64,000 bases of DNA from Desulfovibrio gilichinskyi. GTDB taxonomy: Bacteria; Desulfobacterota; Desulfovibrionia; Desulfovibrionales; Desulfovibrionaceae. Of this stretch, positions 1-64,000 are shown piece after piece. Below the pieces are notes generated by a model. That model made no database searches. It was not told the DNA's origin and saw only the letters and a list, made by a program, of their open reading frames with translations. The translations under genes were made by a program, and so were the position numbers. Position 1 is the stretch's first letter; each line of letters starts with the position of its first letter. The stretch covers positions 496,001-560,000 of the forward strand of contig NZ_FWZU01000003.1 of assembly GCF_900177375.1 (NCBI RefSeq), given 5' to 3'.

Positions 1-1
1 A

Positions 2-85
2 GTTTATAAGGGCGGTTCTCACGGTCTTGCCCAGACGGAATCCGCGAAGTTTAATGCCGATCTACTGACATTTATTCAGAGCTGA
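2..85 (+). CDS. Alpha/beta hydrolase, C-terminal fragment (cut by window edge)
   Basis: Only the last 27 codons lie in the window, reading in one open frame to a TGA at 83-85. The peptide contains GGSHGL, which resembles the segment around the catalytic histidine of alpha/beta-hydrolase-fold enzymes such as non-heme chloroperoxidases and esterases, followed by a helix ending in DLLTFIQS as in that family. Substrate cannot be told from this fragment. It converges on pnp. Confidence 0.55.
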   Translation, partial: VYKGGSHGLAQTESAKFNADLLTFIQS

Positions 86-173
86 CTTTCCTCATGAAAT
101 ATTCGCATACAGCTCTATAACTCTTTCGCATTAGTTCGTGGCGGAATTATTTAGCTTTCGAATTCAAAAAGTT

Positions 174-210
174 AAAGCCTCTCTTAGAAGATGATTCTAA
201 GAGAGGCTTT
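174..210. terminator. Bidirectional terminator between the hydrolase and pnp
   Basis: A perfect 16-bp inverted repeat (174-189 and 195-210) around a 5-nt loop lies between two convergent genes. AT-rich tracts follow on both sides (TATATTTTAG on plus, TTTAACTTTTTG on minus), so it probably stops transcription from both directions. Confidence 0.8.
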
Positions 211-239
211 TATATTTTAGTTTTTTGTAAGTCTAAGAC

Positions 240-2459
240 TTATCTGCGTGGACGACTGTCACGGCTGTCGCGACGGCCACCGTCACGGCTTCCTTCTCTG
301 CGAGGTCCACCGCTAGGCATTTTGAATCTGTCAAGATCAACATCCTGTCCAGCCTGCTCCATGAGCCATGCTTTACGGGAAAGTCTGATGCGGCCGTTAG
401 GCTGTACTTCAACTACCTTAACTGTGATCTCCTGACCGAGTTGAACAACGTCAGTTACATTTTCGATGCGTTCAACATCAATCTGTGAAACATGCAGAAG
501 TCCTTCGAGTCCGGGCAGAATTTCAACAATTGCGCCGATTTCGAGGATCTTTTTAACAGTACCGACGTAGTTTTTACCGAGTTCAGCAGTCTGGTCGTAG
601 TATTGAACCATTTCCACAGTTTTCTTGAGTGATTCAAGAGTAGGTGCGAAGATGGAAACTTTACCTGAATCTTCAATATCGATATCAGCTGAAGTTTCAG
701 CAGTGATAGCTTTGATATTTTTACCGCCGGGTCCGATAAGATCTCTGATTTTTTCAGGGTTGATGTGCAGAACTTCCATCTGAGGAGCACGGTTTGAAAG
801 CTGAGCTCTTGGAGCAGCAATGACCTTTGTCATGTCTTCAAGAATAAGCAGTCTTGCGTCTTTAGCCTGAGAAAGAGCTTTGCGAAGAACATCAGCAGGA
901 ATACCGCTGATTTTGATATCCATCTGGATAGCGGTGATGCCTTCAGCTGTTCCGGCAACTTTAAAGTCCATATCGCCGAGAGCATCTTCATCGCCGAGAA
1001 TATCGGTCAGAACGAAGTATTCGTCGCCTTCTTTACAAAGACCCATTGCAATACCTGCAACAGGAGCTGAGATCGGAACACCTGCATCCATGAGAGAAAG
1101 TGTTGTTCCGCAAACAGTAGCCATTGAAGATGAACCGTTTGAGTCCATAACTTCAGAAACAACACGCATGGTGAACGGAAATGCATCAGGAGAAGGCAGA
1201 ACAGGAGTAAGAGCGCGTTCTGCGAGGGTTCCATGTCCGATTTCACGACGTGAAGGAGCACGAAGGAATTTAGCTTCACCGACACAATATGGAGGGAAGT
1301 TGTAGTGGAGCATGAAACGTTTGGAATCTTCACCGGTAAGGGTTTCGAACCTCTGTTCGTCGCGTGAACTACCTAGAGTACAAACTGCCAACGCTGCTGT
1401 TTCACCTCTGCGGAACAGGGCTGAACCGTGAGTCATAGGCAATGTGCCGACTTCCATAGAAAGATTACGGACTGTAGTAAGGTCACGTCCGTCAATACGG
1501 AGACCTTTTTCGACAATGCGTTTACGAACTATTTTCTTTTCAAGAGCAGACATGGCATCGCCGACAGCTTTTGCTCTTTTAGGATCTTCAGGGAATGTTT
1601 CATCAATGAATTTAACAGCCTGTCCTTTAATGTCTGACTTTGCAGCTCTGCGGATCAGTTTTTCAGGAATAGTAAGAGCTGCATCAAGATCAGCAGTGAA
1701 TTTTTCAGTGACTAAAGTGATGACTTCTTCGTCTTTAACAGCTTCAGCTACTTCAATTTTAGGTTTGCCTACTTTTTCTCTGAGTGCGTCCTGAATATCG
1801 AACATCGGAGCAAGCTGCTCATGTCCCCATTCAAGGGCTTCAGCGATTGTGTTTTCAGCAAGGAACTGTGAACTTCCTTCAACCATGATAACTGCGTCGC
1901 GGGTAGCGGCAAAAACAAGGTTGAGGGTGCTGTCTTCTTCTGCACCTTTATAAGTAGGGTAAAGAACAAACTGATTGTTGACCATGCCGATTCTGGCCGC
2001 TGCAACAGGTCCGTTAAAAGGTAAGTCAGAAATGTGAAGTGCTGCGGAAGCTCCGGTCATTGCCAGAACATCAGGATTGGTGTGTTCATCAGCGGAAAGT
2101 ACAGTTGCGATAATCTGAACTTCGTCGCAGAAAGATTTAGGGAACATAGGACGGATAGGGCGGTCCATAAGACGGGAAACAAGGGTTTCACGGTCTGAAG
2201 GGCGACCTACTTCACGGCGGAAATAGCCACCGGGAATGCGGCCTGCTGCATATGTTTTTTCAAGGTAGTTGCAGGTAAGAGGAAAAAAGTCTCTAGGTTC
2301 GCTAGAAGCCATGCTTACGACTGTTACAAGGACGACAGTTCCGCCGGACTGAATCCATACGGTACCGTTTGTCTGATTAGCCATGCGGCCTGTTTCTAAT
2401 TTGATATCAAGTGCGCCGACTTGACCTTTTACTTCGATTTTATCGAGTGGTACTAACAT
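240..2459 (-). CDS. pnp: Polyribonucleotide nucleotidyltransferase (PNPase)
   Basis: PNPase degrades RNA 3'-to-5' by phosphorolysis and is a core exonuclease of the bacterial degradosome. The 739-aa product has the full family layout: two RNase PH-like domains (about 15-145 and 325-460) with a helical linker, then a KH domain (about 555-610, with IGPGGKNIK) and an S1 domain (about 620-690). The tail is a basic Arg/Ser/Gly-rich stretch ending RDSRPRR, typical of a disordered RNA-contacting end. The ATG is preceded by GGAGTTTAA. It is the last gene of the rimP-to-pnp operon, and a long hairpin lies in its leader (separate entry). Confidence 0.98.
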   Translation of the reverse strand: MLVPLDKIEVKGQVGALDIKLETGRMANQTNGTVWIQSGGTVVLVTVVSMASSEPRDFFPLTCNYLEKTYAAGRIPGGYFRREVGRPSDRETLVSRLMDRPIRPMFPKSFCDEVQIIATVLSADEHTNPDVLAMTGASAALHISDLPFNGPVAAARIGMVNNQFVLYPTYKGAEEDSTLNLVFAATRDAVIMVEGSSQFLAENTIAEALEWGHEQLAPMFDIQDALREKVGKPKIEVAEAVKDEEVITLVTEKFTADLDAALTIPEKLIRRAAKSDIKGQAVKFIDETFPEDPKRAKAVGDAMSALEKKIVRKRIVEKGLRIDGRDLTTVRNLSMEVGTLPMTHGSALFRRGETAALAVCTLGSSRDEQRFETLTGEDSKRFMLHYNFPPYCVGEAKFLRAPSRREIGHGTLAERALTPVLPSPDAFPFTMRVVSEVMDSNGSSSMATVCGTTLSLMDAGVPISAPVAGIAMGLCKEGDEYFVLTDILGDEDALGDMDFKVAGTAEGITAIQMDIKISGIPADVLRKALSQAKDARLLILEDMTKVIAAPRAQLSNRAPQMEVLHINPEKIRDLIGPGGKNIKAITAETSADIDIEDSGKVSIFAPTLESLKKTVEMVQYYDQTAELGKNYVGTVKKILEIGAIVEILPGLEGLLHVSQIDVERIENVTDVVQLGQEITVKVVEVQPNGRIRLSRKAWLMEQAGQDVDLDRFKMPSGGPRREGSRDGGRRDSRDSRPRR

Positions 2460-2528
2460 TTAAACTCCTTATGAGTTTGGTTTAAAAACCATTTTGTACT
2501 TGCGGAGTTCGAAGCATTCCGAATTTTC

Positions 2529-2585
2529 TAGCCGGCTGAGGGAAGATTTCAGCGTCAAAGTCTGAACGCCTTCCTTAGCCAACTA
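2529..2585 (-). promoter_or_regulatory. Long stem-loop in the pnp leader (RNase III-type processing hairpin)
   Basis: Bases 2529-2545 pair with 2570-2585 in an imperfect stem of about 15 bp, including G-U pairs and small bulges. The loop side contains a further GCGT/ACGC pairing. It lies about 70 nt upstream of pnp. In enterobacteria a hairpin here is cut by RNase III and the product is targeted by PNPase for autoregulation; the same role here is inference from position and shape. Confidence 0.5.
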
Positions 2586-2740
2586 AAAATCCATAGTGGT
2601 ATGCTTTAAGTCCGCCAACCTCCGTCACGAATCAGGAGGATGTTTGCTAATTGTGCCTTGTCTTATGAATGACCAGATTGAACATTATAAAATGTATCAA
2701 GGTATGGAAATAAAAAAATGTAAAGCTTTGGATATAAGAA

Positions 2741-2761
2741 GGGGGAGGTAATACCTCCCCC
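2741..2761 (-). terminator. Short GC-rich hairpin after rpsO
   Basis: A 9-bp perfect stem (2741-2749 with 2753-2761) has a 3-nt loop and starts 10 nt past the rpsO stop. On the minus strand the following bases are only weakly T-rich (CTTCTTATAT). It may act as a partial terminator or as a 3'-end stabiliser for the rpsO message. Confidence 0.45.
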
Positions 2762-2770
2762 AAAAACTGC

Positions 2771-3040
2771 CTATTTGCGAAGACCAAGCTTAGCAATAAG
2801 ATCACGATAACGCTGAACGTCTTTAGCTTTCAGGTATTTAAGGATGTTTCTGCGCTGTCCTACCATTTTCAGTAGGCCTGTGCGGGAATGAAAGTCCTTT
2901 TTGTGAGTCTTGAAGTGGTCAGTAAGATACAGAATCCTTGCAGTAAGAAGAGCTACCTGTACTTCTGGGGAACCGGTGTCACCAGGTGTTGTCTGATATT
3001 CCTCAATTACTTTTGCCTTATCTTGTGCGTCCATTACCAC
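2771..3040 (-). CDS. rpsO: 30S ribosomal protein S15
   Basis: This small-subunit protein binds the 16S rRNA central domain early in 30S assembly. At 89 aa it is full length, with the family signatures GDTGSPEVQ and the [12 protein letters not shown] segment that contacts the rRNA three-way junction, ending [11 protein letters not shown]. The chosen start is GTG at 3040 (MVMDAQ), because GGAGGG is then 7 nt upstream; an ATG two codons later is possible. It sits between truB and pnp, the classical order. Confidence 0.97.
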
Positions 3041-3054
3041 AGCGATACCCTCCT

Positions 3055-3108
3055 ACGCGCCCGTGCGCGTGTTCTGTTTGTGCCGGAAGTAAAATTCCCA
3101 CAGGGAAT
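3055..3108 (-). promoter_or_regulatory. rpsO leader hairpins
   Basis: Two stems lie between truB and rpsO. The first (3094-3099 with 3103-3108) starts at the truB stop and is followed by TTTTACTT on the minus strand, so it may be a weak terminator. The second (3055-3060 with 3065-3070, ACGCGC/GCGCGT, loop ACGG) ends right beside the rpsO Shine-Dalgarno. S15 represses its own mRNA through leader structures in several bacteria; this hairpin is a candidate, by position only. Confidence 0.4.
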
Positions 3109-4046
3109 CAACCCCACAAGCCGCGAAGAACAGTCCAGTGCATACGATTATCAATAATCTGGGTTTCCGCTAAAGATAGCGGAGTTCCGTCAGGAGCAAG
3201 AAACATAGCCTTGTCTCCTTCGATTAAAGCAATTCCAGCAGAACCGGGCACATTTTCGACCGGGATTCGTGTTCCGTTCATGATATCGGCCGCCATCTGT
3301 TCACCCACAGTGAACTTTGGCCAGTGAGGCAGTGCTTTCGCAATCGGAATAACACGTTCCTCAAAACCGTCAGGATCGTTAAGAACCTCGTCTAAATCAT
3401 GTGCATCAGCCAACCTGAAAGGTCGACTTTCTTCACGCTTAAGTGATTCCATTACTGCGCCGCATTCGAGCCGCATCCCCAAGCTGTGGACGAGGGAGCG
3501 AATATAGGTGCCGGCAGAGCACCCAACTCGAAAACAGGCCGTTGGCAGACTCACTTCCAGCGGTTTAGCTTCAAAAATATTTATACTCTTTATTTTGACG
3601 GGGATTTCCTCGCCATTTCGAGCAAGCTCATAGAGCGGTCTGCCCTTGTGCTTAGCAGCCGAATATGCGGGAACCTCCTGACTAGTCAAGTCATTCCACG
3701 CTAAAATTTCACTTTCGACCATTTTTTCTGTAATACCGGAAATATCATGGCTCGAAGTTTCCTGCCCCTGAATATCGTAAGTGTCTGTAGTCTTTCCGAT
3801 AATCAGACTGCCTGAGTAAACTTTCTCATTTTCAGTTAAATACGGTCCAAGCTTGGTGGCTTGTCCCAGCATTACCAGCAGAACGCCCTCTGCAAGTGGG
3901 TCCAATGTTCCGGCGTGGCCTATCTTAGGTTGCTGTAATTCACGTTTGATTGAATTGAGGCAATCTGCTGAAGTCGGTCCTGAAGGTTTGTTCAGAACAA
4001 GTACTCCATGTTTTTGATGAGGGCTTGTACGAGGTTTTCTTCCCAC
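3108..4046 (-). CDS. truB: tRNA pseudouridine(55) synthase TruB
   Basis: TruB isomerises U55 to pseudouridine in the T-loop of tRNAs. The catalytic core is visible: GVLVLNKPSGPTS near the N-terminus and GHAGTLDPLAEGVL, where the Asp of TLDP is the nucleophile, then the GTYIRSLVHSLG motif. The open frame extends upstream into nrnA, but the best start is GTG at 4046, with AAGGA upstream, giving about 312 aa, the normal length. This leaves a 10-nt gap after the nrnA stop. It is part of the rbfA-nrnA-truB-rpsO run. Confidence 0.95.
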   Translation of the reverse strand: MGRKPRTSPHQKHGVLVLNKPSGPTSADCLNSIKRELQQPKIGHAGTLDPLAEGVLLVMLGQATKLGPYLTENEKVYSGSLIIGKTTDTYDIQGQETSSHDISGITEKMVESEILAWNDLTSQEVPAYSAAKHKGRPLYELARNGEEIPVKIKSINIFEAKPLEVSLPTACFRVGCSAGTYIRSLVHSLGMRLECGAVMESLKREESRPFRLADAHDLDEVLNDPDGFEERVIPIAKALPHWPKFTVGEQMAADIMNGTRIPVENVPGSAGIALIEGDKAMFLAPDGTPLSLAETQIIDNRMHWTVLRGLWG

Positions 4047-4056
4047 CGGAATATCC

Positions 4057-5025
4057 TTATAAATTATATAGCTTTTCAGCGAGAGCTGTAGTGAGTCTTG
4101 TGCGAACATTTTCAGCAGAGCTTTCAATCATGCCGCCGCTGGCGTTTTTGTGCCCGCCGCCGCCGAACATAGAAGCTATTATCTGAACATTATCAGAACC
4201 GGATGAACGTAAGCTGAACTTAAATCTGTGCTGTGAATCTTCGCGGACAACAATTGCAACCCGTACTTTGCGGATTCTGCGGATGAAATTGACTAATCCC
4301 TCACAATCGGGGCCACCTGTATCGGTTTCAGTCAGCATTTCCTGAGTCACAAAAATCATAGCTGTCTGTTCATTATGAAACAGCTGGATTTTGTCTAAAG
4401 CAAGAGTCCACAATTTAATTCGTTTCATGGTCCACTGATTGCGGATTTTTGGAACAAATTGGTCAAGCTGCAACCCGTGTCTTAAGATCTCTGCGATTAT
4501 TTCAAGTGTTTCAGGTTTAGTGTTTCCGTAGGTGAAGAATCCTGTGTCAGTGGCGATTGATAAATAAAGTGCTTCGCCGAGAGGTCCTGAAAGAGAAATT
4601 TTAAGTTCATGCGCAATAAGGGTAATCATTTCGCCGACAGCAGGGCGATTGGTATCTACCCAGTTTATGGTGGCAAAATCAGTATTACCCATGTGGTGAT
4701 CAATATTAATTGATTTTTCAGGGTCCATAGCATTCATGAGAGTTTCGCCCATGCGCGCGGCATCACCGCAGTCAAGAATTATGAACCAGCCGTCGAAATT
4801 TTTAGGAACTTCGGTCAGCATAGGAGCAGGAAATTCAAGCCATTGCATAGCCTCAGGAATTCCGCTCTGATTATAGATGCGAAACCTTTTACCTAAAGCT
4901 TTTAAAATGAAACCCAGCGCGGCAGTAGAGCCCAGCGCGTCACCATCGGGATGGTAATGCGATGCAATCAGGAAATCGTCTTCTCCCTTAAGAATCTGGC
5001 AGATCTCTTTCAAGTGGTTTTCCAT
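4057..5025 (-). CDS. nrnA: DHH-family bifunctional oligoribonuclease / pAp phosphatase
   Basis: NrnA-type enzymes degrade short RNA oligomers and dephosphorylate 3'-phosphoadenosine 5'-phosphate. The N-terminal DHH domain shows SHYHPDGDALGS, the IILDCGDA segment and the metal-binding NIDHHMGNT. The C-terminal DHHA1 domain ends with the substrate-binding FGGGGHKNASGG motif. The start at ATG 5025 (MENHLKEIC) follows GAGGAGATGG and makes the gene overlap the 3' end of rbfA by 38 bp; a frame from 5040 exists but lacks a ribosome site. Placement beside rbfA and truB links nanoRNA recycling to the RNA-processing operon. Confidence 0.93.
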   Translation of the reverse strand: MENHLKEICQILKGEDDFLIASHYHPDGDALGSTAALGFILKALGKRFRIYNQSGIPEAMQWLEFPAPMLTEVPKNFDGWFIILDCGDAARMGETLMNAMDPEKSINIDHHMGNTDFATINWVDTNRPAVGEMITLIAHELKISLSGPLGEALYLSIATDTGFFTYGNTKPETLEIIAEILRHGLQLDQFVPKIRNQWTMKRIKLWTLALDKIQLFHNEQTAMIFVTQEMLTETDTGGPDCEGLVNFIRRIRKVRVAIVVREDSQHRFKFSLRSSGSDNVQIIASMFGGGGHKNASGGMIESSAENVRTRLTTALAEKLYNL

Positions 5026-5341
5026 ATACCATCTCCTCAAGGAAATTATCGTGAACGAATGTGAGCTGCGGAACCTGTCTGACTTTCATACGTTTGCTGA
5101 GCGTACTGCGCATATATCCTGCAGCTCTCTCAAGAGCTTTCTGCGCAGCAGCTATCCGTTCTTTGTCTCCTGAAAGAGTAAAAAGAACTTCGGCGAATTT
5201 AAGGTCTTTATTTAGTCTGACTCCGCTGATTGAAACAAGTTCAAGACGTGGATCAGCTACATCTTCAATAAGCATTGTGGCGATTTCTCGCATGATCATG
5301 TCGCCCATTTTAATTGAGCGGCGTGATGTGGACGTTTTCAT
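4988..5341 (-). CDS. rbfA: 30S ribosome-binding factor RbfA
   Basis: RbfA binds late 30S precursors and aids 16S 5'-end maturation and cold adaptation. The 117-aa product has the KH-like fold segments expected: basic start, REIATMLIEDVADPRL, then SISGVRLNKDLKFAEVLFT and a C-terminal basic helix followed by VPQLTFVHDNF. It lies between ylxP (gap 37 bp) and nrnA (overlap), the usual place between infB and truB. Confidence 0.95.
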   Translation of the reverse strand: MKTSTSRRSIKMGDMIMREIATMLIEDVADPRLELVSISGVRLNKDLKFAEVLFTLSGDKERIAAAQKALERAAGYMRSTLSKRMKVRQVPQLTFVHDNFLEEMVYGKPLERDLPDS

Positions 5342-5378
5342 ATCTATCTACCTTTAAAAACTATCCTGACCTTAGTGA

Positions 5379-5666
5379 TCAGGAACTAAAAATTTCGGTT
5401 TTACAGTTAACCAGCTCTGCCGGGGAAATTGCTTCGATCATGGAGAGGGCTTTTGATAACCTGCTTTCTACTTTACGTGTTTCGCCGGAAACTGTCACTA
5501 CTGCCAGAACCAGCTTTTCATGGGAGTCTTGCGCATCTGTTTCAGATACCGATACATTAAATTTATTGCGCAGCTTTTGCTTCAGGCTGAGTGCTATTTT
5601 CCGTTTGCCTTTTAGAGACCTGTTTCCATGAAGTCTGAATTCCAGAGAGAGTACGCCGATTATCAT
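5379..5666 (-). CDS. DUF503 / YlxP-like protein
   Basis: This is a small protein of the DUF503 family, known in Bacillus as YlxP and usually encoded between infB and rbfA; a role in ribosome maturation is suspected for the family but not settled. The start at ATG 5666 gives 95 aa beginning MIIGVLSLEFRLHGNRSLKGKR, where LxGnrSLKgKR is the family hallmark, followed by KFNVSVSETD and a second half rich in hydrophobic/Ser-Lys helix. A longer frame to 5708 would have to start inside the preceding hairpin, so it is unlikely. Confidence 0.9.
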   Translation of the reverse strand: MIIGVLSLEFRLHGNRSLKGKRKIALSLKQKLRNKFNVSVSETDAQDSHEKLVLAVVTVSGETRKVESRLSKALSMIEAISPAELVNCKTEIFSS

Positions 5667-5687
5667 TGGTGTGCCGGAAATTTTAAA

Positions 5688-5715
5688 ATAGGGGGTGACA
5701 AGTGTCACCCCCTAT
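5688..5715. terminator. Perfect hairpin between infB and ylxP
   Basis: Thirteen bases (5688-5700) are perfectly complementary to 5703-5715 with a 2-nt centre. On the minus strand the stem begins 6 nt past the infB stop and is followed by TTTTAAAAT, so it is a plausible rho-independent terminator. Because it lies inside the operon it may act as a partial stop that lowers expression of ylxP and the genes beyond. Confidence 0.65.
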
Positions 5716-5721
5716 ACTTTT

Positions 5722-8667
5722 TTATGCGAGGGTTCTTGCTACTTCGATTTCTTCAAAGGCTTCAATTGCGTCGCCTTCTTTAATGTCGTTGTATTTTTCA
5801 AGTCCGACACCGCATTCGTAGCCCTTAGCTACTTCTTTAGCATCGTCTTTGAAACGTTTAAGCGAGGTCAGTGTTCCGGTATAGATTACAACTCCGTCAC
5901 GCAGAAGTCTGACTTTTGCATTTCTTGTGAGTTTTCCGTCTATAACCTTACAACCTGCAACTGTTCCGACTTTCGGTACAGTAAAGACCTGCTGAACATC
6001 AGCCTGACCTAAGTAGTTCTCCTTAATATCAGGGGAGAGCATACCGGCCATAGCATCTTTAATTTCGCTGACCAGCTTATAGATGATGTCGTAGAAACGG
6101 ATTTCCACTTCTTCACGTTCGGCCACTTCTTTAATTTTAACAGTAGGTCTTACGTTAAAACCGATGATGATGGCCTGACTTGCTGATGCAAGCAGAATAT
6201 CTGATTCTGTGATTGCACCGGCTCCGCCGTGAATAACTTCAACTCTAATTTCTTCAGTGGCCAGTTTTGCGAGAGCTTCGCCAATTGCTTCAAGTGATCC
6301 CTGTACGTCGGCTTTAAGAACAACGTTGAGGGTCTGTATTTCCTGATCAGGTTTTGAAGCAAGGAATGATTCAAGAGTAACCTTGGATTTTCCTGCAAGT
6401 TCACGTTCGCGATGTTTCAGCTTACGTTCCTGAGCAATTTTACGAGCAATCTTATCGTCAGCTACACAGATGAATTCATCACCTGCTTGAGGAATCCCGT
6501 CAAATCCCTGAATTTCTACAGGGAAAGCCGGACCAGCTGTTTTTATATTTTGTCCACGGTCATTGAACATAGCTCTTACACGTCCGTGGTAAAGTCCGCA
6601 GACGAAAGGATCACCCTGATTGATGGTTCCTTCCTGAATCAGGACTGTTCCAAGCGGGCCGCGACCCTTGTCGAGTTTTGCTTCAACAATGTTACCGCGA
6701 GCAGCTTTGTTCGGGTTGGCTCTGAGTTCCAGAACTTCGGCCTGAAGCTGTACAATTTCAAGTAATTGATCAAGACCTGTACGCTGTTTAGCTGAAACTT
6801 CAACAAACATTGTATCTCCGCCCCATGCCTCTGGTACGAGGTCGAAATCAGACAGTTCGCGCTGAACTCTTTCGGGGTTGGCACCTTCTTTATCCATTTT
6901 GTTGACTGCAACAACAATGGGAACTCCGGCTGCCTTGGAATGGCTTATAGCTTCACGGGTCTGATCCATAACTCCGTCATCTGCTGCGACAACAAGAATT
7001 ACTATGTCAGTTACTTGTGCTCCGCGTGCTCTCATGGTTGTGAAAGCTTCATGACCGGGAGTATCAAGGAAAACAATATCACCGCGAGGGGTGCTTACAT
7101 GGTATGCACCGATATGCTGAGTGATACCGCCTGCTTCTCCGTCGGTAACAGCACTGTGACGGATTGCGTCAAGAAGTGATGTTTTACCGTGGTCGACATG
7201 TCCCATGATAGTTACAATCGGAGGACGCGGCAGCAGTTGACTTTCAGTGTCAGCTACGTGTTCAGGGACTAACAATTCTGCTTCTGAGAAGGAAACGTTT
7301 TCAATTCCGTATTCAAATTCAGCTGCAAGCAGAGTTGCTGTATCAATGTCAAGAGACTGGTTTATGGTCGCCATGACACCCATTGCGAAAAGAGTCTTAA
7401 TAAGCTCTTGCGCTTTAAGTCCCATCTGATGAGCCATATCTGAAAGTCTGATGGCTTCATTGAATTTGACTTTACGTTTTGCTGCTTTCAAAGGCTTCTG
7501 TTGAACTGTTTCCAGCTCTTTTTGCTTGCCTCTTTTGCCTTTTTTCTTGTGACGAAACTTACTGTCCATATCACGTTCTTGATCGGTCTTCTTACTATCT
7601 TTACCGAATTCAACAACGCGTTTATCTTTCTTAAATTTCTTCTTTTTGCTCTGACCTTCTTCTGCACCCGGCTGAGGCTCTCCAGGAACAGGTCTTCCTG
7701 TGGATGCCGGTCTGCTGTCTCCGAAAGGAGGTCTTGGTCCGCCTGGTCTAGCTCCGGGAGCCGGTCTGCCGCCTGGTGCAGGTCTTCCGCCTGGAGCTGG
7801 TCTAGCTCCGGCAGGTCTTGCACCCGCTGGTCTAGCTGCAGGTCTGCGTTCAGGAAGTCCTCTGTCTTCGGCGGTTCTTGCGCCGGAAGGACCTTCTGCC
7901 GCACGCTGTGCTGCCTGCAGATTCGGATCAGGTCTTGAAATAATTTTTACCTTAGGAGGTTCTATTTCTTTCTTTTTCTTGCGTTTTTTCTTTTTAGGCT
8001 CAGAATCTTTAGCCTTAACGTCATTCTTGTCAGAGGCAGGGTGCTCTTTCTTTTCTTCGCCAGACCCTTTTTCTACACGTGGAGCCGACGCAGCAACTTT
8101 TTCTGGAGCTTTTTCTACGGCTGAATCTGCAGATGGGGGTGTTTCCGCTTTTTCAACCGGCGCGGTTTCTACCTTAACAGGAGCTGCTTCTTGCTTCTTC
8201 TGCTCAAGATCTTCAGGTTTGATAATCTTGACAACAGGAGTTGCGTTTTTAAAAGGCTCTTTCTTTTTAGCTTTTTTCTTTTTAGCAGGGGCAGCTTCGC
8301 CGGATGCGTCTTTAGTTTCAGCTGTAGGAGTTTTAATGTCCTTTTTAGCAGGCTTTTCAGCAGAATCATTTGCAGATTTAGCTGTTTTTGCTTCAACTTC
8401 AGGCTTAGCAGCTTCTTTGCTGTCAGCGTCATCCTTTGTTGCTCCGGTTTTACGACGGCGCACAATAACACCAGGCTGAACTTCTCTTTGAACAACTTTT
8501 GTGGTTGCTCCGGCAAGTTCTTTACGGACAGTCTGAGCAGAATCCTCATCAATGTCAGCAACAGTGCTTTTAGCCTGCACACCCAAATCTCGCAGCTTTT
8601 GAAGAATATCCTTGGGATTGACGCCTAACTCAGCGGCCAATTCCTTAACTTTTATCTTTGCAGCCAT
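5722..8667 (-). CDS. infB: Translation initiation factor IF-2
   Basis: IF-2 is the GTPase that brings initiator tRNA to the ribosome and promotes subunit joining. The 981-aa protein has an N-terminal IF2_N helix bundle (about 3-50), a long Lys/Glu/Ala-rich disordered region, a proline-arginine-glycine stretch built of [11 protein letters not shown] repeats (about residues 270-320), and a second IF2_N module (about 400-455). The GTPase domain has GHVDHGKT near residue 488, DTPGHEAFT and NKMD, and is followed by domains II-IV, which bind the ribosome and fMet-tRNA. The start ATG follows GGGGGTAG. Confidence 0.98.
7715..7860 (-). repeat. Low-complexity Pro-Arg-Gly-Ala repeats inside infB
   Basis: Short imperfect repeats encode tandem RPAGA and RPAPGG units in the IF-2 linker. 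The frame stays intact, and the repeats explain spurious open frames on the opposite strand. Length in this type of tract often varies between strains by slippage. Confidence 0.75.
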
Positions 8668-8673
8668 ATAATA

Positions 8674-8904
8674 CTACCCCCTGAATTTCTTCTTGCGCGG
8701 CTTAAAAAATTTAATTTTTTCCAGACAGCGTTCATTGTTGCAGACGTAATAACCACGTCCATGCATTATTTTCTTGTTGTCCGGAATAAGCTCGTTGTCG
8801 GAAGCTTCCTTGCCGATAACAAACCTGAATAGGTTTTTTTTGGCAAATCGCTGCCTGCAAATCACGCACGATCTGACTGGATCATTTCCGTCAGTGCTAT
8901 CCAT
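8674..8904 (-). CDS. YlxR / DUF448 family protein
   Basis: This is a small basic protein of the YlxR family, a nucleic-acid-binding or regulatory protein encoded between nusA and infB in many bacteria. The family core is present: RSCVICRQRFAKKNLFRFV, then HGRGYYVCNNERCLEK and a very basic tail. Four cysteines in two CxxC-like arrangements may bind metal. The ATG at 8904 is chosen; a TTG three codons upstream (8913) is also possible, since neither has a strong ribosome site. The gap to nusA is 26 bp and to infB 6 bp. Confidence 0.88.
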   Translation of the reverse strand: MDSTDGNDPVRSCVICRQRFAKKNLFRFVIGKEASDNELIPDNKKIMHGRGYYVCNNERCLEKIKFFKPRKKKFRG

Positions 8905-8930
8905 TCCGGTCAAAAAATATTACCTACTTA

Positions 8931-10301
8931 TTATTTGTCAGTGTCCGAAATTTGGTCTTCTTCGGATTTATTTTCTTCTTCTGTTTGAGCTTCTTCAACT
9001 GCAGCTTCAGCTTTTTCCAGAGATTCTATTTTGAGTCTCAGAGATTCATCTACGTAATCAGATTCAACATCGCCCATACCAAGCAGCTTGATAGCTGATT
9101 TGATGTCGGCAACTTTTGAAGGAGTCATATTCTCAATCGTCATGAGAATTTCTTCGGAAGCACTTGCAATCTGATTTACAGTTTCAAATCCTGCAGAGAA
9201 GAAATTTTCAAGGCTTATTTCAGCAACGCTTGCAAGCTGGTCCATTCCTTTGCTTGATGCGTTCATCTCTCCGTAGCGGCTTTCGGTGAAGATATCAATT
9301 TTCCAACCGAGAAGTCTTGATGCCAGTTTAACATTCTGTCCTTTGCGTCCGATTGCAACGGTAAGCTGATCGTCCGGAACAACAACTTCAAGAACTTTTT
9401 CTTCATCATCTACGGTAATTCTGGCTATAACAGCAGGCGAAAGCGCGTTCTGGGCATAAACAGCAATGTCCTGGCTCCATACTACGATATCAATTCTTTC
9501 ACCGCGGAGTTCCTGAACGATGTTCTGGATGCGGGAACCGCGAATACCTACGCAAGCTCCTACCGGATCAACATCTCTGTCGAGTGAATTTACAGCAACT
9601 TTGGCGCGCAGACCCGGATCACGGGCTACTCCCATAATTTTTACTGTATCGTCATCAACTTCAGGGACTTCTCTTTTGAAAAGTGCAGTCATATAATCAG
9701 GGTGAGAGCGGGACACAGTAATCTGCGGTCCACGAGCTTCTTTCTGAACATCTATGAGGAAAGCCTGAACTCTATCTCCGCGTTTATATCTTTCACGGGG
9801 GATCTGTTCGTTTTTAGGCAGAACAGCTTCAGTACGTCCCAGGTTGATAATCCAGCCGGAACGGTCTCTGCGCTGAATAATCCCGCTGACGATTTCGTTC
9901 TTGCGGCTTTTATATTCATCATAGATAATTTCCTGCTCAGCATCGCGCATGCGCTGAATAATTACCTGCTTTGCGGATTGGGCTGCGATTCGTCCGAGGT
10001 CTTCAATTTTGAGCTTAAAGCCCATTTCGTCATCGACTTGAACATTAGGATCATGCTCTTTCGCTTCTGAAAGGACGATTTCGCTTATCTCGTCAGTTAC
10101 TTCTTCAGCAACTACTTTAAACTGGTAAACTTCGATTTCACCGATTTCTTCGTTGTAGTTGACCTCGATATCCATGGCATCGCCATATTTGCGCGCCACA
10201 GAAGAACGAACAGCTTCTTCAAGTGTGTCTATCAGAAGATCTTTATCGATCCCACGGTCTTTGCTGATCTGGTCGATCGCTTTTTTGAGTTCAGAACCCA
10301 T
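8931..10301 (-). CDS. nusA: Transcription termination/antitermination factor NusA
   Basis: NusA binds RNA polymerase and nascent RNA, and modulates pausing, termination and antitermination. The 456-aa product has the N-terminal polymerase-binding domain, an S1 domain with IVSGIIQRRDRSGWIINLG, two KH domains (GACVGIRGSRIQNIVQEL and AIGRKGQNVKLASRL), and a C-terminal extension with helix-hairpin-helix-like repeats ending in an acidic tail. The start at ATG 10301 follows GGAGGAGCGAC; the frame extends 19 codons upstream without a ribosome site. Confidence 0.97.
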   Translation of the reverse strand: MGSELKKAIDQISKDRGIDKDLLIDTLEEAVRSSVARKYGDAMDIEVNYNEEIGEIEVYQFKVVAEEVTDEISEIVLSEAKEHDPNVQVDDEMGFKLKIEDLGRIAAQSAKQVIIQRMRDAEQEIIYDEYKSRKNEIVSGIIQRRDRSGWIINLGRTEAVLPKNEQIPRERYKRGDRVQAFLIDVQKEARGPQITVSRSHPDYMTALFKREVPEVDDDTVKIMGVARDPGLRAKVAVNSLDRDVDPVGACVGIRGSRIQNIVQELRGERIDIVVWSQDIAVYAQNALSPAVIARITVDDEEKVLEVVVPDDQLTVAIGRKGQNVKLASRLLGWKIDIFTESRYGEMNASSKGMDQLASVAEISLENFFSAGFETVNQIASASEEILMTIENMTPSKVADIKSAIKLLGMGDVESDYVDESLRLKIESLEKAEAAVEEAQTEEENKSEEDQISDTDK

Positions 10302-10376
10302 GTCGCTCCTCCGCTTCGGTACATTGTTCAAGGCATATAACGCGTACCGGCAAGCCAAATAATTGCCTGATTTGTA

Positions 10377-10844
10377 TTATTTAAACTCGTGAATGAGTTT
10401 TGCTTTTCTAATTCTGTCCCAATCCAGCTTGACCGGTTCTTCTTGATCTTCAAGCTGGAGTACAAGGCCTTCATCGTCGGTTCCGGTTAAGACACCGCGA
10501 AAGTTTTTGCGCCCTTCAATCGAAATGATGAGTGCAACTTCCAGTTTTTTGCCGATGTTGGCTGTAACCTGTTCAGGTTTGAAAAATTTACGTTCTAAGC
10601 CCGGGGAAGAAACCTCTAAAACATATGCACTGTTTATAATTTCTTCAACTTCAAGCATAAGTCCTATTTCTCTGCTGACCTTTGCGCATTGGTCAATGCT
10701 GACCCCCGATTCGCTATCAATATAAATGATCACGGTCGGACGGTTTGCGGAGGTCACTTCAACACCCCAAAGTGAAAGGCCCATGGTACCGATTGCCGGC
10801 TCCACGAAGTCACTTATTTTTTTGGCTAATGAGCCTTGCTCCAC
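10377..10844 (-). CDS. rimP: Ribosome maturation factor RimP
   Basis: RimP assists early 30S assembly. The product is about 155 aa when started at GTG 10844 (preceded by GGGGAT), matching family length; the frame runs to 10910 but would start within the leader terminator region. Visible features are the N-terminal alpha/beta domain with LSLWGVEVTSANRPTVIIYID and the YVLEVSSPGLERKF motif diagnostic of the family, then the C-terminal SH3-like barrel ending in a Lys-rich tail. It is the first gene of the nusA-infB operon and lies behind a structured leader. Confidence 0.93.
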   Translation of the reverse strand: MEQGSLAKKISDFVEPAIGTMGLSLWGVEVTSANRPTVIIYIDSESGVSIDQCAKVSREIGLMLEVEEIINSAYVLEVSSPGLERKFFKPEQVTANIGKKLEVALIISIEGRKNFRGVLTGTDDEGLVLQLEDQEEPVKLDWDRIRKAKLIHEFK

Positions 10845-10887
10845 GATAATCCCCGTTTTTATTGTCGCTTTGCGACCCAAATAAAAA

Positions 10888-10912
10888 AAGTGGACCCGAA
10901 AAAGGCCCACCT
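10888..10912 (-). terminator. Intrinsic terminator in the rimP leader (attenuator)
   Basis: Bases 10888-10897 pair with 10904-10912, a stem of about 9 bp, and on the minus strand it is followed by TTTTTTTATT. It stands upstream of rimP and downstream of a promoter candidate, so transcripts would end here unless read through. Confidence 0.75.
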
Positions 10913-11073
10913 CAGCATCTTAAACCCAACAAAAAGGTTACAGTATGAGGCCTGATGCGGAGTAAAGAGGTGAGTTAAGCTTCTTATATGAATACAATTG
11001 TTCACCCAAAATAAGCACTGAGATATACCCGCACCGAGGACAGCAACTTATGCGTATAGGTTTGCAATGTCAA
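10913..11073 (-). ncRNA. Structured leader / small RNA upstream of rimP, with promoter
   Basis: A TTGACA -35 element (11068-11073, minus strand) with a weak TAAGTT -10 (11045-11050, 17-nt spacing) would start an RNA of about 160 nt ending at the terminator at 10888-10912. Inside it, CCTCGGTGCGG (11028-11038) pairs with CCGCATCAGG (10950-10959) around one bulge. A GGGTGA/TCACCT pair lies within that stem. CACCTC (about 10967-10972) could instead pair with the GAGGTG arm of the terminator, so competing structures are possible. The RNA may be an attenuator or a stand-alone small RNA; a 6S-like RNA cannot be excluded by eye. Confidence 0.45.
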
Positions 11074-11237
11074 GTCTTGTGATTTTTTAAGCAGAGACCA
11101 TCGGGACAGCAGGAAAATTTTCTTACTCAGTTTTATTATTTAAAAACTATTAACATATAAGATAGGATAACAGCAAATTTTATTAGTGAGTTAAAATTAT
11201 GCGGAATTAATACAGATTTTGCGATTTGTTTGAATAT
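11074..11237. other. AT-rich gap between the rimP leader and the GPAG-repeat gene
   Basis: No reading frame or clear hairpin is visible. The segment separates two divergent transcription units and probably only holds upstream promoter sequence. Confidence 0.5.
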
Positions 11238-11265
11238 TTGACTTGTTCTAATGATGTGTTATTTT
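11238..11265 (+). promoter_or_regulatory. Sigma-70-type promoter candidate for the GPAG-repeat gene
   Basis: TTGACT (11238-11243) and TATTTT (11260-11265) are spaced by 16 nt, about 35 nt upstream of the ORF start. Both boxes are near consensus, but the background is AT-rich. Confidence 0.45.
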
Positions 11266-11301
11266 ATTAGCAGAGATTCATAAACAATAAGCGGGTGGAA
11301 T

Positions 11302-11547
11302 ATGCCGATACTAACAGATAATATAATTGCAGGTCCGGCAGGTCATACTACCGCAGGTCCGGCTGGATGTTTTACAGCAGGTGGCCCCGGAGAGACTGTA
11401 GCCGGTCCGGCAGGGCATGTTGAAATTTATCCGGCGACTCAAGGGGTGAGGTCTGTTGAAGCTACAATGGCATTTGAAGTTTCAGATGCAACCCAGCCTT
11501 TTTTCCCTGAATTATCTGTCGGGGCTGTTATAAATTATACGGCCTGA
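11302..11547 (+). CDS. Small orphan protein with GPAG repeats
   Basis: The 81-aa product is not recognised. Its first half is built from three AGPAG units plus a degenerate AGGPG (residues 10-40); the second half is acidic and beta-prone with an aromatic FFPEL stretch. There is no signal peptide and only one cysteine. The frame is supported by GCGGGTGG before the ATG, a promoter candidate upstream and a strong terminator 32 nt after the stop, so it looks like a real monocistronic gene. It stands just upstream of the flagellar cluster; the short Gly/Ala/Pro repeats suggest a structural or surface role, but this is a guess. Confidence 0.65.
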   Translation: MPILTDNIIAGPAGHTTAGPAGCFTAGGPGETVAGPAGHVEIYPATQGVRSVEATMAFEVSDATQPFFPELSVGAVINYTA

Positions 11548-11578
11548 TCCTGTCTTCATTAAATTTGTTTTAAACTGT

Positions 11579-11612
11579 CCCGATTGAGATAACTCTCAAT
11601 CGGGATTTTTTT
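11579..11612 (+). terminator. Intrinsic terminator after the GPAG-repeat gene
   Basis: A perfect 11-bp stem (11579-11589 with 11594-11604), a 4-nt loop and a T-run on the plus strand. Confidence 0.92.
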
Positions 11613-11687
11613 GTCGTAATCCTCATTTCTTTCCTTTTCTGCTTATTTTGCCCGCTCCCGCACTCTTGCTTTTATCCACCGTGTGTA

Positions 11688-11704
11688 TTGGCCTGCTGTT
11701 TGCA
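11688..11704 (+). promoter_or_regulatory. Sigma-54 (-24/-12) promoter for the flgFG genes
   Basis: TTGG at 11688-11691 and TTTGCA at 11699-11704 place the invariant GG and GC exactly 10 nt apart, as in RpoN promoters (consensus TTGGCACG-N4-TTGCA). The predicted start is near 11714, leaving about 30 nt of leader with a good ribosome site before flgF. Sigma-54 control of rod and hook genes is established in many polar-flagellate bacteria. Confidence 0.7.
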
Positions 11705-11744
11705 AGTACCGTTGCAAGCAATCCCCTTTTTTAGGAGAAAAGAT

Positions 11745-12509
11745 ATGCAAACCAGTACATTTAGTGCCCTTTTTGGGGCCATGTCCAACGAACACAGGGT
11801 TAATATCAGTGCCAATAATTTGGCTAACGTAAATACAACAGGGTTTAAGCGTGACACCTGCGCGTTTGAAGATACCTTTGTTAAATTTGCACACGACTAT
11901 GTAGTGGATGCCAAACCGTTCATACGTGATAAAAACATGTTTCCAGAGCCTAAAATCATGGCTCGCCCGAGGTTGTCTGAAGAAGTCATAGATATGTCTC
12001 AAGGCTCTTTTCAGAAAACCGGCAACTCCCTTGATTTAGCTATCAGAGGTGATGGTTTTTTTACGGTCCAGAAAGACGGAGGACAGTTCTACACTCGTAA
12101 CGGAGTTTTCACTCTTTCACCTGAAGGAAATCTCATTACTGAGCAGGGCTATCCTGTAGTGGCCAGCGGAGGTGTAGTTTCGATTCCTCCAAGAGCGGAA
12201 GTAACCATTGATGAAACCGGAGTCATCCGCGCTGACGGGCAGGAGCTTGCTCAGCTCGACTTTGTTCAGGCAACTGATCCGCGGACAGTTAAGAAAGAAG
12301 GTGAAAATCTATATACAGTCGGAGGAGATGTTGCTCCCGCAACAGGGGATATTCTCCAAGGATATATAGAAAAATCAAACGTTGAAGTCGTTAGCGAAAT
12401 GGTCTCAATGATTGAATGCCAGCGTAGTTTTGAAATGTACCAGAAAATGATTACCGGCACTGATGAGCTTGATAAAAAGGTTATTCAGCAAGTCGGTCAG
12501 GCAACATAA
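11745..12509 (+). CDS. flgF: Flagellar basal-body rod protein FlgF
   Basis: FlgF forms part of the proximal rod that transmits torque from the motor. The 254-aa protein starts MQTSTFSALFGAMSNEHRVN and has the N-terminal rod/hook signature with ANNLANVNTTGFKRD, a central flagellar hook-basal-body fold with GNSLDLAIRGDGFF and YTRNG, and a C-terminal coiled segment ending in EMVSMIECQRSFEMYQKMI. The start at 11745 follows TTAGGAGAAAAGAT; the frame extends upstream without support. It is followed by flgG after 17 bp. FlgF and FlgG are close paralogs, and order and length favour FlgF here. Confidence 0.9.
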   Translation: MQTSTFSALFGAMSNEHRVNISANNLANVNTTGFKRDTCAFEDTFVKFAHDYVVDAKPFIRDKNMFPEPKIMARPRLSEEVIDMSQGSFQKTGNSLDLAIRGDGFFTVQKDGGQFYTRNGVFTLSPEGNLITEQGYPVVASGGVVSIPPRAEVTIDETGVIRADGQELAQLDFVQATDPRTVKKEGENLYTVGGDVAPATGDILQGYIEKSNVEVVSEMVSMIECQRSFEMYQKMITGTDELDKKVIQQVGQAT

Positions 12510-12526
12510 CATAGGAGGATAGGATT

Positions 12527-13309
12527 ATGATGCGTTCCCTTTGGACTGCCGCGACAGGAATGATCGCACAGCAGACACACATAGACGTTCTTTCGAACAA
12601 CCTTGCCAACGTAAATACACAGGGTTTTAAAAAGAGCAGGGTAGAATTTGAAGATCTAATGTACCAGACAATGCAAATTGCCGGAACTCAGGTTCAGGGC
12701 GGCAACAGACTGCCTACAGGTATGCAGATCGGTATGGGTGTTAAGGAAGTCAGTATCCACAAATTCTTTAGCGAAGGGTCGCTGGAACCAACTGGGAACC
12801 CCTTGGATCTGGCTATTGAAGGACGTGGATTTTTCCGCATAGATCGTAACGGCGAAGACGGCTACACCCGTTCCGGAGCTTTCAAACTTGATAACGAAGG
12901 GCGTGTTGTTACCTCCAATGGTTATGCTCTTCAGCCTGAGTTTGTTGTTCCGCCGGAAGCTGTAAATATTGTTGTCTCGGAAAAAGGGCATATGGCTGCT
13001 CTTGATAAAAACGGTATCGAACTGGCTGCGGCCGATATCCCCGTTTATGACTTCATTAACCCTGCCGGACTTAATGCAATCGGTAAAAACCTTTATGTTG
13101 AAACTGAAGGTTCCGGAGCACCTGTTGAAGGTATCCCGGGAGATGACCGTTTCGGAACTATATCTCAGGGGTATCTTGAAGGTTCAAACGTAGAACTGGT
13201 TGATGAAATGGTTGGACTTATTGTCGGACAGAGAGCTTATGAAACTAACTCCAAAGCTTTGACAACCTCAGATTCCATGCTTCAGACCGCAATTAATGTA
13301 AAACGATAA
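12527..13309 (+). CDS. flgG: Flagellar distal-rod protein FlgG
   Basis: FlgG builds the distal rod. The 260-aa product begins MMRSLWTAATGM, the family's typical start, then SNNLANVNTQGFKKSRVEFEDL. The central domain has GNPLDLAIEGRGFFRI and GYTRSGAF, and the C-terminal helix reads EGSNVELVDEMVGLIVGQRAYETN, all standard. AGGAGGATAGGATT precedes the ATG pair; translation may start at either of the two adjacent ATGs. It lies between flgF and flgA. Confidence 0.96.
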   Translation: MMRSLWTAATGMIAQQTHIDVLSNNLANVNTQGFKKSRVEFEDLMYQTMQIAGTQVQGGNRLPTGMQIGMGVKEVSIHKFFSEGSLEPTGNPLDLAIEGRGFFRIDRNGEDGYTRSGAFKLDNEGRVVTSNGYALQPEFVVPPEAVNIVVSEKGHMAALDKNGIELAAADIPVYDFINPAGLNAIGKNLYVETEGSGAPVEGIPGDDRFGTISQGYLEGSNVELVDEMVGLIVGQRAYETNSKALTTSDSMLQTAINVKR

Positions 13310-13379
13310 AATTGATATTGAGTAATGCCGTTTTGCGCATTGTCACTCAATTTAACAGGTTTAGAACAGGGTGGTGCTT

Positions 13380-14387
13380 ATGACTTTTGCAGAAAAATAT
13401 ATAAACCTTAGCAGGGCGTCTGTTGCGTTTCTGGTGATAGCAGCCATGGTTCTTATGGTTGTAACCTCTGTGGATGCGGCAACGAAGGAAAATAAGAATT
13501 GGCGTATAGTCGTTAAGTCTGCTGCAACTGTTAACGGTCCTAGAGTCTTACTGGGAGATATTGCTGAATTTTATGGCAAACTTCCAGATGAAACTAAGAG
13601 AGATTTAGCTAAAGTTGAATTGTGGAATGCCCCGAATCAAGGACGCAAGCCAATAAACGTTAACCGTGTTGAACTTAGAGCTATCTTAGAGCATTACCTC
13701 GGTGACATGGTTTCAAATTGTGTTCTTCCTGCTACGCTTGCTATTCAGGCCGGCGGTAAAGTTATGAGCGAGGAAGAGCTTCAGCAGGCCGTTGTCAAAG
13801 TCTTGACTCCACATGCCAGAGTTTTTGAAGGTTCCTACAAATTCAGAGATTTCAAGTTGCCTGATTATCTTTTTTTTGCAGATAAAATGGATAGCTTGAA
13901 GATTAATCTGCCTCAGACTTTGAAGCCCGGAAATAATGTTTTCAGGGTGGAGATAGTAAGCATTGACGGACAGGTTTTAAGAAATTTATCCAGCAGTGTT
14001 TTTATGGATTTGTGGCAGCCTGTTCCATGTCCTGTACGTCCTTTGAATCGTAGAGAAGTTATCACACCGGACATGATTACTTGGAAAAATCAGAATATGG
14101 CCCATATGGGCGACAGAGCCTGGGATGGTAAAGGCGGGCCCTGGATTATCAAGGTTCCGGTCGGAACAGGGCAGCCTATCATGAAGTCTTCTATCGAGCC
14201 TGCTCCTGTCATTGCACGTGGAGATACGGTTGACCTTATTTTTGAAAGTCCTCACATGCGTTTAAGTGTTTCAGCCGAGTCTTTAGAGGATGGCGGAGTT
14301 GGAGAGAGTATAACGGTACGTAATTTGCAAAGTAAAAGAAAAATCGTTGCTAAAGTTCTCGATGCTCAGACTGTTTCAGTCAGGTAA
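13380..14387 (+). CDS. flgA: Flagellar P-ring assembly chaperone FlgA
   Basis: FlgA is a periplasmic chaperone for the P-ring protein FlgI. The 335-aa protein has an N-terminal hydrophobic signal segment (about residues 15-35, ending at VDAAT) and a C-terminal SAF domain with RREVITPDMITWKNQ, which in this family is followed by GQPIMKSSIEPAPVIARGDTV and the SVSAESLEDGG region. It is longer than the enterobacterial protein because of its N-terminal domain. The ATG at 13380 is preferred over GTGs 3 codons upstream, since AGGGTGG is then at the right distance. It precedes flgH and flgI, as expected. Confidence 0.92.
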   Translation: MTFAEKYINLSRASVAFLVIAAMVLMVVTSVDAATKENKNWRIVVKSAATVNGPRVLLGDIAEFYGKLPDETKRDLAKVELWNAPNQGRKPINVNRVELRAILEHYLGDMVSNCVLPATLAIQAGGKVMSEEELQQAVVKVLTPHARVFEGSYKFRDFKLPDYLFFADKMDSLKINLPQTLKPGNNVFRVEIVSIDGQVLRNLSSSVFMDLWQPVPCPVRPLNRREVITPDMITWKNQNMAHMGDRAWDGKGGPWIIKVPVGTGQPIMKSSIEPAPVIARGDTVDLIFESPHMRLSVSAESLEDGGVGESITVRNLQSKRKIVAKVLDAQTVSVR

Positions 14388-14409
14388 GACACCGGGGAGG
14401 AAGGAAAAA

Positions 14410-15108
14410 ATGAAAAAATCAATACTGGCAGTTTCACTACTAATCATTCTTAGTGCCGGATGCACTCCTGCCAAGCAGACTCCAACACCTATGCCCGTTA
14501 TGACACCGCCCGTGTCCTATGAACCGGAGACTTTGAGTAATCCCGGCTCTCTTTTTATGCCTTCAGATTCAGATTATCTTTTTGACGATAACAGAGCTCG
14601 CCGGATCGGTGACATTGTTGTTGTCACTGTTACTGAAACAAGCAAGGGCAAGCATACTTCAAATTCAAAAGCTGAACGCGAAAATAAAACCGGGATGAGT
14701 GTAACAAATTTTTACGGTGGACCATTATCAGCAATTGATGCTTTTGATCTGAAAAAAAATGCAGGGGATACTCCGCTTATAGGTTCTGATACTTCCAATA
14801 AATTTAAAAGTACCGGTGAAACAAAAAATGAATCGACCCTGACAGCCTCTGTCGCTTGCCGAATTGTCAGAATTCTTCCTGGAAACGTTATGCAGGTTGA
14901 AGGAGCACGGCAGGTCAGAATTAATGAAGAAACTCAGATTCTGGTTGTTCGCGGGCTGCTCAGACAGCGTGATATCGGTCCAGGTAATACTGTGCAGTCC
15001 AGTTATCTTGCTGATGCCCAGATTGAAGTCTACGGGCGCGGTATTCTTGCAGATAAGCAGAGACCCGGATGGCTTTCAAGAATTCTTGATAACGTATGGC
15101 CTTTCTAA
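14410..15108 (+). CDS. flgH: Flagellar L-ring lipoprotein FlgH
   Basis: FlgH forms the outer-membrane L-ring bushing of the flagellum. The 232-aa product starts MKKSILAVSLLIILSAGC, a lipoprotein signal with a lipobox Cys at residue 18. The core shows SLFMPSDSDYLFDDNRARRIGDIVVVTV and the C-terminal VEGARQVRINEETQ and VVRGLLRQRDIGPGNTVQS motifs of the family. GGGGAGGAAGG precedes the start. It lies 22 bp behind flgA. Confidence 0.96.
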   Translation: MKKSILAVSLLIILSAGCTPAKQTPTPMPVMTPPVSYEPETLSNPGSLFMPSDSDYLFDDNRARRIGDIVVVTVTETSKGKHTSNSKAERENKTGMSVTNFYGGPLSAIDAFDLKKNAGDTPLIGSDTSNKFKSTGETKNESTLTASVACRIVRILPGNVMQVEGARQVRINEETQILVVRGLLRQRDIGPGNTVQSSYLADAQIEVYGRGILADKQRPGWLSRILDNVWPF

Positions 15109-15167
15109 TCAATACAAAATTTTAAGAAGTTTAATTCGAGTCAAAGTTGATCAAACCGGAGGATAAG

Positions 15168-16301
15168 ATGAAACGCGGCAATAGGACGAACAATATTTCA
15201 GCAGGAATTACGGCAACCATACTGCTTTTGTTCGTCATATTTATGAACGTACAGCCAGCGGAAGCTGTCCGGCTGAAGGATATTTCTTCTTTCAGCGGAG
15301 TGCGTGACAATGCTCTCGTCGGGTACGGACTTGTAGTCGGTCTTTCGGGAACCGGTGACGGAACAAACTCGGCATTCACAATTACCTCCATGGTTAACAT
15401 GCTCGAAAAGATGGGTGTGCAGGTTGATCGCGATTCTATAAAGCCGAAAAACGTTGCTGCGGTAATGGTAACGGCTAAAATGCCTGTTTCTGCAAAGCCG
15501 GGATCTCCTCTTGATGTAACTCTTTCCTCTATAGGTGACTCTAAAAGTCTGTTCGGCGGCGTACTTTTGCTGACTCCTCTTAAAGGTATAGATGGAAATG
15601 TTTATGCCCTGGCACAAGGCGCGCTTACTGTCGGTGGTTTTTCTACGACAGGTGCTGCCGCAAGTGTTTCCCAAAATGTTGTTACTGTTGCACGTATTCC
15701 TAACGGAGCAACAATTGAACGATCTGTCCCATTTGCTTTTAACAATCAACGGAAAATTACTATCAACCTCGATATGTCAGACTTCGGTACCATCATGCAG
15801 GTAGTAAAAAGAATTAATAATGCTATCGGTGGTAATTATGCATCCGCAATTGACGCATCAACTGTTGATCTTGCCATTCCTGATGATTTCAGAGGCAATA
15901 TGGTTCCACTTATGGCTTCACTTGAAAACCTTGAAATCAGCCCTGATGGAAAAGCTAAGGTCGTGGTTGATGAAAAGACCGGAACAATTGTGCTTGGACG
16001 AAATGTACGTTTGACAAAGGTCGCAATCGCGCACGGAAACTTACAGGTTGTTGTTACGGAAGGAGCCGATGTCAGCCAACCGGGGCCGTTTGCTCCTGCT
16101 GGTGCCGAAACAGTCACTACTCCGACAACCGGTATACAGGTTAAGGCGGACAACAACAGATTGATGCTTGTTGAAGGTGCCACGTTGCAAGAACTTGTTG
16201 ATGGTTTGAATGCTATCGGAGCAACCCCGCGTGACCTGATTTCTATCCTCAGGACGATGAAGGTTGCAGGTGCATTGCACGCAGAACTGGAGGTTATATA
16301 A
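15168..16301 (+). CDS. flgI: Flagellar P-ring protein FlgI
   Basis: FlgI assembles in the peptidoglycan layer as the P-ring. The 377-aa protein has a signal peptide (residues 1 to about 35, ending PAEAVRL), then the family start [23 protein letters not shown], the [12 protein letters not shown] segment and [13 protein letters not shown]. The C-terminus ends [15 protein letters not shown] as in orthologs. The start at 15168 follows CCGGAGGATAAG. Confidence 0.97.
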
Positions 16302-16302
16302 C

Positions 16303-17061
16303 ATGATCGTCACCGCACAAGATGCTGCTACAGCACAGGCAAGTGTTGAAGGGCAGGAGCTGATCGGTTTTAAAAATAAACTGACATCACTAAATGATAA
16401 GATTTCAGGCGGAAAAGATGTCGACAAGGGACTACGCTCCGCATGCAAGAAATTTGAAGCCGTTTTTATGGGTAAAATCTGGAAACAGATGCGTAAAGGC
16501 GTTCAAAAGTCTGAATATCTTAGTAATCGTTACGAAGACCAGTATACGTCAATGTTTGATAAGGATTTTTCAGAAAAGCTGGCTGACGGCGGAGGGATCG
16601 GACTTGCAGATATGTTGTATCAGCAGCTTAGAGCAAAGCTTGATGACGCCAGCAAAGAAACTCTGCCAGGAACTGGTAATTCTACAGGCCTTAAGACACT
16701 GGATGAAGTTGGACGCAGAGGAACAAGAGAAGGTGTCCATGTTAAAAAACATGAAAATGTTGTGACTAACGGCATCCCCGGAATTCCCGTTCCTAAGCCT
16801 GGTATTGCGCTCAGAGATTCCGATTTTACGTATGCTAATCAAATTGAAAGAAAATTGGATCACAGTATAGAAAATACGGGCGTAAAATCCCAGTCAGAAA
16901 CTGAAAAGGGTGCAGTGAAGGAAGTTTCCTATATTAGTAGGCCCGAAGCGATGGCAAGAATTGAAAATTTAGCCCGTCAAATTGAAATGGCACATGACAA
17001 GAAAGTTTATGGTAACGGCGTGACTGCTGAAGAAATTGGCAAGAAACTTGCTGGTATATAA
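16303..17061 (+). CDS. flgJ: FlgJ-like rod-binding protein (no muramidase domain)
   Basis: FlgJ caps the growing rod. Residues 45-110 carry the rod-binding domain: ACKKFEAVFMGKIWKQMRKG and YEDQYTSMFDKDFSEKLADGGGIGLADMLYQQL. The remaining 140 residues are Lys/Glu-rich and show no glucosaminidase motifs, so this is the single-domain form common outside enterobacteria; a separate lytic enzyme must open the wall. The start at 16303 is one base past the flgI stop, with GGAGG upstream. The C-terminal region has no recognised fold. Confidence 0.9.
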   Translation: MIVTAQDAATAQASVEGQELIGFKNKLTSLNDKISGGKDVDKGLRSACKKFEAVFMGKIWKQMRKGVQKSEYLSNRYEDQYTSMFDKDFSEKLADGGGIGLADMLYQQLRAKLDDASKETLPGTGNSTGLKTLDEVGRRGTREGVHVKKHENVVTNGIPGIPVPKPGIALRDSDFTYANQIERKLDHSIENTGVKSQSETEKGAVKEVSYISRPEAMARIENLARQIEMAHDKKVYGNGVTAEEIGKKLAGI

Positions 17062-17137
17062 ACATAAGATTTATAAATATTAAGTAAAATGAATTAATAT
17101 TAATTAAAATGTACTGTTAGCGTATTAGGGGGCACAA

Positions 17138-17617
17138 ATGATTAGACTTATAAAGGAAAATATAGACAGGCAGTCAAAGGCTGTATTGTTACTTTTCATG
17201 CTCCTTAAGGAAGAATTTTCCTTACTTATGAACAAAGATCCTCAGGGTGTGACCGGAGTTGAGATGGTAATTCAGGAGCTTATGCGACAGATTGCCTCTG
17301 AACGGATGTCTCTTAGAGGTTTAGTTCAGAAAATTGACCCTGCGGCTAAGAGAATAAAAGATATTTTGCCGGCTCTTGCTGATGAACATAAAGAGAAGGT
17401 TGAAGATCTTCTTGCCATAATGGATACCCGTGAGCAGGAATGCGCTGTTCAGGCAACTAAGAATCAGCAACTTGCTCAGGCATTACTGGATCAGTCTTCA
17501 TCTATGCTGGATTTCCTGCATCGTGAAATAACTCCTAAAACTAATAATGTATATTCTGCCCGCGGAAGATTTCAGAACGTGGCACCTCCAGCAACGCTGA
17601 TTAACGGGAGAATGTAA
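17138..17617 (+). CDS. flgN: FlgN-type chaperone for FlgK/FlgL
   Basis: FlgN is a cytoplasmic export chaperone for hook-associated proteins. The 159-aa protein is an all-helical, Gln/Glu/Leu-rich chain of the FlgN length and pattern, with the typical LLLFMLLKEEFSLL near the N-terminus, and it is placed directly before flgK, its client: the flgN stop overlaps the flgK start (TAATG). GGGGGCAC precedes the ATG. Sequence identity in this family is low, so the call leans on context. Confidence 0.85.
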   Translation: MIRLIKENIDRQSKAVLLLFMLLKEEFSLLMNKDPQGVTGVEMVIQELMRQIASERMSLRGLVQKIDPAAKRIKDILPALADEHKEKVEDLLAIMDTREQECAVQATKNQQLAQALLDQSSSMLDFLHREITPKTNNVYSARGRFQNVAPPATLINGRM

Positions 17618-19755
17618 TGCCCGGCATCAATTCTCTTTTCAATTTAGGTAACGGGGCTTTATTCGCCTCGCAGTCCGCCATTCAAGTTACCGGTGATAAC
17701 CTCGCAAATGTTAACACTAAGGGTTATTCACGTCGCAATGTCCGTCTTGAAGAAAATATCAGTATTAACTGGAAACCGGGACAGATCGGGACAGGCGTAA
17801 GAGCTGCTGAAGTTTACCGTAATTTTGATCAGTTTATTGAGAACAGCTACAATGATAAGGCTTCCCAACGTGAACGCTGGGATACCCTGTATCAATCTTT
17901 GGGCAGTGTAGAGAGTCTTTTCAATGAGTCGCGCGGTTATGGTATCAACTCAAGCCTGACAACTTTTTTCAATAACTGGCAGGATTTAAGTCAGCGCGCA
18001 GATAATCCTGATTCCAGACAGCAGTTGCTTAAAAATTCAAAAAATCTGGTCAGCAGTATAAACAATCTGCAAACTGATCTTAATCGCTATCAGGAGCAGG
18101 TTGAAGATTATATCAAGCAGGACGTAGATACCGCTAATGATCTTATGACTCGCATTGCGGATATCAATAATCAGATCAACGTAGAGCAGGTTGACGGTCA
18201 GAACAACCCGAATGCACTGTATGATGAAAGGGCCCGTTTAGTTCGCGATTTATCCGCAATCATGGATACGCAGACGATTGATAACGGTAAAGGGAATATG
18301 ACCATTATTACCAAGTCCGGTCAGACTTTGGTAGAAGGTGGCAAGCATTACAGCCTTTCATACGACGGCCCTCGTAGTCAGAATAATCTGACGCCTAATT
18401 CTGATTTTGACGGAAAAGCTTACTTCGACGGTTCAAGCGACTTCGAATATACGCTTGAGGTAGTTGATTCAGGTAAAGCCGTAGGTTCAGGCGCCGGAGC
18501 AGCTCAGTTTAGAGTATCGCTTGACGGTGGTAACACTTGGCTCAAGGATACCGACGGCAATACAAGAACTTTTTATGCCAGAGGTTCAGATAAAGCCATA
18601 CAGGTTGATGATCTGAAGATATGGTTTGGAACTAATGACGATTCTGGTGCGACCCCTGTGAATGATTTCAGCAAGGGGGATAAGTTCACAATTGTTCCAA
18701 AGAGTGCCCTTTACTGGGTGCAAAATACTTCCACCAGAGAAAACATTACTCCAGAGGCTTCTTTTACCGGGCAGGATAACAATAGAAGACTTACCGGCGG
18801 TACTTTGGCAGGCAATTTCTCTTTTAGAGATCAGCATGTGGGCAAATACAAGGCCCGTATGGATGCTTTGGCCAATGAACTTATCTGGCAGACTAATAGA
18901 ATCCATTCACAGGGATCAGGACTTCAGGCCCACAAGTCAATGGCAGGAACTTATTCAGTAACATCTGATGATACCGCTCTCGGAAGCGGGTCTTCCGGTC
19001 TTGCTTTTGCTGATAAGTTGGAATCAGGAAGTGCAATGATGTATTTCTATAATTCAACGACTGGAGAACTTGCTTCTTCAGCATCTTTCGGTCCTCTTGA
19101 TTTTAGCGGGATTGTTCCTCCGGGACTTACAAATTTTGATCCTAATCAGCATTCAATGAATGATGTTGCGTCAGCCATAAACAACACTTTCGGAACTTAT
19201 GTGAATGCTACTGTTCTTAATCACAAGCTGCAGCTTAATGCAAAGGACGGCTATGAGTTTCAGATGGGAACCGATACCGCCGGGCTTTATGCAGGTCTTG
19301 GACTCAATACATATTTCGCTGGTTCCAGTGCAAGTGATATGGCCCTTAATCCTAAGATCGGTGAAGACGTTGGGTATATAAATGCCGGTCATGTAAACGG
19401 AGCTGGAGAAGCGAACGCCGGAGACAACGTAAGTGCCTTGAAAATTAAAGAAATGTCTCAGGCTAAGGTTCGGATTGGGACTTCTTTTGACGGGGCTACT
19501 AATCAGACTATTATTGAATATTACGACTCCACAGTCAGTACCGTGGGTGCTGATACCGCAACTGCTAAATTCAATTTTAATTTCCAGAACACGTTGGCTT
19601 CCGACCTTAATCAGAAACAGCAGGAAATTTCAGGCGTGAATATGGATGAAGAAATGAGTAATCTAATTAAGTTTCAGCACTCATACACCGCAGCGGCAAA
19701 GCTAATTACAACTGCTGATCAGATGCTTCAGACCATACTCGGTCTGAAAAATTAG
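17617..19755 (+). CDS. flgK: Flagellar hook-associated protein 1 FlgK
   Basis: FlgK forms the hook-filament junction with FlgL. The 712-aa protein has the N-terminal rod/hook domain (ANVNTKGYSRRNVRLEENI), a helical D1 domain with SLTTFFNNWQDLSQRADNPDSRQ, a long beta-rich central region (about 260-620) and the C-terminal SGVNMDEEMSNLIKFQHSYTAAAKLIT helix. It is longer than the enterobacterial protein (about 550 aa), with the extra sequence in the central surface-exposed part. Confidence 0.96.
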   Translation: MPGINSLFNLGNGALFASQSAIQVTGDNLANVNTKGYSRRNVRLEENISINWKPGQIGTGVRAAEVYRNFDQFIENSYNDKASQRERWDTLYQSLGSVESLFNESRGYGINSSLTTFFNNWQDLSQRADNPDSRQQLLKNSKNLVSSINNLQTDLNRYQEQVEDYIKQDVDTANDLMTRIADINNQINVEQVDGQNNPNALYDERARLVRDLSAIMDTQTIDNGKGNMTIITKSGQTLVEGGKHYSLSYDGPRSQNNLTPNSDFDGKAYFDGSSDFEYTLEVVDSGKAVGSGAGAAQFRVSLDGGNTWLKDTDGNTRTFYARGSDKAIQVDDLKIWFGTNDDSGATPVNDFSKGDKFTIVPKSALYWVQNTSTRENITPEASFTGQDNNRRLTGGTLAGNFSFRDQHVGKYKARMDALANELIWQTNRIHSQGSGLQAHKSMAGTYSVTSDDTALGSGSSGLAFADKLESGSAMMYFYNSTTGELASSASFGPLDFSGIVPPGLTNFDPNQHSMNDVASAINNTFGTYVNATVLNHKLQLNAKDGYEFQMGTDTAGLYAGLGLNTYFAGSSASDMALNPKIGEDVGYINAGHVNGAGEANAGDNVSALKIKEMSQAKVRIGTSFDGATNQTIIEYYDSTVSTVGADTATAKFNFNFQNTLASDLNQKQQEISGVNMDEEMSNLIKFQHSYTAAAKLITTADQMLQTILGLKN

Positions 19756-19794
19756 AACTGCCGGAATAATGAAAAAGGTTAACGGAGAAAGGTT

Positions 19795-21360
19795 ATGAGA
19801 GTTTCGCAGCAAATGCTTTTCGGCACTTATGTGTCTAATATGAACAGATCTCTTACGGATCTGGTAGAAAGCAATATTCAGGCGCAGACTCAGAAGAAAG
19901 TGAATAAACCTTCTGATAATCCTGTGGGCATGGCGCGTATTCTTGACCACCGCGAAACCCTTGCAACTGTAAAACAATATCGGAATAATATTGATACCGC
20001 CAAAGGGTGGCTTGCGCTTTCAGATACAACTTTGAATCAGGCTTCAACAATTATTACCAGAGCCAAAGGGATTGCGCAGCAGGCTGCAACCGGTACTATT
20101 ACCGCAGATAACAGAGAACAGATCAGTTATGAAGCTCGTCAGCTTTTTCAGCAGTTAATCTCTCTTGCCAATACTGAGTACGAGGGAAAGAGTATTTATG
20201 CAGGGCATAAGGTTGACCAAAATGCATTCAAGGAAACTTTATGGATGACTACAAATGATTCCAACGTTTCCTCACAAAAGTTCAGTATTAATGGAAGTAC
20301 TGATAAATCTATTGTTGTTCAGTTCCTTGATTCTGGAGATATCGGAGCTACAAACCTTGATTACCGTTTTTCAAAAGACGGAGGCAAAACCTTTACTACA
20401 AAGACGTTAGCAGCCGGCGACAATACTCTGGATTTTGACGGCGTGACTATGTCTCTTGAATCGGGAACAACCGTTAAGGCTAACTCCGCTACAGATACTA
20501 ATGATTCAACCGGAACATGGATGTGGGTCAGACCTACAGCCCAGTATCTGGGTGATGATCAAGATGCTGTAAACGTTATGGGGATGAACACAGCTCTCGC
20601 CGGCGGAAGAACGAATGCAAAGGGTGTTTTTACCGGGGATGTTGTTGTCAGAATTGATTCTGCGACTACTCTTCAGTCTAATATCAGTTATTCATATAGC
20701 CTCGACGGCGGTATTAACTGGGTTGAAGGTAATGTCAAAGAGGCTGACGGTGTTTCTTCAAATGCTGTTTTAAGTATTCCCGGCGGAATGTTGACAATTT
20801 ATTCAAATGCCGGAGCGGGTGGAACAAGCAACCTTTTATCTAATTCTCAGTTTATTGTCAGGCCGGATATCGCCGCCATTAATTTTCAGATTCAGGAAAA
20901 TGAATATGTAAGAGTTAATGATGTAGGTAAAGATATTTTCGGCGGAATATATAAAGCTCCGGGACAGTCAGAGGCAAGTGCTGTTTTTAACAACAACAGT
21001 ACGCTTACTGGAAGTAATGCCGGCACTACCCAGAACTTGCTTGAAACAATGGGTAATCTTGTTGCATTTCTTGAAACCAACAATCAGTCAGGTGTTCAGC
21101 AATGCCTGGAAAGTCTGAACACGTCTCAGCAGCATCTTCTTACTCGGCTGGCGGATGTCGGTGGTAGAGAAAATAGACTTTCAGTGGCAGACAATGTACT
21201 TTCAAGCCTTGAGCTTAACGAAAAAGACAGGATATCACATATCGAAGATGTTGATGTCGGAGAACTGATGACTCAGCTTTCGCAGCAGCAAATTGTTTAC
21301 GAAGCAGTACTGAAAAGTTCTTCAATGATCATGAAAATGAATCTTTTAAATTATCTATAG
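19795..21360 (+). CDS. flgL: Flagellar hook-associated protein 3 FlgL
   Basis: FlgL links FlgK to the filament. The N-terminal flagellin-like helix is clear (MRVSQQMLFGTYVSNMNRSL, then KVNKPSDNPVGMARILDHR), as is the C-terminal helix (ISHIEDVDVGELMTQLSQQQIVYEAVLKSS). At 521 aa it is far longer than the roughly 320-aa enterobacterial FlgL; residues about 150-390 form an added beta-rich, Ser/Thr/Gly-rich insertion containing two related DGG-type segments (YRFSKDGGKTFTT and YSYSLDGGINWVEG) that look like an internal duplication. GGAGAAAGGTT precedes the ATG. Confidence 0.94.
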   Translation: MRVSQQMLFGTYVSNMNRSLTDLVESNIQAQTQKKVNKPSDNPVGMARILDHRETLATVKQYRNNIDTAKGWLALSDTTLNQASTIITRAKGIAQQAATGTITADNREQISYEARQLFQQLISLANTEYEGKSIYAGHKVDQNAFKETLWMTTNDSNVSSQKFSINGSTDKSIVVQFLDSGDIGATNLDYRFSKDGGKTFTTKTLAAGDNTLDFDGVTMSLESGTTVKANSATDTNDSTGTWMWVRPTAQYLGDDQDAVNVMGMNTALAGGRTNAKGVFTGDVVVRIDSATTLQSNISYSYSLDGGINWVEGNVKEADGVSSNAVLSIPGGMLTIYSNAGAGGTSNLLSNSQFIVRPDIAAINFQIQENEYVRVNDVGKDIFGGIYKAPGQSEASAVFNNNSTLTGSNAGTTQNLLETMGNLVAFLETNNQSGVQQCLESLNTSQQHLLTRLADVGGRENRLSVADNVLSSLELNEKDRISHIEDVDVGELMTQLSQQQIVYEAVLKSSSMIMKMNLLNYL

Positions 21361-21438
21361 TTATTTTTTTTCATATGAGGACCGTATTATGCTTGCCCGT
21401 ATGGGTATTGATGCGGTAAAAGAATCCTCAGTGAGCTG

Positions 21439-21480
21439 AAAACATTCTCCGCAGTGGCGAATGTTTTGCTGAAAGCAAAA
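21439..21480 (+). terminator. Hairpins downstream of flgL
   Basis: AAAACATTC (21439-21447) pairs perfectly with GAATGTTTT (21459-21467), with an inner CCGC/GCGG-like pairing. It is immediately followed by a second small stem TTTTGC/GCAAAA. No T-run follows, so these may cap the flgL message or shape the csrA leader rather than terminate. Confidence 0.45.
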
Positions 21481-21485
21481 ACGAT

Positions 21486-21496
21486 CCTACAGGATT
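21486..21496 (+). promoter_or_regulatory. Possible CsrA-binding site in the csrA leader
   Basis: CCTACAGGATT lies 19 nt upstream of the csrA start and matches the RUACARGGAUGU CsrA consensus at most core positions, including the GGA. In CsrA/FliW systems a site like this could give autorepression. It is a single short match and is only suggestive. Confidence 0.4.
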
Positions 21497-21514
21497 ACTT
21501 ACACACAAGAGAAT

Positions 21515-21754
21515 ATGCTGATTCTGACTCGGAGACCGGGCGAAGCTCTTTACCTGGATGACAATATAAAAATTACGGTATTAAGCGTTCAAGGCAGACA
21601 GGTAAAGCTGGGCCTGGAAATACCGGAAGAAACTACTGTCTACAGGGAAGAAGTTTACCTTAAAATTAAAGAACAGAACCGTATGGCGCTTGAAAACAGA
21701 CAGCAGGACCTTTTTGCTGCGACCGAATTATGGCAAAAGAAAGAAAAAAAATAA
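21515..21754 (+). CDS. csrA: Carbon storage/translation regulator CsrA
   Basis: CsrA is a dimeric RNA-binding protein that blocks translation by covering GGA motifs; in FliW-bearing bacteria it represses flagellin. The 79-aa product has the entire conserved core, [18 protein letters not shown] then [18 protein letters not shown] and the [10 protein letters not shown] segment. A C-terminal extension to residue 79 goes beyond the 61-aa enterobacterial form, as is common in FliW-partnered CsrA. The Shine-Dalgarno is weak. Its 3' end overlaps fliW by 25 bp, implying translational coupling. Confidence 0.96.
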
Positions 21755-22179
21755 TCAGGACTCGTCTTGGAGAAAGAGAGATACTAGAGGACGGGATTAT
21801 CTATTTTTCCCGTGGTCTGATCGGCTTTGACGACAAAAGAGATTTCACTCTGATCCAGATTAGAGAGGATTCACCTTTTCTTTTACTGCAAAGTGTCGAA
21901 GACCCTAATTTAGGCCTGCTTGTTGTCGATCCATACAGTTTTATGGATGAATATGAAGTTAAGCTGAGTGATGCTGAAAAAAGAATCCTCAGATTGGAAA
22001 ATATTCGTCAGCTTGGCATCTTGGTCACTGTAACAATTCCCCCGGGAAGACCAGAGGAGACAACCCTTAATCTTGGCGGGCCTATTGTTATTAACTCTGA
22101 AGCACGTCGCGGGATGCAGGTGCCACAGGTGGATTCAAAATATCCATCACACTACCGTCCGCGAAATGATGAATCATAA
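21730..22179 (+). CDS. fliW: Flagellar assembly factor FliW
   Basis: FliW binds flagellin and, when free, binds CsrA to lift repression of flagellin translation. The 149-aa product has the family features: [38 protein letters not shown], and a C-terminal ILVTVTIPP ending with the [20 protein letters not shown] motif. The start lies inside csrA, and the partner is fused to it only by overlap. Confidence 0.95.
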
Positions 22180-22188
22180 TAATACAAA

Positions 22189-22221
22189 GCTGACGGCTAT
22201 TCATAATGAATATTCCGTCAG
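22189..22221 (+). terminator. Hairpin downstream of fliW
   Basis: CTGACGG (22190-22196) pairs with CCGTCAG (22215-22221), with a further TATTCAT/ATGAATA pairing inside. The stem is long, but only ATAAAAC follows, so if it terminates it is not a canonical intrinsic terminator. Confidence 0.5.
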
Positions 22222-22292
22222 ATAAAACAGACTTAATTGTGGTGGAGCTCTTTGTGAGTTTCACCTTTTTTTAATTTAAGGTAAAAATAAAT

Positions 22293-22592
22293 TTACCTTA
22301 AAAAATCTATATCATCGCGTATAAGATTCAGAGCTGTTTTACGAATATCAGGCTTATATGTTCCTGCACGGACCTGCTCTCTAAGATCTTTAACCTTCTG
22401 ATCTCTTGTGTCCGGGCTTTCTGCCGCCGTCTGCCGCGCTGTTCCGAGTAATTTTGCCTGTGATGAGACATTTACAACGTCACGCGTCGCCGCAGAACTT
22501 GTACTTTGTGATTGAGGCTTTTCTGCTGGATTCTTGACCTTGTTATCAGAATAGGCCTTGAGGGGGGTGTTGTTAAACTGATTGATCTTCAT
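22293..22592 (-). CDS. flgM: Anti-sigma-28 factor FlgM
   Basis: FlgM holds sigma-28 (FliA) inactive until the hook is complete and FlgM is exported. The 99-aa product starts MKINQFNNTPLKAYSDN. Its second half holds the FlgM signature DVVNVSSQAKLLG, followed by the C-terminal sigma-binding helices with VKDLREQVRAGTYKPDIRKTALNLI. GGGAGGGGATC precedes ATG 22592; an ATG at 22613 would lack this ribosome site. It is transcribed behind a sigma-28 promoter with the gene upstream, giving the usual feedback loop. Confidence 0.95.
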   Translation of the reverse strand: MKINQFNNTPLKAYSDNKVKNPAEKPQSQSTSSAATRDVVNVSSQAKLLGTARQTAAESPDTRDQKVKDLREQVRAGTYKPDIRKTALNLIRDDIDFLR

Positions 22593-22650
22593 GATCCCCT
22601 CCCGGGTTGCCATGGTTCATTTTAAAGTTAAAAAAGAGTGCTGATATAAA

Positions 22651-23067
22651 TCAGAGCATTGTTCGATCGACTTTTTCCAAAGTTATTTCCCATAACCGGT
22701 TCATAACTTCAGACATTTCATCAGGAGAAAGGAGTATGACACCTTGATCGTTTTCCTTAAGTACTTGTACATCGCTTCCGTCAAGTGGATACTCGAATAA
22801 GTGTTTCTCTCCGAAATCCAATTCCAACTGTTCTAGTATATCGGACACAACCGGATTTTCATTACCCGAGACAATGAGATTTTCGATAATTTCTCTTGAA
22901 ATTTTTTCCACCAACTCGCGACGCCTTGCCTGCCGTGAAATTGTGACAACATCAACAGGCTCGCTCATCTTCAGGGCGCGCCTGAATCTGGCCAGTCTTT
23001 TGGCGTTAGTCAACTGCTTACCATAGGTTCGCAGCATATTTCTTATTTCAGCAGGGTTGTTTGCCAC
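22651..23067 (-). CDS. FlgM-associated protein of the Desulfovibrio DVU0524 type
   Basis: The product is about 138 aa. I recognise the gene position and general sequence as the conserved Desulfovibrio gene that precedes flgM (DVU0524-like); its function is unknown to me. Its N-terminal half has EPVDVVTISRQARRRELVEKI, close to the FlgM-type D-V-V-x-I-S-x-Q-A motif that is seen in flgM next door, followed by a Leu/Glu-rich region and a Leu-Ser-Pro-Asp-Glu segment. The GTG at 23067 is chosen because a GTG at 23079 would leave a leader of only about 6 nt. Confidence 0.75.
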   Translation of the reverse strand: MANNPAEIRNMLRTYGKQLTNAKRLARFRRALKMSEPVDVVTISRQARRRELVEKISREIIENLIVSGNENPVVSDILEQLELDFGEKHLFEYPLDGSDVQVLKENDQGVILLSPDEMSEVMNRLWEITLEKVDRTML

Positions 23068-23091
23068 AGTTTGAATCACTCCTTATTCACC

Positions 23092-23118
23092 TTATCGGCG
23101 GGTTTTTTATATACTTTA
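23092..23118 (-). promoter_or_regulatory. Sigma-28 (FliA) promoter for the flgM genes
   Basis: Read on the minus strand, TAAAG (23114-23118) and GCCGATAA (23092-23099) are separated by exactly 14 nt, which matches the sigma-28 consensus TAAAGTTT-N11-GCCGATAA at all -10 bases and the key -35 bases. The start site would be about 23085, just upstream of the ribosome site AAGGAG of the first gene. This is the strongest promoter match I found in the window. Confidence 0.85.
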
Positions 23119-23424
23119 GAGTATAATGATAATAACATTTAATTTAAATAGTCATTAAATTAGGTATGTTGCATTTCTAAGTGTGAGCGAGCACTCTTTT
23201 TTGGGGCAAGTCCACGAGGCTAAATCTGCCTGAATAAAAAAGTCTGTGCACCTCTAACATATAAATATGACTGTTGCCAATGTACCTGATGCTCACAGCC
23301 ATAAATTTATTGTTTATGGTTAACTGTTTTATATCTAGTATTTTTTTAAAATGAACGCCGGGCAGTTTAAAAGCGAGCCTTACTTTTTAGTATGATTATA
23401 GGCTGATTTAAAGTAATTTAGCGA
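23119..23424. other. Intergenic region upstream of nadK
   Basis: About 300 bp without a gene. It has a small CCATAAA/TTTATGG hairpin near 23300-23320 and a weak AGTG/CACT stem followed by TTTTTT at 23180-23203. No tRNA or recognisable riboswitch is visible. Confidence 0.45.
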
Positions 23425-23449
23425 AAGCTTAAGGTTGAATCTTAGGCTT
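23425..23449 (+). promoter_or_regulatory. Leader hairpin before nadK
   Basis: AAGCTTAAG (23425-23433) pairs with CTTAGGCTT (23441-23449) around a 7-nt loop and is followed by CTTTCT. It is a possible attenuator; the evidence is only the inverted repeat. Confidence 0.3.
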
Positions 23450-23469
23450 CTTTCTAATAGGTAGTGTCT

Positions 23470-24321
23470 ATGTCTGATTGTAGAGAGTTTGTACTTATTG
23501 TTACGAAGGCCGGAGGAGGCACTGCCGCAAAGCTTGGAACAACCATTTCCAACTGGCTTTTTGCACGCGGTGTAAATTCTCACGTCATTGCACATCCCGC
23601 ACCCCCTGCTCATGTTGAAGTCAGTGAATATAGAAAAAATTGTTCACTTGTGCTTGTTCTTGGCGGCGACGGTACTTTTATAAGTACAGCCGGCGTTGTC
23701 ATAGACTGGAAAATTCCTGTTCTCGGTATTAATCACGGCAGGGTCGGTTTTCTGGCTGAGGTTATGCCGGATGACTGGGAAATAGCACTTGAAAATTTTT
23801 TGAGCCATGAGCTTGATATTTCCCGCAGGCTTGCGTTTCATTACGAAATTCAGCGCGGCACCGGAATTGTCGGACGTGGAGTCGCAGTAAATGATCTGGT
23901 TATCTCAAGAGGTTCTGTAGCCCGTATTATTTCCTTGGATATAGGACAGAGCGGACAGTGGATAAAAAACATCCGTGCTGACGGGGTTATAATTTCCACT
24001 CCTACAGGATCAACAGCATATAATGTTTCTGCCGGAGGTCCGCTTGTTCATCCGGAACTTCCTGTTATGTGCGTCACGCCTGTATGTCCGTTTTTAAACG
24101 GAGTTCGGCCTATGGTTCTGCCTGCAGAAAAACCTTTAACCATAGATATTTCTGAATCCAGCGGTGATGTCTTTATTACTGAAGACGGCAGAGTTCCATA
24201 TCCGCTGAATACCGGTGACAGGGTGATTGTTACCAGGCACGAAAATGATTTGTTACTGGCCCGCATCCGCAGCAATACTTTTTTCGAAAAACTTAGAAGT
24301 AAAGGTTTCCTTTCGGAGTAA
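23470..24321 (+). CDS. nadK: NAD kinase
   Basis: NadK phosphorylates NAD to NADP. The 283-aa product contains the catalytic VLVLGGDGTFISTAG motif (Asp of GGDGT), then GINHGRVGFL and the NAD-binding VNDLVISRG, and STPTGSTAYNVSAGGPLVHP that forms the nucleotide site. The C-terminal beta segment with VFITEDGRVPYPL is present. The ATG at 23470 is preferred over a GTG 2 codons upstream because AGGTAG fits better. It precedes the ARMT1-like gene by 6 bp, likely an operon. Confidence 0.95.
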   Translation: MSDCREFVLIVTKAGGGTAAKLGTTISNWLFARGVNSHVIAHPAPPAHVEVSEYRKNCSLVLVLGGDGTFISTAGVVIDWKIPVLGINHGRVGFLAEVMPDDWEIALENFLSHELDISRRLAFHYEIQRGTGIVGRGVAVNDLVISRGSVARIISLDIGQSGQWIKNIRADGVIISTPTGSTAYNVSAGGPLVHPELPVMCVTPVCPFLNGVRPMVLPAEKPLTIDISESSGDVFITEDGRVPYPLNTGDRVIVTRHENDLLLARIRSNTFFEKLRSKGFLSE

Positions 24322-24327
24322 TATACA

Positions 24328-26073
24328 TTGAGAGCTCTGCTTGATTTTACATCTATTAAAGATATTCATTACGGAAAGGATCCTGTGTCAGATGCTTGGC
24401 TTCTTCATTTTATGACGTCAAATCATCTTGAAAATTTCATGGACCCCATTAAGAATGCTTCACCGGAACAACTGCGCTTTATGGTTGCGCTTGATGAAAA
24501 TCAGGTCTTTGCCCCTTGTTCAGACTGGTTGTTTAAACGTCTGGTCACGCCTGGACTTGCTGCTGATTTGCTGCAGGAATATATTTATGTCTGGAAGACC
24601 TTGATCAAACTGGTCAGAACTCACGTTTCAGACAAGTATCAGCGCAGGCTTATTTTGAATCTTTGCCGTCATAAATTTAAGCAGGCACTTGATGCGTCTA
24701 TTCTCATTCCTTGGCGGTTGCTGAAAGGGATGATTACAATTTTCCTTTCCCGAAGCGGCCTTGATGATCCTTACCGTAATCGCAAAAGTATTTTGGTGAG
24801 CAGAGGGCGGGCATACCTTGAGAGTGATTTTTTCAAGCGCGCAATGGAATCTTGTCCTTATCCCTCGCTTGACTGTAAATGTCTTGAAGATATGCGCTTT
24901 GAGCTTGATATGATTGAGCTTGAGAGGCTTTTCAGATTGTCAACACTTCCAGATACTTGGTGCGCAGATTTGTTTTCAGGAGATTTTTCTCGTTATTCTT
25001 CCTGTTTTTCCAAAGACAAAATTGATTTTACAGGTATGAGAAATATTTTCGGTAAAAGTAGATCAGGGTTAAAAATTTTGTATCTCCCCGATGAATCCGG
25101 TGGACTGCCTGCGGATTTGTTAATGGTAAAATCTTTGCTTCGGCAGGGACATAGTGTGATTATGGCCTTTAAAGAAGGATTCTGTTTCGATAGCCCGACT
25201 TTTTGGGACAATGAAAATGATCCTGCCCTTACCGAAGTCCTTAAGGGTGCATATTTTATAACAGAGAGCAGAATTTCTAAAAATGAGCTTTTGGACACGT
25301 TGCGCAAAAATCCTTTCGTAATTATTTCTGATGGAACACGAGAACGTCTTAATCTCATTCGTTGCAGTGTAACTTTCGCCAGGGCATGGAAAGAGTCTGA
25401 CCTTATTCTAGCAAAGGGCTGGGCAAACAGACGTAGATTAATTAAAAACACGCATCAGTTTACGCGTGATGTGATGTGCTTTCATAGAAATCGTAACGGC
25501 AGGTTTAAGCTTGAGTTTAAAGCAAAATCTCATACAACTCATAAATTCAGTGAGCTTGATATTACCGCCAAGGCGGATGAAATTATTGCTGAAATGCAGC
25601 AGGCCCGTTCAGAAAGAAAAGCTGTGATGTTTTACAGTGGAATTGTCGGCAGTATTCCGGGACAGGTTGAAGTTGCCATCGGGCTTTTGAGAACTTTTGT
25701 TTCAGATCTTCGCAGTAGACTTGAAGATACATATATAATTAATCCTGCTGAACACTTTGTTGAAGGAATGGATGCGGACGACTTGATGTTTATGTGGGAA
25801 AAGGTTCAGCGGAGCGGATTAATTTCAATCTGGAGATTTCAGACTTACGCAGATATTGAAAGAAGCTTTGAGTTGATGGGTAAAAAGGTGCCTACTGTCT
25901 GGGTTGGAAAGGACGCAACTTATTCTACCGGTTGTACTAAGGAAAGGTATATAGCTCAGGATGTTCAGAAGCAGCATCGCGAGTTGCAGATTCTCGGTCC
26001 CGGTCCTGATAAGTTCCTGCGCAGACGTGAGTATGGTGTCGGCAGGTTCAGTGACGTAGTGATTGAGTCTTAA
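24328..26073 (+). CDS. ARMT1/DUF89-like protein of unknown function
   Basis: The 581-aa product has no signal peptide. Residues about 245-370 resemble the DUF89/ARMT1 damage-control phosphatase fold: a beta strand with KILYLPDESGGLPADLL (metal-site D255 in a D-[EN]-[SA]-G pattern), then ADLLMVKSLLRQGHSVIMAF and a later DLILAKGWANRRRL equivalent of the family's ADLVIAKGQGN. The N-terminal 230 and C-terminal 200 residues are not assigned; the C-terminus has a conserved-looking MFYSGIVGSIPGQVEVA segment. TTG at 24328, 6 nt after nadK and preceded by CGGAGTA, is the only reasonable start. Lipoprotein gene mltA follows after 5 bp. Confidence 0.65.
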   Translation: MRALLDFTSIKDIHYGKDPVSDAWLLHFMTSNHLENFMDPIKNASPEQLRFMVALDENQVFAPCSDWLFKRLVTPGLAADLLQEYIYVWKTLIKLVRTHVSDKYQRRLILNLCRHKFKQALDASILIPWRLLKGMITIFLSRSGLDDPYRNRKSILVSRGRAYLESDFFKRAMESCPYPSLDCKCLEDMRFELDMIELERLFRLSTLPDTWCADLFSGDFSRYSSCFSKDKIDFTGMRNIFGKSRSGLKILYLPDESGGLPADLLMVKSLLRQGHSVIMAFKEGFCFDSPTFWDNENDPALTEVLKGAYFITESRISKNELLDTLRKNPFVIISDGTRERLNLIRCSVTFARAWKESDLILAKGWANRRRLIKNTHQFTRDVMCFHRNRNGRFKLEFKAKSHTTHKFSELDITAKADEIIAEMQQARSERKAVMFYSGIVGSIPGQVEVAIGLLRTFVSDLRSRLEDTYIINPAEHFVEGMDADDLMFMWEKVQRSGLISIWRFQTYADIERSFELMGKKVPTVWVGKDATYSTGCTKERYIAQDVQKQHRELQILGPGPDKFLRRREYGVGRFSDVVIES

Positions 26074-26078
26074 AATTA

Positions 26079-27353
26079 ATGTTTAAATCAATCATTTTTA
26101 ATAAAGCACTGCTAAGTGTTTGTCTGCTTTCGTTGTTTTTAAGCGGGTGTGCGACAAAAATTCATAGTGTCAGTAATACTTCTTACAGTGCTAAGTCAAA
26201 GGCGTGGAAAAGTAAGCGTGCCAGGTCTGGAACTGTAGTTTCAGGCCCTGCAAAGTATACGGCTCTTCCATTTTCTTCATCCGAAAATGCAGCTCGCAGG
26301 ATCGAAATACAATCGCAAAATCTTTCCTCGTGGAAAGATCTTGGGCCGCAGATTAGAGAATCTATCGAATATGCAGGGCGTAATCCGGCGGGTGGTATGG
26401 CCCTTAAGAGGGATGATTTGCGTCTTACATGGGGGCAGCTTCGCAAATCTCTTGAAGATCTTGAGCGGTTGCTACCACGCTTAGACAAAAATCCGGAGCT
26501 GCTTGGAAAATCATTTATCTGGTACGAGCTTCAGTCCGGAGCAGAGATGACAGGGTATTATACCCCTGTTATTGAGGCCAGTCTTACTAAAACAGGACCT
26601 TATAAATACCCTATTTACAGAGTTCCCCCTGATTTACGCAAGGCTCGTCCTGGGCAGACTCATCCCTGGTCGGAACAATTGCGCAAGGGGTACCGGGTTG
26701 AAAATGGAAAAATTCTTCCGTATCATTCCCGCCGGGCGATTGATATCGATCAAGTGCTTGCTGGACGCAGTCTGGAAGTAGCGTGGTTGAAAGATCCTGT
26801 TGATTTGTTTTATATGCATGTTCAGGGAGGCGGGGTTCTTCACTTGCCGGATGGACGGCTTAGAACTGCTGTGTTCAGCGGAACCAACGGACTTTCTTTT
26901 AAAGGTCTCGGTCAAATTATGCTCAATAAAGGCATTCTAAACAGGAACCAGCTTTCGCGTGAAAAGATTAAAGAATACCTTCTCAGTCATCCAGACCGCA
27001 TGTGGGAGTTGATGTCTGAAAATGACAGTTATATTTTTTTTCAGATAACTCGCGGACAGCCGCTTGGGGCTAACGGCAAGCCGCTAATGTCCATGGTCAG
27101 TCTTGCCACTGATCCTGAGCTTATACCGCTTGGATCAATAGTCGCGTTCCGTACAGATATTTTCCCGCAGGAAGGCCGTCCTTCACAGAGGGTAAACGGT
27201 CTCGGACTTGCCCAGGATACAGGGAAAGCTATCAGAGGAGCAAGGCTGGATTATTATATAGGGACTGGAAATGAGTTTAACTATCCAGCGCATCATTTGA
27301 AAAAAGTTGTTCCGGTTTATTTGTTGATCAGCCGAGCAGCATTAAGAAGATAA
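26079..27353 (+). CDS. mltA: Membrane-bound lytic murein transglycosylase A
   Basis: MltA cleaves peptidoglycan glycan strands to 1,6-anhydro ends. The 424-aa product has a lipoprotein signal with LSGC (Cys at residue 24), the MltA domain with MTGYYTPVIEASL and KGYRVENGKILPYHSRRAID, and the C-terminal 3D domain with the catalytic GLAQDTGKAIRGARLDYYIGTG motif. It is probably an outer-membrane lipoprotein. It follows the ARMT1-like gene by 5 bp. Confidence 0.95.
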   Translation: MFKSIIFNKALLSVCLLSLFLSGCATKIHSVSNTSYSAKSKAWKSKRARSGTVVSGPAKYTALPFSSSENAARRIEIQSQNLSSWKDLGPQIRESIEYAGRNPAGGMALKRDDLRLTWGQLRKSLEDLERLLPRLDKNPELLGKSFIWYELQSGAEMTGYYTPVIEASLTKTGPYKYPIYRVPPDLRKARPGQTHPWSEQLRKGYRVENGKILPYHSRRAIDIDQVLAGRSLEVAWLKDPVDLFYMHVQGGGVLHLPDGRLRTAVFSGTNGLSFKGLGQIMLNKGILNRNQLSREKIKEYLLSHPDRMWELMSENDSYIFFQITRGQPLGANGKPLMSMVSLATDPELIPLGSIVAFRTDIFPQEGRPSQRVNGLGLAQDTGKAIRGARLDYYIGTGNEFNYPAHHLKKVVPVYLLISRAALRR

Positions 27354-27398
27354 TATCAGGCTAAAACCTGTTTAATAAGAACTTGCAAGGAGTGGTAT

Positions 27399-28844
27399 AT
27401 GGTCCAGTTTGAAACAGTCATCGGGCTTGAGGTTCATGCTCAGCTTAAGACAAAGACAAAAATATTTTGCGGGTGTTCCACTGAATTTGGAAAAGAACCG
27501 AACGAGAACGTCTGTGAAGTTTGTTCGGGAATGCCGGGTGTTCTTCCGGTACTTAACGAAAAAGTAATGGAATATGCTTCTAAAATGGGGCTGGCCACTA
27601 ATTGTACAATTAATCAGAAATCAATTTTTGCACGTAAAAACTATTTTTATCCCGACCTTCCCAAAGGGTATCAAATTTCTCAGTTTGAATTGCCTATCTG
27701 CGAACATGGGCATCTTGATATCGTTTACGAAGACAAGGCCGGTGAGCCTTGTAAAAAACGTATCGGTATCACCCGTATTCATATGGAAGAAGATGCCGGG
27801 AAAAATATTCATTCCGCTGCTGAAAATGCCAGCTTTGTCGACTTAAACCGCACCGGTGTTCCGCTTATCGAAATAGTCAGTGAACCGGATATGCGCAGCG
27901 CAGAAGAAGCTGTTGCCTACCTGAAATCTTTGCGTAGTATTCTGCTTTATCTGGGCATCTGCGATGGTAACCTTGAAGAAGGCTCATTCCGCTGTGATGC
28001 GAATATTTCTGTTCGTCCATTCGGGCAGAAAGAGTTCGGAACACGCGCTGAACTTAAAAACATCAATTCATTCAGGAACGTTCACAAAGCAATCCAGTAT
28101 GAAGTCGCTCGCCAGATTGATCTTATCGAAGACGGCGATGAAGTTATTCAGGAAACACGCCTTTATGACGCAGACAAAGGTACAACTCATTCCATGCGCG
28201 GAAAAGCTGATGCTCATGATTATCGCTATTTTCCTGATCCTGACCTTGTTCCGCTTGTCATTGCTGATGAGTGGCTTGCAGAGTGGCAGGCATCACTTCC
28301 GGAGCTTCCGGCAGAGCGCAAATCCCGTTTTGAAAGTGATTTCAAAATAAGCGAACAGGATGCGGACCTTCTTACATCTGAAAAAGATGTTGCTGATTAC
28401 TTTGAAGCTGTTCTCGATTTCTATAATGAACCGCTAAAGGTCGTTAACTGGATTAAAGGTGAGTTCTTAAGGGAACTTAATCAGACCGGTTGTGCTGTTT
28501 CCGAGTGCAAGTTCACTCCTGAGATGATGGCCAAGCTTGTTGATCTGGTTGACAAAGAAGTTATCAGTATCAAAATCGGTAAAGATATTTTTAATGAAGT
28601 TTTTGCCGGAGGGCTTGATCCTGTCAAATACGTTAAAGATAAAGGTCTCGAACAGAATTCTGATACTTCCAGCTTGGAAGTAGTTGTAGATAAAGTTCTG
28701 GCAGACAATCCTGCCGAGGTTGAAGCATATAAGGGCGGCAAGACTAAACTGGTCAGCTTTTTTATGGGACAAGTTATGAGAGAGACCAAAGGACAGGCCA
28801 ACCCCGGTATCGTCAGTAAAATGATTCAGGAAAAACTTTCTTAG
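27399..28844 (+). CDS. gatB: Asp/Glu-tRNA(Asn/Gln) amidotransferase subunit B
   Basis: GatB provides the kinase/tRNA-binding part of GatCAB, which converts mischarged Glu-tRNA(Gln) or Asp-tRNA(Asn) to the amides. The 481-aa product begins [17 protein letters not shown] and has [24 protein letters not shown] (zinc cysteines), the kinase [14 protein letters not shown], and [15 protein letters not shown], followed by the C-terminal YqeY-like helical domain. AAGGAG precedes the ATG. gatC and gatA are not in the window. Confidence 0.97.
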
Positions 28845-28858
28845 TAAGGATTAATTCA

Positions 28859-29893
28859 ATGACCGAACATATTCAGTTTTCTGCGGAAAAAGATGCACTT
28901 GTTCTGCTTGATCAGCGTTATCTGCCTAATCGTGAAGATTGGTTTGATTGCAAAACCACCGATGATATCGTCGAGGCTTTAGTTGTGATGGTTGTTCGCG
29001 GTGCTCCTGCTATCGGTGTTACTGCTGCGTACGGCTGTTACCTTGCAGCCCGCGAAGTTGCAGGTAGTGCTGATTGGAAAAAAGATCTCGAAGTTAATCT
29101 TGATAAGATTGAGAATGCCCGTCCTACAGCAGTGAATCTTCGCTGGGCCGTTCGTGAAATGAGAAGAATCTGGCAGGAAGCCGGGGACATTTCACTTGAT
29201 GAACTTTGTTCTGTCTGGCTCGAAAGAGCAAAAGTAATTCACGTTGATGATATCCGCATGTGCGAAGATATCGGGCGTTTCGGTGGCGAGCTGATTGATG
29301 ACGGTGACACCGTCATGACTCACTGTAATGCCGGAGCCCTTGCCACAGCAGGATACGGAACTGCGCTTGGTGTTATCAGAGGCGCTGTTGATCAGGGTAA
29401 AAAAGTTCAGGTTATTGCCAACGAAACCCGCCCGTTTTTACAAGGGGCAAGACTAACAGCATATGAACTTCACCGTGACGGTATCCCTGTAAAAGTTGCG
29501 TGTGACAATGCGTGTGCTTTGCTAATGAAAAAAGGGCTGGTGCAGAAAGTTGTTGTAGGTGCTGACAGAATCGCTGCAAACGGCGACGCTGTAAATAAAA
29601 TCGGAACCTACGGTGTAGCTTTGCTTGCCCGTGAATTCGGTATCCCTTTTTATGTAGCCGCTCCTGTATATACAATCGATCCTGAAACTCCTACCGGTGA
29701 TGATGTCCCGATTGAAGACCGCACTCCGCGTGAGGTTACTCATATCGGCGATACCAGAATTACCCCAGAAGGTGTTGAAGTTTTCAATTTCGCTTTTGAT
29801 CCGACTCCTAATGAGCTTATCGCAGGGATTATCACAGAAAAAGGCGTGCTTAGACCTCCTTATTCTGAAGCTATTAAAAAACTCTTTAGTTAG
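28859..29893 (+). CDS. mtnA: S-methyl-5-thioribose-1-phosphate isomerase
   Basis: MtnA converts methylthioribose-1-phosphate to the ribulose isomer in methionine salvage from methylthioadenosine. The 344-aa product has [15 protein letters not shown], the catalytic Cys in [19 protein letters not shown], and the catalytic Asp in [20 protein letters not shown]. It lies 14 bp after gatB and ends with a strong terminator. No other salvage genes are adjacent. Confidence 0.95.
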
Positions 29894-30025
29894 TCCGGTA
29901 CATATGGTTATATAGTTATCTGTACGCGAAAAGTACTTTTGTCCGGCTTTTTTGTTTCGGCTAATTGCAGTTGAGGCTTTACAGAGTGCCTCTCCTTGTG
30001 CCATATGCCGCTATTGGACATCATT

Positions 30026-30057
30026 GACGGGAAGATTGATGTCTTCCCGTCTTTTTT
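30026..30057 (+). terminator. Intrinsic terminator after mtnA
   Basis: A perfect 10-bp stem (30026-30035 with 30042-30051), a 6-nt loop and a TTTTTT run, about 130 nt downstream of the mtnA stop; it isolates the gatB-mtnA transcript from der. Confidence 0.88.
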
Positions 30058-30132
30058 CAGTTAGAGTATTTTTCGTAACACGCTTCATCCACGGTTTACG
30101 GTTTACACGTTATATTTTTCAGGAGGCTGGCC

Positions 30133-31476
30133 ATGCTGCCGACCATAGCACTTGTAGGACGTCCTAATGTTGGAAAGTCCACTATATTCAATAGGTTGTT
30201 GCGAAAAAAAAGAGCTCTGACTCATGATATGCCCGGAATTACCCGCGATCGTATCTATGATGAAGGTCACTATGAAGGCGTTAGATACGCCCTTGTAGAT
30301 ACCGGTGGCCTCGTAATGGAAAGCGACAATGAATCAGAAGAATTTCAGGGTGATATCTTCGAGCAGGCTAGAGAAGCCATTGAAGAAGCTCACGCCCTTA
30401 TATTAGTAGTAGACGGGCGGCTTGGGCTCACTCCGCTTGATGAGCAAGTCGCCAGCTTTATCCGTCAGAGTAATAAGCCGATTCTATTATTGGTAAATAA
30501 AGTTGACGGTTCAGAGATTGAAGCTCAGTGCCTGTCTGAATTTCACGTACTCGGGTTTGAAATGATGCCTGTTTCAGCAGAGCATGGTTACAACCTTGAA
30601 GCTTTGCGTGTGAAAGTGGCAGAGCTTGCTGAAAATACCGGAATTATTCCCGAAGAAGAAGATCCGGAAAAAGTTGGGCTTAAGATTGCTATGCTGGGGC
30701 GGCCGAATGCAGGCAAATCTTCAATGGTAAATGCTTTGACCGGAGAAGAAAGAGTTATCGTAAGCGACATTGCCGGAACAACCCGCGACAGTGTTAACGT
30801 TACTTTTCTTTCAGGTGGAAAGACTTTTACTTTTGTCGACACTGCCGGAGTCAGGCGCAGAACAAATATTTCAAATACAATCGAAAGATACAGCGTTCTT
30901 CGCGCTCTCAAAAGCAGTAAGATTGCGGATGTAACCATAATGGTTGTTGATGCTATCGGCGGGCTTACCAAGCAGGATAAGCGCTTGCTTGATTTTCTTG
31001 CAAAAGAAGCAACACCGTTTATTATTGCTGTTAATAAAATTGATCTGGTTTCACAGAGAGAACGTGACGAGCTTAAACGCGGTTTTGAAATGGCTCTTAG
31101 AATGGCAAATCATGTTCCTGTTATTTATACTTCATGTATATCTAAATCAGGGCTTGGAGGAATTCTACCTCTGGCAGCAAAGCTTAAGGCAGAGTGCTCA
31201 ATAAGAGTTTCCACAGGACAGCTCAATCGAATCATGAAAGAAGTTATTGAGAAACATCAGCCGCCGGTTGTTAAACGCAGAAGGGCTAAGTTTAAGTATT
31301 TGACTCAGGCTGATGAAGAGCCTCCAACCTTTATTTTCTTTATTAATGATGAAAGGTTGATCAGACCTACATATCATCGTTTTCTTGAAAATAAACTTAG
31401 AAAGATTTTGAATATTAAGATTGCCCCTCTGAATATTTACTTCAGATCCACGGCAAGAGATAAAGAAACAAGATAA
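30133..31476 (+). CDS. der: Ribosome-assembly GTPase Der
   Basis: Der (EngA) has two tandem GTPase domains and acts in 50S assembly. The 447-aa product shows GRPNVGKST with DMPGITRDR and DTGGL in domain 1 (about 1-165) and GRPNAGKSS, DIAGTTRDSV and DTAGVRRR in domain 2 (about 177-350), then the KH-like C-terminal domain with KYLTQADEEPPTFIFFIN. CAGGAGG precedes the ATG. Confidence 0.97.
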   Translation: MLPTIALVGRPNVGKSTIFNRLLRKKRALTHDMPGITRDRIYDEGHYEGVRYALVDTGGLVMESDNESEEFQGDIFEQAREAIEEAHALILVVDGRLGLTPLDEQVASFIRQSNKPILLLVNKVDGSEIEAQCLSEFHVLGFEMMPVSAEHGYNLEALRVKVAELAENTGIIPEEEDPEKVGLKIAMLGRPNAGKSSMVNALTGEERVIVSDIAGTTRDSVNVTFLSGGKTFTFVDTAGVRRRTNISNTIERYSVLRALKSSKIADVTIMVVDAIGGLTKQDKRLLDFLAKEATPFIIAVNKIDLVSQRERDELKRGFEMALRMANHVPVIYTSCISKSGLGGILPLAAKLKAECSIRVSTGQLNRIMKEVIEKHQPPVVKRRRAKFKYLTQADEEPPTFIFFINDERLIRPTYHRFLENKLRKILNIKIAPLNIYFRSTARDKETR

Positions 31477-31500
31477 TTTAAGAAAATAGTTAAATTGTTG

Positions 31501-31529
31501 TTGACAAGTGAGCGTAGAACTCATATTAA
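31501..31529 (+). promoter_or_regulatory. Promoter for tRNA-Ser(GCT)
   Basis: TTGACA (31501-31506) and TATTAA (31524-31529) are spaced by 17 nt. The start would lie about 40 nt upstream of the tRNA. The -35 is perfect, so this looks like a strong stable-RNA promoter. Confidence 0.75.
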
Positions 31530-31579
31530 AACGCTCCGAGCGGGTGAAGCGCAATGCGCAAATAACCTGTTCAACTAAT

Positions 31580-31674
31580 GGAGAGGTGGCCGAGCATGGC
31601 TGAAGGCGCTCGCCTGCTAAGCGAGTATAGGGCTTAAAACTCTATCCGGGGTTCAAATCCCCGCCTCTCCGCCA
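31580..31674 (+). tRNA. tRNA-Ser (anticodon GCT)
   Basis: A 95-nt class II tRNA with a 7-bp acceptor stem (31580-31586 with 31664-31670), an anticodon loop CTGCTAA with GCT at 31616-31618, a long variable arm, a GGGGTTCAAATCCCC T-arm and an encoded CCA end. It decodes AGC/AGU. Confidence 0.96.
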
Positions 31675-31686
31675 GAGAAAGTTTAA

Positions 31687-31719
31687 AAGGCAGTTGAATT
31701 AAATTCAACTGCCTTTTTT
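31687..31719 (+). terminator. Terminator after tRNA-Ser(GCT)
   Basis: A 13-bp stem (31687-31699 with 31703-31715) overlaps a TTTTTT run. Confidence 0.9.
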
Positions 31720-31896
31720 GTGTTTATACAATATGTCTTATTAGGCATATATAAATTAGTTTTTAATATTGTTTTATTGTAAGTCTCTATGATATAAGTC
31801 TTACAGAATATATTTGTGAATCATTTCACGTCCATTGATGTTTTTTTATCTTTAATTTTAATAACCATTGGCTGCCACAATTCTTCTAGAGGATAA

Positions 31897-32556
31897 ATGC
31901 CTAATTCAGTCGGAATAATTATTGTTGATGACCACGCATTGGTCAGAGAAGGTCTTAAGAATATTCTTAAGGCTCAAAGCGGCATCAATGTCTTGGGGAT
32001 GGCAGAGAATGGGCTTGAGGCTGTCAGGTTATGCAAGAGGCTGAATCCTGATGTTGTTCTTATGGACTTATCCATGCCTGTTAAAAGTGGCGTACAGGCT
32101 ATTCAGGAACTTGCGAAAGATGGTGTGCGCATTAAGTTGCTGGCCCTTACAGCTCATGTCGATGCAGAGCACGTTTTTCTAGCTCTCGATGCCGGAGCAA
32201 GCGGGTATGTTCTTAAAAATTCAACCAGCGAAGAGCTGGTTATGGCCATTCGCACTGTGATGGAAGGTAAAGTTTACCTTGCTCCGGGAATTTCCGCAGA
32301 AGTGGCGAAAGGTTTTTTGAAAAAGAGGTATACGGACGGTTGTGAAAAGCTTGATACATTGACCAATCGTGAAAGAGAGATTTTTAAGAATATTTTATCC
32401 GGCTACAAAAATCGTGAAATCGGCGACATTTTGATTATAAGCGTTAAAACCGTCGAAAAACATCGCGCCAATTTAATGAAAAAGTTGGGCCTTAGATCTA
32501 TTGCTGAACTGAAAGCTTATGGCGAAGAGCTTGCCTCCAGAGAAATATTTTTATAG
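31897..32556 (+). CDS. Orphan NarL/LuxR-type response regulator
   Basis: A DNA-binding two-component regulator. The 219-aa product has a receiver domain (about 5-120) with the acidic pair DD11-12, phospho-acceptor D57 (LMDLSMP), T87 in ALTAH and K107 region (YVLKNS). The C-terminal LuxR helix-turn-helix (about 152-205) has LTNREREIFKNI and ISVKTVEKHRANLMKKL. No kinase is next to it, and it sits alone between two tRNA-Ser genes, so its partner and targets are unknown. Confidence 0.9.
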   Translation: MPNSVGIIIVDDHALVREGLKNILKAQSGINVLGMAENGLEAVRLCKRLNPDVVLMDLSMPVKSGVQAIQELAKDGVRIKLLALTAHVDAEHVFLALDAGASGYVLKNSTSEELVMAIRTVMEGKVYLAPGISAEVAKGFLKKRYTDGCEKLDTLTNREREIFKNILSGYKNREIGDILIISVKTVEKHRANLMKKLGLRSIAELKAYGEELASREIFL

Positions 32557-32699
32557 CTGATATTCTTAAGTTTACGCCTGTCTTTAAATGATTTTACTAA
32601 TACTCAGTCAAATTTAAGTCCATAAGTAAAAAAAAATAGTTGTTTTTGATAAAAGTAGTTGACATTTCGGGAGATTTCGACAAGGTTCATTTTGCGTTT

Positions 32700-32791
32700 G
32701 GAGAGGTGGCAGAGTCCGGTTGAACGCGGTAGTCTTGAAAACTATTGAAGGTGTGAGCCTTCCGGGGGTTCGAATCCCTCCCTCTCCGCCA
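32700..32791 (+). tRNA. tRNA-Ser (anticodon TGA)
   Basis: A 92-nt class II tRNA: acceptor stem 32700-32706 with 32781-32787, anticodon loop CTTGAAA with TGA at 32736-32738, a long variable arm, GGGGGTTCGAATCCCTC T-arm and an encoded CCA. A TTGACA -35-like element lies at 32659-32664 but no good -10 is seen. It decodes UCN codons (UCA and others). Its first 11 bases equal those of the other tRNA-Ser at 31580. Confidence 0.96.
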
Positions 32792-32821
32792 TATAAAAAT
32801 TCACCATAGTCAATATGGTTC

Positions 32822-32852
32822 AAAGGCCCTGCAATCGCAGGGCCTTTTCTTT
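32822..32852 (+). terminator. Terminator after tRNA-Ser(TGA)
   Basis: An 11-bp perfect stem (32822-32832 with 32837-32847), loop AATC, then TTCTTTTT. Confidence 0.92.
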
Positions 32853-32932
32853 TTCTACCGTTCAAGAGTAATCCAAGATGGTCCATAGATGTACTCACCT
32901 TGACGATTTACCGCATCCAATAAGGAGTTTTC

Positions 32933-34279
32933 ATGCTGGTTCATATATCAAAGGATTTAACCCTGACCGATACACCTGCCGACTTGGTGAAAAAGATTAA
33001 AGAGTCTTTGACACTGATGAATCCTGAGTACGTTAACGCCATGAAGTACGGGCGTAGAGCTGTGCGCATTGCTAAGTATATAAAGATGTTTTCAGGAGAT
33101 CGCAGTGGCAGGTTGCATTGTCCACGCGGCTATGGGGTTGAGCTGCATCGGCTTGCTAAAGCAGCAGGCGAAGAAATTACATATGAAGACAACAGGCGTG
33201 AATTAGATCCTGTGGAGTTCTCTTTCAGCGGAGAATTCAGGCCATATCAGTTAGCAGCATTGGAATCTTTTTCTAGGTCCTCACAGGGAATTCTGGAAGC
33301 AGGAACCGGCGCAGGTAAAACAGTTATGGCACTGGCTTTGATTGCTGAGCGTAAGCAGCCTTGTCTTGTGCTTGTGCATACGAAAGAATTACTTCTGCAA
33401 TGGGTTGATAGGGCGCAGCAGTTCTTAGGTGTTGAGGCCGGACAGGTCGGTAATGGAAAATTTAATATACAGCCTTTTACTGTAGCGACCATCCAGACCG
33501 CGCGTAATCGCTTAGATAAATTGGTTCATGCTTTCGGGCATATTGTAGTTGATGAATGCCATAGGGCCCCTGCAAGCACCTTTCAGGATGTTGTCACCAG
33601 CTTTGATGCTAAGTATCTGACTGGTCTTTCTGCTACGCCTTATCGTAATGACGGCCTTGACCGGATAATAAATTTGACACTTGGTGATGTTGTGCATCGT
33701 GTTGATCCGGATTTGCTGCGGGATACAGGAGCCATACTCAAACCGGAAGTAGTTACCGTGGAGACGGAATTTTCCTTTGCTGGCGATGCTTCAAATGAAT
33801 ATCCGCTCATGATGACAGCTGTTGCCGAGGACCGAGGGCGCAACAATCTCATAGCAGGCTGTGTGCAGGGAGAGCTTGAGCAGAATTCAGGTACTTTGCT
33901 GCTAGTGGCGGACAGAACAGCGCACCTTTTTGCACTTGCTGAAATATTAGAGGAGCAGGGCGTGGACGTGGCTGTTCTGACCGGAAAAACTCCGACTGCA
34001 GAGCGAGAGCTTCTTGTTGAGGATTTAAATGCCGGTAAGATTAAAGTGCTGGCAAGCACCGCTTCTCTTATAGGCGAAGGATTTGATTGTCCGGGCCTAT
34101 CCACTCTTTTTCTTTGTTCTCCAATCAAATCAAAAGGAAGACTCGTGCAGATCATCGGGCGTATTCTAAGACCGGCTGACGGCAAGAGACCTCGGCTCTA
34201 CGACTTCATTGATATCAAAGTCGGGGTGTTAGAGAACAGTGCCGGAATACGGCAACGTATTTATGATGAAATGGCGTAG
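32933..34279 (+). CDS. SF2 DEAD/DEAH-type helicase (XPB/Rad25-like)
   Basis: A two-lobed ATP-dependent helicase of superfamily 2. The 448-aa product has an N-terminal region of about 90 residues, then FRPYQLAALESF, Walker A TGAGKTVMAL, DECHRAPA (motif II) and LTGLSATPYRNDG (motif III), with the second lobe containing VAVLTGKT, STASLIGEGFDCPG and QIIGRILRP (motif VI). The layout resembles the XPB/Rad25 family found in bacterial genomes, often linked to DNA repair or mobile elements. It is monocistronic, and GGAGTTTTC precedes the ATG. Confidence 0.88.
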   Translation: MLVHISKDLTLTDTPADLVKKIKESLTLMNPEYVNAMKYGRRAVRIAKYIKMFSGDRSGRLHCPRGYGVELHRLAKAAGEEITYEDNRRELDPVEFSFSGEFRPYQLAALESFSRSSQGILEAGTGAGKTVMALALIAERKQPCLVLVHTKELLLQWVDRAQQFLGVEAGQVGNGKFNIQPFTVATIQTARNRLDKLVHAFGHIVVDECHRAPASTFQDVVTSFDAKYLTGLSATPYRNDGLDRIINLTLGDVVHRVDPDLLRDTGAILKPEVVTVETEFSFAGDASNEYPLMMTAVAEDRGRNNLIAGCVQGELEQNSGTLLLVADRTAHLFALAEILEEQGVDVAVLTGKTPTAERELLVEDLNAGKIKVLASTASLIGEGFDCPGLSTLFLCSPIKSKGRLVQIIGRILRPADGKRPRLYDFIDIKVGVLENSAGIRQRIYDEMA

Positions 34280-34300
34280 AAGGAAATTTGATGATTTTAT

Positions 34301-34336
34301 AAGCCCTCCCTGAATTTCAAGGAGGGCTTTCTTTTT
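34301..34336. terminator. Terminator after the helicase gene (bidirectional)
   Basis: AAGCCCTCC (34301-34309) pairs with GGAGGGCTT (34321-34329), followed by TTCTTTTT on plus. It lies between convergent genes, the helicase on plus and the exporter on minus. Confidence 0.88.
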
Positions 34337-34369
34337 GATATTTTGAACGATTTTTTGCCGGTACATCCG

Positions 34370-35557
34370 CTATGACCGGATAAAGGAGCGATTCTTGATT
34401 ATCAACCAGGCGATGCCGCAGATTACTCCGACGAGTATTTGCATGATGCCCAGTGTAGAGATAAGGGCATCTGCTTCCAGTGATATGAGGAACATGCCGA
34501 TGCTCCCCATGAACAGGGCTGTGAAGTTAATAAGTGAAGCTGCTGACCCTGTGTCTCCGTCCTGCTGGGAAAGCAGCAGATTCGCTGAAGGAGGACGCAT
34601 CATGCTTATTCCTATGGTGCTTGCAAGCATTGTCAAAGCGAATACGTTCGGTGAGGATGCTCCAAAAAATACAAGCATGATGCCACTGACCGTTATGATA
34701 AAGAAGCTGGCAGTAATGATAGTCCGACTGTGGACCCACTTTGAAAGACGTATGAACAGAAGCGGGCCTACCAATGAACCGAGTGCGTTAAAGCCGAAGT
34801 ACAGACCATACTGCTGTTCACTCATGCCGAATCCGTTGATGTAGATAAAGGCGGAAGCGGCGATGAAAGCCATCAGTGGCAGGGCGGCCATAGAGAATAC
34901 TCCCAGAAGAGCGGAAAACCCAGGGTTTTTCAGGACCACGCCAAGTCTTCCTATCGAATGGAGAACATTTCCTTCAAATCGGTCCTTAAGAGTTTCATCC
35001 AGCTGCGTGGATAATAAAAAGGTTATACTGGAAAATCCTGCAAGGAACCAGAATATAACCCTCCAGCTCATAAATTTCATGATAAAGGCTCCAAATATCG
35101 GCGCAACCACCGGGGCTACAACAACCATGGATATAACCAGAGCCAGAACTGATTCTCGTTTGCGTCCGGTGAACATGTCTTTGACCATGGCGGTAGCTAC
35201 AGCTTCAGCTGCTCCTCCGCCGAACGCCTGAAGCACTCGGGACAGGATAAGCATAGTTACATTGGTGGATAGAGCGCATCCTACGCTGCCTATAATGTAC
35301 AGTACAAGTCCTGTCAGCAGGACAGGCTTTCGTCCGAATTTTTCGCTTACAGGGCCCCAGAACAGTATGCCCAGAGCAAAAAAAATCAGAAAAAGGCTGA
35401 GGCTCAGGTTAACCGCACTCTGGCTTGCGTCGAGAATTTTCATCATGTGCGGCAATGCCGGAAGATAAAGATCCGTTGACAGGGGAGGGAAGGCGCTGAG
35501 CACTGCCAGCATGGCGATCATGGATTTCTTGCCGAAAAAATGTTGTTTACTTTCCAC
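34370..35557 (-). CDS. Bcr/CflA-family multidrug MFS exporter
   Basis: A 12-TM major facilitator antiporter. The 395-aa product has the Bcr/CflA opening with SAFPPLSTDLYLPALP (the DLYLP motif), the loop 2-3 motif GPVSEKFGRKPVLL, and later QAFGGGAAEAVATAMVKDM and VISMVVVAPVVAPIFGAF (motif C). It begins with GTG at 35557, preceded by AGGAG, 21 bp after marR, so the two form an operon. Export of a drug or toxic metabolite under MarR control is likely. Confidence 0.9.
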   Translation of the reverse strand: MESKQHFFGKKSMIAMLAVLSAFPPLSTDLYLPALPHMMKILDASQSAVNLSLSLFLIFFALGILFWGPVSEKFGRKPVLLTGLVLYIIGSVGCALSTNVTMLILSRVLQAFGGGAAEAVATAMVKDMFTGRKRESVLALVISMVVVAPVVAPIFGAFIMKFMSWRVIFWFLAGFSSITFLLSTQLDETLKDRFEGNVLHSIGRLGVVLKNPGFSALLGVFSMAALPLMAFIAASAFIYINGFGMSEQQYGLYFGFNALGSLVGPLLFIRLSKWVHSRTIITASFFIITVSGIMLVFFGASSPNVFALTMLASTIGISMMRPPSANLLLSQQDGDTGSAASLINFTALFMGSIGMFLISLEADALISTLGIMQILVGVICGIAWLIIKNRSFIRS

Positions 35558-35578
35558 GTTATTACTCCTGAGAACAAC

Positions 35579-36064
35579 CTAGTAAGGCATGTCTTCAGTT
35601 TTTATTCTCTTATTGAGCACTTCGTTCAGGGTGGTCATGACTTCATACCATTTTTCAAATGTCTCCATGCCTAGTTGTTCCGTGATGGACATGAACCAGT
35701 TTGTCACCTCTGCATGGACATGGTTTATATGTTTTTCAAAAGGGATACTGACTGTAAGGATCACTTCACGCCGGTTATCCCGGTTGGTCTCACGTTGAAC
35801 CATTCCGGTTTTTACCATGCGTTCCACCTGGGCGGATGCCGCAGCCTTGGACAGACGCATTGCCGTTGCAAATTCTTTAAGCGAACAGGGCTCAATATTT
35901 TTTAACATAAAAGCCGCGCGAATATGATTCGAGGTCATTTTTTTGAATATATCATCTGGCATTTCGGCTTTGATTTTATTGACCACGACGTTTTCAATAT
36001 AATCTTTCAGGAGCCCGTCAGTCCTGACGATGAAATCGACCTTGTCTTTGAATGTGTTCGTCAT
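35579..36064 (-). CDS. MarR-family transcriptional regulator
   Basis: A winged-helix repressor of the MarR family: 161 aa with helix-turn-helix KEFATAMRLSKAAASAQVERMVKTG and the wing QRETNRDNRREVILTV (RxxxxxDRR motif), flanked by dimerisation helices. It is the first gene of a pair with the Bcr/CflA exporter, so it probably represses the pair and is released by a toxic ligand. A perfect inverted repeat lies in the upstream promoter region. Confidence 0.92.
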   Translation of the reverse strand: MTNTFKDKVDFIVRTDGLLKDYIENVVVNKIKAEMPDDIFKKMTSNHIRAAFMLKNIEPCSLKEFATAMRLSKAAASAQVERMVKTGMVQRETNRDNRREVILTVSIPFEKHINHVHAEVTNWFMSITEQLGMETFEKWYEVMTTLNEVLNKRIKTEDMPY

Positions 36065-36145
36065 TTAGTATCTCCGATAATTAGGGCAAGAACTTATTCT
36101 GGTGCAGGTTCACTGTAACAAGAGCATGATCTAAGATATGCAAAT

Positions 36146-36172
36146 ATTATTGTCAATAAAATTGACTGTTGT
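36146..36172 (-). promoter_or_regulatory. Likely MarR operator over the marR promoter
   Basis: GTCAAT (36152-36157) and ATTGAC (36161-36166) form a 6+6 inverted repeat with an AAA centre. On the minus strand this includes a TTGACA -35 box for marR (positions 36151-36156), with a loose TAGATC -10 17 nt downstream. Binding here would block transcription. The site also covers a TTGACT -35-like sequence facing the antitoxin gene. Confidence 0.6.
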
Positions 36173-36250
36173 TTGTGTTGACTGTTTTAGAGGAAGAGAG
36201 AAAAGTGGTAGGGTGCAGTAAATAGTTTGAGCTTTGTTAAGTTGTATTTG

Positions 36251-36274
36251 TGTATCAAATGAGATACATTTTTT
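36251..36274 (+). promoter_or_regulatory. Palindrome in front of the antitoxin gene
   Basis: TGTATC (36251-36256) and GATACA (36263-36268) form a perfect inverted repeat with a 6-nt centre, directly followed by TTTTTTG and then the ribosome site GTGGAGG. It may be the autoregulatory operator of the RelB/DinJ protein, or a short intrinsic terminator. Confidence 0.45.
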
Positions 36275-36289
36275 GTGGAGGATAAAATT

Positions 36290-36589
36290 ATGCCGTCAAA
36301 ATCATCTATGATTCATGTCCGTGTTGATCCGGTTGTAAAGGCCGAAGCCGCAGAAGCTTTGTCAGGGGTGGGGCTTAGTCTTTCTGATGCGGTAAGAATT
36401 CTTCTAACCAGAATCGCAAAAGAGGGTGGTTTGCCCGCTGGACTTACTTGCAATCAGGAAGAGCATGACCGTTGGTTTAAGGCAAAAGTTCAGGCCGCAC
36501 TTGAAGATACCAGCCCGACAATTGCACACAGTCAGGTAATGGATGAGGCTGAACAGCTTTTGGCTACGCCATATCTGAAGCAGAAGTAA
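36290..36589 (+). CDS. RelB/DinJ-family antitoxin without adjacent toxin
   Basis: A ribbon-helix-helix antitoxin-like protein. The 99-aa product has the N-terminal DNA-binding strand SSMIHVRVDPVVKAEAAEAL and the helix with GLSLSDAVRILLTRIAKEGGLP, typical of DinJ, and ends with a C-terminal HSQVMDEAEQLLA segment that usually contacts the toxin. ATG 36290 follows GGAGGATAAAATT. The following 108 bp hold no toxin frame (RelE/YafQ) and the next gene is on the other strand, so this is an orphan. Confidence 0.85.
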   Translation: MPSKSSMIHVRVDPVVKAEAAEALSGVGLSLSDAVRILLTRIAKEGGLPAGLTCNQEEHDRWFKAKVQAALEDTSPTIAHSQVMDEAEQLLATPYLKQK

Positions 36590-36644
36590 GATTTAATAAT
36601 ATGAATTGTCTTTTGGTACGATACTCCCACCATATTAAAACCAA

Positions 36645-36680
36645 CAAAGCCCCCCTTGAAAATATCAAGAAGGGCTTAAT
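36645..36680. terminator. Terminator between the antitoxin and the ferritin-like gene
   Basis: AAGCCCCCCTTGA pairs imperfectly with TCAAGAAGGGCTT (about 36646-36658 and 36665-36677), followed by AATTTT on plus. It lies between convergent genes and could serve both. Confidence 0.65.
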
Positions 36681-36697
36681 TTTCCTAATACCGAAAA

Positions 36698-37156
36698 CTA
36701 CATGCTATCAATTTTGAGGGCATTTTTAGCGAGCTTAATTTTTTCACTTTGCTCCATTTCAAGGAGTCCCTGAAAAACTTCGCGGACATCGTCGGATATT
36801 TCATTCTGGAGTATCCCTTCATAGGTATCCAAGAGGCACTGATCAAAATCCACAGCAATTTTTATCACTTCTTGTGTCGACATGCCCGGGTCGAGCGTTG
36901 CGTCGAAAAACGGATTCAGGTCGCATTTTTTGTTAGCGAACATGAACCACGTATCAAGAATATGTTCTGAAATACCCTCTTCATATTCGTCTACAATTGC
37001 AGCCAGATTGTCATGGTGTCTGCTCATATAATCTAGAAGGATTTTAACCCTTTCTTTCTCAACCTTGTCGGATAAATTGTCGTAAAAATCACCCAGTTTT
37101 TTATGAAAAAATTTAGTCTGTTCAATTACATCTTTGGCAGTCTGGACTTGTGTCAT
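36698..37156 (-). CDS. Ferritin-like helical protein of unknown function, last gene of the nqr operon
   Basis: The 152-aa product is almost fully helical and acidic. Two segments look like halves of a ferritin/rubrerythrin-type bundle: EKERVKILLDYMSRHHDNLA with Glu and His-His, and LLEMEQSEKIKLAKNAL near the C-terminus with an ExxxxE pattern. Metal ligands cannot be assigned by eye. It starts ATGACACAAG at 37156 with AGGAGAAACACG upstream, only 18 bp after nqrM, so it is cotranscribed with the Na+-NQR genes. It may protect or supply iron for the complex, but that is inference. Confidence 0.55.
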   Translation of the reverse strand: MTQVQTAKDVIEQTKFFHKKLGDFYDNLSDKVEKERVKILLDYMSRHHDNLAAIVDEYEEGISEHILDTWFMFANKKCDLNPFFDATLDPGMSTQEVIKIAVDFDQCLLDTYEGILQNEISDDVREVFQGLLEMEQSEKIKLAKNALKIDSM

Positions 37157-37174
37157 CGTGTTTCTCCTGACCGG

Positions 37175-37375
37175 TTAGAGCGGTCTTATTGTATCCGTTT
37201 TATCGGTACATTTTTTGTCAAAGTCATACTTGCCGCATTTGCATCCTGATCCGTCCTCTGCTTGCAGTGAACCTCGGCAGGAGCCGCGGAGACAGCTGCG
37301 TTTGAAGATAACTCCGACAGCAAGACCTATGAAGGCAATGATGAAAATAACGGCAGTCAGCATCAGTGTTTGCAT
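37175..37375 (-). CDS. nqrM: (Na+)-NQR maturation protein NqrM
   Basis: NqrM (formerly DUF539) is needed to assemble the iron centre of Na+-NQR. The 66-aa product has one N-terminal membrane helix (about 5-24) and then the family's cysteine-rich tail, with Cys at 28, 33, 45, 47 and 56; the LRGSC motif is the recognisable signature. It follows apbE by 11 bp, the usual position. Confidence 0.9.
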   Translation of the reverse strand: MQTLMLTAVIFIIAFIGLAVGVIFKRSCLRGSCRGSLQAEDGSGCKCGKYDFDKKCTDKTDTIRPL

Positions 37376-37386
37376 GATATATATCC

Positions 37387-38421
37387 TCAGTTCAGTTTTT
37401 CATGTTTCGGGAAATTACCGGTTGCGGTTTCAACAAATCCATCCGCTGTTTTTACAATGAAAAATGCGGAAAGATTTTCTTTTTCAGCCAACTCGATACC
37501 CCGTTTAGGTCCAAGCACCGTCAGACCAGTAGCCAATGCGTCAGCGCGCGCGCAAGTGTCGGCCATAACGCTGACCGAGACGAGAGTGTGCGTAATCGGG
37601 CGGCCCGTCGTCGGGTCGAGAATATGGGAGTAGCGTTTACCGTTCACTTCAAAATAGTTGCGGTAATCGCCGGATGTAGCCATAGCTTTGTCGGTGAAAG
37701 CAATAACGGCCTGAACCGCGCGTTCCATACTGACAGGTTTTTCCACAGCAATACGCCACGGTCCGCCATTCGGTTTTTTGCCCTCAGCTCTGATTTCTCC
37801 GCCTATTTCTACCATGAAGCTTTTTATATTCTGACTCGCAAGCCAATTGCTTACGGCGTCCACGCAGTAACCTTTGGCTATGGCAGCCAGATCAATGGTA
37901 ATGGTCGGCTTGAGCTTTTTCAGCTGCGGCGGATCAGTGCTGACTTCAACAAACTTAGATCCTACATTGCTCAGTCTTTCCTTGATCTCGGCATCACTTG
38001 GAACAACATCGGTCTGTTTGTCAGGGCCGAATCCCCATAAGTTAACCAGTGGAGCGACAGTTATATCGAAAGCTCCGTCAGTCATGCGGTTGATATCTTT
38101 AGCCGTCTTGACGACTTCGGCTAATTCTTTGGATACTGGGAACCAGTCAGGTCCCTTATAAGTGTTAAATTGCGACAATTCTGAATCCGGTTTGAACAGA
38201 GACATTGCCGAGTTAACTTTTCCCACAACCTGCTCAATGCCTTTATTCAAGGACTCAACCGATAAATTGTCAGGAAGGTCATAAATCACGATGGAGTACA
38301 TCGTGCCAAGGGCTTTTCCCTTAAGTTGAACGGGTTTGGATTCGCCGCCGCACCCACCTAAGATGAGTGTCAGAATGAGTAATCCGGTGAATTTTTTAAG
38401 CGACCCCGAAAACCACTTCAT
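37387..38421 (-). CDS. apbE: FAD:protein FMN transferase ApbE
   Basis: ApbE attaches FMN covalently to threonines of NqrB and NqrC. The 344-aa product has a lipoprotein signal (LGGC, Cys about 24), GTMYSIVIYD, the FDITVAPLVNLWGFG motif, IDLAAIAKGYCVDAV, the GGEIRAEG motif and the C-terminal HILDPTTGRPI motif. The start at 38421 (MKWFSGSLKK) follows AAGGATAAG. It directly follows nqrF in the operon. Confidence 0.96.
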   Translation of the reverse strand: MKWFSGSLKKFTGLLILTLILGGCGGESKPVQLKGKALGTMYSIVIYDLPDNLSVESLNKGIEQVVGKVNSAMSLFKPDSELSQFNTYKGPDWFPVSKELAEVVKTAKDINRMTDGAFDITVAPLVNLWGFGPDKQTDVVPSDAEIKERLSNVGSKFVEVSTDPPQLKKLKPTITIDLAAIAKGYCVDAVSNWLASQNIKSFMVEIGGEIRAEGKKPNGGPWRIAVEKPVSMERAVQAVIAFTDKAMATSGDYRNYFEVNGKRYSHILDPTTGRPITHTLVSVSVMADTCARADALATGLTVLGPKRGIELAEKENLSAFFIVKTADGFVETATGNFPKHEKLN

Positions 38422-38538
38422 ATATCTTATCCTTGTAATATGAACCGCAAAGGGCAATTTATCTGTTTGTTTTAAAGTGCTCGCGGCCGGAAAGAATCTT
38501 TCCGGCCCGAGCCTTTTTCTGTATCAGCTTCAGCCTGA

Positions 38539-39765
38539 TTAGGCTCCGAAGTTATCGTACATAATGTTTTCTTTTTCTACGCCTTGAGCGATGAGCATGT
38601 TTTCCACCGCAGACGCCATCATCGGTGGTCCGCACATGTAGAATTCACAATCTTCAGGAGCTTGATGGCTCTTGATATAGTTCTCGAAAAGAACGTTGTG
38701 GATGAATCCTGTGTATCCTGTCCAGTTGTCTTCCGGTTGCGGATCGGACAAGGCTACATGCCAAGTGAAGTTCGGGAACTCTTCGGCAAGTTGGTTAAAC
38801 TCTTCTACGTAGAACATTTCACGCAAACTGCGAGCACCGTACCAGAAACTGATTTTACGCTTCGTACCTAACCGTCTCAATTGATCGAAGATGTGCGAAC
38901 GCATGGGAGCCATACCCGCGCCACCGCCGATGAAGATCATTTCAGAGTCCGTATCACGGGCGAAGAATTCGCCGTAAGGACCGGAAATGGTGACTTTATC
39001 ACCCGGTTTAAGGCTGTATATGTACGAAGACATCTGTCCGGGAGGAGCGTCAGGAGCAAATGGAGGAGGCGGACAAACACGGACGTTAAGCATTATGATG
39101 CCTTTTTCATCGGGGTAGTTGGCCATTGAATATGCACGCACAATGGGCTCTTTGACCACCGAAGTGTAACGCCACAGGTTGAATTTATCCCAGTCTCCCT
39201 TAAACTGTTCGCCTACTTCAAAATCCTTGTAGTGAACGGTATGAGCAGGAGCTTCAATCTGAATGTAACCTCCTGCACGGAAGTCGACACTTTCCCCTTC
39301 GGGAAGTTGAATTGTGAATTCTTTGATGAATGTAGCGCGCGGAATATTGGATTTAACCGTACATTCCCACTTTTTGATATCAAAGATTTCGGCCGGAACC
39401 TGAATTTTCATATCCTGTTTAACATTCACCTGACAGGCGAGGCGAGTCCCTTCACGGGCTTCACGCTTGCTTACATGTGCGGTTTCTGTCGGCAGTATGT
39501 CTCCACCGCCGGAATGGACAAGACATTTACACTGACCGCAGGAACCACCGCCTCCGCAGGCGGATGGAACATATATTTCCTTTTCAGCCAATGCGTTAAG
39601 GAGTTTTGTCCCGGGTCTGACCGCAATGGACTTTTTCGGGTCTCCGTTAATTTCAATGTTAACCTCTCCGCTCGGGACAAGTTTGGCCCGGGCGAGCAGG
39701 ATGAACACGCACAGCGCAAGAACTACGCCGGTAAACATCACTACACCGAGTATTATTTCAACCAT
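38539..39765 (-). CDS. nqrF: Na+-NQR subunit F
   Basis: NqrF is the NADH-oxidising subunit of the sodium pump, carrying FAD and a [2Fe-2S] cluster. The 408-aa product has an N-terminal membrane helix (about 5-25), a plant-type ferredoxin domain with Cys70, Cys76, Cys79 and Cys111 in the pattern known from Vibrio, then an FNR-like domain with [10 protein letters not shown] (FAD binding) and [17 protein letters not shown] (NADH binding), ending in GA. This pins the cluster as Nqr and not Rnf. Confidence 0.98.
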
Positions 39766-39829
39766 GGTTCTTCACTTCCCATAGTTTGATGGTTCGTAAA
39801 TAAAAAGGCGCAAGCAGCAACCTTTGCAA

Positions 39830-40438
39830 CTACATCTGTATTCCTGAAAATGACAGAAATCCGAATGACATAAGACCGACCACGATAAACGTGATGCCCA
39901 GTCCCTGAAGTCCTTCAGGTACATTCGAATATTTCATTTTCTCGCGGATACCGGCCAGAACAACTATGGCAAGTGCCCAGCCGATGCCGGAACCGAAACC
40001 GAAGGTAAGGGATTCTGCAAAGTTGTAATCACGTTCCACCATAAATAGAGAAGCTCCCAAAATGGCGCAGTTAACAGTGATCAGGGGCAAAAATATGCCC
40101 AGAGCATTGTAAAGAGACGGTACATATTTATCGAGAGCCATTTCCATAATTTGAACGATAGCTGCGATAACTCCTATGTATGAAATCAGACCGACAAACG
40201 TGAGGTCCACGTTGCCGAATCCGGCCCATGCGAGAGCTCCTTCACGCAGGAAGTAGTTGTAAAGCAGGTTATTGACCGGAACTGTGATCGTCATGACCAC
40301 AACAACAGCCACGCCCAGTCCTAGAGCAGTTGCCACCTTTTTGGACACTGCCAGAAAGGTGCACATGCCAAGGAAGAAGGCCAGTGCCATATTTTCGATA
40401 AAAATCGATTTGACAAAGATATTAAGTAGATGTTCCAC
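39830..40438 (-). CDS. nqrE: Na+-NQR subunit E
   Basis: NqrE is a six-helix membrane subunit. The 202-aa product has cysteines at 26 ([10 protein letters not shown]) and 124 (TVNCAILG), the positions that with NqrD hold the intramembrane iron centre of the pump. The gap to nqrD is 11 bp. Confidence 0.95.
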
Positions 40439-40449
40439 GGCTCACTCCT

Positions 40450-41070
40450 TTATGGCTTAGCGTTTTTACGCTTTTCGTAAGCATTCACGGACCAGATGAG
40501 CAATCCGATAATGAAGAACGCACTCGGGGGTAGAAGCATGAGTCCGTTCGGTTCGTACCAGCCGCCTTCAGACGTTAGTTTGAACACGCTAAGCCCGAAT
40601 AGTTTGCCTGAGCCTAATAACTCGCGAAGAAAAGCCACGATAAGAAGAACTAGACCATATCCTAAACCGTTACCGAGACCGTCGGCAAAGCTCAGACTTG
40701 GCGGATTCTTCATGGCATATGCTTCAGCTCGTCCCATGACGATGCAGTTAGTTATGATAAGTCCGACGAACACGGACAGCTGTTTGCTGATTCCGTAGGC
40801 AAACGCTTTAAGAAACTGATCAACTATGATGACCAGTGTAGCAATGATGGTCATCATGACGATAATGCGGATGCTTGAAGGAATGTGTTTACGGATAGAA
40901 CTGATCGACATGTTTGAGGCTGCCGTAACAAAAGTTACAGCAAGACTCATAACGAACGCCGTCTCAAGTTTGGTGGTAACGGCCAGCGCTGAACAAATCC
41001 CGAGGATCTGAACGGCGATGGGGTTGTCCTCCAGAAGCGGTTTGAGCAAAACTTCTCTGAATTTAGCCAT
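40450..41070 (-). CDS. nqrD: Na+-NQR subunit D
   Basis: NqrD is the six-helix partner of NqrE. The 206-aa product starts [13 protein letters not shown] and has cysteines at 26 (ILGICSALA) and 109 (IITNCIVMG), matching the iron-centre ligands. ATG 41070 is favoured over GTG 41079 because GGAAGG lies at a good distance; it overlaps the nqrC end by 8 bp. Confidence 0.95.
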
Positions 41071-41842
41071 TTTGATCACCTTCCTCTATAGCCAGTTGCT
41101 TCAGGTAGAGTTCAAATCCACCTTCGCCCAGCCAGTAATGCACCAGATTGGTAACACCACGTGATGTCAGCGTGGCTCCTGCCAGTCCATCTACTTCGTG
41201 TGCGGCCATTGGGTCAGCGGGGTTGACCGTCCCTTTAATAACGTCAAGAACAGGTTCGCCCTTGTCGTTATAAACCTTTTTGTCTATCCACTTCGCTTTC
41301 CAGTTAGGATTGTCAACTTCTCCGCCGAGTCCAGGAGTTTCACCGTGTTCATAAAAACCGAAGCTTTTTACGGTGGTTAAGTCAGGAGCAAGAGCTATGA
41401 AGCCATACATGGTCGACCATAACCCTTTGCCGTGGATAGGCAGGATCACACGTTTAAGGGTTTTACCGTCTTTAAGCAGATAGACATTGGCATATTTGGA
41501 ACGGTGTCCGATGCCTGCCTGATCTCCGCCGGATGGAATGATGATACTTGATGCCGGGTCTTTGGCGGCTTTACGCTGATCAAAGGTGTCCGCATTTATG
41601 TCCACATATTTACCGGTAGATAAGTCAACAACTTTGGATTCGATCTGTTTATATAGTTCGGCAACCGGAACATCTTTATTGTAGATGCCGGCAGCTTTCA
41701 GAATGTTTTCTTTGCGCGCCAGAGATTTGTTTTCTTCCTGAATGGATTTCAAACCTACTGCTGCCGCTGATACCAGAAGCGAGCAGACGAGGCACAGAGA
41801 AAACGCCACAACAAATACTTTTTTCGTTGAATCGTTAGACAC
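41063..41842 (-). CDS. nqrC: Na+-NQR subunit C
   Basis: NqrC carries a covalent FMN. The 259-aa product has an N-terminal membrane helix (about 7-30), a periplasmic FMN-binding domain, and the flavinylation site [10 protein letters not shown] (acceptor T224). Vibrio-type NqrC reads DGLSGAT; the Ser is Ala here, a position described as less strictly conserved in the ApbE motif. It overlaps nqrB by 8 bp. Confidence 0.96.
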
Positions 41843-43034
41843 TGCGCACCTTCCTTCGCTTGATATTACCCCTCATGACAAAGTGGTCGATGATCGGAGC
41901 AAACACGTTACCGAAGAGGATCGCCAGCATGACACCTTCGGGGTAGGCCGGATTGACCGTACGTATCAGAATAATCATGATCCCGATAAGTGCCCCGTAA
42001 TAGTATTGTCCTTTCGGAGTCATGGACGAGGATACCGGATCAGTTGCCATGTATACCATACCGAAGGCTAAACCACCCATGACCAGATGCCACAGAGGGC
42101 TGATCGTCATCATCGGGTTGGTTGCGCTTCCTATTGTATTGAACACAATCGCTACAACAGAAGCTCCGGCAAGTATGGAGATCATGATACGCCACGAGGC
42201 AATACCTGTTATGATCAGAACGACTGCTCCGATAAGACACGCAAGTGTTGAAGTTTCGCCGATTGAACCCGGGATGGTTCCGATAAAGCAGTCCCACCAT
42301 GAGTATTTGGCCATGACTGCCGTTATGCCTCCGCCTGAAGCAAGAGCCAGCGGAGTCGCGCCTGAGTATCCATCAACGGCAACCCATGCTGCGTTGCCGG
42401 AGATGTGAGCAGGATAGGCAAAAAACAGGAACGCACGGGCCAGAAGTGCCGGGTTAAGGATGTTTTTTCCTGTGCCTCCGAATATTTCTTTACCGATAAC
42501 TACACCGAAGCTTGTAGCCAGAGCCACCTGCCACAGCGGAATATTAGGTGGAAGAATGAGCGGAATGAGCGATCCCGTAACGAGGAATCCTTCGTTAATT
42601 TCATGTTTGCGGACAACTGCAAAAAGCGTTTCCCAAAAACCGCCTACAATATTGCAGACAATATAAATCGGGAAAAAGTAGAGTGCTCCGAGAATGACAT
42701 TGGCTCCGAAGTTTTCCGGATTTGCCGCAAGTCCTAAAAGCTTCATCACACTCCAACGCCAACCTGTTCCTGCTTCAAGTCCGAGTGCTGAAAGTGCAGT
42801 ATTAGCCTGATATCCCGTATTCCACATAGCCATGTAAAAACATGGAATGAGAGCGAAAACCACGGTGATCATTACTCGTTTGAGATCAATGGCATCGCGG
42901 ACGTGAGGGGCTCCTGAACTTGTTTCACTTGGCGTAAGCATAAAGGTGTCTATCATTTCGTAGAGCGGGTAGTACTTTTTGTACTTTCCGTCTCCGGTGA
43001 CAGCACTGTGTATTTTTTTAAGCAAAGTTCCCAT
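41835..43034 (-). CDS. nqrB: Na+-NQR subunit B
   Basis: NqrB is the main membrane subunit, with about ten helices; it carries covalent FMN and riboflavin and contains the sodium pathway and quinone site. The 399-aa product has the flavinylation motif [10 protein letters not shown] (acceptor T227), the [22 protein letters not shown] segment, and a [21 protein letters not shown]-terminus. It starts 5 nt after nqrA. Confidence 0.97.
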
Positions 43035-43039
43035 AATTC

Positions 43040-44383
43040 TTATCCTTCCTTCTCGATAAGAGTGAGGACTTCGCGCAGCATGAACCCGAAATCGTTCTTG
43101 CCGCAGTCCACAAAGGACAACAGGGCGAGGTCTTCCTCATCGAGTTCCAGACAGCCGAGTGCCTGAGCTTCATCCGTGTCCATAACAGCCATCGCTCTTA
43201 CAAGATACGTCGGCAGGATATCCAGCGGCATGACCTCGTCAAACGCTCCAGTGGGGAAAATAGCTCTCGCGCTTCCGCCTAATAGTGTATTCAGAGCAAA
43301 CTTTTTCCCTTTTGTACAAAATGCTGACAAATACACTGATTTTGCAGAGAACTTGTTGAGTCCCAGTCCCAGCCAACCCAGAAACTCGCGCTTACCGCCT
43401 TCGGCAATTGCTGTAATCTGGTTATGGAAGCGACCAAGAAAACCAAGCGGTCCTTCCGCTTTAAAGCCGGAAAGGACTGACCCTGAAACTATACGGACTT
43501 CGCCTTTAAGGATTTTTCCAGAAAGCACTTCGCCCATGCAGGCGCCCATTCTTGTCTTCAGGATACACGGACGTTTAACCATAGGGCCGCCGAGAGCTAT
43601 GAAACGTTCTGTAGCAAGCCTGCCGGTGATGAAAAGCTTGCCGATAGCAATGACGTCTTGATAACCAAGGTGCCAAACTGTTTTTCCAGGACCCACTGGG
43701 TCAATAAAATGAATGTGAGTTCCTGCCAGACCTGCAGGGTGAGGTCCCGAAAAGAGCTGGGTTTTCACTTCTTGTAGAAGCGGTAGAGCTTTGCCGTCTG
43801 CCGCGCAGACATTGACATCGCCTTTGGTCAGCCTGGTTAGGATACGAAGACCGTCAAGCCATGCTTCAGATTCTTGCCAGATGATCGGAGTTGGGTCAGC
43901 GGACAGCGGATTGGTATCCATCGCCGTTACAAAAATGGAATGCGGAACAGAATCTATTTCCGGAGTTTTGCTGAAAGGGCGTGTGCGAAACGCGGTCCAC
44001 ATGCCGGATGTTACGAGGTTATCTACTACTTTTTGGCGATCAAGGCTGAGCAGCTTATCCGAACTGTATTTCGGAAATTCAACTTCTCCGGCTGTTTCAT
44101 CAAGTTCAATGACAACAGACTGCAAAAGCCGACGGTCACCTCTGTTGATGGCGATAATCTTACCGGATCCGGGAGCCGTGAAGATTACACCTTCGGTTTT
44201 TTTGTCTTTAAAGATAGCTTGGCCAAGTTTGACCGTATCCCCTACTGCAACGGACATACTCGGTTTCATGCCGACATAGTCGCAACCGAGCACCGCTACA
44301 GTTTTAGGAGGACTTTCCTCGAATAATTCCAACTCAGGTTCACCCGAGATAGGAATGTCGAGTCCTTTCTTGAGTTTTATCAT
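43040..44383 (-). CDS. nqrA: Na+-NQR subunit A
   Basis: NqrA is the soluble cytoplasmic subunit that binds ubiquinone or menaquinone. The 447-aa product begins [14 protein letters not shown], as orthologs do, with the barrel-sandwich [14 protein letters not shown] and [12 protein letters not shown]. It is the first gene of the operon. It differs from RnfC by lacking any CxxCxxCxxxC iron-sulfur motif, which supports Nqr. Confidence 0.96.
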
Positions 44384-44447
44384 AAAGAGTACACCTTATC
44401 CCTATAAGCTTTTACGGACAGTAATTTGGGTGCAACGAAGCAATACA

Positions 44448-44557
44448 CTTAGGCATTTGTGCCTTAGCGCATCCTGAGAAGGGCGGGTTTAAATCTTGAC
44501 AATTTCCGGTGCGCACATGAGGAAGCTCTGGTTTGAGCAGGAAAAGGCACGGAAATT
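44448..44557 (-). promoter_or_regulatory. Structured nqr leader
   Basis: The 5' untranslated region of about 200 nt holds two inverted repeats: GCACGGAAATT (44547-44557) pairs with AATTTCCGGTGC (44501-44512) around one bulge, enclosing a small GCTC/GAGC hairpin; and CTTAGGCA (44448-44455) pairs with TGCCTTAG (44460-44467) with one mismatch. It is longer than needed for translation. No known riboswitch class is recognised. Confidence 0.35.
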
Positions 44558-44584
44558 TTTTTGCGTTGGACTTATTACGTAACC

Positions 44585-44617
44585 GTTATACTATAACTCG
44601 TCAACCGCTTGTGTAAA
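44585..44617 (-). promoter_or_regulatory. nqr promoter with overlapping palindrome
   Basis: On the minus strand TTTACA (44612-44617) and TATAGT (44590-44595) have 16-nt spacing, a good sigma-70-type match. A perfect 13-nt palindrome, GTTATA-C-TATAAC (44585-44597), covers the -10 box, so a repressor could act here. The start would be near 44583. Confidence 0.6.
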
Positions 44618-44658
44618 TTTTCTCAATATGTGGTCAGAAATAGAGTTAACTGAGTAAA

Positions 44659-45867
44659 TCAGTCTGCATACATTTTTTTGCTCATTATCACGAAAGTGGG
44701 CAGAAGGCACAATCCGCTGAAAAGCGCACTCAGCTCAAAAGCATCAGTCATACTTCCATTTTCTGCGGCGAATCCGGCGAGGCTTGGACCGATAACAAAT
44801 CCTAGATTGGCTGCTCCGAGAAATATTCCCATGATGGACCCTTTCGCAGATCCCATATCAGCAGCCAGGGACATGGAAGCAGGCAGTGAAAGAGCTGACC
44901 CGAGACCCATTGTCACCGCAAGGCATGCAAATCCCCACATGGGCAGAGACAGGCCGAAGCCGAACAGACAGGCTGCACATATGCCCATGCCTAAAAATGT
45001 CAGCCCTGTTTTATCACGTATGTCAGCCCACCTGCTGGTCAAAGGCATGCCTAAAATGATGGCAATATTGGGAAGCGCGAAAAGAATTCCTGCAATAATT
45101 CCGCTAAGTCCGAACCGTTCGTTGATGAGCCGTGGCAAAAAAGTAATGATCACCGATGATCCTACGGTTCTCCCCATGACCGCTAACAGCAGGGCCAGAA
45201 AGTTCAGGTTGCGCCATGGCGCTCCTGTTTTTACAGATTTTGCCATTGTTGAATGAATAGGTGAAGTCGCTTTAGCACGAATGAAAAAAAGAAAAGTAAA
45301 TCCCATCCCGATACCTGGTAGTGCAAGAGACAACGGCCCTATACCTTTTTGAATATTTATGGCCAAGCCTCCGGCTAACGGGCCGAGAATAAGAGCTGTA
45401 TATAAGCAGGTATTGTAGGCTCCGAATAATCGGCCACGTTTATTTTTAGGTACACATCCTCCTAAAAGGGACATGGTTACGGGTTTTACTATGCCTGAGC
45501 AAAATCCTAAGCAAATCTGAATAATACCAAGTGTCTCTGGGGATTGGGAGAATGAATAAAGAGCGGGGATAAAAGTTCCGGCTCCAGTCGCCGCAAGAAG
45601 GAGCGGGATAGGACCGACAAAATCCGCACCGTAACCGGCAAGAGGCGCAAGGATCAGGCGGGCAAGGAAGTATCCTGAAAACGCAAGTCCGAGCCATGCA
45701 GGGGAAAGCCCTGAAGACTGGGCGTTGACAGACATGGCAAACGTGAAAGCTCCAACTCCGAAAGTTGAAAAAAAAGCTGCCCCGAGAACTGCTTGAGCCG
45801 TTTGTTTTTCACCCTTGGAACATCCCAATAAACTTTCACGCCAGAAAAAATCGAATTTTAGTTTCAC
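44659..45867 (-). CDS. MFS transporter of unknown substrate
   Basis: The 402-aa product is a 12-helix major facilitator. The first half has FSGYFLARLILAPLAGYGADFVGP (loop 2-3 motif), the second a similar repeat with SRWADIRDKTGL. Neighbours give no substrate hint: nqrA lies upstream in the chromosome, and a 0.9-kb gap lies ahead. AGGATATTTC precedes the ATG. Confidence 0.82.
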   Translation of the reverse strand: MKLKFDFFWRESLLGCSKGEKQTAQAVLGAAFFSTFGVGAFTFAMSVNAQSSGLSPAWLGLAFSGYFLARLILAPLAGYGADFVGPIPLLLAATGAGTFIPALYSFSQSPETLGIIQICLGFCSGIVKPVTMSLLGGCVPKNKRGRLFGAYNTCLYTALILGPLAGGLAINIQKGIGPLSLALPGIGMGFTFLFFIRAKATSPIHSTMAKSVKTGAPWRNLNFLALLLAVMGRTVGSSVIITFLPRLINERFGLSGIIAGILFALPNIAIILGMPLTSRWADIRDKTGLTFLGMGICAACLFGFGLSLPMWGFACLAVTMGLGSALSLPASMSLAADMGSAKGSIMGIFLGAANLGFVIGPSLAGFAAENGSMTDAFELSALFSGLCLLPTFVIMSKKMYAD

Positions 45868-46439
45868 GCCGAAATATCCTCATAAAGGGGTTTTCCGCAT
45901 TTATTGCTATTTTGTCTTTGCAGCACTCTCATATCTATAAAATACTGTCTATGGCGAGGTTTAAAATTAAAATGTGTCATTTTGACTCGTTTTGGTGTAT
46001 CGTGTGGGTCAAAATCAGCTTTATGATTTAACTAACTGAAATGTTAGTGTAAGTTTTAATACGTTAGTTTGTATTATGCTGTAATGGGAGTTGAATCCAT
46101 TTAATACAAACCAATTGGCCTCACTGAATATTGTTTTAAAACACTAACTATTTAATATTTAAGCTTAAAATATTTGGTTCGTATCTTGCTGTTAAACCTT
46201 GAAAACCTGCGTTGGGTGGGTTGTTGGTTGTAGAATATCGGCTGTGGATGCAATTTTTATTTAACTAATATAACTTACAGGAGTGTAAAACATAATTAAG
46301 TTTTTTATTCTAACGTTTTTAAATTCTTCTTCCTTTTTAAAAAGCTTTGAATAGGTTCTAGATGGTCTAGAAAATTCAGAGTAATTTGATTACAAGAAAA
46401 GTTGTATTCTTGTGATATAGGGGAGTAGTATATTTTATA

Positions 46440-46585
46440 TTGGACTGTCTTTCTTTAAACTATACTTAGTAAGAAGATAGAATTGCGGAAATTTTTGCCT
46501 TAAAAAATAGTTAATTAGGTTGTGTTCTTATTGAACATCCTGAAAAGAAAGGGTTTACACTAAATTTAGTGTAAACCCTTTTCTT
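46440..46585 (+). ncRNA. Candidate small RNA with its own terminator
   Basis: A TTGGAC/TATACT promoter-like pair (46440-46445 and 46461-46466, 15-nt spacing, poor -35) is followed by a TGTTC/GAACA hairpin (46523-46537) and a perfect 32-bp palindrome (46549-46580) ending in TTTTCTT. The RNA would start near 46473 and be about 110 nt. The palindrome could also end transcripts coming the other way. No coding frame is seen in it. Confidence 0.35.
46549..46580. terminator. Perfect 32-bp palindrome, bidirectional terminator
   Basis: AAGGGTTTACACTAAA followed at once by its reverse complement. T-rich flanks on both strands (TTCTT on plus, TTTCTTTTC on minus) suit an intrinsic terminator, yet no annotated gene precedes it on either side. 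Confidence 0.7.
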
Positions 46586-46778
46586 ATGGGTGATGATATT
46601 CATAACAGTACTCCTGACTGCTGAAAAGTAGGGCTAAGCCGGATTGATCCACGTACCGGAAGGGCGTAGACTCTCTTCAACGAAAGAGATAAGGACTATG
46701 TGGAAAAAACTTTCTATTTGAGAATTTAAATCTCACATTAGCAAAATTCATTTAGATATAAATACAAGGAACCTTTTT

Positions 46779-48143
46779 ATGAGTATTCAGAGTCTTAACC
46801 CGGCTACCGAAGAAGTGGTCGCCTCTTTTAATCCGTTATCTGAAGGTGATTTACAGAACGTTCTTAACTCTACGGCGGAGTCTTGGACCGGGTGGAAATC
46901 GAAGAGTTTCAGTGAACGCGCCGGACTCTTGAAAAAAGCAGCAGATCAGTTACGAGCTCAGAGTGAAGAACTTGCTGAAATTATGGCTGTAGAAATGGGT
47001 AAACCAATTCGCATGGGTAAAGAAGAAGCTTTAAAATGTGCTGCGGTATGTGACTATTACGCTGATGAAGGGGAGTCCATGCTTGCACCTATCCCTGTAG
47101 AAGGCGTGGGGCGTAAAGCGTTCGTTACTTTCGAGCCGCTTGGTACGGTGCTGACCGTGATGCCGTGGAATTTCCCGTTCTGGCAGGTGTTCCGCATAGC
47201 GGCGCCTTCGCTTATGGCTGGGAATACTGTTGTTCTTAAACATGCCTCCAATGTCCCCCAGTGTGCTCTGGCTATTGAAAAAATATTTGTAGATGCGGGA
47301 TTTCCTGCAAACGTATTCAGAACATTGCTCATCGGGGCAAGTCAGGTTGAAACTGTTTTGGATCATAAGTCCGTGTTCGCAGTAAGCCTCACCGGAAGTG
47401 CCGCCGCCGGACGGAAAGTGGCTTCCGCCGCCGGAGCAAGACTTAAAAAGTCAGTTATGGAATTAGGGGGAAGTGACCCTCTGGTAGTGCTTGCCGATGC
47501 TGATATTGAAGAAGCAGTTAAAGTCGCAACCAAATCAAGGTGTCGTAACACTGGGCAAACCTGTATTTCGGCAAAACGGTTTATCGTAATGGATGAAGTT
47601 TATGATGAATTTGTATCCGGCCTTACCAAACGTATGTCTAGGCTGGTAATGGGTGATCCGTTTGATCCGAAAACGGACATGGGGCCAATGTCCTCAGGTC
47701 GTTTGCGTGCAGAGTTGCAGGAACAGGTTGATCGTTGTGTTGAAGCAGGCGGAAAGATTTTAATCGGCGGGAGTATTCCAAAACGTACAGGTTATTATTA
47801 TCCGCCAACCATAATTACCGATATTTCACCAAGCGCCGACGTTTGCAAAGAGGAATTGTTCGGACCGGTAGCACTGGTATTTCGCGTGCATTCTGTAGAC
47901 GAAGCTGTGGCAGTTGCAAACGATACTCCATTCGGCCTTGGCGGATCAGTCTGGTCTAAGGATGAGGACGCTGCAGCAAAGGTCGCGGCCCGTATCAGAA
48001 CAGGTTGTGTTTATATTAACAGCCTCGTCCGCAGTAACATGCATTTGCCGTTTGGCGGGACAGGTATTTCCGGCTACGGGCGTGAACTCGGAAGCTACGG
48101 AATCCGCGAATTTGTTAATGTAAAACCTGTTTGTATCGGCTGA
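46779..48143 (+). CDS. NAD(P)-dependent aldehyde dehydrogenase (succinate-semialdehyde type)
   Basis: An ALDH-superfamily enzyme; best match by eye is succinate-semialdehyde dehydrogenase of the short Sad/GabD class. The 454-aa product has PWNFPFWQVFR, the cofactor region GNTVVLKHASNVP, the catalytic Glu in VMELGGSDPLVV and the catalytic Cys in NTGQTCISAKRF, and the GTGISGYGRELGSYGIREFVN ending. Substrate is not proven. It is monocistronic and precedes a terminator. Confidence 0.88.
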   Translation: MSIQSLNPATEEVVASFNPLSEGDLQNVLNSTAESWTGWKSKSFSERAGLLKKAADQLRAQSEELAEIMAVEMGKPIRMGKEEALKCAAVCDYYADEGESMLAPIPVEGVGRKAFVTFEPLGTVLTVMPWNFPFWQVFRIAAPSLMAGNTVVLKHASNVPQCALAIEKIFVDAGFPANVFRTLLIGASQVETVLDHKSVFAVSLTGSAAAGRKVASAAGARLKKSVMELGGSDPLVVLADADIEEAVKVATKSRCRNTGQTCISAKRFIVMDEVYDEFVSGLTKRMSRLVMGDPFDPKTDMGPMSSGRLRAELQEQVDRCVEAGGKILIGGSIPKRTGYYYPPTIITDISPSADVCKEELFGPVALVFRVHSVDEAVAVANDTPFGLGGSVWSKDEDAAAKVAARIRTGCVYINSLVRSNMHLPFGGTGISGYGRELGSYGIREFVNVKPVCIG

Positions 48144-48184
48144 TTAAGAAAAGTTTATTTCGGGATAAATTAAATTGCTTGAAT

Positions 48185-48222
48185 AGGCTTCGCCGGGCTG
48201 TGTGCTCAGTGAAGCCTTTTTT
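48185..48222 (+). terminator. Terminator after the aldehyde dehydrogenase
   Basis: AGGCTTC (48185-48191) pairs with GAAGCCT (48211-48217), followed by TTTTTTG. The loop is long (19 nt) and has a GGGC/GCTC inner pair. Confidence 0.75.
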
Positions 48223-48287
48223 GTTATTTCGACTTTATTTTATTTTTAAATTATTAAGAATAAGTAAATTGTAATTTATAACCTGAT

Positions 48288-49277
48288 GTGAGTCCCGCTG
48301 TGAAAGATTCTCCTCTGCTCAATATAACAGTTCCAGTTTTCAACCGTCCTGAATTGACAAAGCAAACATTAGAGGCGGTACGAAAAAATACATTGGTTCC
48401 TTATTCGCTTACAGTTGTAGACAACGGAAGTGACAGAGAAACACAGAAAATTCTTGTTGAAATGAAAAAAACTAAACAAATTGAACATTTGTTTCGTTTA
48501 GATAAGAACTATGGAGTCGCTCTTGCTGCGAATATCGGATGGCGTCTTTCTGATGCGCCTCTTTATATGAAACTGGACAATGATATTGTAATTACTTCCC
48601 CGCAGTGGGCCAGTCTGCTTTTAAAACAAATGCAGCTACACGGTAAAGATGCTGTTTGGGGAGGGGATTTTTATAATCAGTTAGATAACAAAAACACAGT
48701 CAGAAAGCGTGAAGGTTTTATTGGAAAATCCCATCAGCATATATCTGGAGGGGCTATTATTATTTCAAAGGGCATTTCTGATCTTATAGGATACTGGAGC
48801 GAAGATTACGGGTTATACGGTTGTGAGGATGGTGATTATGGAGAAAGATTGAAAGAATTCTCAATTGATCAATTTTATTTCGATCACAAACCGTTTATGA
48901 AACATCTAGGTCACGATGCTGATGTTATGGAAAAGCAATACAATCTTAAGAAGAAGAATATACAGGATGTGTATCGTTTTTTATGGCAGACAAACAAATA
49001 TTTATACGAGAATGGTCACAGGACACCCAATATCCCACCGCAATATGTTCCGACTGAGTTTGACGGGTATATGCTTAAAATTGGGGAAAATGTGAAATAC
49101 ACTGAAATGCGAAATGCTTTGATAAATTTTCACCATATTGCAACTATGCATGAGGAATTCACTAAGCCGTTTATTGATGGATTGAATAATTTTATCAGCG
49201 TTCAAAACCGGACATGGAAGGATGCTACAGAATATGCAACTAAAAAATATAATAAAATAAAAGCAATTCTCCAGTAA
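48288..49277 (+). CDS. Family 2 glycosyltransferase
   Basis: The product, about 325-330 aa, has a GT-A fold start (LLNITVPVFNRPELTKQTLEAV), a nucleotide-binding LTVVDNGS, and the DxD-type motif YMKLDNDIVI. It contains GLYGCEDGDYGERLKE, typical of a GT2 acceptor loop. It probably adds a sugar to a surface polysaccharide or protein. GTG at 48288 or GTG at 48300 are both possible starts, and the ribosome site is weak. No other glycan genes are adjacent. Confidence 0.8.
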   Translation: MSPAVKDSPLLNITVPVFNRPELTKQTLEAVRKNTLVPYSLTVVDNGSDRETQKILVEMKKTKQIEHLFRLDKNYGVALAANIGWRLSDAPLYMKLDNDIVITSPQWASLLLKQMQLHGKDAVWGGDFYNQLDNKNTVRKREGFIGKSHQHISGGAIIISKGISDLIGYWSEDYGLYGCEDGDYGERLKEFSIDQFYFDHKPFMKHLGHDADVMEKQYNLKKKNIQDVYRFLWQTNKYLYENGHRTPNIPPQYVPTEFDGYMLKIGENVKYTEMRNALINFHHIATMHEEFTKPFIDGLNNFISVQNRTWKDATEYATKKYNKIKAILQ

Positions 49278-49314
49278 TTATAAACTCATATTTATCAGTT
49301 CACAGTACAAATCA

Positions 49315-49345
49315 AAAAGCCCCTGACCAAGTCAGGGGCTTTTCT
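49315..49345. terminator. Terminator after the glycosyltransferase
   Basis: A 13-bp perfect stem (49315-49327 with 49331-49343), loop CAA, then TTCTC. A-rich on the other side, so it may also serve the convergent dipeptidase gene. Confidence 0.9.
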
Positions 49346-49391
49346 CACCTAAAGCATCTACATCAACGAAAATTAACAATATAATCCCTCA

Positions 49392-50192
49392 TCACCCTCC
49401 GGCACTGACTAAGGTTGTAATGCCAGCGTTAAATGACGGAACAAATGCGGCAAATGAATTGAGGGTGATGATTTTAGGGCCGTATAAAGCATGATCTTCT
49501 TTTTTGGTATAAGCCCACCGCTGTGTGCCGTATTCAAAATGCCACCATTCGCCGTGATAGTTAACAAATCCGGCGCGAGTCATGACATCATAGAGCAATC
49601 TGCGGTTATTCATTGATACCAGCTCAATGTCTGTCAGCGTGTCGCCTCGTTCCAGACGTTCTTCAAAGTAGCGGGTGTTGGAAACAGCTCCGGGATAATC
49701 AAAGGCCGCGCCGAAGAAGAGCGGTTCCCCTTCGGTTGTGGCAATGGTCAGGTCCACCGCTCCCCCTGTTGCATGGGGTGAGGGGTGAGCTGGGTCCAGA
49801 CTCGGTGTTGCTACAAATTCAGAGGCCATTTTATTAATGGTTTTTTCATCTTTGTCAGGATGAACTTTTATAAGAGCCGCGACGCATTCATTGAACAGGG
49901 CTGTTTGAGTCTCTTTGCTGCGCCATGAATCCAGAATGATCAGCCGTAATCCTTTGGGGAGGAGTCCGTTTGCTTTGAGCAACTTTTTTCGTATTTCGTC
50001 ACGAGCATAGCATTCCGGCAGGGCTTTTGTAATTCCTGCGTAAAAGTATGCAGGGCGGACCAGAAAATGATTTTCCGCCAGTGATAAGGGCACGAGCTTT
50101 TCATTGTTCTCCCGAATTTCAATAGAATAAACAGCTTCCCATGACGGATTAACTGTTTGAGGTATAGAGGGAGAATCTATGTGATATGACAT
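49392..50192 (-). CDS. D-alanyl-D-alanine dipeptidase (VanX/DdpX-like)
   Basis: A zinc dipeptidase that hydrolyses D-Ala-D-Ala. The 266-aa product has the family's active site: DSWR (R91), the metal motif SPHATGGAVDL (H140, D147) and the catalytic Glu and last ligand in GEWWHFEYG (E215, H218). ATG 50192 follows GGAGTTAAAA; an ATG four codons upstream lacks this. It is the last gene of the dctPQM operon (gap 29 bp), implying the dipeptidase acts on what the transporter brings in. No vanA/vanH genes are near, so it is a peptidoglycan-recycling or nutrient enzyme and not a resistance operon. Confidence 0.88.
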   Translation of the reverse strand: MSYHIDSPSIPQTVNPSWEAVYSIEIRENNEKLVPLSLAENHFLVRPAYFYAGITKALPECYARDEIRKKLLKANGLLPKGLRLIILDSWRSKETQTALFNECVAALIKVHPDKDEKTINKMASEFVATPSLDPAHPSPHATGGAVDLTIATTEGEPLFFGAAFDYPGAVSNTRYFEERLERGDTLTDIELVSMNNRRLLYDVMTRAGFVNYHGEWWHFEYGTQRWAYTKKEDHALYGPKIITLNSFAAFVPSFNAGITTLVSAGG

Positions 50193-50221
50193 TTTTAACT
50201 CCATAAATAATGTCTTATTCG

Positions 50222-51505
50222 TTAGTATCCCAGCATGCGTGGCAGCCAGAGTGATATCGAAGGGAAGGCTATTAGCATAAACTGACAGACTATGGCGACG
50301 CAGACAAAGGGCCAGATGTGTTTAAACATCTTTTCAAGCGGAACGGCTCCGATTGATGAGACTATGTACACACATGCTCCCATGGGCGGCGTGATCAGCG
50401 CGATGGTAATGTTCAGTGTCATTACGATTCCGAAATGGAGAGGGTCGATTCCAGCCGCTACAGCAAGAGGTGCAAAGACCGGAGTCAGCAATACCAGTGC
50501 GGCTATTTCTTCCATGAACATACCAACGATGAAAATAATCAGACTCATGAAGAGCAGTACCATGAAAGGAGTCTTGGCATATTCTAAAATTATTGGAGCC
50601 AGCTTCTGAGGAATTTGCTCGGAAGCAAGAATCCAACCTACGATTGTAGCCGCGCCGATAACAACGAAAATGACACTTGTAAGCCTGACTGTATTGCCGA
50701 GTGCTTTCGTTACATCTTTCCATGTCAGTTCGCGTGTCCATAGAAAGCCGACAGCCAGAACGTATAAGCTGGCAATTGCACCTGATTCCGTGGGGGTCAT
50801 GAATCCGAAAAGGATGCCGCCGATAATGATTCCGGGAGCGATCAAAGAGGTAATGGCTCCGCCTGTGGCTGTAAGGAGCTTGGAAAAGGAAAACTCCGAG
50901 TTTACAGTGGGGAGATTAAGCCTGTAAGCACTGACTCGATGCATGATCATAAAAGCTATGCCGAGCAACAGACCCGGCAGAACTCCGGCCATAAACAAAG
51001 CTCCGACATTGGTTTTTGTCATAGCTCCGAACAGAATCATAAAAATACTGGGCGGAATAATCGGCCCGATCAGTGAACTTCCGGCTGTTAGACCTGCCGC
51101 ATATGATGGAGGGTATCCACCTTTTTTCATAGCCGGAATCATAATGGAACCTACAGCCGAAGCATCCGCAGCTGCGGATCCGTTAACTCCGGCAAAGATT
51201 ATACTGGCGACAACGGTTACGTAACCGAGTCCTCCCTTGAAATGTCCGACCAGCGCTTCGGCAAAAGTGAGCAGACGGTTGGTAAGTCCGGCGCTTCCCA
51301 TAAGTTCACCGACTAAAATGAAATAGGGAATGGCCAATAAGGAGAAAGGCTCCATGCCGCCGTAGAACTGCTGGATCATGATGCGGAACTGTGAAAAATC
51401 GCCGATTAAAGCAAAGCCGCTGATTGCTGTTGCCAGCATTGCTGCAAAAAGAGGTAGCCCGCAAATCAGAGCTACAAAGAAAATTCCGAGGAGAGCTAAA
51501 CTCAT
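50222..51505 (-). CDS. dctM: TRAP transporter large permease DctM
   Basis: The 427-aa product is the 12-helix ion-coupled permease of a TRAP transporter. It begins MSLALLGIFFVALICGLPLFAAM and shows GGLGYVTVVASIIFAGVNGSAAADASAVGSIMIPAM and GLLLGIAFM, typical of DctM. It overlaps dctQ by 4 bp. Confidence 0.95.
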   Translation of the reverse strand: MSLALLGIFFVALICGLPLFAAMLATAISGFALIGDFSQFRIMIQQFYGGMEPFSLLAIPYFILVGELMGSAGLTNRLLTFAEALVGHFKGGLGYVTVVASIIFAGVNGSAAADASAVGSIMIPAMKKGGYPPSYAAGLTAGSSLIGPIIPPSIFMILFGAMTKTNVGALFMAGVLPGLLLGIAFMIMHRVSAYRLNLPTVNSEFSFSKLLTATGGAITSLIAPGIIIGGILFGFMTPTESGAIASLYVLAVGFLWTRELTWKDVTKALGNTVRLTSVIFVVIGAATIVGWILASEQIPQKLAPIILEYAKTPFMVLLFMSLIIFIVGMFMEEIAALVLLTPVFAPLAVAAGIDPLHFGIVMTLNITIALITPPMGACVYIVSSIGAVPLEKMFKHIWPFVCVAIVCQFMLIAFPSISLWLPRMLGY

Positions 51506-52005
51506 GAGCGGTCCTCCTTACATGGATGGTCACTTGAGACCGGTATGAACTGCTGCAATATGTACTGAATCAGCATAAGCCCCATGCCGACCGGTATAGA
51601 CATAAGTGAGACACTCTTTTTGATTCCGAGAGTCATGATGGTGAACATGTGTAATTTTTGAGCATAATTGTAGCCGTATATCAGCATGAAGATGAGAATT
51701 CCCGCGAAAACGATACGCCGCACAATAGTAACTATCATCCTAGGTGTTCTAGGCAGCCTGTCTACGATGATACGGATGACCATATGTTCTCCGCGTTTCA
51801 GCGCCGGAGCCGCTCCCAGCATTACCATCCAGACCAAGGTTATTCTGGCTAAATCAGTGGTCCACATCGGCGGGCGGTAAAAACGACCGAAAACTCCAAG
51901 CATGACATCAAGCAAGTTGATGATAAGGAGAGCCCCTGCCCCGATCAGGCAGAGGCGTTCCAGTGTGTCAGAGGCTTTTTTGCAAAAACAAGTGACAGAT
52001 TCCAT
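51502..52005 (-). CDS. dctQ: TRAP transporter small permease DctQ
   Basis: The 167-aa product has four predicted helices, with the DctQ loop RITLVWMVMLGAAPALKRGEHMVI (the LVWMVMLGA and GEH positions are characteristic). It sits 2 bp after dctP. Confidence 0.92.
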   Translation of the reverse strand: MESVTCFCKKASDTLERLCLIGAGALLIINLLDVMLGVFGRFYRPPMWTTDLARITLVWMVMLGAAPALKRGEHMVIRIIVDRLPRTPRMIVTIVRRIVFAGILIFMLIYGYNYAQKLHMFTIMTLGIKKSVSLMSIPVGMGLMLIQYILQQFIPVSSDHPCKEDRS

Positions 52006-52007
52006 TT

Positions 52008-53027
52008 TTATTTTGCTCCCAGAGCATTAGCTTTTGCAGCATCCTTGAGGGCAAGGTCGATCCATGAATTGTCAACCTGATCTTTTAACCAGTTGATATA
52101 TGAAGGACTGCCCAGCTCTTTGAACTGTGCTAATTCTTTAGGTGTCGGGGTGTAGCTGGTCATTCCTTTGTCTTCAAGGAATTTAATGCGGTCCTGAACC
52201 TGTGATTCTACGAATTCGCGGGTTTTAATATTTGCTTCGTGAGCTGCTTTTTTAATAGCAGTACGTTCTTTTTTAGTGAGAGAATCGAGCAGTTCGCCGT
52301 TCATGAGCAGGAACTGGTCTGAGTATTGAACGTTTGCAAGGGCCAGATACTTCTGAACTTCGTACAGACTGCCCATAATAATGTAGGTAGGAGGATTCAT
52401 TTGGCCGTCAGCAACGCCTGTCTTCAGAGCAAGATATACTTCAGTCCAAGGAATAGGCATTCCGGATGCTCCGAATGATTCGTACATAGCAACTTGGCTG
52501 GTATCCATGGCGCGGAACTTCATACCTTTGAAATCAGCAGGTGAGTGAATAGGTTCATTACTGGTGAATGCAAGAAATCCACCTTCTTCAACTACTTCAA
52601 GTAGCTCTATGCCGGTACGCTCACGCAAAGTTTTGCGGGCTTTTTCCATGAAGCTGCTTTTATCAAAGAATGCGTGTGCAGCTTTGTAGCTGTCGAAAAG
52701 GAAAGGAATGTTTGTGGCAAACATTTCAGGGAACACAGTCTGCAGACCTCCGTAGGAAGCTACATTGATTTGAGGACTGCTCATAACCTGTTCCATGCGC
52801 TGTTCTTCGTTACCGAGCTGGCTGTTAGGGAAAAGTTTGAGTTCAATATCGTTGCCGACTTCTTTTTTAAGCAAATCTTGAAATGTTACAGCAAAGTAAT
52901 GGACAGCATTGTCACTGTCATTTGGTGGGCCATTGTAGCTCATTTTGATTGTTGTAGCAGCCAGAGCACTGCCGGGAATTGCCATTACCAGCATCAGCAT
53001 CAGACAGAAAAGATTGATACGTTTCAT
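52008..53027 (-). CDS. dctP: TRAP transporter periplasmic binding protein DctP
   Basis: The 339-aa product begins MKRINLFCLMLMLVMAIPGSALA, a signal peptide cut near residue 24. The mature part has DctP features: NSQLGNEEQRMEQVMSS, the ligand-binding segment MKFRAMDTSQVAMYESFGASGMPIPWTEVYLALKTG with the substrate Arg, and QMNPPTYIIMGSLYEVQKY. The start 53027 follows GAAGAGGAC. Linkage with a D-Ala-D-Ala dipeptidase suggests a dipeptide or related substrate, but no substrate is proven. Confidence 0.93.
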   Translation of the reverse strand: MKRINLFCLMLMLVMAIPGSALAATTIKMSYNGPPNDSDNAVHYFAVTFQDLLKKEVGNDIELKLFPNSQLGNEEQRMEQVMSSPQINVASYGGLQTVFPEMFATNIPFLFDSYKAAHAFFDKSSFMEKARKTLRERTGIELLEVVEEGGFLAFTSNEPIHSPADFKGMKFRAMDTSQVAMYESFGASGMPIPWTEVYLALKTGVADGQMNPPTYIIMGSLYEVQKYLALANVQYSDQFLLMNGELLDSLTKKERTAIKKAAHEANIKTREFVESQVQDRIKFLEDKGMTSYTPTPKELAQFKELGSPSYINWLKDQVDNSWIDLALKDAAKANALGAK

Positions 53028-53510
53028 AATGTCCTCTTCGGGGATGAAGGTTCGAAAATGAAGGAGGGCAGACATCCTGTATGTCATGGTCCGTCATTCA
53101 CTTATTCAAATATTATCAAAAAAATAACTTTTGTATTGTAAATATATTGTATCATACTGTAAAAAATGAGTAAGTTTTAAAAAAATATTCTGCTTTTTCT
53201 ACTTATACACCTTAGCTTAACTGTTTACTCGCACTTTTTATAGTGATTTTTAGTATTAAATATCGCATTGCAATAACTTATACCTAATAACAATACTTGA
53301 GTCATGAATAGCGAGTCAAGTTGTTTTGACAAAAAATGGTTTTTGTAAAAATTTTGTCCGTAAAAAATAACATTAAAATACAAAAATGTTATTCATATCT
53401 GATTTATGTCGGTTTATAATAAGATTATATCGAAAAAACAAAAATCTATTCATGTGAAGCTTCTTATAAGTGGCTGGACTGAATCTTAAAGACAATGTAT
53501 CTAAATTGTT
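53028..53510. promoter_or_regulatory. Divergent regulatory region between dctP and the IclR gene
   Basis: This 483-bp AT-rich region has no gene. It holds a perfect 9-bp inverted repeat (AATAACATT at 53366-53374 and AATGTTATT at 53385-53393, 10-nt spacer), a shape expected for an IclR operator, and near dctP the direct repeat TTGTAT around 53133-53155. No promoter is certain. Confidence 0.45.
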
Positions 53511-54287
53511 ATGGTGGACAAAACAAAAATAAAGCGAAGTAACCCCCTGTTTGTGGGGTCTATTGAAAAAGGAATGCAGGTGCTTGAAGCCTTCGACGAA
53601 GGAAACAGGCAGCTTGGTCTCAACGCTGTTGTCGAGCTGACAGGGCTTAATCGAAGTGCGGCTCAAAGGTTTTTACATACTTGGGAATCTCTGGGATATC
53701 TTCATAAAGATGCTGCAACCAAACAATTCAGACTGACTCCTAAAGTCATGAGTCTCAGTTATAATTTTTTGAGAGGGGAGCGGCTCATCGAAGTTGCAAC
53801 TCCTTTCTTGCTGGATGCACGGGAACGGACAGGGAATTCAGTTTATCTCGGAACTCTGTACGACACTTCTATTATTTATTTGATCCGCTTACCGCAACGA
53901 CTGTTCATACTTGAAGGCACTCTTCCGGGGCGGAGTGTTCCTGCATATTGCGGCGGCAGGGCGTTTCTCTCGTGTTTGGCTGATTCAGAGATTTTAAGCA
54001 TCTTAGAGCGTTCAGACCGCAGTGCAATTACACCTTATACAATCTCAGGTATTGATGAGATTATGCGCGAAATTGTTCAAATCAGGGAAAGAGGATTTTG
54101 TATTTCTGAGCAGGAGCAGCTGGTCGGAGAGATTGCCGTATCTGCTCCGGTGCTCGATATGCAGGGTGTTCCTAGGGCTTCAGTATATATTTCAGCTAGA
54201 GTTTCAGATTGGACTGCGAAGAGAGTTGAAGAAGAGTTAGCTCCAATTGTTCTTGAAACTGCAGGAATGATAAGGGCACAGCTGTAA
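53511..54287 (+). CDS. IclR-family transcriptional regulator
   Basis: The 258-aa product has the N-terminal winged helix (KGMQVLEAF, ELTGLNRSAAQRFLHTWESLGYL) and the C-terminal ligand-binding IclR domain (GRSVPAYCGGRAFLSCL, RERGFCISEQEQLVGEIAVSAPVLDMQGVPRASVYISA). IclR proteins usually repress a neighbouring catabolic or transport operon until an effector binds. It lies divergent to the TRAP-dipeptidase operon. The start ATG lacks a clear ribosome site. Confidence 0.92.
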   Translation: MVDKTKIKRSNPLFVGSIEKGMQVLEAFDEGNRQLGLNAVVELTGLNRSAAQRFLHTWESLGYLHKDAATKQFRLTPKVMSLSYNFLRGERLIEVATPFLLDARERTGNSVYLGTLYDTSIIYLIRLPQRLFILEGTLPGRSVPAYCGGRAFLSCLADSEILSILERSDRSAITPYTISGIDEIMREIVQIRERGFCISEQEQLVGEIAVSAPVLDMQGVPRASVYISARVSDWTAKRVEEELAPIVLETAGMIRAQL

Positions 54288-54334
54288 GTTAAAGTGAGCA
54301 GATAAAAGCTGAGATTATAGGATTAATATTAAAT

Positions 54335-54373
54335 AAAAAAATCCTCTGACTATCAAGTCCGGGGATTTTTTTT
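54335..54373. terminator. Bidirectional terminator between the IclR gene and nhaB
   Basis: A long stem with A-tract and T-tract arms (54335-54350 with 54357-54373) has T-runs of 7-8 on both strands. It closes the IclR gene on plus and nhaB on minus. Confidence 0.85.
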
Positions 54374-54384
54374 ATTGAATTTTT

Positions 54385-54475
54385 CCGGCCCCGTAGAAGT
54401 TGGAAGTCAACTACGGGGCCGGTGATGCTGCCAGATTCAATAGCAGCATACTGTTAACTACAAAAAGTAGTTAAC
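54385..54475 (-). terminator. Further hairpins at the nhaB 3' end
   Basis: CCGGCCCCGTAG (54385-54396) pairs perfectly with 54411-54422, and GTTAACTAC (54453-54461) with GTAGTTAAC (54467-54475); the latter includes the nhaB stop codon. Both precede the terminator at 54335. They probably stabilise the message end. Confidence 0.5.
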
Positions 54476-56080
54476 AGCCACGAGGCCCATGATTGACATG
54501 GTGATGGTGTACGGTAAGGCCAAAAGCACCATCCGTCCGTATGAAAGGCGGATAACCGGTGCAAGGGCTGAGGTCAGCAGGAATAAGAATGCTGCCTGAC
54601 CGTTAGGAGTAGCCACACTTGGAATGTTTGTTCCGGTGTTTATAGCTACTGCAAGTTTGTCTAAGTTTCTCATTATATCAAGAGCCTGAGTTGCTGCTGC
54701 CTGAGGAAGACCTGCAACAGCATCGACTCTTGCAATATGAGGATCGGTAAGTTTGTCCATCAAAGCTTGTCCGGTCATACCAATGTCAGGAATGGCTCCG
54801 AGTAATTTGACAAAATGAATTTTTGTTTCTGAAATGTATACAGTAGCAACAAATACGTTGTCAGAAATTGCTGAAAGCAAACCGTTGGCAATGTAATATG
54901 CTGCAAGCTGAGTTTGTCCGTGCAGGCTGAGTACGAAACTAATGATAGGGTGGAAAAGACCCTGGTCATGAATTACGGCGACAACTGAGAAGAACACAAC
55001 GAGAAGGGCAGTAAACGGTAGTGCTTCTTCAAAAGCTTTACCCAGATGATGTTCTTCAATTACGCCGTTCATAGCTGTTAGCAGAATAATTACCGACAGA
55101 CCGACGATACCGACAGCGGCAAGGTGGAAGGCCAATGCAACGACAAGCCAGATACCTGTCATCGCTTGAATGATTAATTTTACTTTGCCTTTGTTGCCCT
55201 GTTTTTCTTCCATCTGAATTGCTGTTTCAAGCAAATGTGAGCGGATATTGCCCGGTAATTTTGCGCCGTAGGTAAACAGGTGGAAGTATTCAACCGTAAC
55301 ACAGGTGATAAGTCCGGTAGCTAAAACCGGTAATGAGACAGGCATAACTTCTAGGAAAAATTCTATGAAGTGCCAGCCCATTTCTCCGCCGATAAGCAGG
55401 TTCTGCGGCTCACCGACAAGTGTGCAAACTCCGCCGAGAGCTGTACCGACTGCGCCGTGCATCATAAGGTTTCTCAGGAATGCACGAAATTCTTTTAAGT
55501 CCTCGCGGTTCTTTTCTACAACAGCCTGATCGTTGCAGAGGTCGTGATCACTTTGAAGTGATTTACCAGACGCAAAGCGGTGGTAGATGTTATAGAAACC
55601 GTAGGCCACAGCGATAATAACAGCTGTTACGGTAAGAGCGTCAAGGAATGCTGATAATACCGCTCCAGCAAGGCAGAAGAGAACGGAGATAGTAATTTTA
55701 GACTGAACCCTTACCAGAATACGAGTGAAGGTAAACTGAAGGAAGTCTTTCATGAAGTAGATACCTGCAACCATGAAAATCAGCAGCAGTATAACTTCGA
55801 AATTTTTAATAGCTTCGTGATAGATCGTTTCTGTTGAAGTCATTTTCAAAAAAACGGCTTCAAAGGCTAGCAAGCCGCCAGCTGGCAGAGGGTAGCATTT
55901 CAGTGCCATCGCTAATGTGAAAATAAACTCAGCGATAAGTGCCCAGCCTGCGATAAACGGTCCTGCTGTAAACATCAGGCATGGGTTTAAAACCAGAAAA
56001 AATAAGATAAGTAATTTGTACCATTTGGGGGCGGCTCCAAGGAAGTTGCTCCCAAATGATTGTAGCATTGACGGTTGCAT
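54458..56080 (-). CDS. nhaB: Na+/H+ antiporter NhaB
   Basis: NhaB exports sodium in exchange for protons. The 540-aa product has about twelve helices and matches the family along its length, for example [33 protein letters not shown] and the C-terminal [29 protein letters not shown] 56080 ([15 protein letters not shown]) follows AAGAGGAGAACTT; a GTG-like start at 56125 is not supported. It fits a sodium economy with the Nqr pump. Confidence 0.96.
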
Positions 56081-56195
56081 TAAGTTCTCCTCTTTTAGTC
56101 TACTATTTGTCCTATTTATGGACAAATAAGTTAATATGGGGGGGACAATGTATAGTTTTTCTGGATATAAACCAGTTCCCGAAATAGAGCACGTA

Positions 56196-56229
56196 AAAAT
56201 GCCAAGGAAATTTTTTTCCTTGGCATTTT
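56196..56229. terminator. Terminator after the SLC13 permease gene
   Basis: A 14-bp stem (AAAATGCCAAGGAA, 56196-56209, with TTCCTTGGCATTTT, 56216-56229) with T-rich loop. It lies between the SLC13 gene and nhaB and could act from either side. Confidence 0.85.
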
Positions 56230-56239
56230 GCTGTGTTGA

Positions 56240-58039
56240 TTAATAGAGGAACATTAATGCTGAGATCATTACAACCATATAAATAATGGTCATTCCCGCT
56301 CCCGCTCGTACGTAGTCGATAGTTTTGTAACCACCGGGACGCATAATAAGAGCGTTAACCTGATGAGTAGGCAGGACAAATGTGTTTGATGCGGCAACTG
56401 CAACAGTCAAAGCTGCAATACGCGGATCAACACCTGCACTGAGTGCCATATTCATCGATAGTGGAACCAGTAAAACCGTTGCTCCGACATTGGATGCAAC
56501 CAAAGTGAAAAAGGAAGTTAAGATTCCGATCGAGGTCAGTAAAACCAGAGGAGTCGGATGTCCGAGTGCAGCCATGAGCGTGTCTGCAATGAATTTAGCC
56601 GCGCCTGTGTTTTCAAATGCCATTCCGAGGGGAATAAGACCGCCCAGCAGGAAGACAGTCATCCAGTCGACAGACTGATATGCTTCGTCAATACTGAGTA
56701 CCTTTGTAAGAATCATGCCGAGTGCTCCGGCAAGCAGTGCAATGGAAAGCTGAACATGAAATCCTAAGATCATCACAAGTGAAACAGCCAGCCACATTAA
56801 TGCCACTTTAGCTTTTTCTGTGCGAAGAACTTCACCTTTCACTTCTTCAGTGAAGACAAAGTCAGGACGATCTTTCAGCAGATGGAACATTTCCCAGCGA
56901 CCGTGCAACAGCAGAGCATCACCGGACTCCAGTTTTATGCCTGTAAGGCCGCTCACAAAAAGTTTTTCTCCGCGGAAAATAGCCAAGGGAGAAACTTTAA
57001 AGCGGTCACGGATGCGAAGTTCAGTCAAAGTCTTCCCGACAAGTTCAGAACGCGGCGTGATAAGCCCTTCCATTATTCCTGCATTGTTAGGGGAGAGTTC
57101 TTCTGCAAAAGTTTTCAATTCAGCCTGCATTTCCCATCCAAGGTCTTCAGCCATGCTCAGAGCAAATTCCTTAGGCCCGACAACAGCTAAATGATCACCT
57201 GGCAGGATATCTTCCATTGCGTCAGGAGCAAATAGATGTGTTTTACCGTGGTCTCTGGCAATAGCAACAACTGTTGAAAAATAAATGGGGCGTAATTCAA
57301 GAGCATGCAAGTTGTTTTCATTCTTCCATGTTTTAGGAACATGTAATTCAAATAACGAACCTACACCGCCGTAAGTATTGCTGAGAAGATTGGACATAGG
57401 CCCGGAATTTTCATCAACATTTTTATTGGGGAGTATGAAACGTCCGAAAAGAATGAAATAAATGAGAGCTGATGCAACAAGAAGAAGACCTATCGGAGTG
57501 ACTCCGAATAAACCGAAAGGTTCATAGTGCTTGCCTCCTACGATCATAAGGTCGTTCAGCAGGATCAGAGGGCTGGAGCCGACAAGAGTCAAACATCCTC
57601 CGATAATTGCACAGAAACCCATCGGCATAAGCAAGCGTCCGATTGGAACACCTGTCTGATTACCGATACGTTTAGCCGCAGGCATAAATAAAGCTGCGGC
57701 CCCGATATTCTGCATGAATCCTGAAATGACGGCAACAGTTCCTGCTATCATTGTCATAATCCGTGTTTCGCTTTTTCCGGCAAAACGCAGGATTATTCTC
57801 GCCATAGTATTCATGACGCCGGTCTTATCCAGGCCGGCGCCAATAATGATTACAGCAATAATGGAAACAACGGCGTTACTGCTTAATCCGCTTATAGCCT
57901 GCTTTGGTGTCACAAGGCCAAGCAGCGGAAGTAGCACCATCATTATGATACCGACAACATCAACACGAACCCATTCGAATATGAACAATAAGACTGCGAA
58001 TGCGAGAACAGCCATAACTAAAATAATCTCAGGAGTCAT
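56240..58039 (-). CDS. SLC13/DASS-family permease with RCK-C domains
   Basis: A membrane transporter of the divalent-anion:Na+ symporter type fused to two cytoplasmic TrkA-C (RCK_C) domains. The 599-aa product has two groups of helices around a soluble middle (about 215-395), where the first RCK-C part reads LHALELRPIYFSTVVAIARDHGKTHLF and the second SELVGKTLTELRIRDRFKVSPLAIFR. Motifs MQNIGAAALFMPAAKRI and ASNVGATVLLVPLS match the two-fold repeat with the SNT/NTS-like clamp. Substrate (sulfate, dicarboxylate or other) is unknown. Neighbours are a UspA-like protein and nhaB. Confidence 0.85.
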   Translation of the reverse strand: MTPEIILVMAVLAFAVLLFIFEWVRVDVVGIIMMVLLPLLGLVTPKQAISGLSSNAVVSIIAVIIIGAGLDKTGVMNTMARIILRFAGKSETRIMTMIAGTVAVISGFMQNIGAAALFMPAAKRIGNQTGVPIGRLLMPMGFCAIIGGCLTLVGSSPLILLNDLMIVGGKHYEPFGLFGVTPIGLLLVASALIYFILFGRFILPNKNVDENSGPMSNLLSNTYGGVGSLFELHVPKTWKNENNLHALELRPIYFSTVVAIARDHGKTHLFAPDAMEDILPGDHLAVVGPKEFALSMAEDLGWEMQAELKTFAEELSPNNAGIMEGLITPRSELVGKTLTELRIRDRFKVSPLAIFRGEKLFVSGLTGIKLESGDALLLHGRWEMFHLLKDRPDFVFTEEVKGEVLRTEKAKVALMWLAVSLVMILGFHVQLSIALLAGALGMILTKVLSIDEAYQSVDWMTVFLLGGLIPLGMAFENTGAAKFIADTLMAALGHPTPLVLLTSIGILTSFFTLVASNVGATVLLVPLSMNMALSAGVDPRIAALTVAVAASNTFVLPTHQVNALIMRPGGYKTIDYVRAGAGMTIIYMVVMISALMFLY

Positions 58040-58087
58040 AATATACCTTATAGTGTATAAGAGAGCAAATCAGAGGTGGTTTTCCCT

Positions 58088-58699
58088 CTATTTCACCCGT
58101 AGCATTGCATGTGTATATACAGGGATTGCCTGCCGTTTTGCTTGATTTGTGGCGACATCTTCCATTACGTATCTGAACTCTTTGTCGTTGCTGTGAAGTT
58201 CTGCAACGACAGAATCTTCTGCTCCGGTTTTAATCAGATGTGCAAAGAGTAATCCTGCTTCTGAGGCTTTAGCGGAGAAGCTGGCGATGTTGTCTTCACA
58301 TTCATTGCGGAAATTATTGAAGTTTGTTCCTTTTTCATCAAGGTTCAAGGCGACCAGACTGCTTCTGGTTTTAGCGGCCATTTCAACTGCGTAGCTTACT
58401 ACATTTCCGGAGAAAGCAGATCCTTTACTGACAACAAGAATTTTGCAGCCAGGGCGGGTTGATTCGGAAATAGCACTGACGATCTTGTCGTTTTCAACTT
58501 GTGCTGTTGCAGAATTCTGGTCTTTGGTCCGAAAACGGTTTAGAAATGTTTTCAAGAAAAACCCCCTTTCTTTATTATCACATGATGACTGGTTACGATT
58601 GATGGCCCATGTTCCTACACTACAGGTGTTGCATTGATTTTCGACCATTGCTTTGTAGTGCCTGTCCAAAAAACTTTTTACATTCTGTACTGTAGCCAT
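58088..58699 (-). CDS. UspA-like protein with Cys-rich N-terminus
   Basis: The 203-aa product has an N-terminal segment of about 80 residues with CNTC (residues 23-26) and another Cys at 40, then a UspA-type alpha/beta fold: CKILVVSKGSAFSGNVVSYAVEMAAKTRSSLVALNL, and an end lacking the GxxGxxxxxG ATP motif expected in true UspA. It may be a degenerate universal stress protein. It starts ATGGCTACAG at 58699 behind GAGGAGGGAAC, and the next gene is the SLC13 permease (gap 48 bp), so the pair is probably cotranscribed. Confidence 0.7.
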   Translation of the reverse strand: MATVQNVKSFLDRHYKAMVENQCNTCSVGTWAINRNQSSCDNKERGFFLKTFLNRFRTKDQNSATAQVENDKIVSAISESTRPGCKILVVSKGSAFSGNVVSYAVEMAAKTRSSLVALNLDEKGTNFNNFRNECEDNIASFSAKASEAGLLFAHLIKTGAEDSVVAELHSNDKEFRYVMEDVATNQAKRQAIPVYTHAMLRVK

Positions 58700-59246
58700 G
58701 TTCCCTCCTCATTTTAAGATCATTGACGTCGTTATCGTATAACTATCAAAACTCATGCCAAGTATTCTTTTGATCGTAATTACTTAAAATTGTTAGTTTT
58801 ATATAAAAACAGCATTGATCACTCACACACATGTGTTGCAAATAGAAACGAACTTTTAAGTTAAAACTTCAAAATAACCATATATACTGCATTAACACTT
58901 GTTTATGATGTGTTGCTTTTTGCAATACTAGTTCATTTATTCACAATGTAATTTGGGATGAAATGCATATTTAGGCATTATTAATAGCTTGTTAAAATAT
59001 AAATATAGATGCTAAATAGTGATATTTAATTAATTAAGATTATTAAACTAGTTAGTTAACTGTAATTTGAATTTAAGATGTTTTTAAAGAATAGCGATTC
59101 ATCTGACTTTGTTTCATAATGCAACATTAACACGTCAGCGGATTAATGGTATTCAAAAAAAAGATATTAAAAGGTTTTTTAAAGATATAATCATATGCAA
59201 ATGGCACCGTTTATCAGCTTGTTTTTAAGGCAGGAGAAATAGAAAA
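58700..59246. other. AT-rich gap upstream of the Lon-receiver gene
   Basis: These 547 bp contain no gene. They have a repeat of TGTGTTGC (near 58832 and 58911) with a GCTTTTTGC-type small stem, and many short AT palindromes such as TTTTAAGTTAAAA. It separates divergent genes and probably holds both promoters; none is clear. Confidence 0.45.
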
Positions 59247-61295
59247 ATGAAGTGGTTTCGTAAAAAAAATGCTGAAGAATCGCCGTCTGAGCCTAAATCT
59301 CCTTCTGAAAAGAAAGAGCAAGTTGAACTTAAAGACCCAGTTATAGAAAATTTGCACAAGCGCATTGAAGAAGCATATCTTCCTGACCAAATTCTTCCTG
59401 TGGCGCGGGATGAATATGAAAGGCTGCTCAAGACTGAGAAGTCTTCCCCGGAATTTGCTATCGGGCAGAATTATCTTGAATTTATTCTTTCTCTGCCTTG
59501 GAATTCTACAACTAAAGATGATCTTGATCTGACACGGGCAAAAGAAGTTTTGGATGCGCGTCACTATGGTTTAAGCCCGGTTAAAGAGCGCATTTTAGAA
59601 TTTTTAGCAGTTAAAAGTCTGCATAGTCGCCAGCAGGCGAAGATTCTGCTTGCCGATGATGAAGTTATAGCGCGCGAAAATCTTTCGATAATTTTTGAGC
59701 AGGACGGCTTCGCAGTTCGGGCTGTTGCAAACGGGATTGAAGCTGTCGCCGCTATGGAAAATGATCCTGCTGATATTTTAGTTACCGACTTGAAAATGGA
59801 CGGAATGGACGGGCTTCAGCTTTTGCAGGAAGTCCGCCGTCGCTGGCCGGACACCGGCGTAATTATGCTTACCGGATACGCGACTGTGAAGTCCGCTGTT
59901 ACTGCAATGATGAAAGGGGCGGATCAATATCTAGGGAAGCCCGTTAACCTGACGAAGCTTCGTGATTACGTCATGGAACTGCTTACTAAAAATCAGCGCA
60001 TTCAGCATTTGCGCGGCCCGGTTCTCTGTTTCTCCGGCCCTCCAGGTACAGGTAAAACTTCAATCGGTAAGGCGATAGCAGAGGCTATGGGGCGTAAATT
60101 CTTCCGCTTGTCACTTGCAGGGCTTCGGGACGAAGCAGAACTGCGTGGACACCGCCGTACATATGTCGGCGCAATGGCCGGAAGGATTTTGCAGGGAATC
60201 GAGAAAGCCGGAGTTCGCAATCCTGTTATAATGCTGGATGAAATGGATAAGGTTATTCAGGATTTTAAAGGAGATGCAACCTCCGTGCTGCTTGAAATTC
60301 TCGATCCTGAACAGAACAGTTCTTTTGTGGATAATTATCTAGGGCTTCCGTTCGATCTTTCTGGTGTTCTTTTTATTGCCACTGCAAATATGGTTGAACG
60401 TCTGCCAGCTCCACTGCGTGACAGGATGGAGGAAATTGAATTCTCCAGTTATACGCTGAGTGAAAAGCAGCAAATCGCCACACGTTTTTTGATTCCTGAA
60501 CAGCTCAGGCAGCATGGGCTGAGCCCGAAGGATTTTGATCTGCTTCCGGAAGCTGTACGAAGTCTGATTGTTGATTACACGCGCGAAGCAGGACTTCGCG
60601 GCTTAGAAAAGCAGGTTGCTTCTCTTTGCCGTAAATTAGCAAGGAAGACCCTCGCAGACGGTGAAGGGGCTGGTGTTCTGACGGTTGAAGCTGCTGACAT
60701 TAAAGAGATCATGGGAACGACTCCTCATTTTAATACTGCGGCTAAAACTGAACCGAAAGTTGGACTTGCTACAGGGCTGGTCTGGACAGAGAACGGCGGA
60801 GAAATCTTATTTGTAGAAGCTGTGAAGATGAATGGTAACAAGCAGCTGATTCTTACCGGATCTCTCGGCGAAGTATTGCGGGAGTCAGCACAGACTTCTT
60901 TGAGTTTTCTGCGCAGTAATGCTGAAAGGTTTAACCTTGCGCCTGATTTTTTTGAGGCTTCGGATATACATGTCCATTTACCTGCCGGAGCGGTGACTAA
61001 AGAAGGGCCGTCAGCGGGGATTACTATAGCGATTGCCATTCTTTCAATGCTTACAGACCGCCCCGTCAGGCCTGATGTGGCTTTCAGCGGAGAAATCTCG
61101 CTGCTTGGTGAAGTTTTGCCTGTCGCAGGGGTGCGGGAAAAGGTTATGGCTGCGGCTCGTGCAGGCATTAAAACGGTTATTCTGCCGAAACAATGCGATT
61201 ACGCTGTGCGCAGTATTGAACCGGAAGTGCTCGAAAATATCGAAATCAGGCTTGTCGAAAGGCTGGACGAAGTTGTGGAACTGGCACTTATTTAG
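59247..61295 (+). CDS. Lon-family ATP-dependent protease with an inserted response-regulator receiver domain
   Basis: The 682-aa product is a Lon-type AAA+ serine protease. After a charged start, residues about 31-125 match only the end of the Lon N-terminal helical part (YLEFILSLPWN, HYGLSPVKERILEFLAV). A complete receiver domain (about 131-245: D137/D138, phospho-acceptor D181, T209, K231) follows and replaces the short linker before the AAA+ domain: Walker A GPPGTGKT 264-271, Walker B MLDEMD (D331, E332). The protease domain has Ser589 in EGPSAG and Lys632, the same 43-residue spacing as E. coli Lon. The usual N-terminal substrate domain is missing. Phosphorylation may switch unfoldase or protease activity. 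The stop overlaps the convergent regulator's stop by 3 bases. Confidence 0.85.
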   Translation: MKWFRKKNAEESPSEPKSPSEKKEQVELKDPVIENLHKRIEEAYLPDQILPVARDEYERLLKTEKSSPEFAIGQNYLEFILSLPWNSTTKDDLDLTRAKEVLDARHYGLSPVKERILEFLAVKSLHSRQQAKILLADDEVIARENLSIIFEQDGFAVRAVANGIEAVAAMENDPADILVTDLKMDGMDGLQLLQEVRRRWPDTGVIMLTGYATVKSAVTAMMKGADQYLGKPVNLTKLRDYVMELLTKNQRIQHLRGPVLCFSGPPGTGKTSIGKAIAEAMGRKFFRLSLAGLRDEAELRGHRRTYVGAMAGRILQGIEKAGVRNPVIMLDEMDKVIQDFKGDATSVLLEILDPEQNSSFVDNYLGLPFDLSGVLFIATANMVERLPAPLRDRMEEIEFSSYTLSEKQQIATRFLIPEQLRQHGLSPKDFDLLPEAVRSLIVDYTREAGLRGLEKQVASLCRKLARKTLADGEGAGVLTVEAADIKEIMGTTPHFNTAAKTEPKVGLATGLVWTENGGEILFVEAVKMNGNKQLILTGSLGEVLRESAQTSLSFLRSNAERFNLAPDFFEASDIHVHLPAGAVTKEGPSAGITIAIAILSMLTDRPVRPDVAFSGEISLLGEVLPVAGVREKVMAAARAGIKTVILPKQCDYAVRSIEPEVLENIEIRLVERLDEVVELALI

Positions 61296-62638
61296 CTGTC
61301 TTCATTAATCATATTATGGCGTTTCATTTTTCGCCAGAGTGAAACTCTGTCAATGCCCAGAATTTTAGCGGCTTGGGTTTTGTTGCCACCGGTTGCGAGC
61401 ATGACTTTTTCAATGTGCCTATGTTCCATTTCTTCGAGAGTCTGTAGCGGATTTTCAACAGGAATATTACGTACATCATAGGGAAGCAGGTCTGGAGTGA
61501 AAACAGTTCCTTTGGCAAGGGCCAGTGCCCGCTGCGCAATGTTTTCAAGTTCGCGTACATTTCCGGGAAAGTCATGGTTCATCAGGATGTCCAGAGTTTC
61601 CTGAGATATGGTTGTAATTGTCTGCTCAGGTGTTCGATGCTGTTCCAAAAAATGGCCCACAAGTACGGGAATATCTTCCCTATGTTTTCTAAGCGGCGGA
61701 GCTGACAGAGTCACAACATTTAAGCGGTAAAATAAGTCCTGACGGAAGGTTCCTTTTTCAACATTTTCTTTTAGATCGCAGTTTGTTGCTGAAATAATGC
61801 GGATGTTAACCGGTATTTCCTGCGTTCCGCCTACTCGCAAAAAGGTTCGCTCCTGTAGAACGCGCAGCAGTTTAACCTGCATGTTAAGCGGCAATTCACT
61901 CATTTCGTCAAAGAAGACCGTTCCGCCGTCTGCAACTTCAAGAATCCCTTTTTGTCCGCGTTGCGCTCCGGTGAAAGCTTCTCTCTCATGGCCGAACAAT
62001 TCTTTATCCATCAGTTCCGCGGTGAATGTGCCGCAGTTGATGGCCATAAACCTTTCGTGCGACCTGTCACTTAGCATGTGAATACCGCGCGCAATCAGCT
62101 CTTTACCGGTTCCTGTTTCACCTTGAATAAGAACATTGCAGTTCATGGTGGCAAGCTGTTGGACAGTTTTTTTCAGTCGCAGTATGGATTCACTCTGCCC
62201 GACTAACGGAAAATCCTGTTTACCCTGAGCTATAACCTGTCTGAGGCGTAGAACTTCAACGGATAAAGCCCGTTGTTCCAGAGCCTTGCGCACCTGCATG
62301 CGGAGTTCGTCAAGGTTGAACGGCTTGGCAATGTAGGAATGAGCTCCTTTTTGCATGGCAGTAACAGCCGTTGATACAGTGGCATGTCCCGTAATCACAA
62401 TTACTTCAGTTGTCGGCTGCATCTCCTTGATGTGTTCAAGAATTTGGATACCGTTCATTCGCGGCATCATCAAATCAGTCAGGACCAGTTCGTATTCGTC
62501 TTTTTCCATTTGTTGCAGAGCTGCCATACCGGATTCAACCGCAACGGCGTGATACCCCTCCGCTGTCAGAACGTGCACAAGATTTTCGCGGGCAATGCGT
62601 TCATCATCAACTATAAGAATATTGGCATGACTGATCAT
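61292..62638 (-). CDS. Sigma-54-dependent response regulator (NtrC/AtoC type)
   Basis: The 448-aa product has a receiver domain (D11/D12, phospho-acceptor D55, T83, K105), an AAA+ sigma-54 activator domain (about 145-370; Walker A GETGTGKE 173-180, FFDE 242-245) and a C-terminal Fis-type helix-turn-helix (GNKTQAAKILGIDRVSLWRKMK). The sigma-54-contact loop reads EAFTGA (220-225) where GAFTGA is usual; FTGA is intact. It overlaps the upstream kinase gene by ATGA, and converges with the Lon-receiver gene. Confidence 0.93.
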   Translation of the reverse strand: MISHANILIVDDERIARENLVHVLTAEGYHAVAVESGMAALQQMEKDEYELVLTDLMMPRMNGIQILEHIKEMQPTTEVIVITGHATVSTAVTAMQKGAHSYIAKPFNLDELRMQVRKALEQRALSVEVLRLRQVIAQGKQDFPLVGQSESILRLKKTVQQLATMNCNVLIQGETGTGKELIARGIHMLSDRSHERFMAINCGTFTAELMDKELFGHEREAFTGAQRGQKGILEVADGGTVFFDEMSELPLNMQVKLLRVLQERTFLRVGGTQEIPVNIRIISATNCDLKENVEKGTFRQDLFYRLNVVTLSAPPLRKHREDIPVLVGHFLEQHRTPEQTITTISQETLDILMNHDFPGNVRELENIAQRALALAKGTVFTPDLLPYDVRNIPVENPLQTLEEMEHRHIEKVMLATGGNKTQAAKILGIDRVSLWRKMKRHNMINEDS

Positions 62639-64000
62639 ACGATGGAGTCCTTTGCCAATGGCAGGTGGATAAAAAAGGTTGTGCCGTTACCGGGAGTACT
62701 TTCTGTACGGATGCGTCCCTTATGTTTTTCAATAATGCCGTATACTATGTATAGTCCGAGGCCCGTGCCTTGTCCTACTTCCTTGGTTGAGAAAAACGGG
62801 TCGAAAATACGCTCTAAGGTTTCAGTATCCATGCCTATTCCGGTGTCCTGCACAGTTATCAGAGCTTCCTCATTTTGAACTGTTCCACTGATAAAGATAG
62901 ATCCGGCATTGTTGTCGATGGCCTGAACTGCATTGATGATAAGATTGATAAATGCTTCCTGCAATCGTTGCCGATCGGCTTGTATTAAAATTTTATCCGC
63001 GATGTCGGTTCTTATTGAAATATCTGACGGAACCTGACTTGATACAAGGCGCACGGCTGAATTGACTACAGCTTCAAGATGAGTCGGAGCCGGCGAATAT
63101 TCGCGCTCGCGGGAAAATTCAAGTAATCCTTTGACTATATCGCGTGATCTTAATGTTTCCTGTTCAATATTGTGCATCATTTTATCTGCAAGTGCATCTC
63201 TGCTTTGCGTGCTTTCCATTAAAATCTGGCAGGAAGTGGAAATGTTGTTCAGCGGATTGTTTAGCTGGTGAGCTATGCCTGAAGCCAGCGTTCCTATAGA
63301 AGAAAGTTTTTGAGCTTGGACCAGCTGTCTGCGCCGTTTTGTTAATTGCTCAACCATAGAATTAAGCGCGACAAAGACCTGCTGAACTTCATCGTGTGCG
63401 TTTTTGATGGGAAGAGCTTCAAAAGTACCAAGGGAAATACGTTTTGTCGCTTCCTGCACCAGACGTAGCGGAAGAAGAATATTTGAGCTGACAAACATAA
63501 CCAAAATTAAAACAACAATGGCCAATGCCACTATGGAAATTGCCAGATTGGTACGCAAGTCATTATTAATATTTAAAATGTTTTCACGCTCAAAACGGGC
63601 AATGGCCCTCGAATGTTCGACTATTGCCTGACCGTATTCACGAAGAAGAGTCGGTTCTTCGCTGAGTTTGTAGGTATTACTTGTTTTAATTTCAGAAGAA
63701 ATTTTACCAATTAATTCACGGTAATTGATTAAATTCTTACTAAGTGAAGCCCCATGCTGTTTTACCTCCGGCTGAGTAAAGTCCGCCATAAGCGATTGCA
63801 GTAGCGTTTCAGCCCGCTCAAGATACTCGATTCCCTGTGAGAATACGGTTGAGTCGTGATACAGAAACAGGTTTTTTTCTGCCCTGCGGACTTCAAGGAT
63901 CAAATTGCTGAGGTCGTCAACACGTTCAATCAGCAGGACTTCCCGTTCCAGATGAATAGTATTTGTGTATGAAAGTATGCCGATACATCCAAAACAGATG
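62635..64000 (-). CDS. Membrane sensor histidine kinase (5' end outside window)
   Basis: The frame is open to the window edge, so the gene is incomplete at its start. Within the 455 visible codons are a first membrane helix near the edge (ICFGCIGILSY), an extracytoplasmic helical region, a second membrane helix (LAISIVALAIVVLILVMF), a HAMP linker, the HisKA domain with the phospho-His in SGIAHQLNNPLNN (codon at 63268-63270) and the ATPase domain with NLIINAVQAID, DTGIGM and GTGLGL boxes. It pairs with the overlapping sigma-54 regulator and may also phosphorylate the Lon receiver domain. Confidence 0.93.
   Translation of the reverse strand, partial: ICFGCIGILSYTNTIHLEREVLLIERVDDLSNLILEVRRAEKNLFLYHDSTVFSQGIEYLERAETLLQSLMADFTQPEVKQHGASLSKNLINYRELIGKISSEIKTSNTYKLSEEPTLLREYGQAIVEHSRAIARFERENILNINNDLRTNLAISIVALAIVVLILVMFVSSNILLPLRLVQEATKRISLGTFEALPIKNAHDEVQQVFVALNSMVEQLTKRRRQLVQAQKLSSIGTLASGIAHQLNNPLNNISTSCQILMESTQSRDALADKMMHNIEQETLRSRDIVKGLLEFSREREYSPAPTHLEAVVNSAVRLVSSQVPSDISIRTDIADKILIQADRQRLQEAFINLIINAVQAIDNNAGSIFISGTVQNEEALITVQDTGIGMDTETLERIFDPFFSTKEVGQGTGLGLYIVYGIIEKHKGRIRTESTPGNGTTFFIHLPLAKDSIV

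Follow-up and report, generated by a model that had tools for sequence, protein, structure and literature searches.

Two-component systems mostly deliver their output through DNA binding or second-messenger enzymes. Two-component control of proteolysis is known from RssB and CpdR, which serve ClpXP as separate adaptors, CpdR bearing a receiver (REC) domain. RssB is a REC adaptor that delivers substrates to ClpXP (PMC7226468). NtrC-type sigma-54 regulators have an N-terminal REC attached to an AAA+ ring ATPase and deliver their output as transcription. The closest described case of a receiver combined with a protease is DVU3303 of Desulfovibrio vulgaris. In 2011 it was presented as a regulator containing a Lon protease that "may require phosphorylation", and as a part of a three-component system that places it beside a histidine kinase and a sigma-54 regulator and has UspA-type and transporter genes as its targets (PMC3333781). 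According to the same paper, Thioalkalivibrio, Dechloromonas and Thermodesulfovibrio have relatives of the partner regulator, most of them accompanied by a Lon regulator. DVU3303-3305 appear as one operon in a listing that also gives the targets of DVU3305 (PMC4641369), and in 2023 the three genes were reported to impair fitness in chlorate, their pairwise cofitness exceeding 0.9, and a link to the anion transporter DVU3299 was suggested (PMC10102598). A preliminary description of the locus studied here regarded its mechanism as undescribed. This was true in part: the architecture and the same hypothesis had been in print since 2011, and the joint function, deduced from fitness, since 2023 (PMC3333781, PMC10102598), while in the literature searched, with few subscription papers, we found no phosphorylation, ATPase or proteolysis measurement of such a protein.

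The window, i.e., the whole 64,000-nt stretch of Desulfovibrio gilichinskyi DNA that was analysed, contains a gene (59247..61295, + strand; ORF, Pfam, NCBIfam) for a 682-aa protein of this kind, hereafter REC-Lon. It starts with the Lon 3-helix region and a helix with the invariant residues H106, G108, L109 and R115 (residues ~27-125; 59325..59621, +; structure and column alignment), followed by the receiver domain (residues 133-242; 59643..59972, +; PF00072, E 4.1e-27), the AAA+ core (residues 260-399; 60024..60443, +; PF00004) with Walker A at 264-272 and Walker B at 331-334, the lid (residues 422-472) and the Lon protease domain (Lon_C, residues 480-681; 60684..61289, +; PF05362, E 3.7e-72), which holds the S589/K632 dyad. 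The codon of D181, the predicted phospho-acceptor, lies at 59787-59789 (+). REC-Lon scored 692.2 bits against the NCBIfam Lon equivalog TIGR00763, above the cut-off of 608.05, and shares with the LonA proteases the Ser-Lys dyad, the AAA+ Walker A/B motifs and the lid; the N-terminal substrate-binding domain PF02190 of LonA is missing. On the side of the response regulators, the receiver has the acidic pair, the phospho-Asp, the Thr/Ser and the Lys. The 682-aa protein is thus a protease of the LonA type in which an intact receiver has been inserted ahead of the AAA+ P-loop. The ORF and Pfam results agree with the frame, coordinates and domain order given in the preliminary description, and its residue numbers (D137/D138, D181, T209, K231) were correct.

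REC-Lon is accompanied by a gene for a sigma-54 response regulator (REC - sigma-54 activator - Fis HTH by Pfam; 61292..62638, - strand), hereafter the partner, which is convergent to the REC-Lon gene and overlaps its end by 4 bases. Next to it lies a gene for a membrane sensor histidine kinase (HAMP-HisKA-HATPase by Pfam; 62635..64000, -), a longer reading of which starts past the window edge, at genome position C3:560053 (~64053 in window numbering). On the other side there are a divergent 203-aa gene (ORF; 58088..58699, -), for which no Pfam or NCBIfam match was obtained, and a gene for a CitMHS/SLC13-type transporter with a TrkA_C domain (Pfam; 56240..58039, -). The Desulfovibrio locus mentioned in the preliminary description, with a Lon-like gene near a kinase and a sigma-54 regulator, is real, namely DVU3303-3305, and the locus in the window has the same architecture (Pfam, locus), the assignment being by architecture and published description. 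It differs in the orientation of the REC-Lon gene, which here converges on the genes for the regulator and the kinase instead of sharing an operon with them. The 203-aa gene can be regarded, by position only, as the counterpart of the UspA-type neighbours described in D. vulgaris (PMC3333781). In D. alaskensis G20, broadly similar starvation fitness was reported for Dde_3711-3713, 3715, 3717 and 3718 (UspA-type proteins, kinases and a regulator; PMC5193443), and these genes may form a locus related to the one described here. The genome of D. gilichinskyi also holds a second kinase (G000:C3:58510-59745) that is 35% identical to the partner kinase in a match of full length.

Conservation was followed in orthologs of REC-Lon. 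Matches were found in 135 genomes, five of which (G079, G081, G203, G342, G504) are not among the fetched loci; the 130 fetched loci gave 127 full-length proteins, with three left out as broken-off genes. Identity to the 682-aa protein goes down to 45% in this set. Even so, D137, D181, K231 and P232 are present in 127/127 proteins, D138 is Asp in 125 and Glu in two, and T209 is Thr in 125 and Ser in two. No loss of receiver residues, in particular of D181, was thus seen, and from this pattern the receiver appears to be kept as an active one. As had been proposed, the ATPase motifs and the catalytic dyad are likewise intact: the Walker A residues G264, P265, P266, G267, G269, K270, T271 and S272, the Walker B residue D331, and S589 and K632 are each found in all 127 proteins.

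Comparison with ordinary Lon proteins located the insertion precisely. In a search of solved structures, B. subtilis Lon (3m6a) aligned through its residues 7-102 with residues 30-125 of REC-Lon and through its residues 104-531 with residues 253-682, and the receiver replaces one single residue of chain 3m6a_A. Alignment showed that the counterparts of residues 125 and 256 are separated by exactly 4 residues in 37 of 43 ordinary Lons (5, 6, 21, 21, 53 and 53 residues in the other six) vs. 130 residues in 120 of the 127 REC-Lons, 131 in five and 129 in two. The receiver follows the helix that bears H106, G108, L109, R115, L117, E118 and L120, all invariant over REC-Lon and ordinary Lon (48 rows, alignment A2), and is itself followed by strand 1 of the P-loop core; in other words, it stands where it had been placed initially, between the Lon helical region and Walker A, at the site of a short linker in ordinary Lon. 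The HxGL helix is part of the nucleotide-binding region in AAA+ proteins. The longer spacings of 21 or 53 residues, seen in four of the 43 ordinary Lons, fall in the same loop that holds the receiver in REC-Lon, and this loop may tolerate inserts.

REC-Lon shares the 3-helix region, AAA+ module, lid and Ser-Lys protease with the LonA proteins of E. coli, B. subtilis and Meiothermus, but it carries ~126 extra residues, the REC, before strand 1 and lacks the N-terminal globular domain and the long helix. The reduction of the N-terminal substrate domain was thereby borne out: PF02190 is absent in 5/5 REC-Lons and present in 3/3 ordinary Lons scanned, and the residues ahead of the PW motif number 83 in the median (range 43-207, n=127) in REC-Lons and 294-366 (n=43) in ordinary Lons. 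Six of the 127 REC-Lons have at least 150 residues there, counted from the first possible start codon. The 3-helix region is the sole part that REC-Lon keeps from the region before AAA+ of ordinary Lon. In Meiothermus Lon, a globular N-terminal domain is followed by a long helix, both take part in the proposed activation, and three helices form a tensegrity triangle that tethers the protomers (PMC10643698); the globular domain of Lon binds unfolded and degron-tagged proteins (PMC8087443). With the domain and the long helix gone, substrate capture and assembly control in REC-Lon are probably done differently than in ordinary Lon.

A search with a fragment spanning the junction showed that the arrangement helical region-REC-AAA+-Lon recurs in the taxonomic order and in the phylum. 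In the order, at least 89 genomes out of the 199 sampled gave a match at E<=1e-30, and in the phylum at least 51 of 395 did so at E<=1e-35. These are minimum counts, as scoring covered 13 and 6 candidates per genome, respectively (9 for the kinase). Nearly all of the matches cover both sides of the junction, and their occurrence in many genomes rules out chance or misassembly as the source of the fusion. In a wider scan aimed beyond the phylum, at least five loci (L224-L228) among the best 80 listed, which are mostly ordinary Lon, match across the junction; one of the five (L226) is from Desulfomicrobium, itself of the order Desulfovibrionales. The long match of a further locus (L231), considered as a sixth REC-Lon, turned out to come from a separate OmpR-like regulator. 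In the phylum around a gammaproteobacterial genome the fragment was found in 0 of 398 genomes, a weak negative given six candidates per genome and no positive control. REC-Lon is of a kind already in print and common in the order, and the gene in the window is another case of it. The genome of D. gilichinskyi also contains two nearly full Lon_C matches, in open frames of 817 and 844 aa, and two partial ones in frames of 839 and 825 aa.

The sensor kinase accompanies REC-Lon closely. Within the fetched stretches, a full-length relative of the partner regulator was found in 111 of the 127 loci, a kinase relative in 107 and an SLC13-type transporter in 46. In the 199 genomes of the order, with the kinase counted as present at an E exponent of -74 or lower, REC-Lon and kinase occur together in 80, REC-Lon alone in nine, the kinase alone in two and neither in 108 (Fisher p 1.8e-42, genome kinship being ignored). 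Among the nine exceptions, blastp does detect a kinase relative at the locus in five genomes (G083, G121, G122, G132, G143; L058-L061, L067), and the remaining G051, G066, G077 and G081 either are fragmentary assemblies or have the locus at a contig end. The two opposite cases (G146/L316, G112/L317) have kinase and regulator side by side with no REC-Lon in the stretch or in the genome scan. REC-Lon is therefore seldom present without the kinase, the kinase can persist without REC-Lon, and the REC-Lon branch is dispensable. In one of these two genomes (G146, a relative of the same family; stretch C1:3664000-3682000), NhaB is kept, but neither the 203-aa gene nor the SLC13 transporter is present in the stretch; this locus is apparently a natural loss of one branch.

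The two receivers of the locus are related. Among 30 RECs listed in the genome of D. gilichinskyi, the one closest to the REC of REC-Lon is that of the partner (100.2 bits, 47%), the next reaching 69.9 bits. We compared eight positions of alpha-1 (140, 141, 142, 144, 145, 148, 149 and 152), which we take to be kinase contacts. At these, REC-Lon matches the partner RECs at 0.47 and the 27 other RECs of its own genome at 0.08, vs. 0.46 and 0.34 at the remaining REC positions; the contrast is partly post hoc, as the eight positions were fixed after earlier comparison results. The background came from 28 loci, one of which gave no match, and of the resulting 27 rows five repeat a neighbour, leaving 22 distinct ones. 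N145 is found in 126/127 REC-Lons, 109/111 partners and 0/27 of the other own-genome RECs, and R239 in 116 REC-Lons, 98 partners and none of the others. The shared alpha-1 residues fit a single kinase for both regulators. RECs paired in one locus are barely more alike than pairs across loci (0.479 vs. 0.462), and the own partner REC ranks first in 5 of 111 loci, with a median rank of 34. Locus-specific co-variation thus appears weak, the signal is family-wide and may in part reflect common descent. In a REC tree, all 54 RECs of REC-Lons formed one clade, and 97 of 98 REC-Lon and partner RECs grouped with two others (with low support, 0.24 and 0.42), which is no more than suggestive of a single origin of the Lon receiver from the partner's REC stock.

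To place the receiver in the fold, we modelled REC-Lon as a monomer with AlphaFold2, the input being the window protein with four REC-Lons and 43 ordinary Lons. The model (pLDDT 87.8, pTM 0.82) had Lon structures as its top fold matches, with a TM-score of 0.91 (target-normalised) to B. subtilis Lon 3m6a, and the Lon fold is undisturbed in it. Helix 110-128 leads into the REC strand 132-136, while REC alpha-5 is predicted by DSSP as a long, 20-residue helix (235-254; 59949..60008, +) that leads to the AAA+ strand 259-263; the junction on the C-side is less certain, the pLDDT of residues 251-260 being only 64. The receiver is thus predicted to lie between two helices that lead into the AAA+ core. 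The linker 246-255 is very variable (mean entropy 2.96) and the insert length is nearly fixed, as expected for a helical coupling element.

Three lines of evidence favour a Lon motor under direct phospho-control: the conservation, the joint occurrence of REC-Lon and kinase, and the predicted insertion between two helices. We propose, with a probability of roughly 0.6, that REC-Lon is a phospho-controlled Lon and forms the second output of a branched two-component system, in which one kinase phosphorylates both regulators and the phosphorylated REC switches the Lon ring. It is probably the neighbouring sensor kinase that does this. The membrane kinase would phosphorylate the sigma-54 regulator and, at D181, REC-Lon; from the anatomy of the domain, phosphorylation would rearrange the alpha4-beta5-alpha5 face of the REC, and the change would pass via the alpha-5 helix and the pre-REC helix to the nucleotide-binding region and the neighbouring protomers. 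Ordinary Lon is tethered and regulated by its N-terminal domain and long helix; in REC-Lon, which lacks both, REC-REC pairing would take over their role. The ring would then go from idle to degrading and remove a protein opposing the response, and meanwhile the sigma-54 regulator would turn on transporter and stress genes. REC-Lon would in this way resemble the NtrC-type regulators, to which the partner belongs, in joining a REC to an AAA+ ring, but with an embedded REC and an expected proteolytic output, and it would differ from the ClpXP systems in having the REC built into the protease. We see even odds for the picture in which the receiver, clamped by two helices inside the motor, replaces the Lon N-terminal domain and long helix, with one kinase commanding at once transcription, via the sigma-54 regulator, and proteolysis, via the assembly of the Lon ring or its translocation.

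The main alternative, possible but rather unlikely, is that the receiver is a docking or delivery domain instead of a motor switch, recruiting substrates such as the partner regulator, through REC-REC pairing, or the kinase, and making REC-Lon a feedback protease on its own signalling partners. It would account for the loss of the substrate-binding N-domain along with the gain of a REC and for the closeness of the two RECs, and REC adaptors do deliver substrates to proteases, as in RssB-ClpXP (PMC7226468). However, negative feedback predicts opposite fitness for the protease and for the kinase and regulator, whereas in D. vulgaris the cofitness exceeds 0.9 (PMC10102598). This value agrees with a protease that acts positively in the pathway of the other two, but it could be a polar effect, DVU3303-3305 being listed as one operon (PMC4641369). 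Moreover, the nearly fixed length of the insert suits mechanical coupling more than a loose tether. The same regularity weakens a second proposal, an improbable one, that the REC is a phosphate sink that tunes the sigma-54 branch while the Lon part is constitutive: the residues shared on the usual kinase-facing helix would indeed bring competition for the kinase, yet a sink does not need a fixed position in the motor, and the insert is within one residue of 130 in 127/127 proteins. Very improbable, in our view, is a REC that is vestigial or merely structural in an otherwise ordinary stress Lon; the undisturbed Lon fold of the model would allow it, but the active-site residues are invariant or nearly so, unlike those of a vestigial REC.

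To our knowledge, direct phospho-gating has not been proven for any AAA+ protease. If the phospho-gating proposed here is true, REC-Lon would be a rare example of protein degradation controlled directly by phosphorylation, and nature would offer in it a design for switchable proteases. As the fusion occurs in at least 89 of the 199 sampled genomes of the order, DVU3303-type substrates and phospho-activation can be tested in genetically tractable species.

The region between the divergent 203-aa and REC-Lon genes was taken from 28 loci and aligned for 13 of them. A dyad, TGTTKCN4TGCAAY, occurs three times in the window (58835..59126): at 58835-58850, with one mismatch, at 58911-58926 and at 59110-59125. 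The dyads are conserved in the alignment of 13 regions, a shorter form being present three times in 10 of these 13 and twice in the other three. With one mismatch allowed, the window gives five matches, and 5 of 100 shuffles gave as many. Even with up to two mismatches, the dyad was not found in the stretch around the start of the kinase gene (L315). A sigma-54-like -24/-12 element, TGGCATGN4TTGAT (58745..58760, -), identified by eye in the alignment and directed towards the transporter operon, is present in 6 of the 13 aligned regions; it is weak alone, as 39 of 100 window shuffles gave at least one match. The strict sigma-54 consensus GG-N10-GC showed no clear excess, with 1/28 regions positive towards REC-Lon and 3/28 towards the other gene at a shuffle rate of 0.055 per strand. 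The dyads may be binding sites of the partner regulator. Exact matches number six in the genome, vs. none for the reversed-pattern control; two of the six lie in this intergenic region, and the other four (L309, L310, L313, L314) could mark a small regulon.
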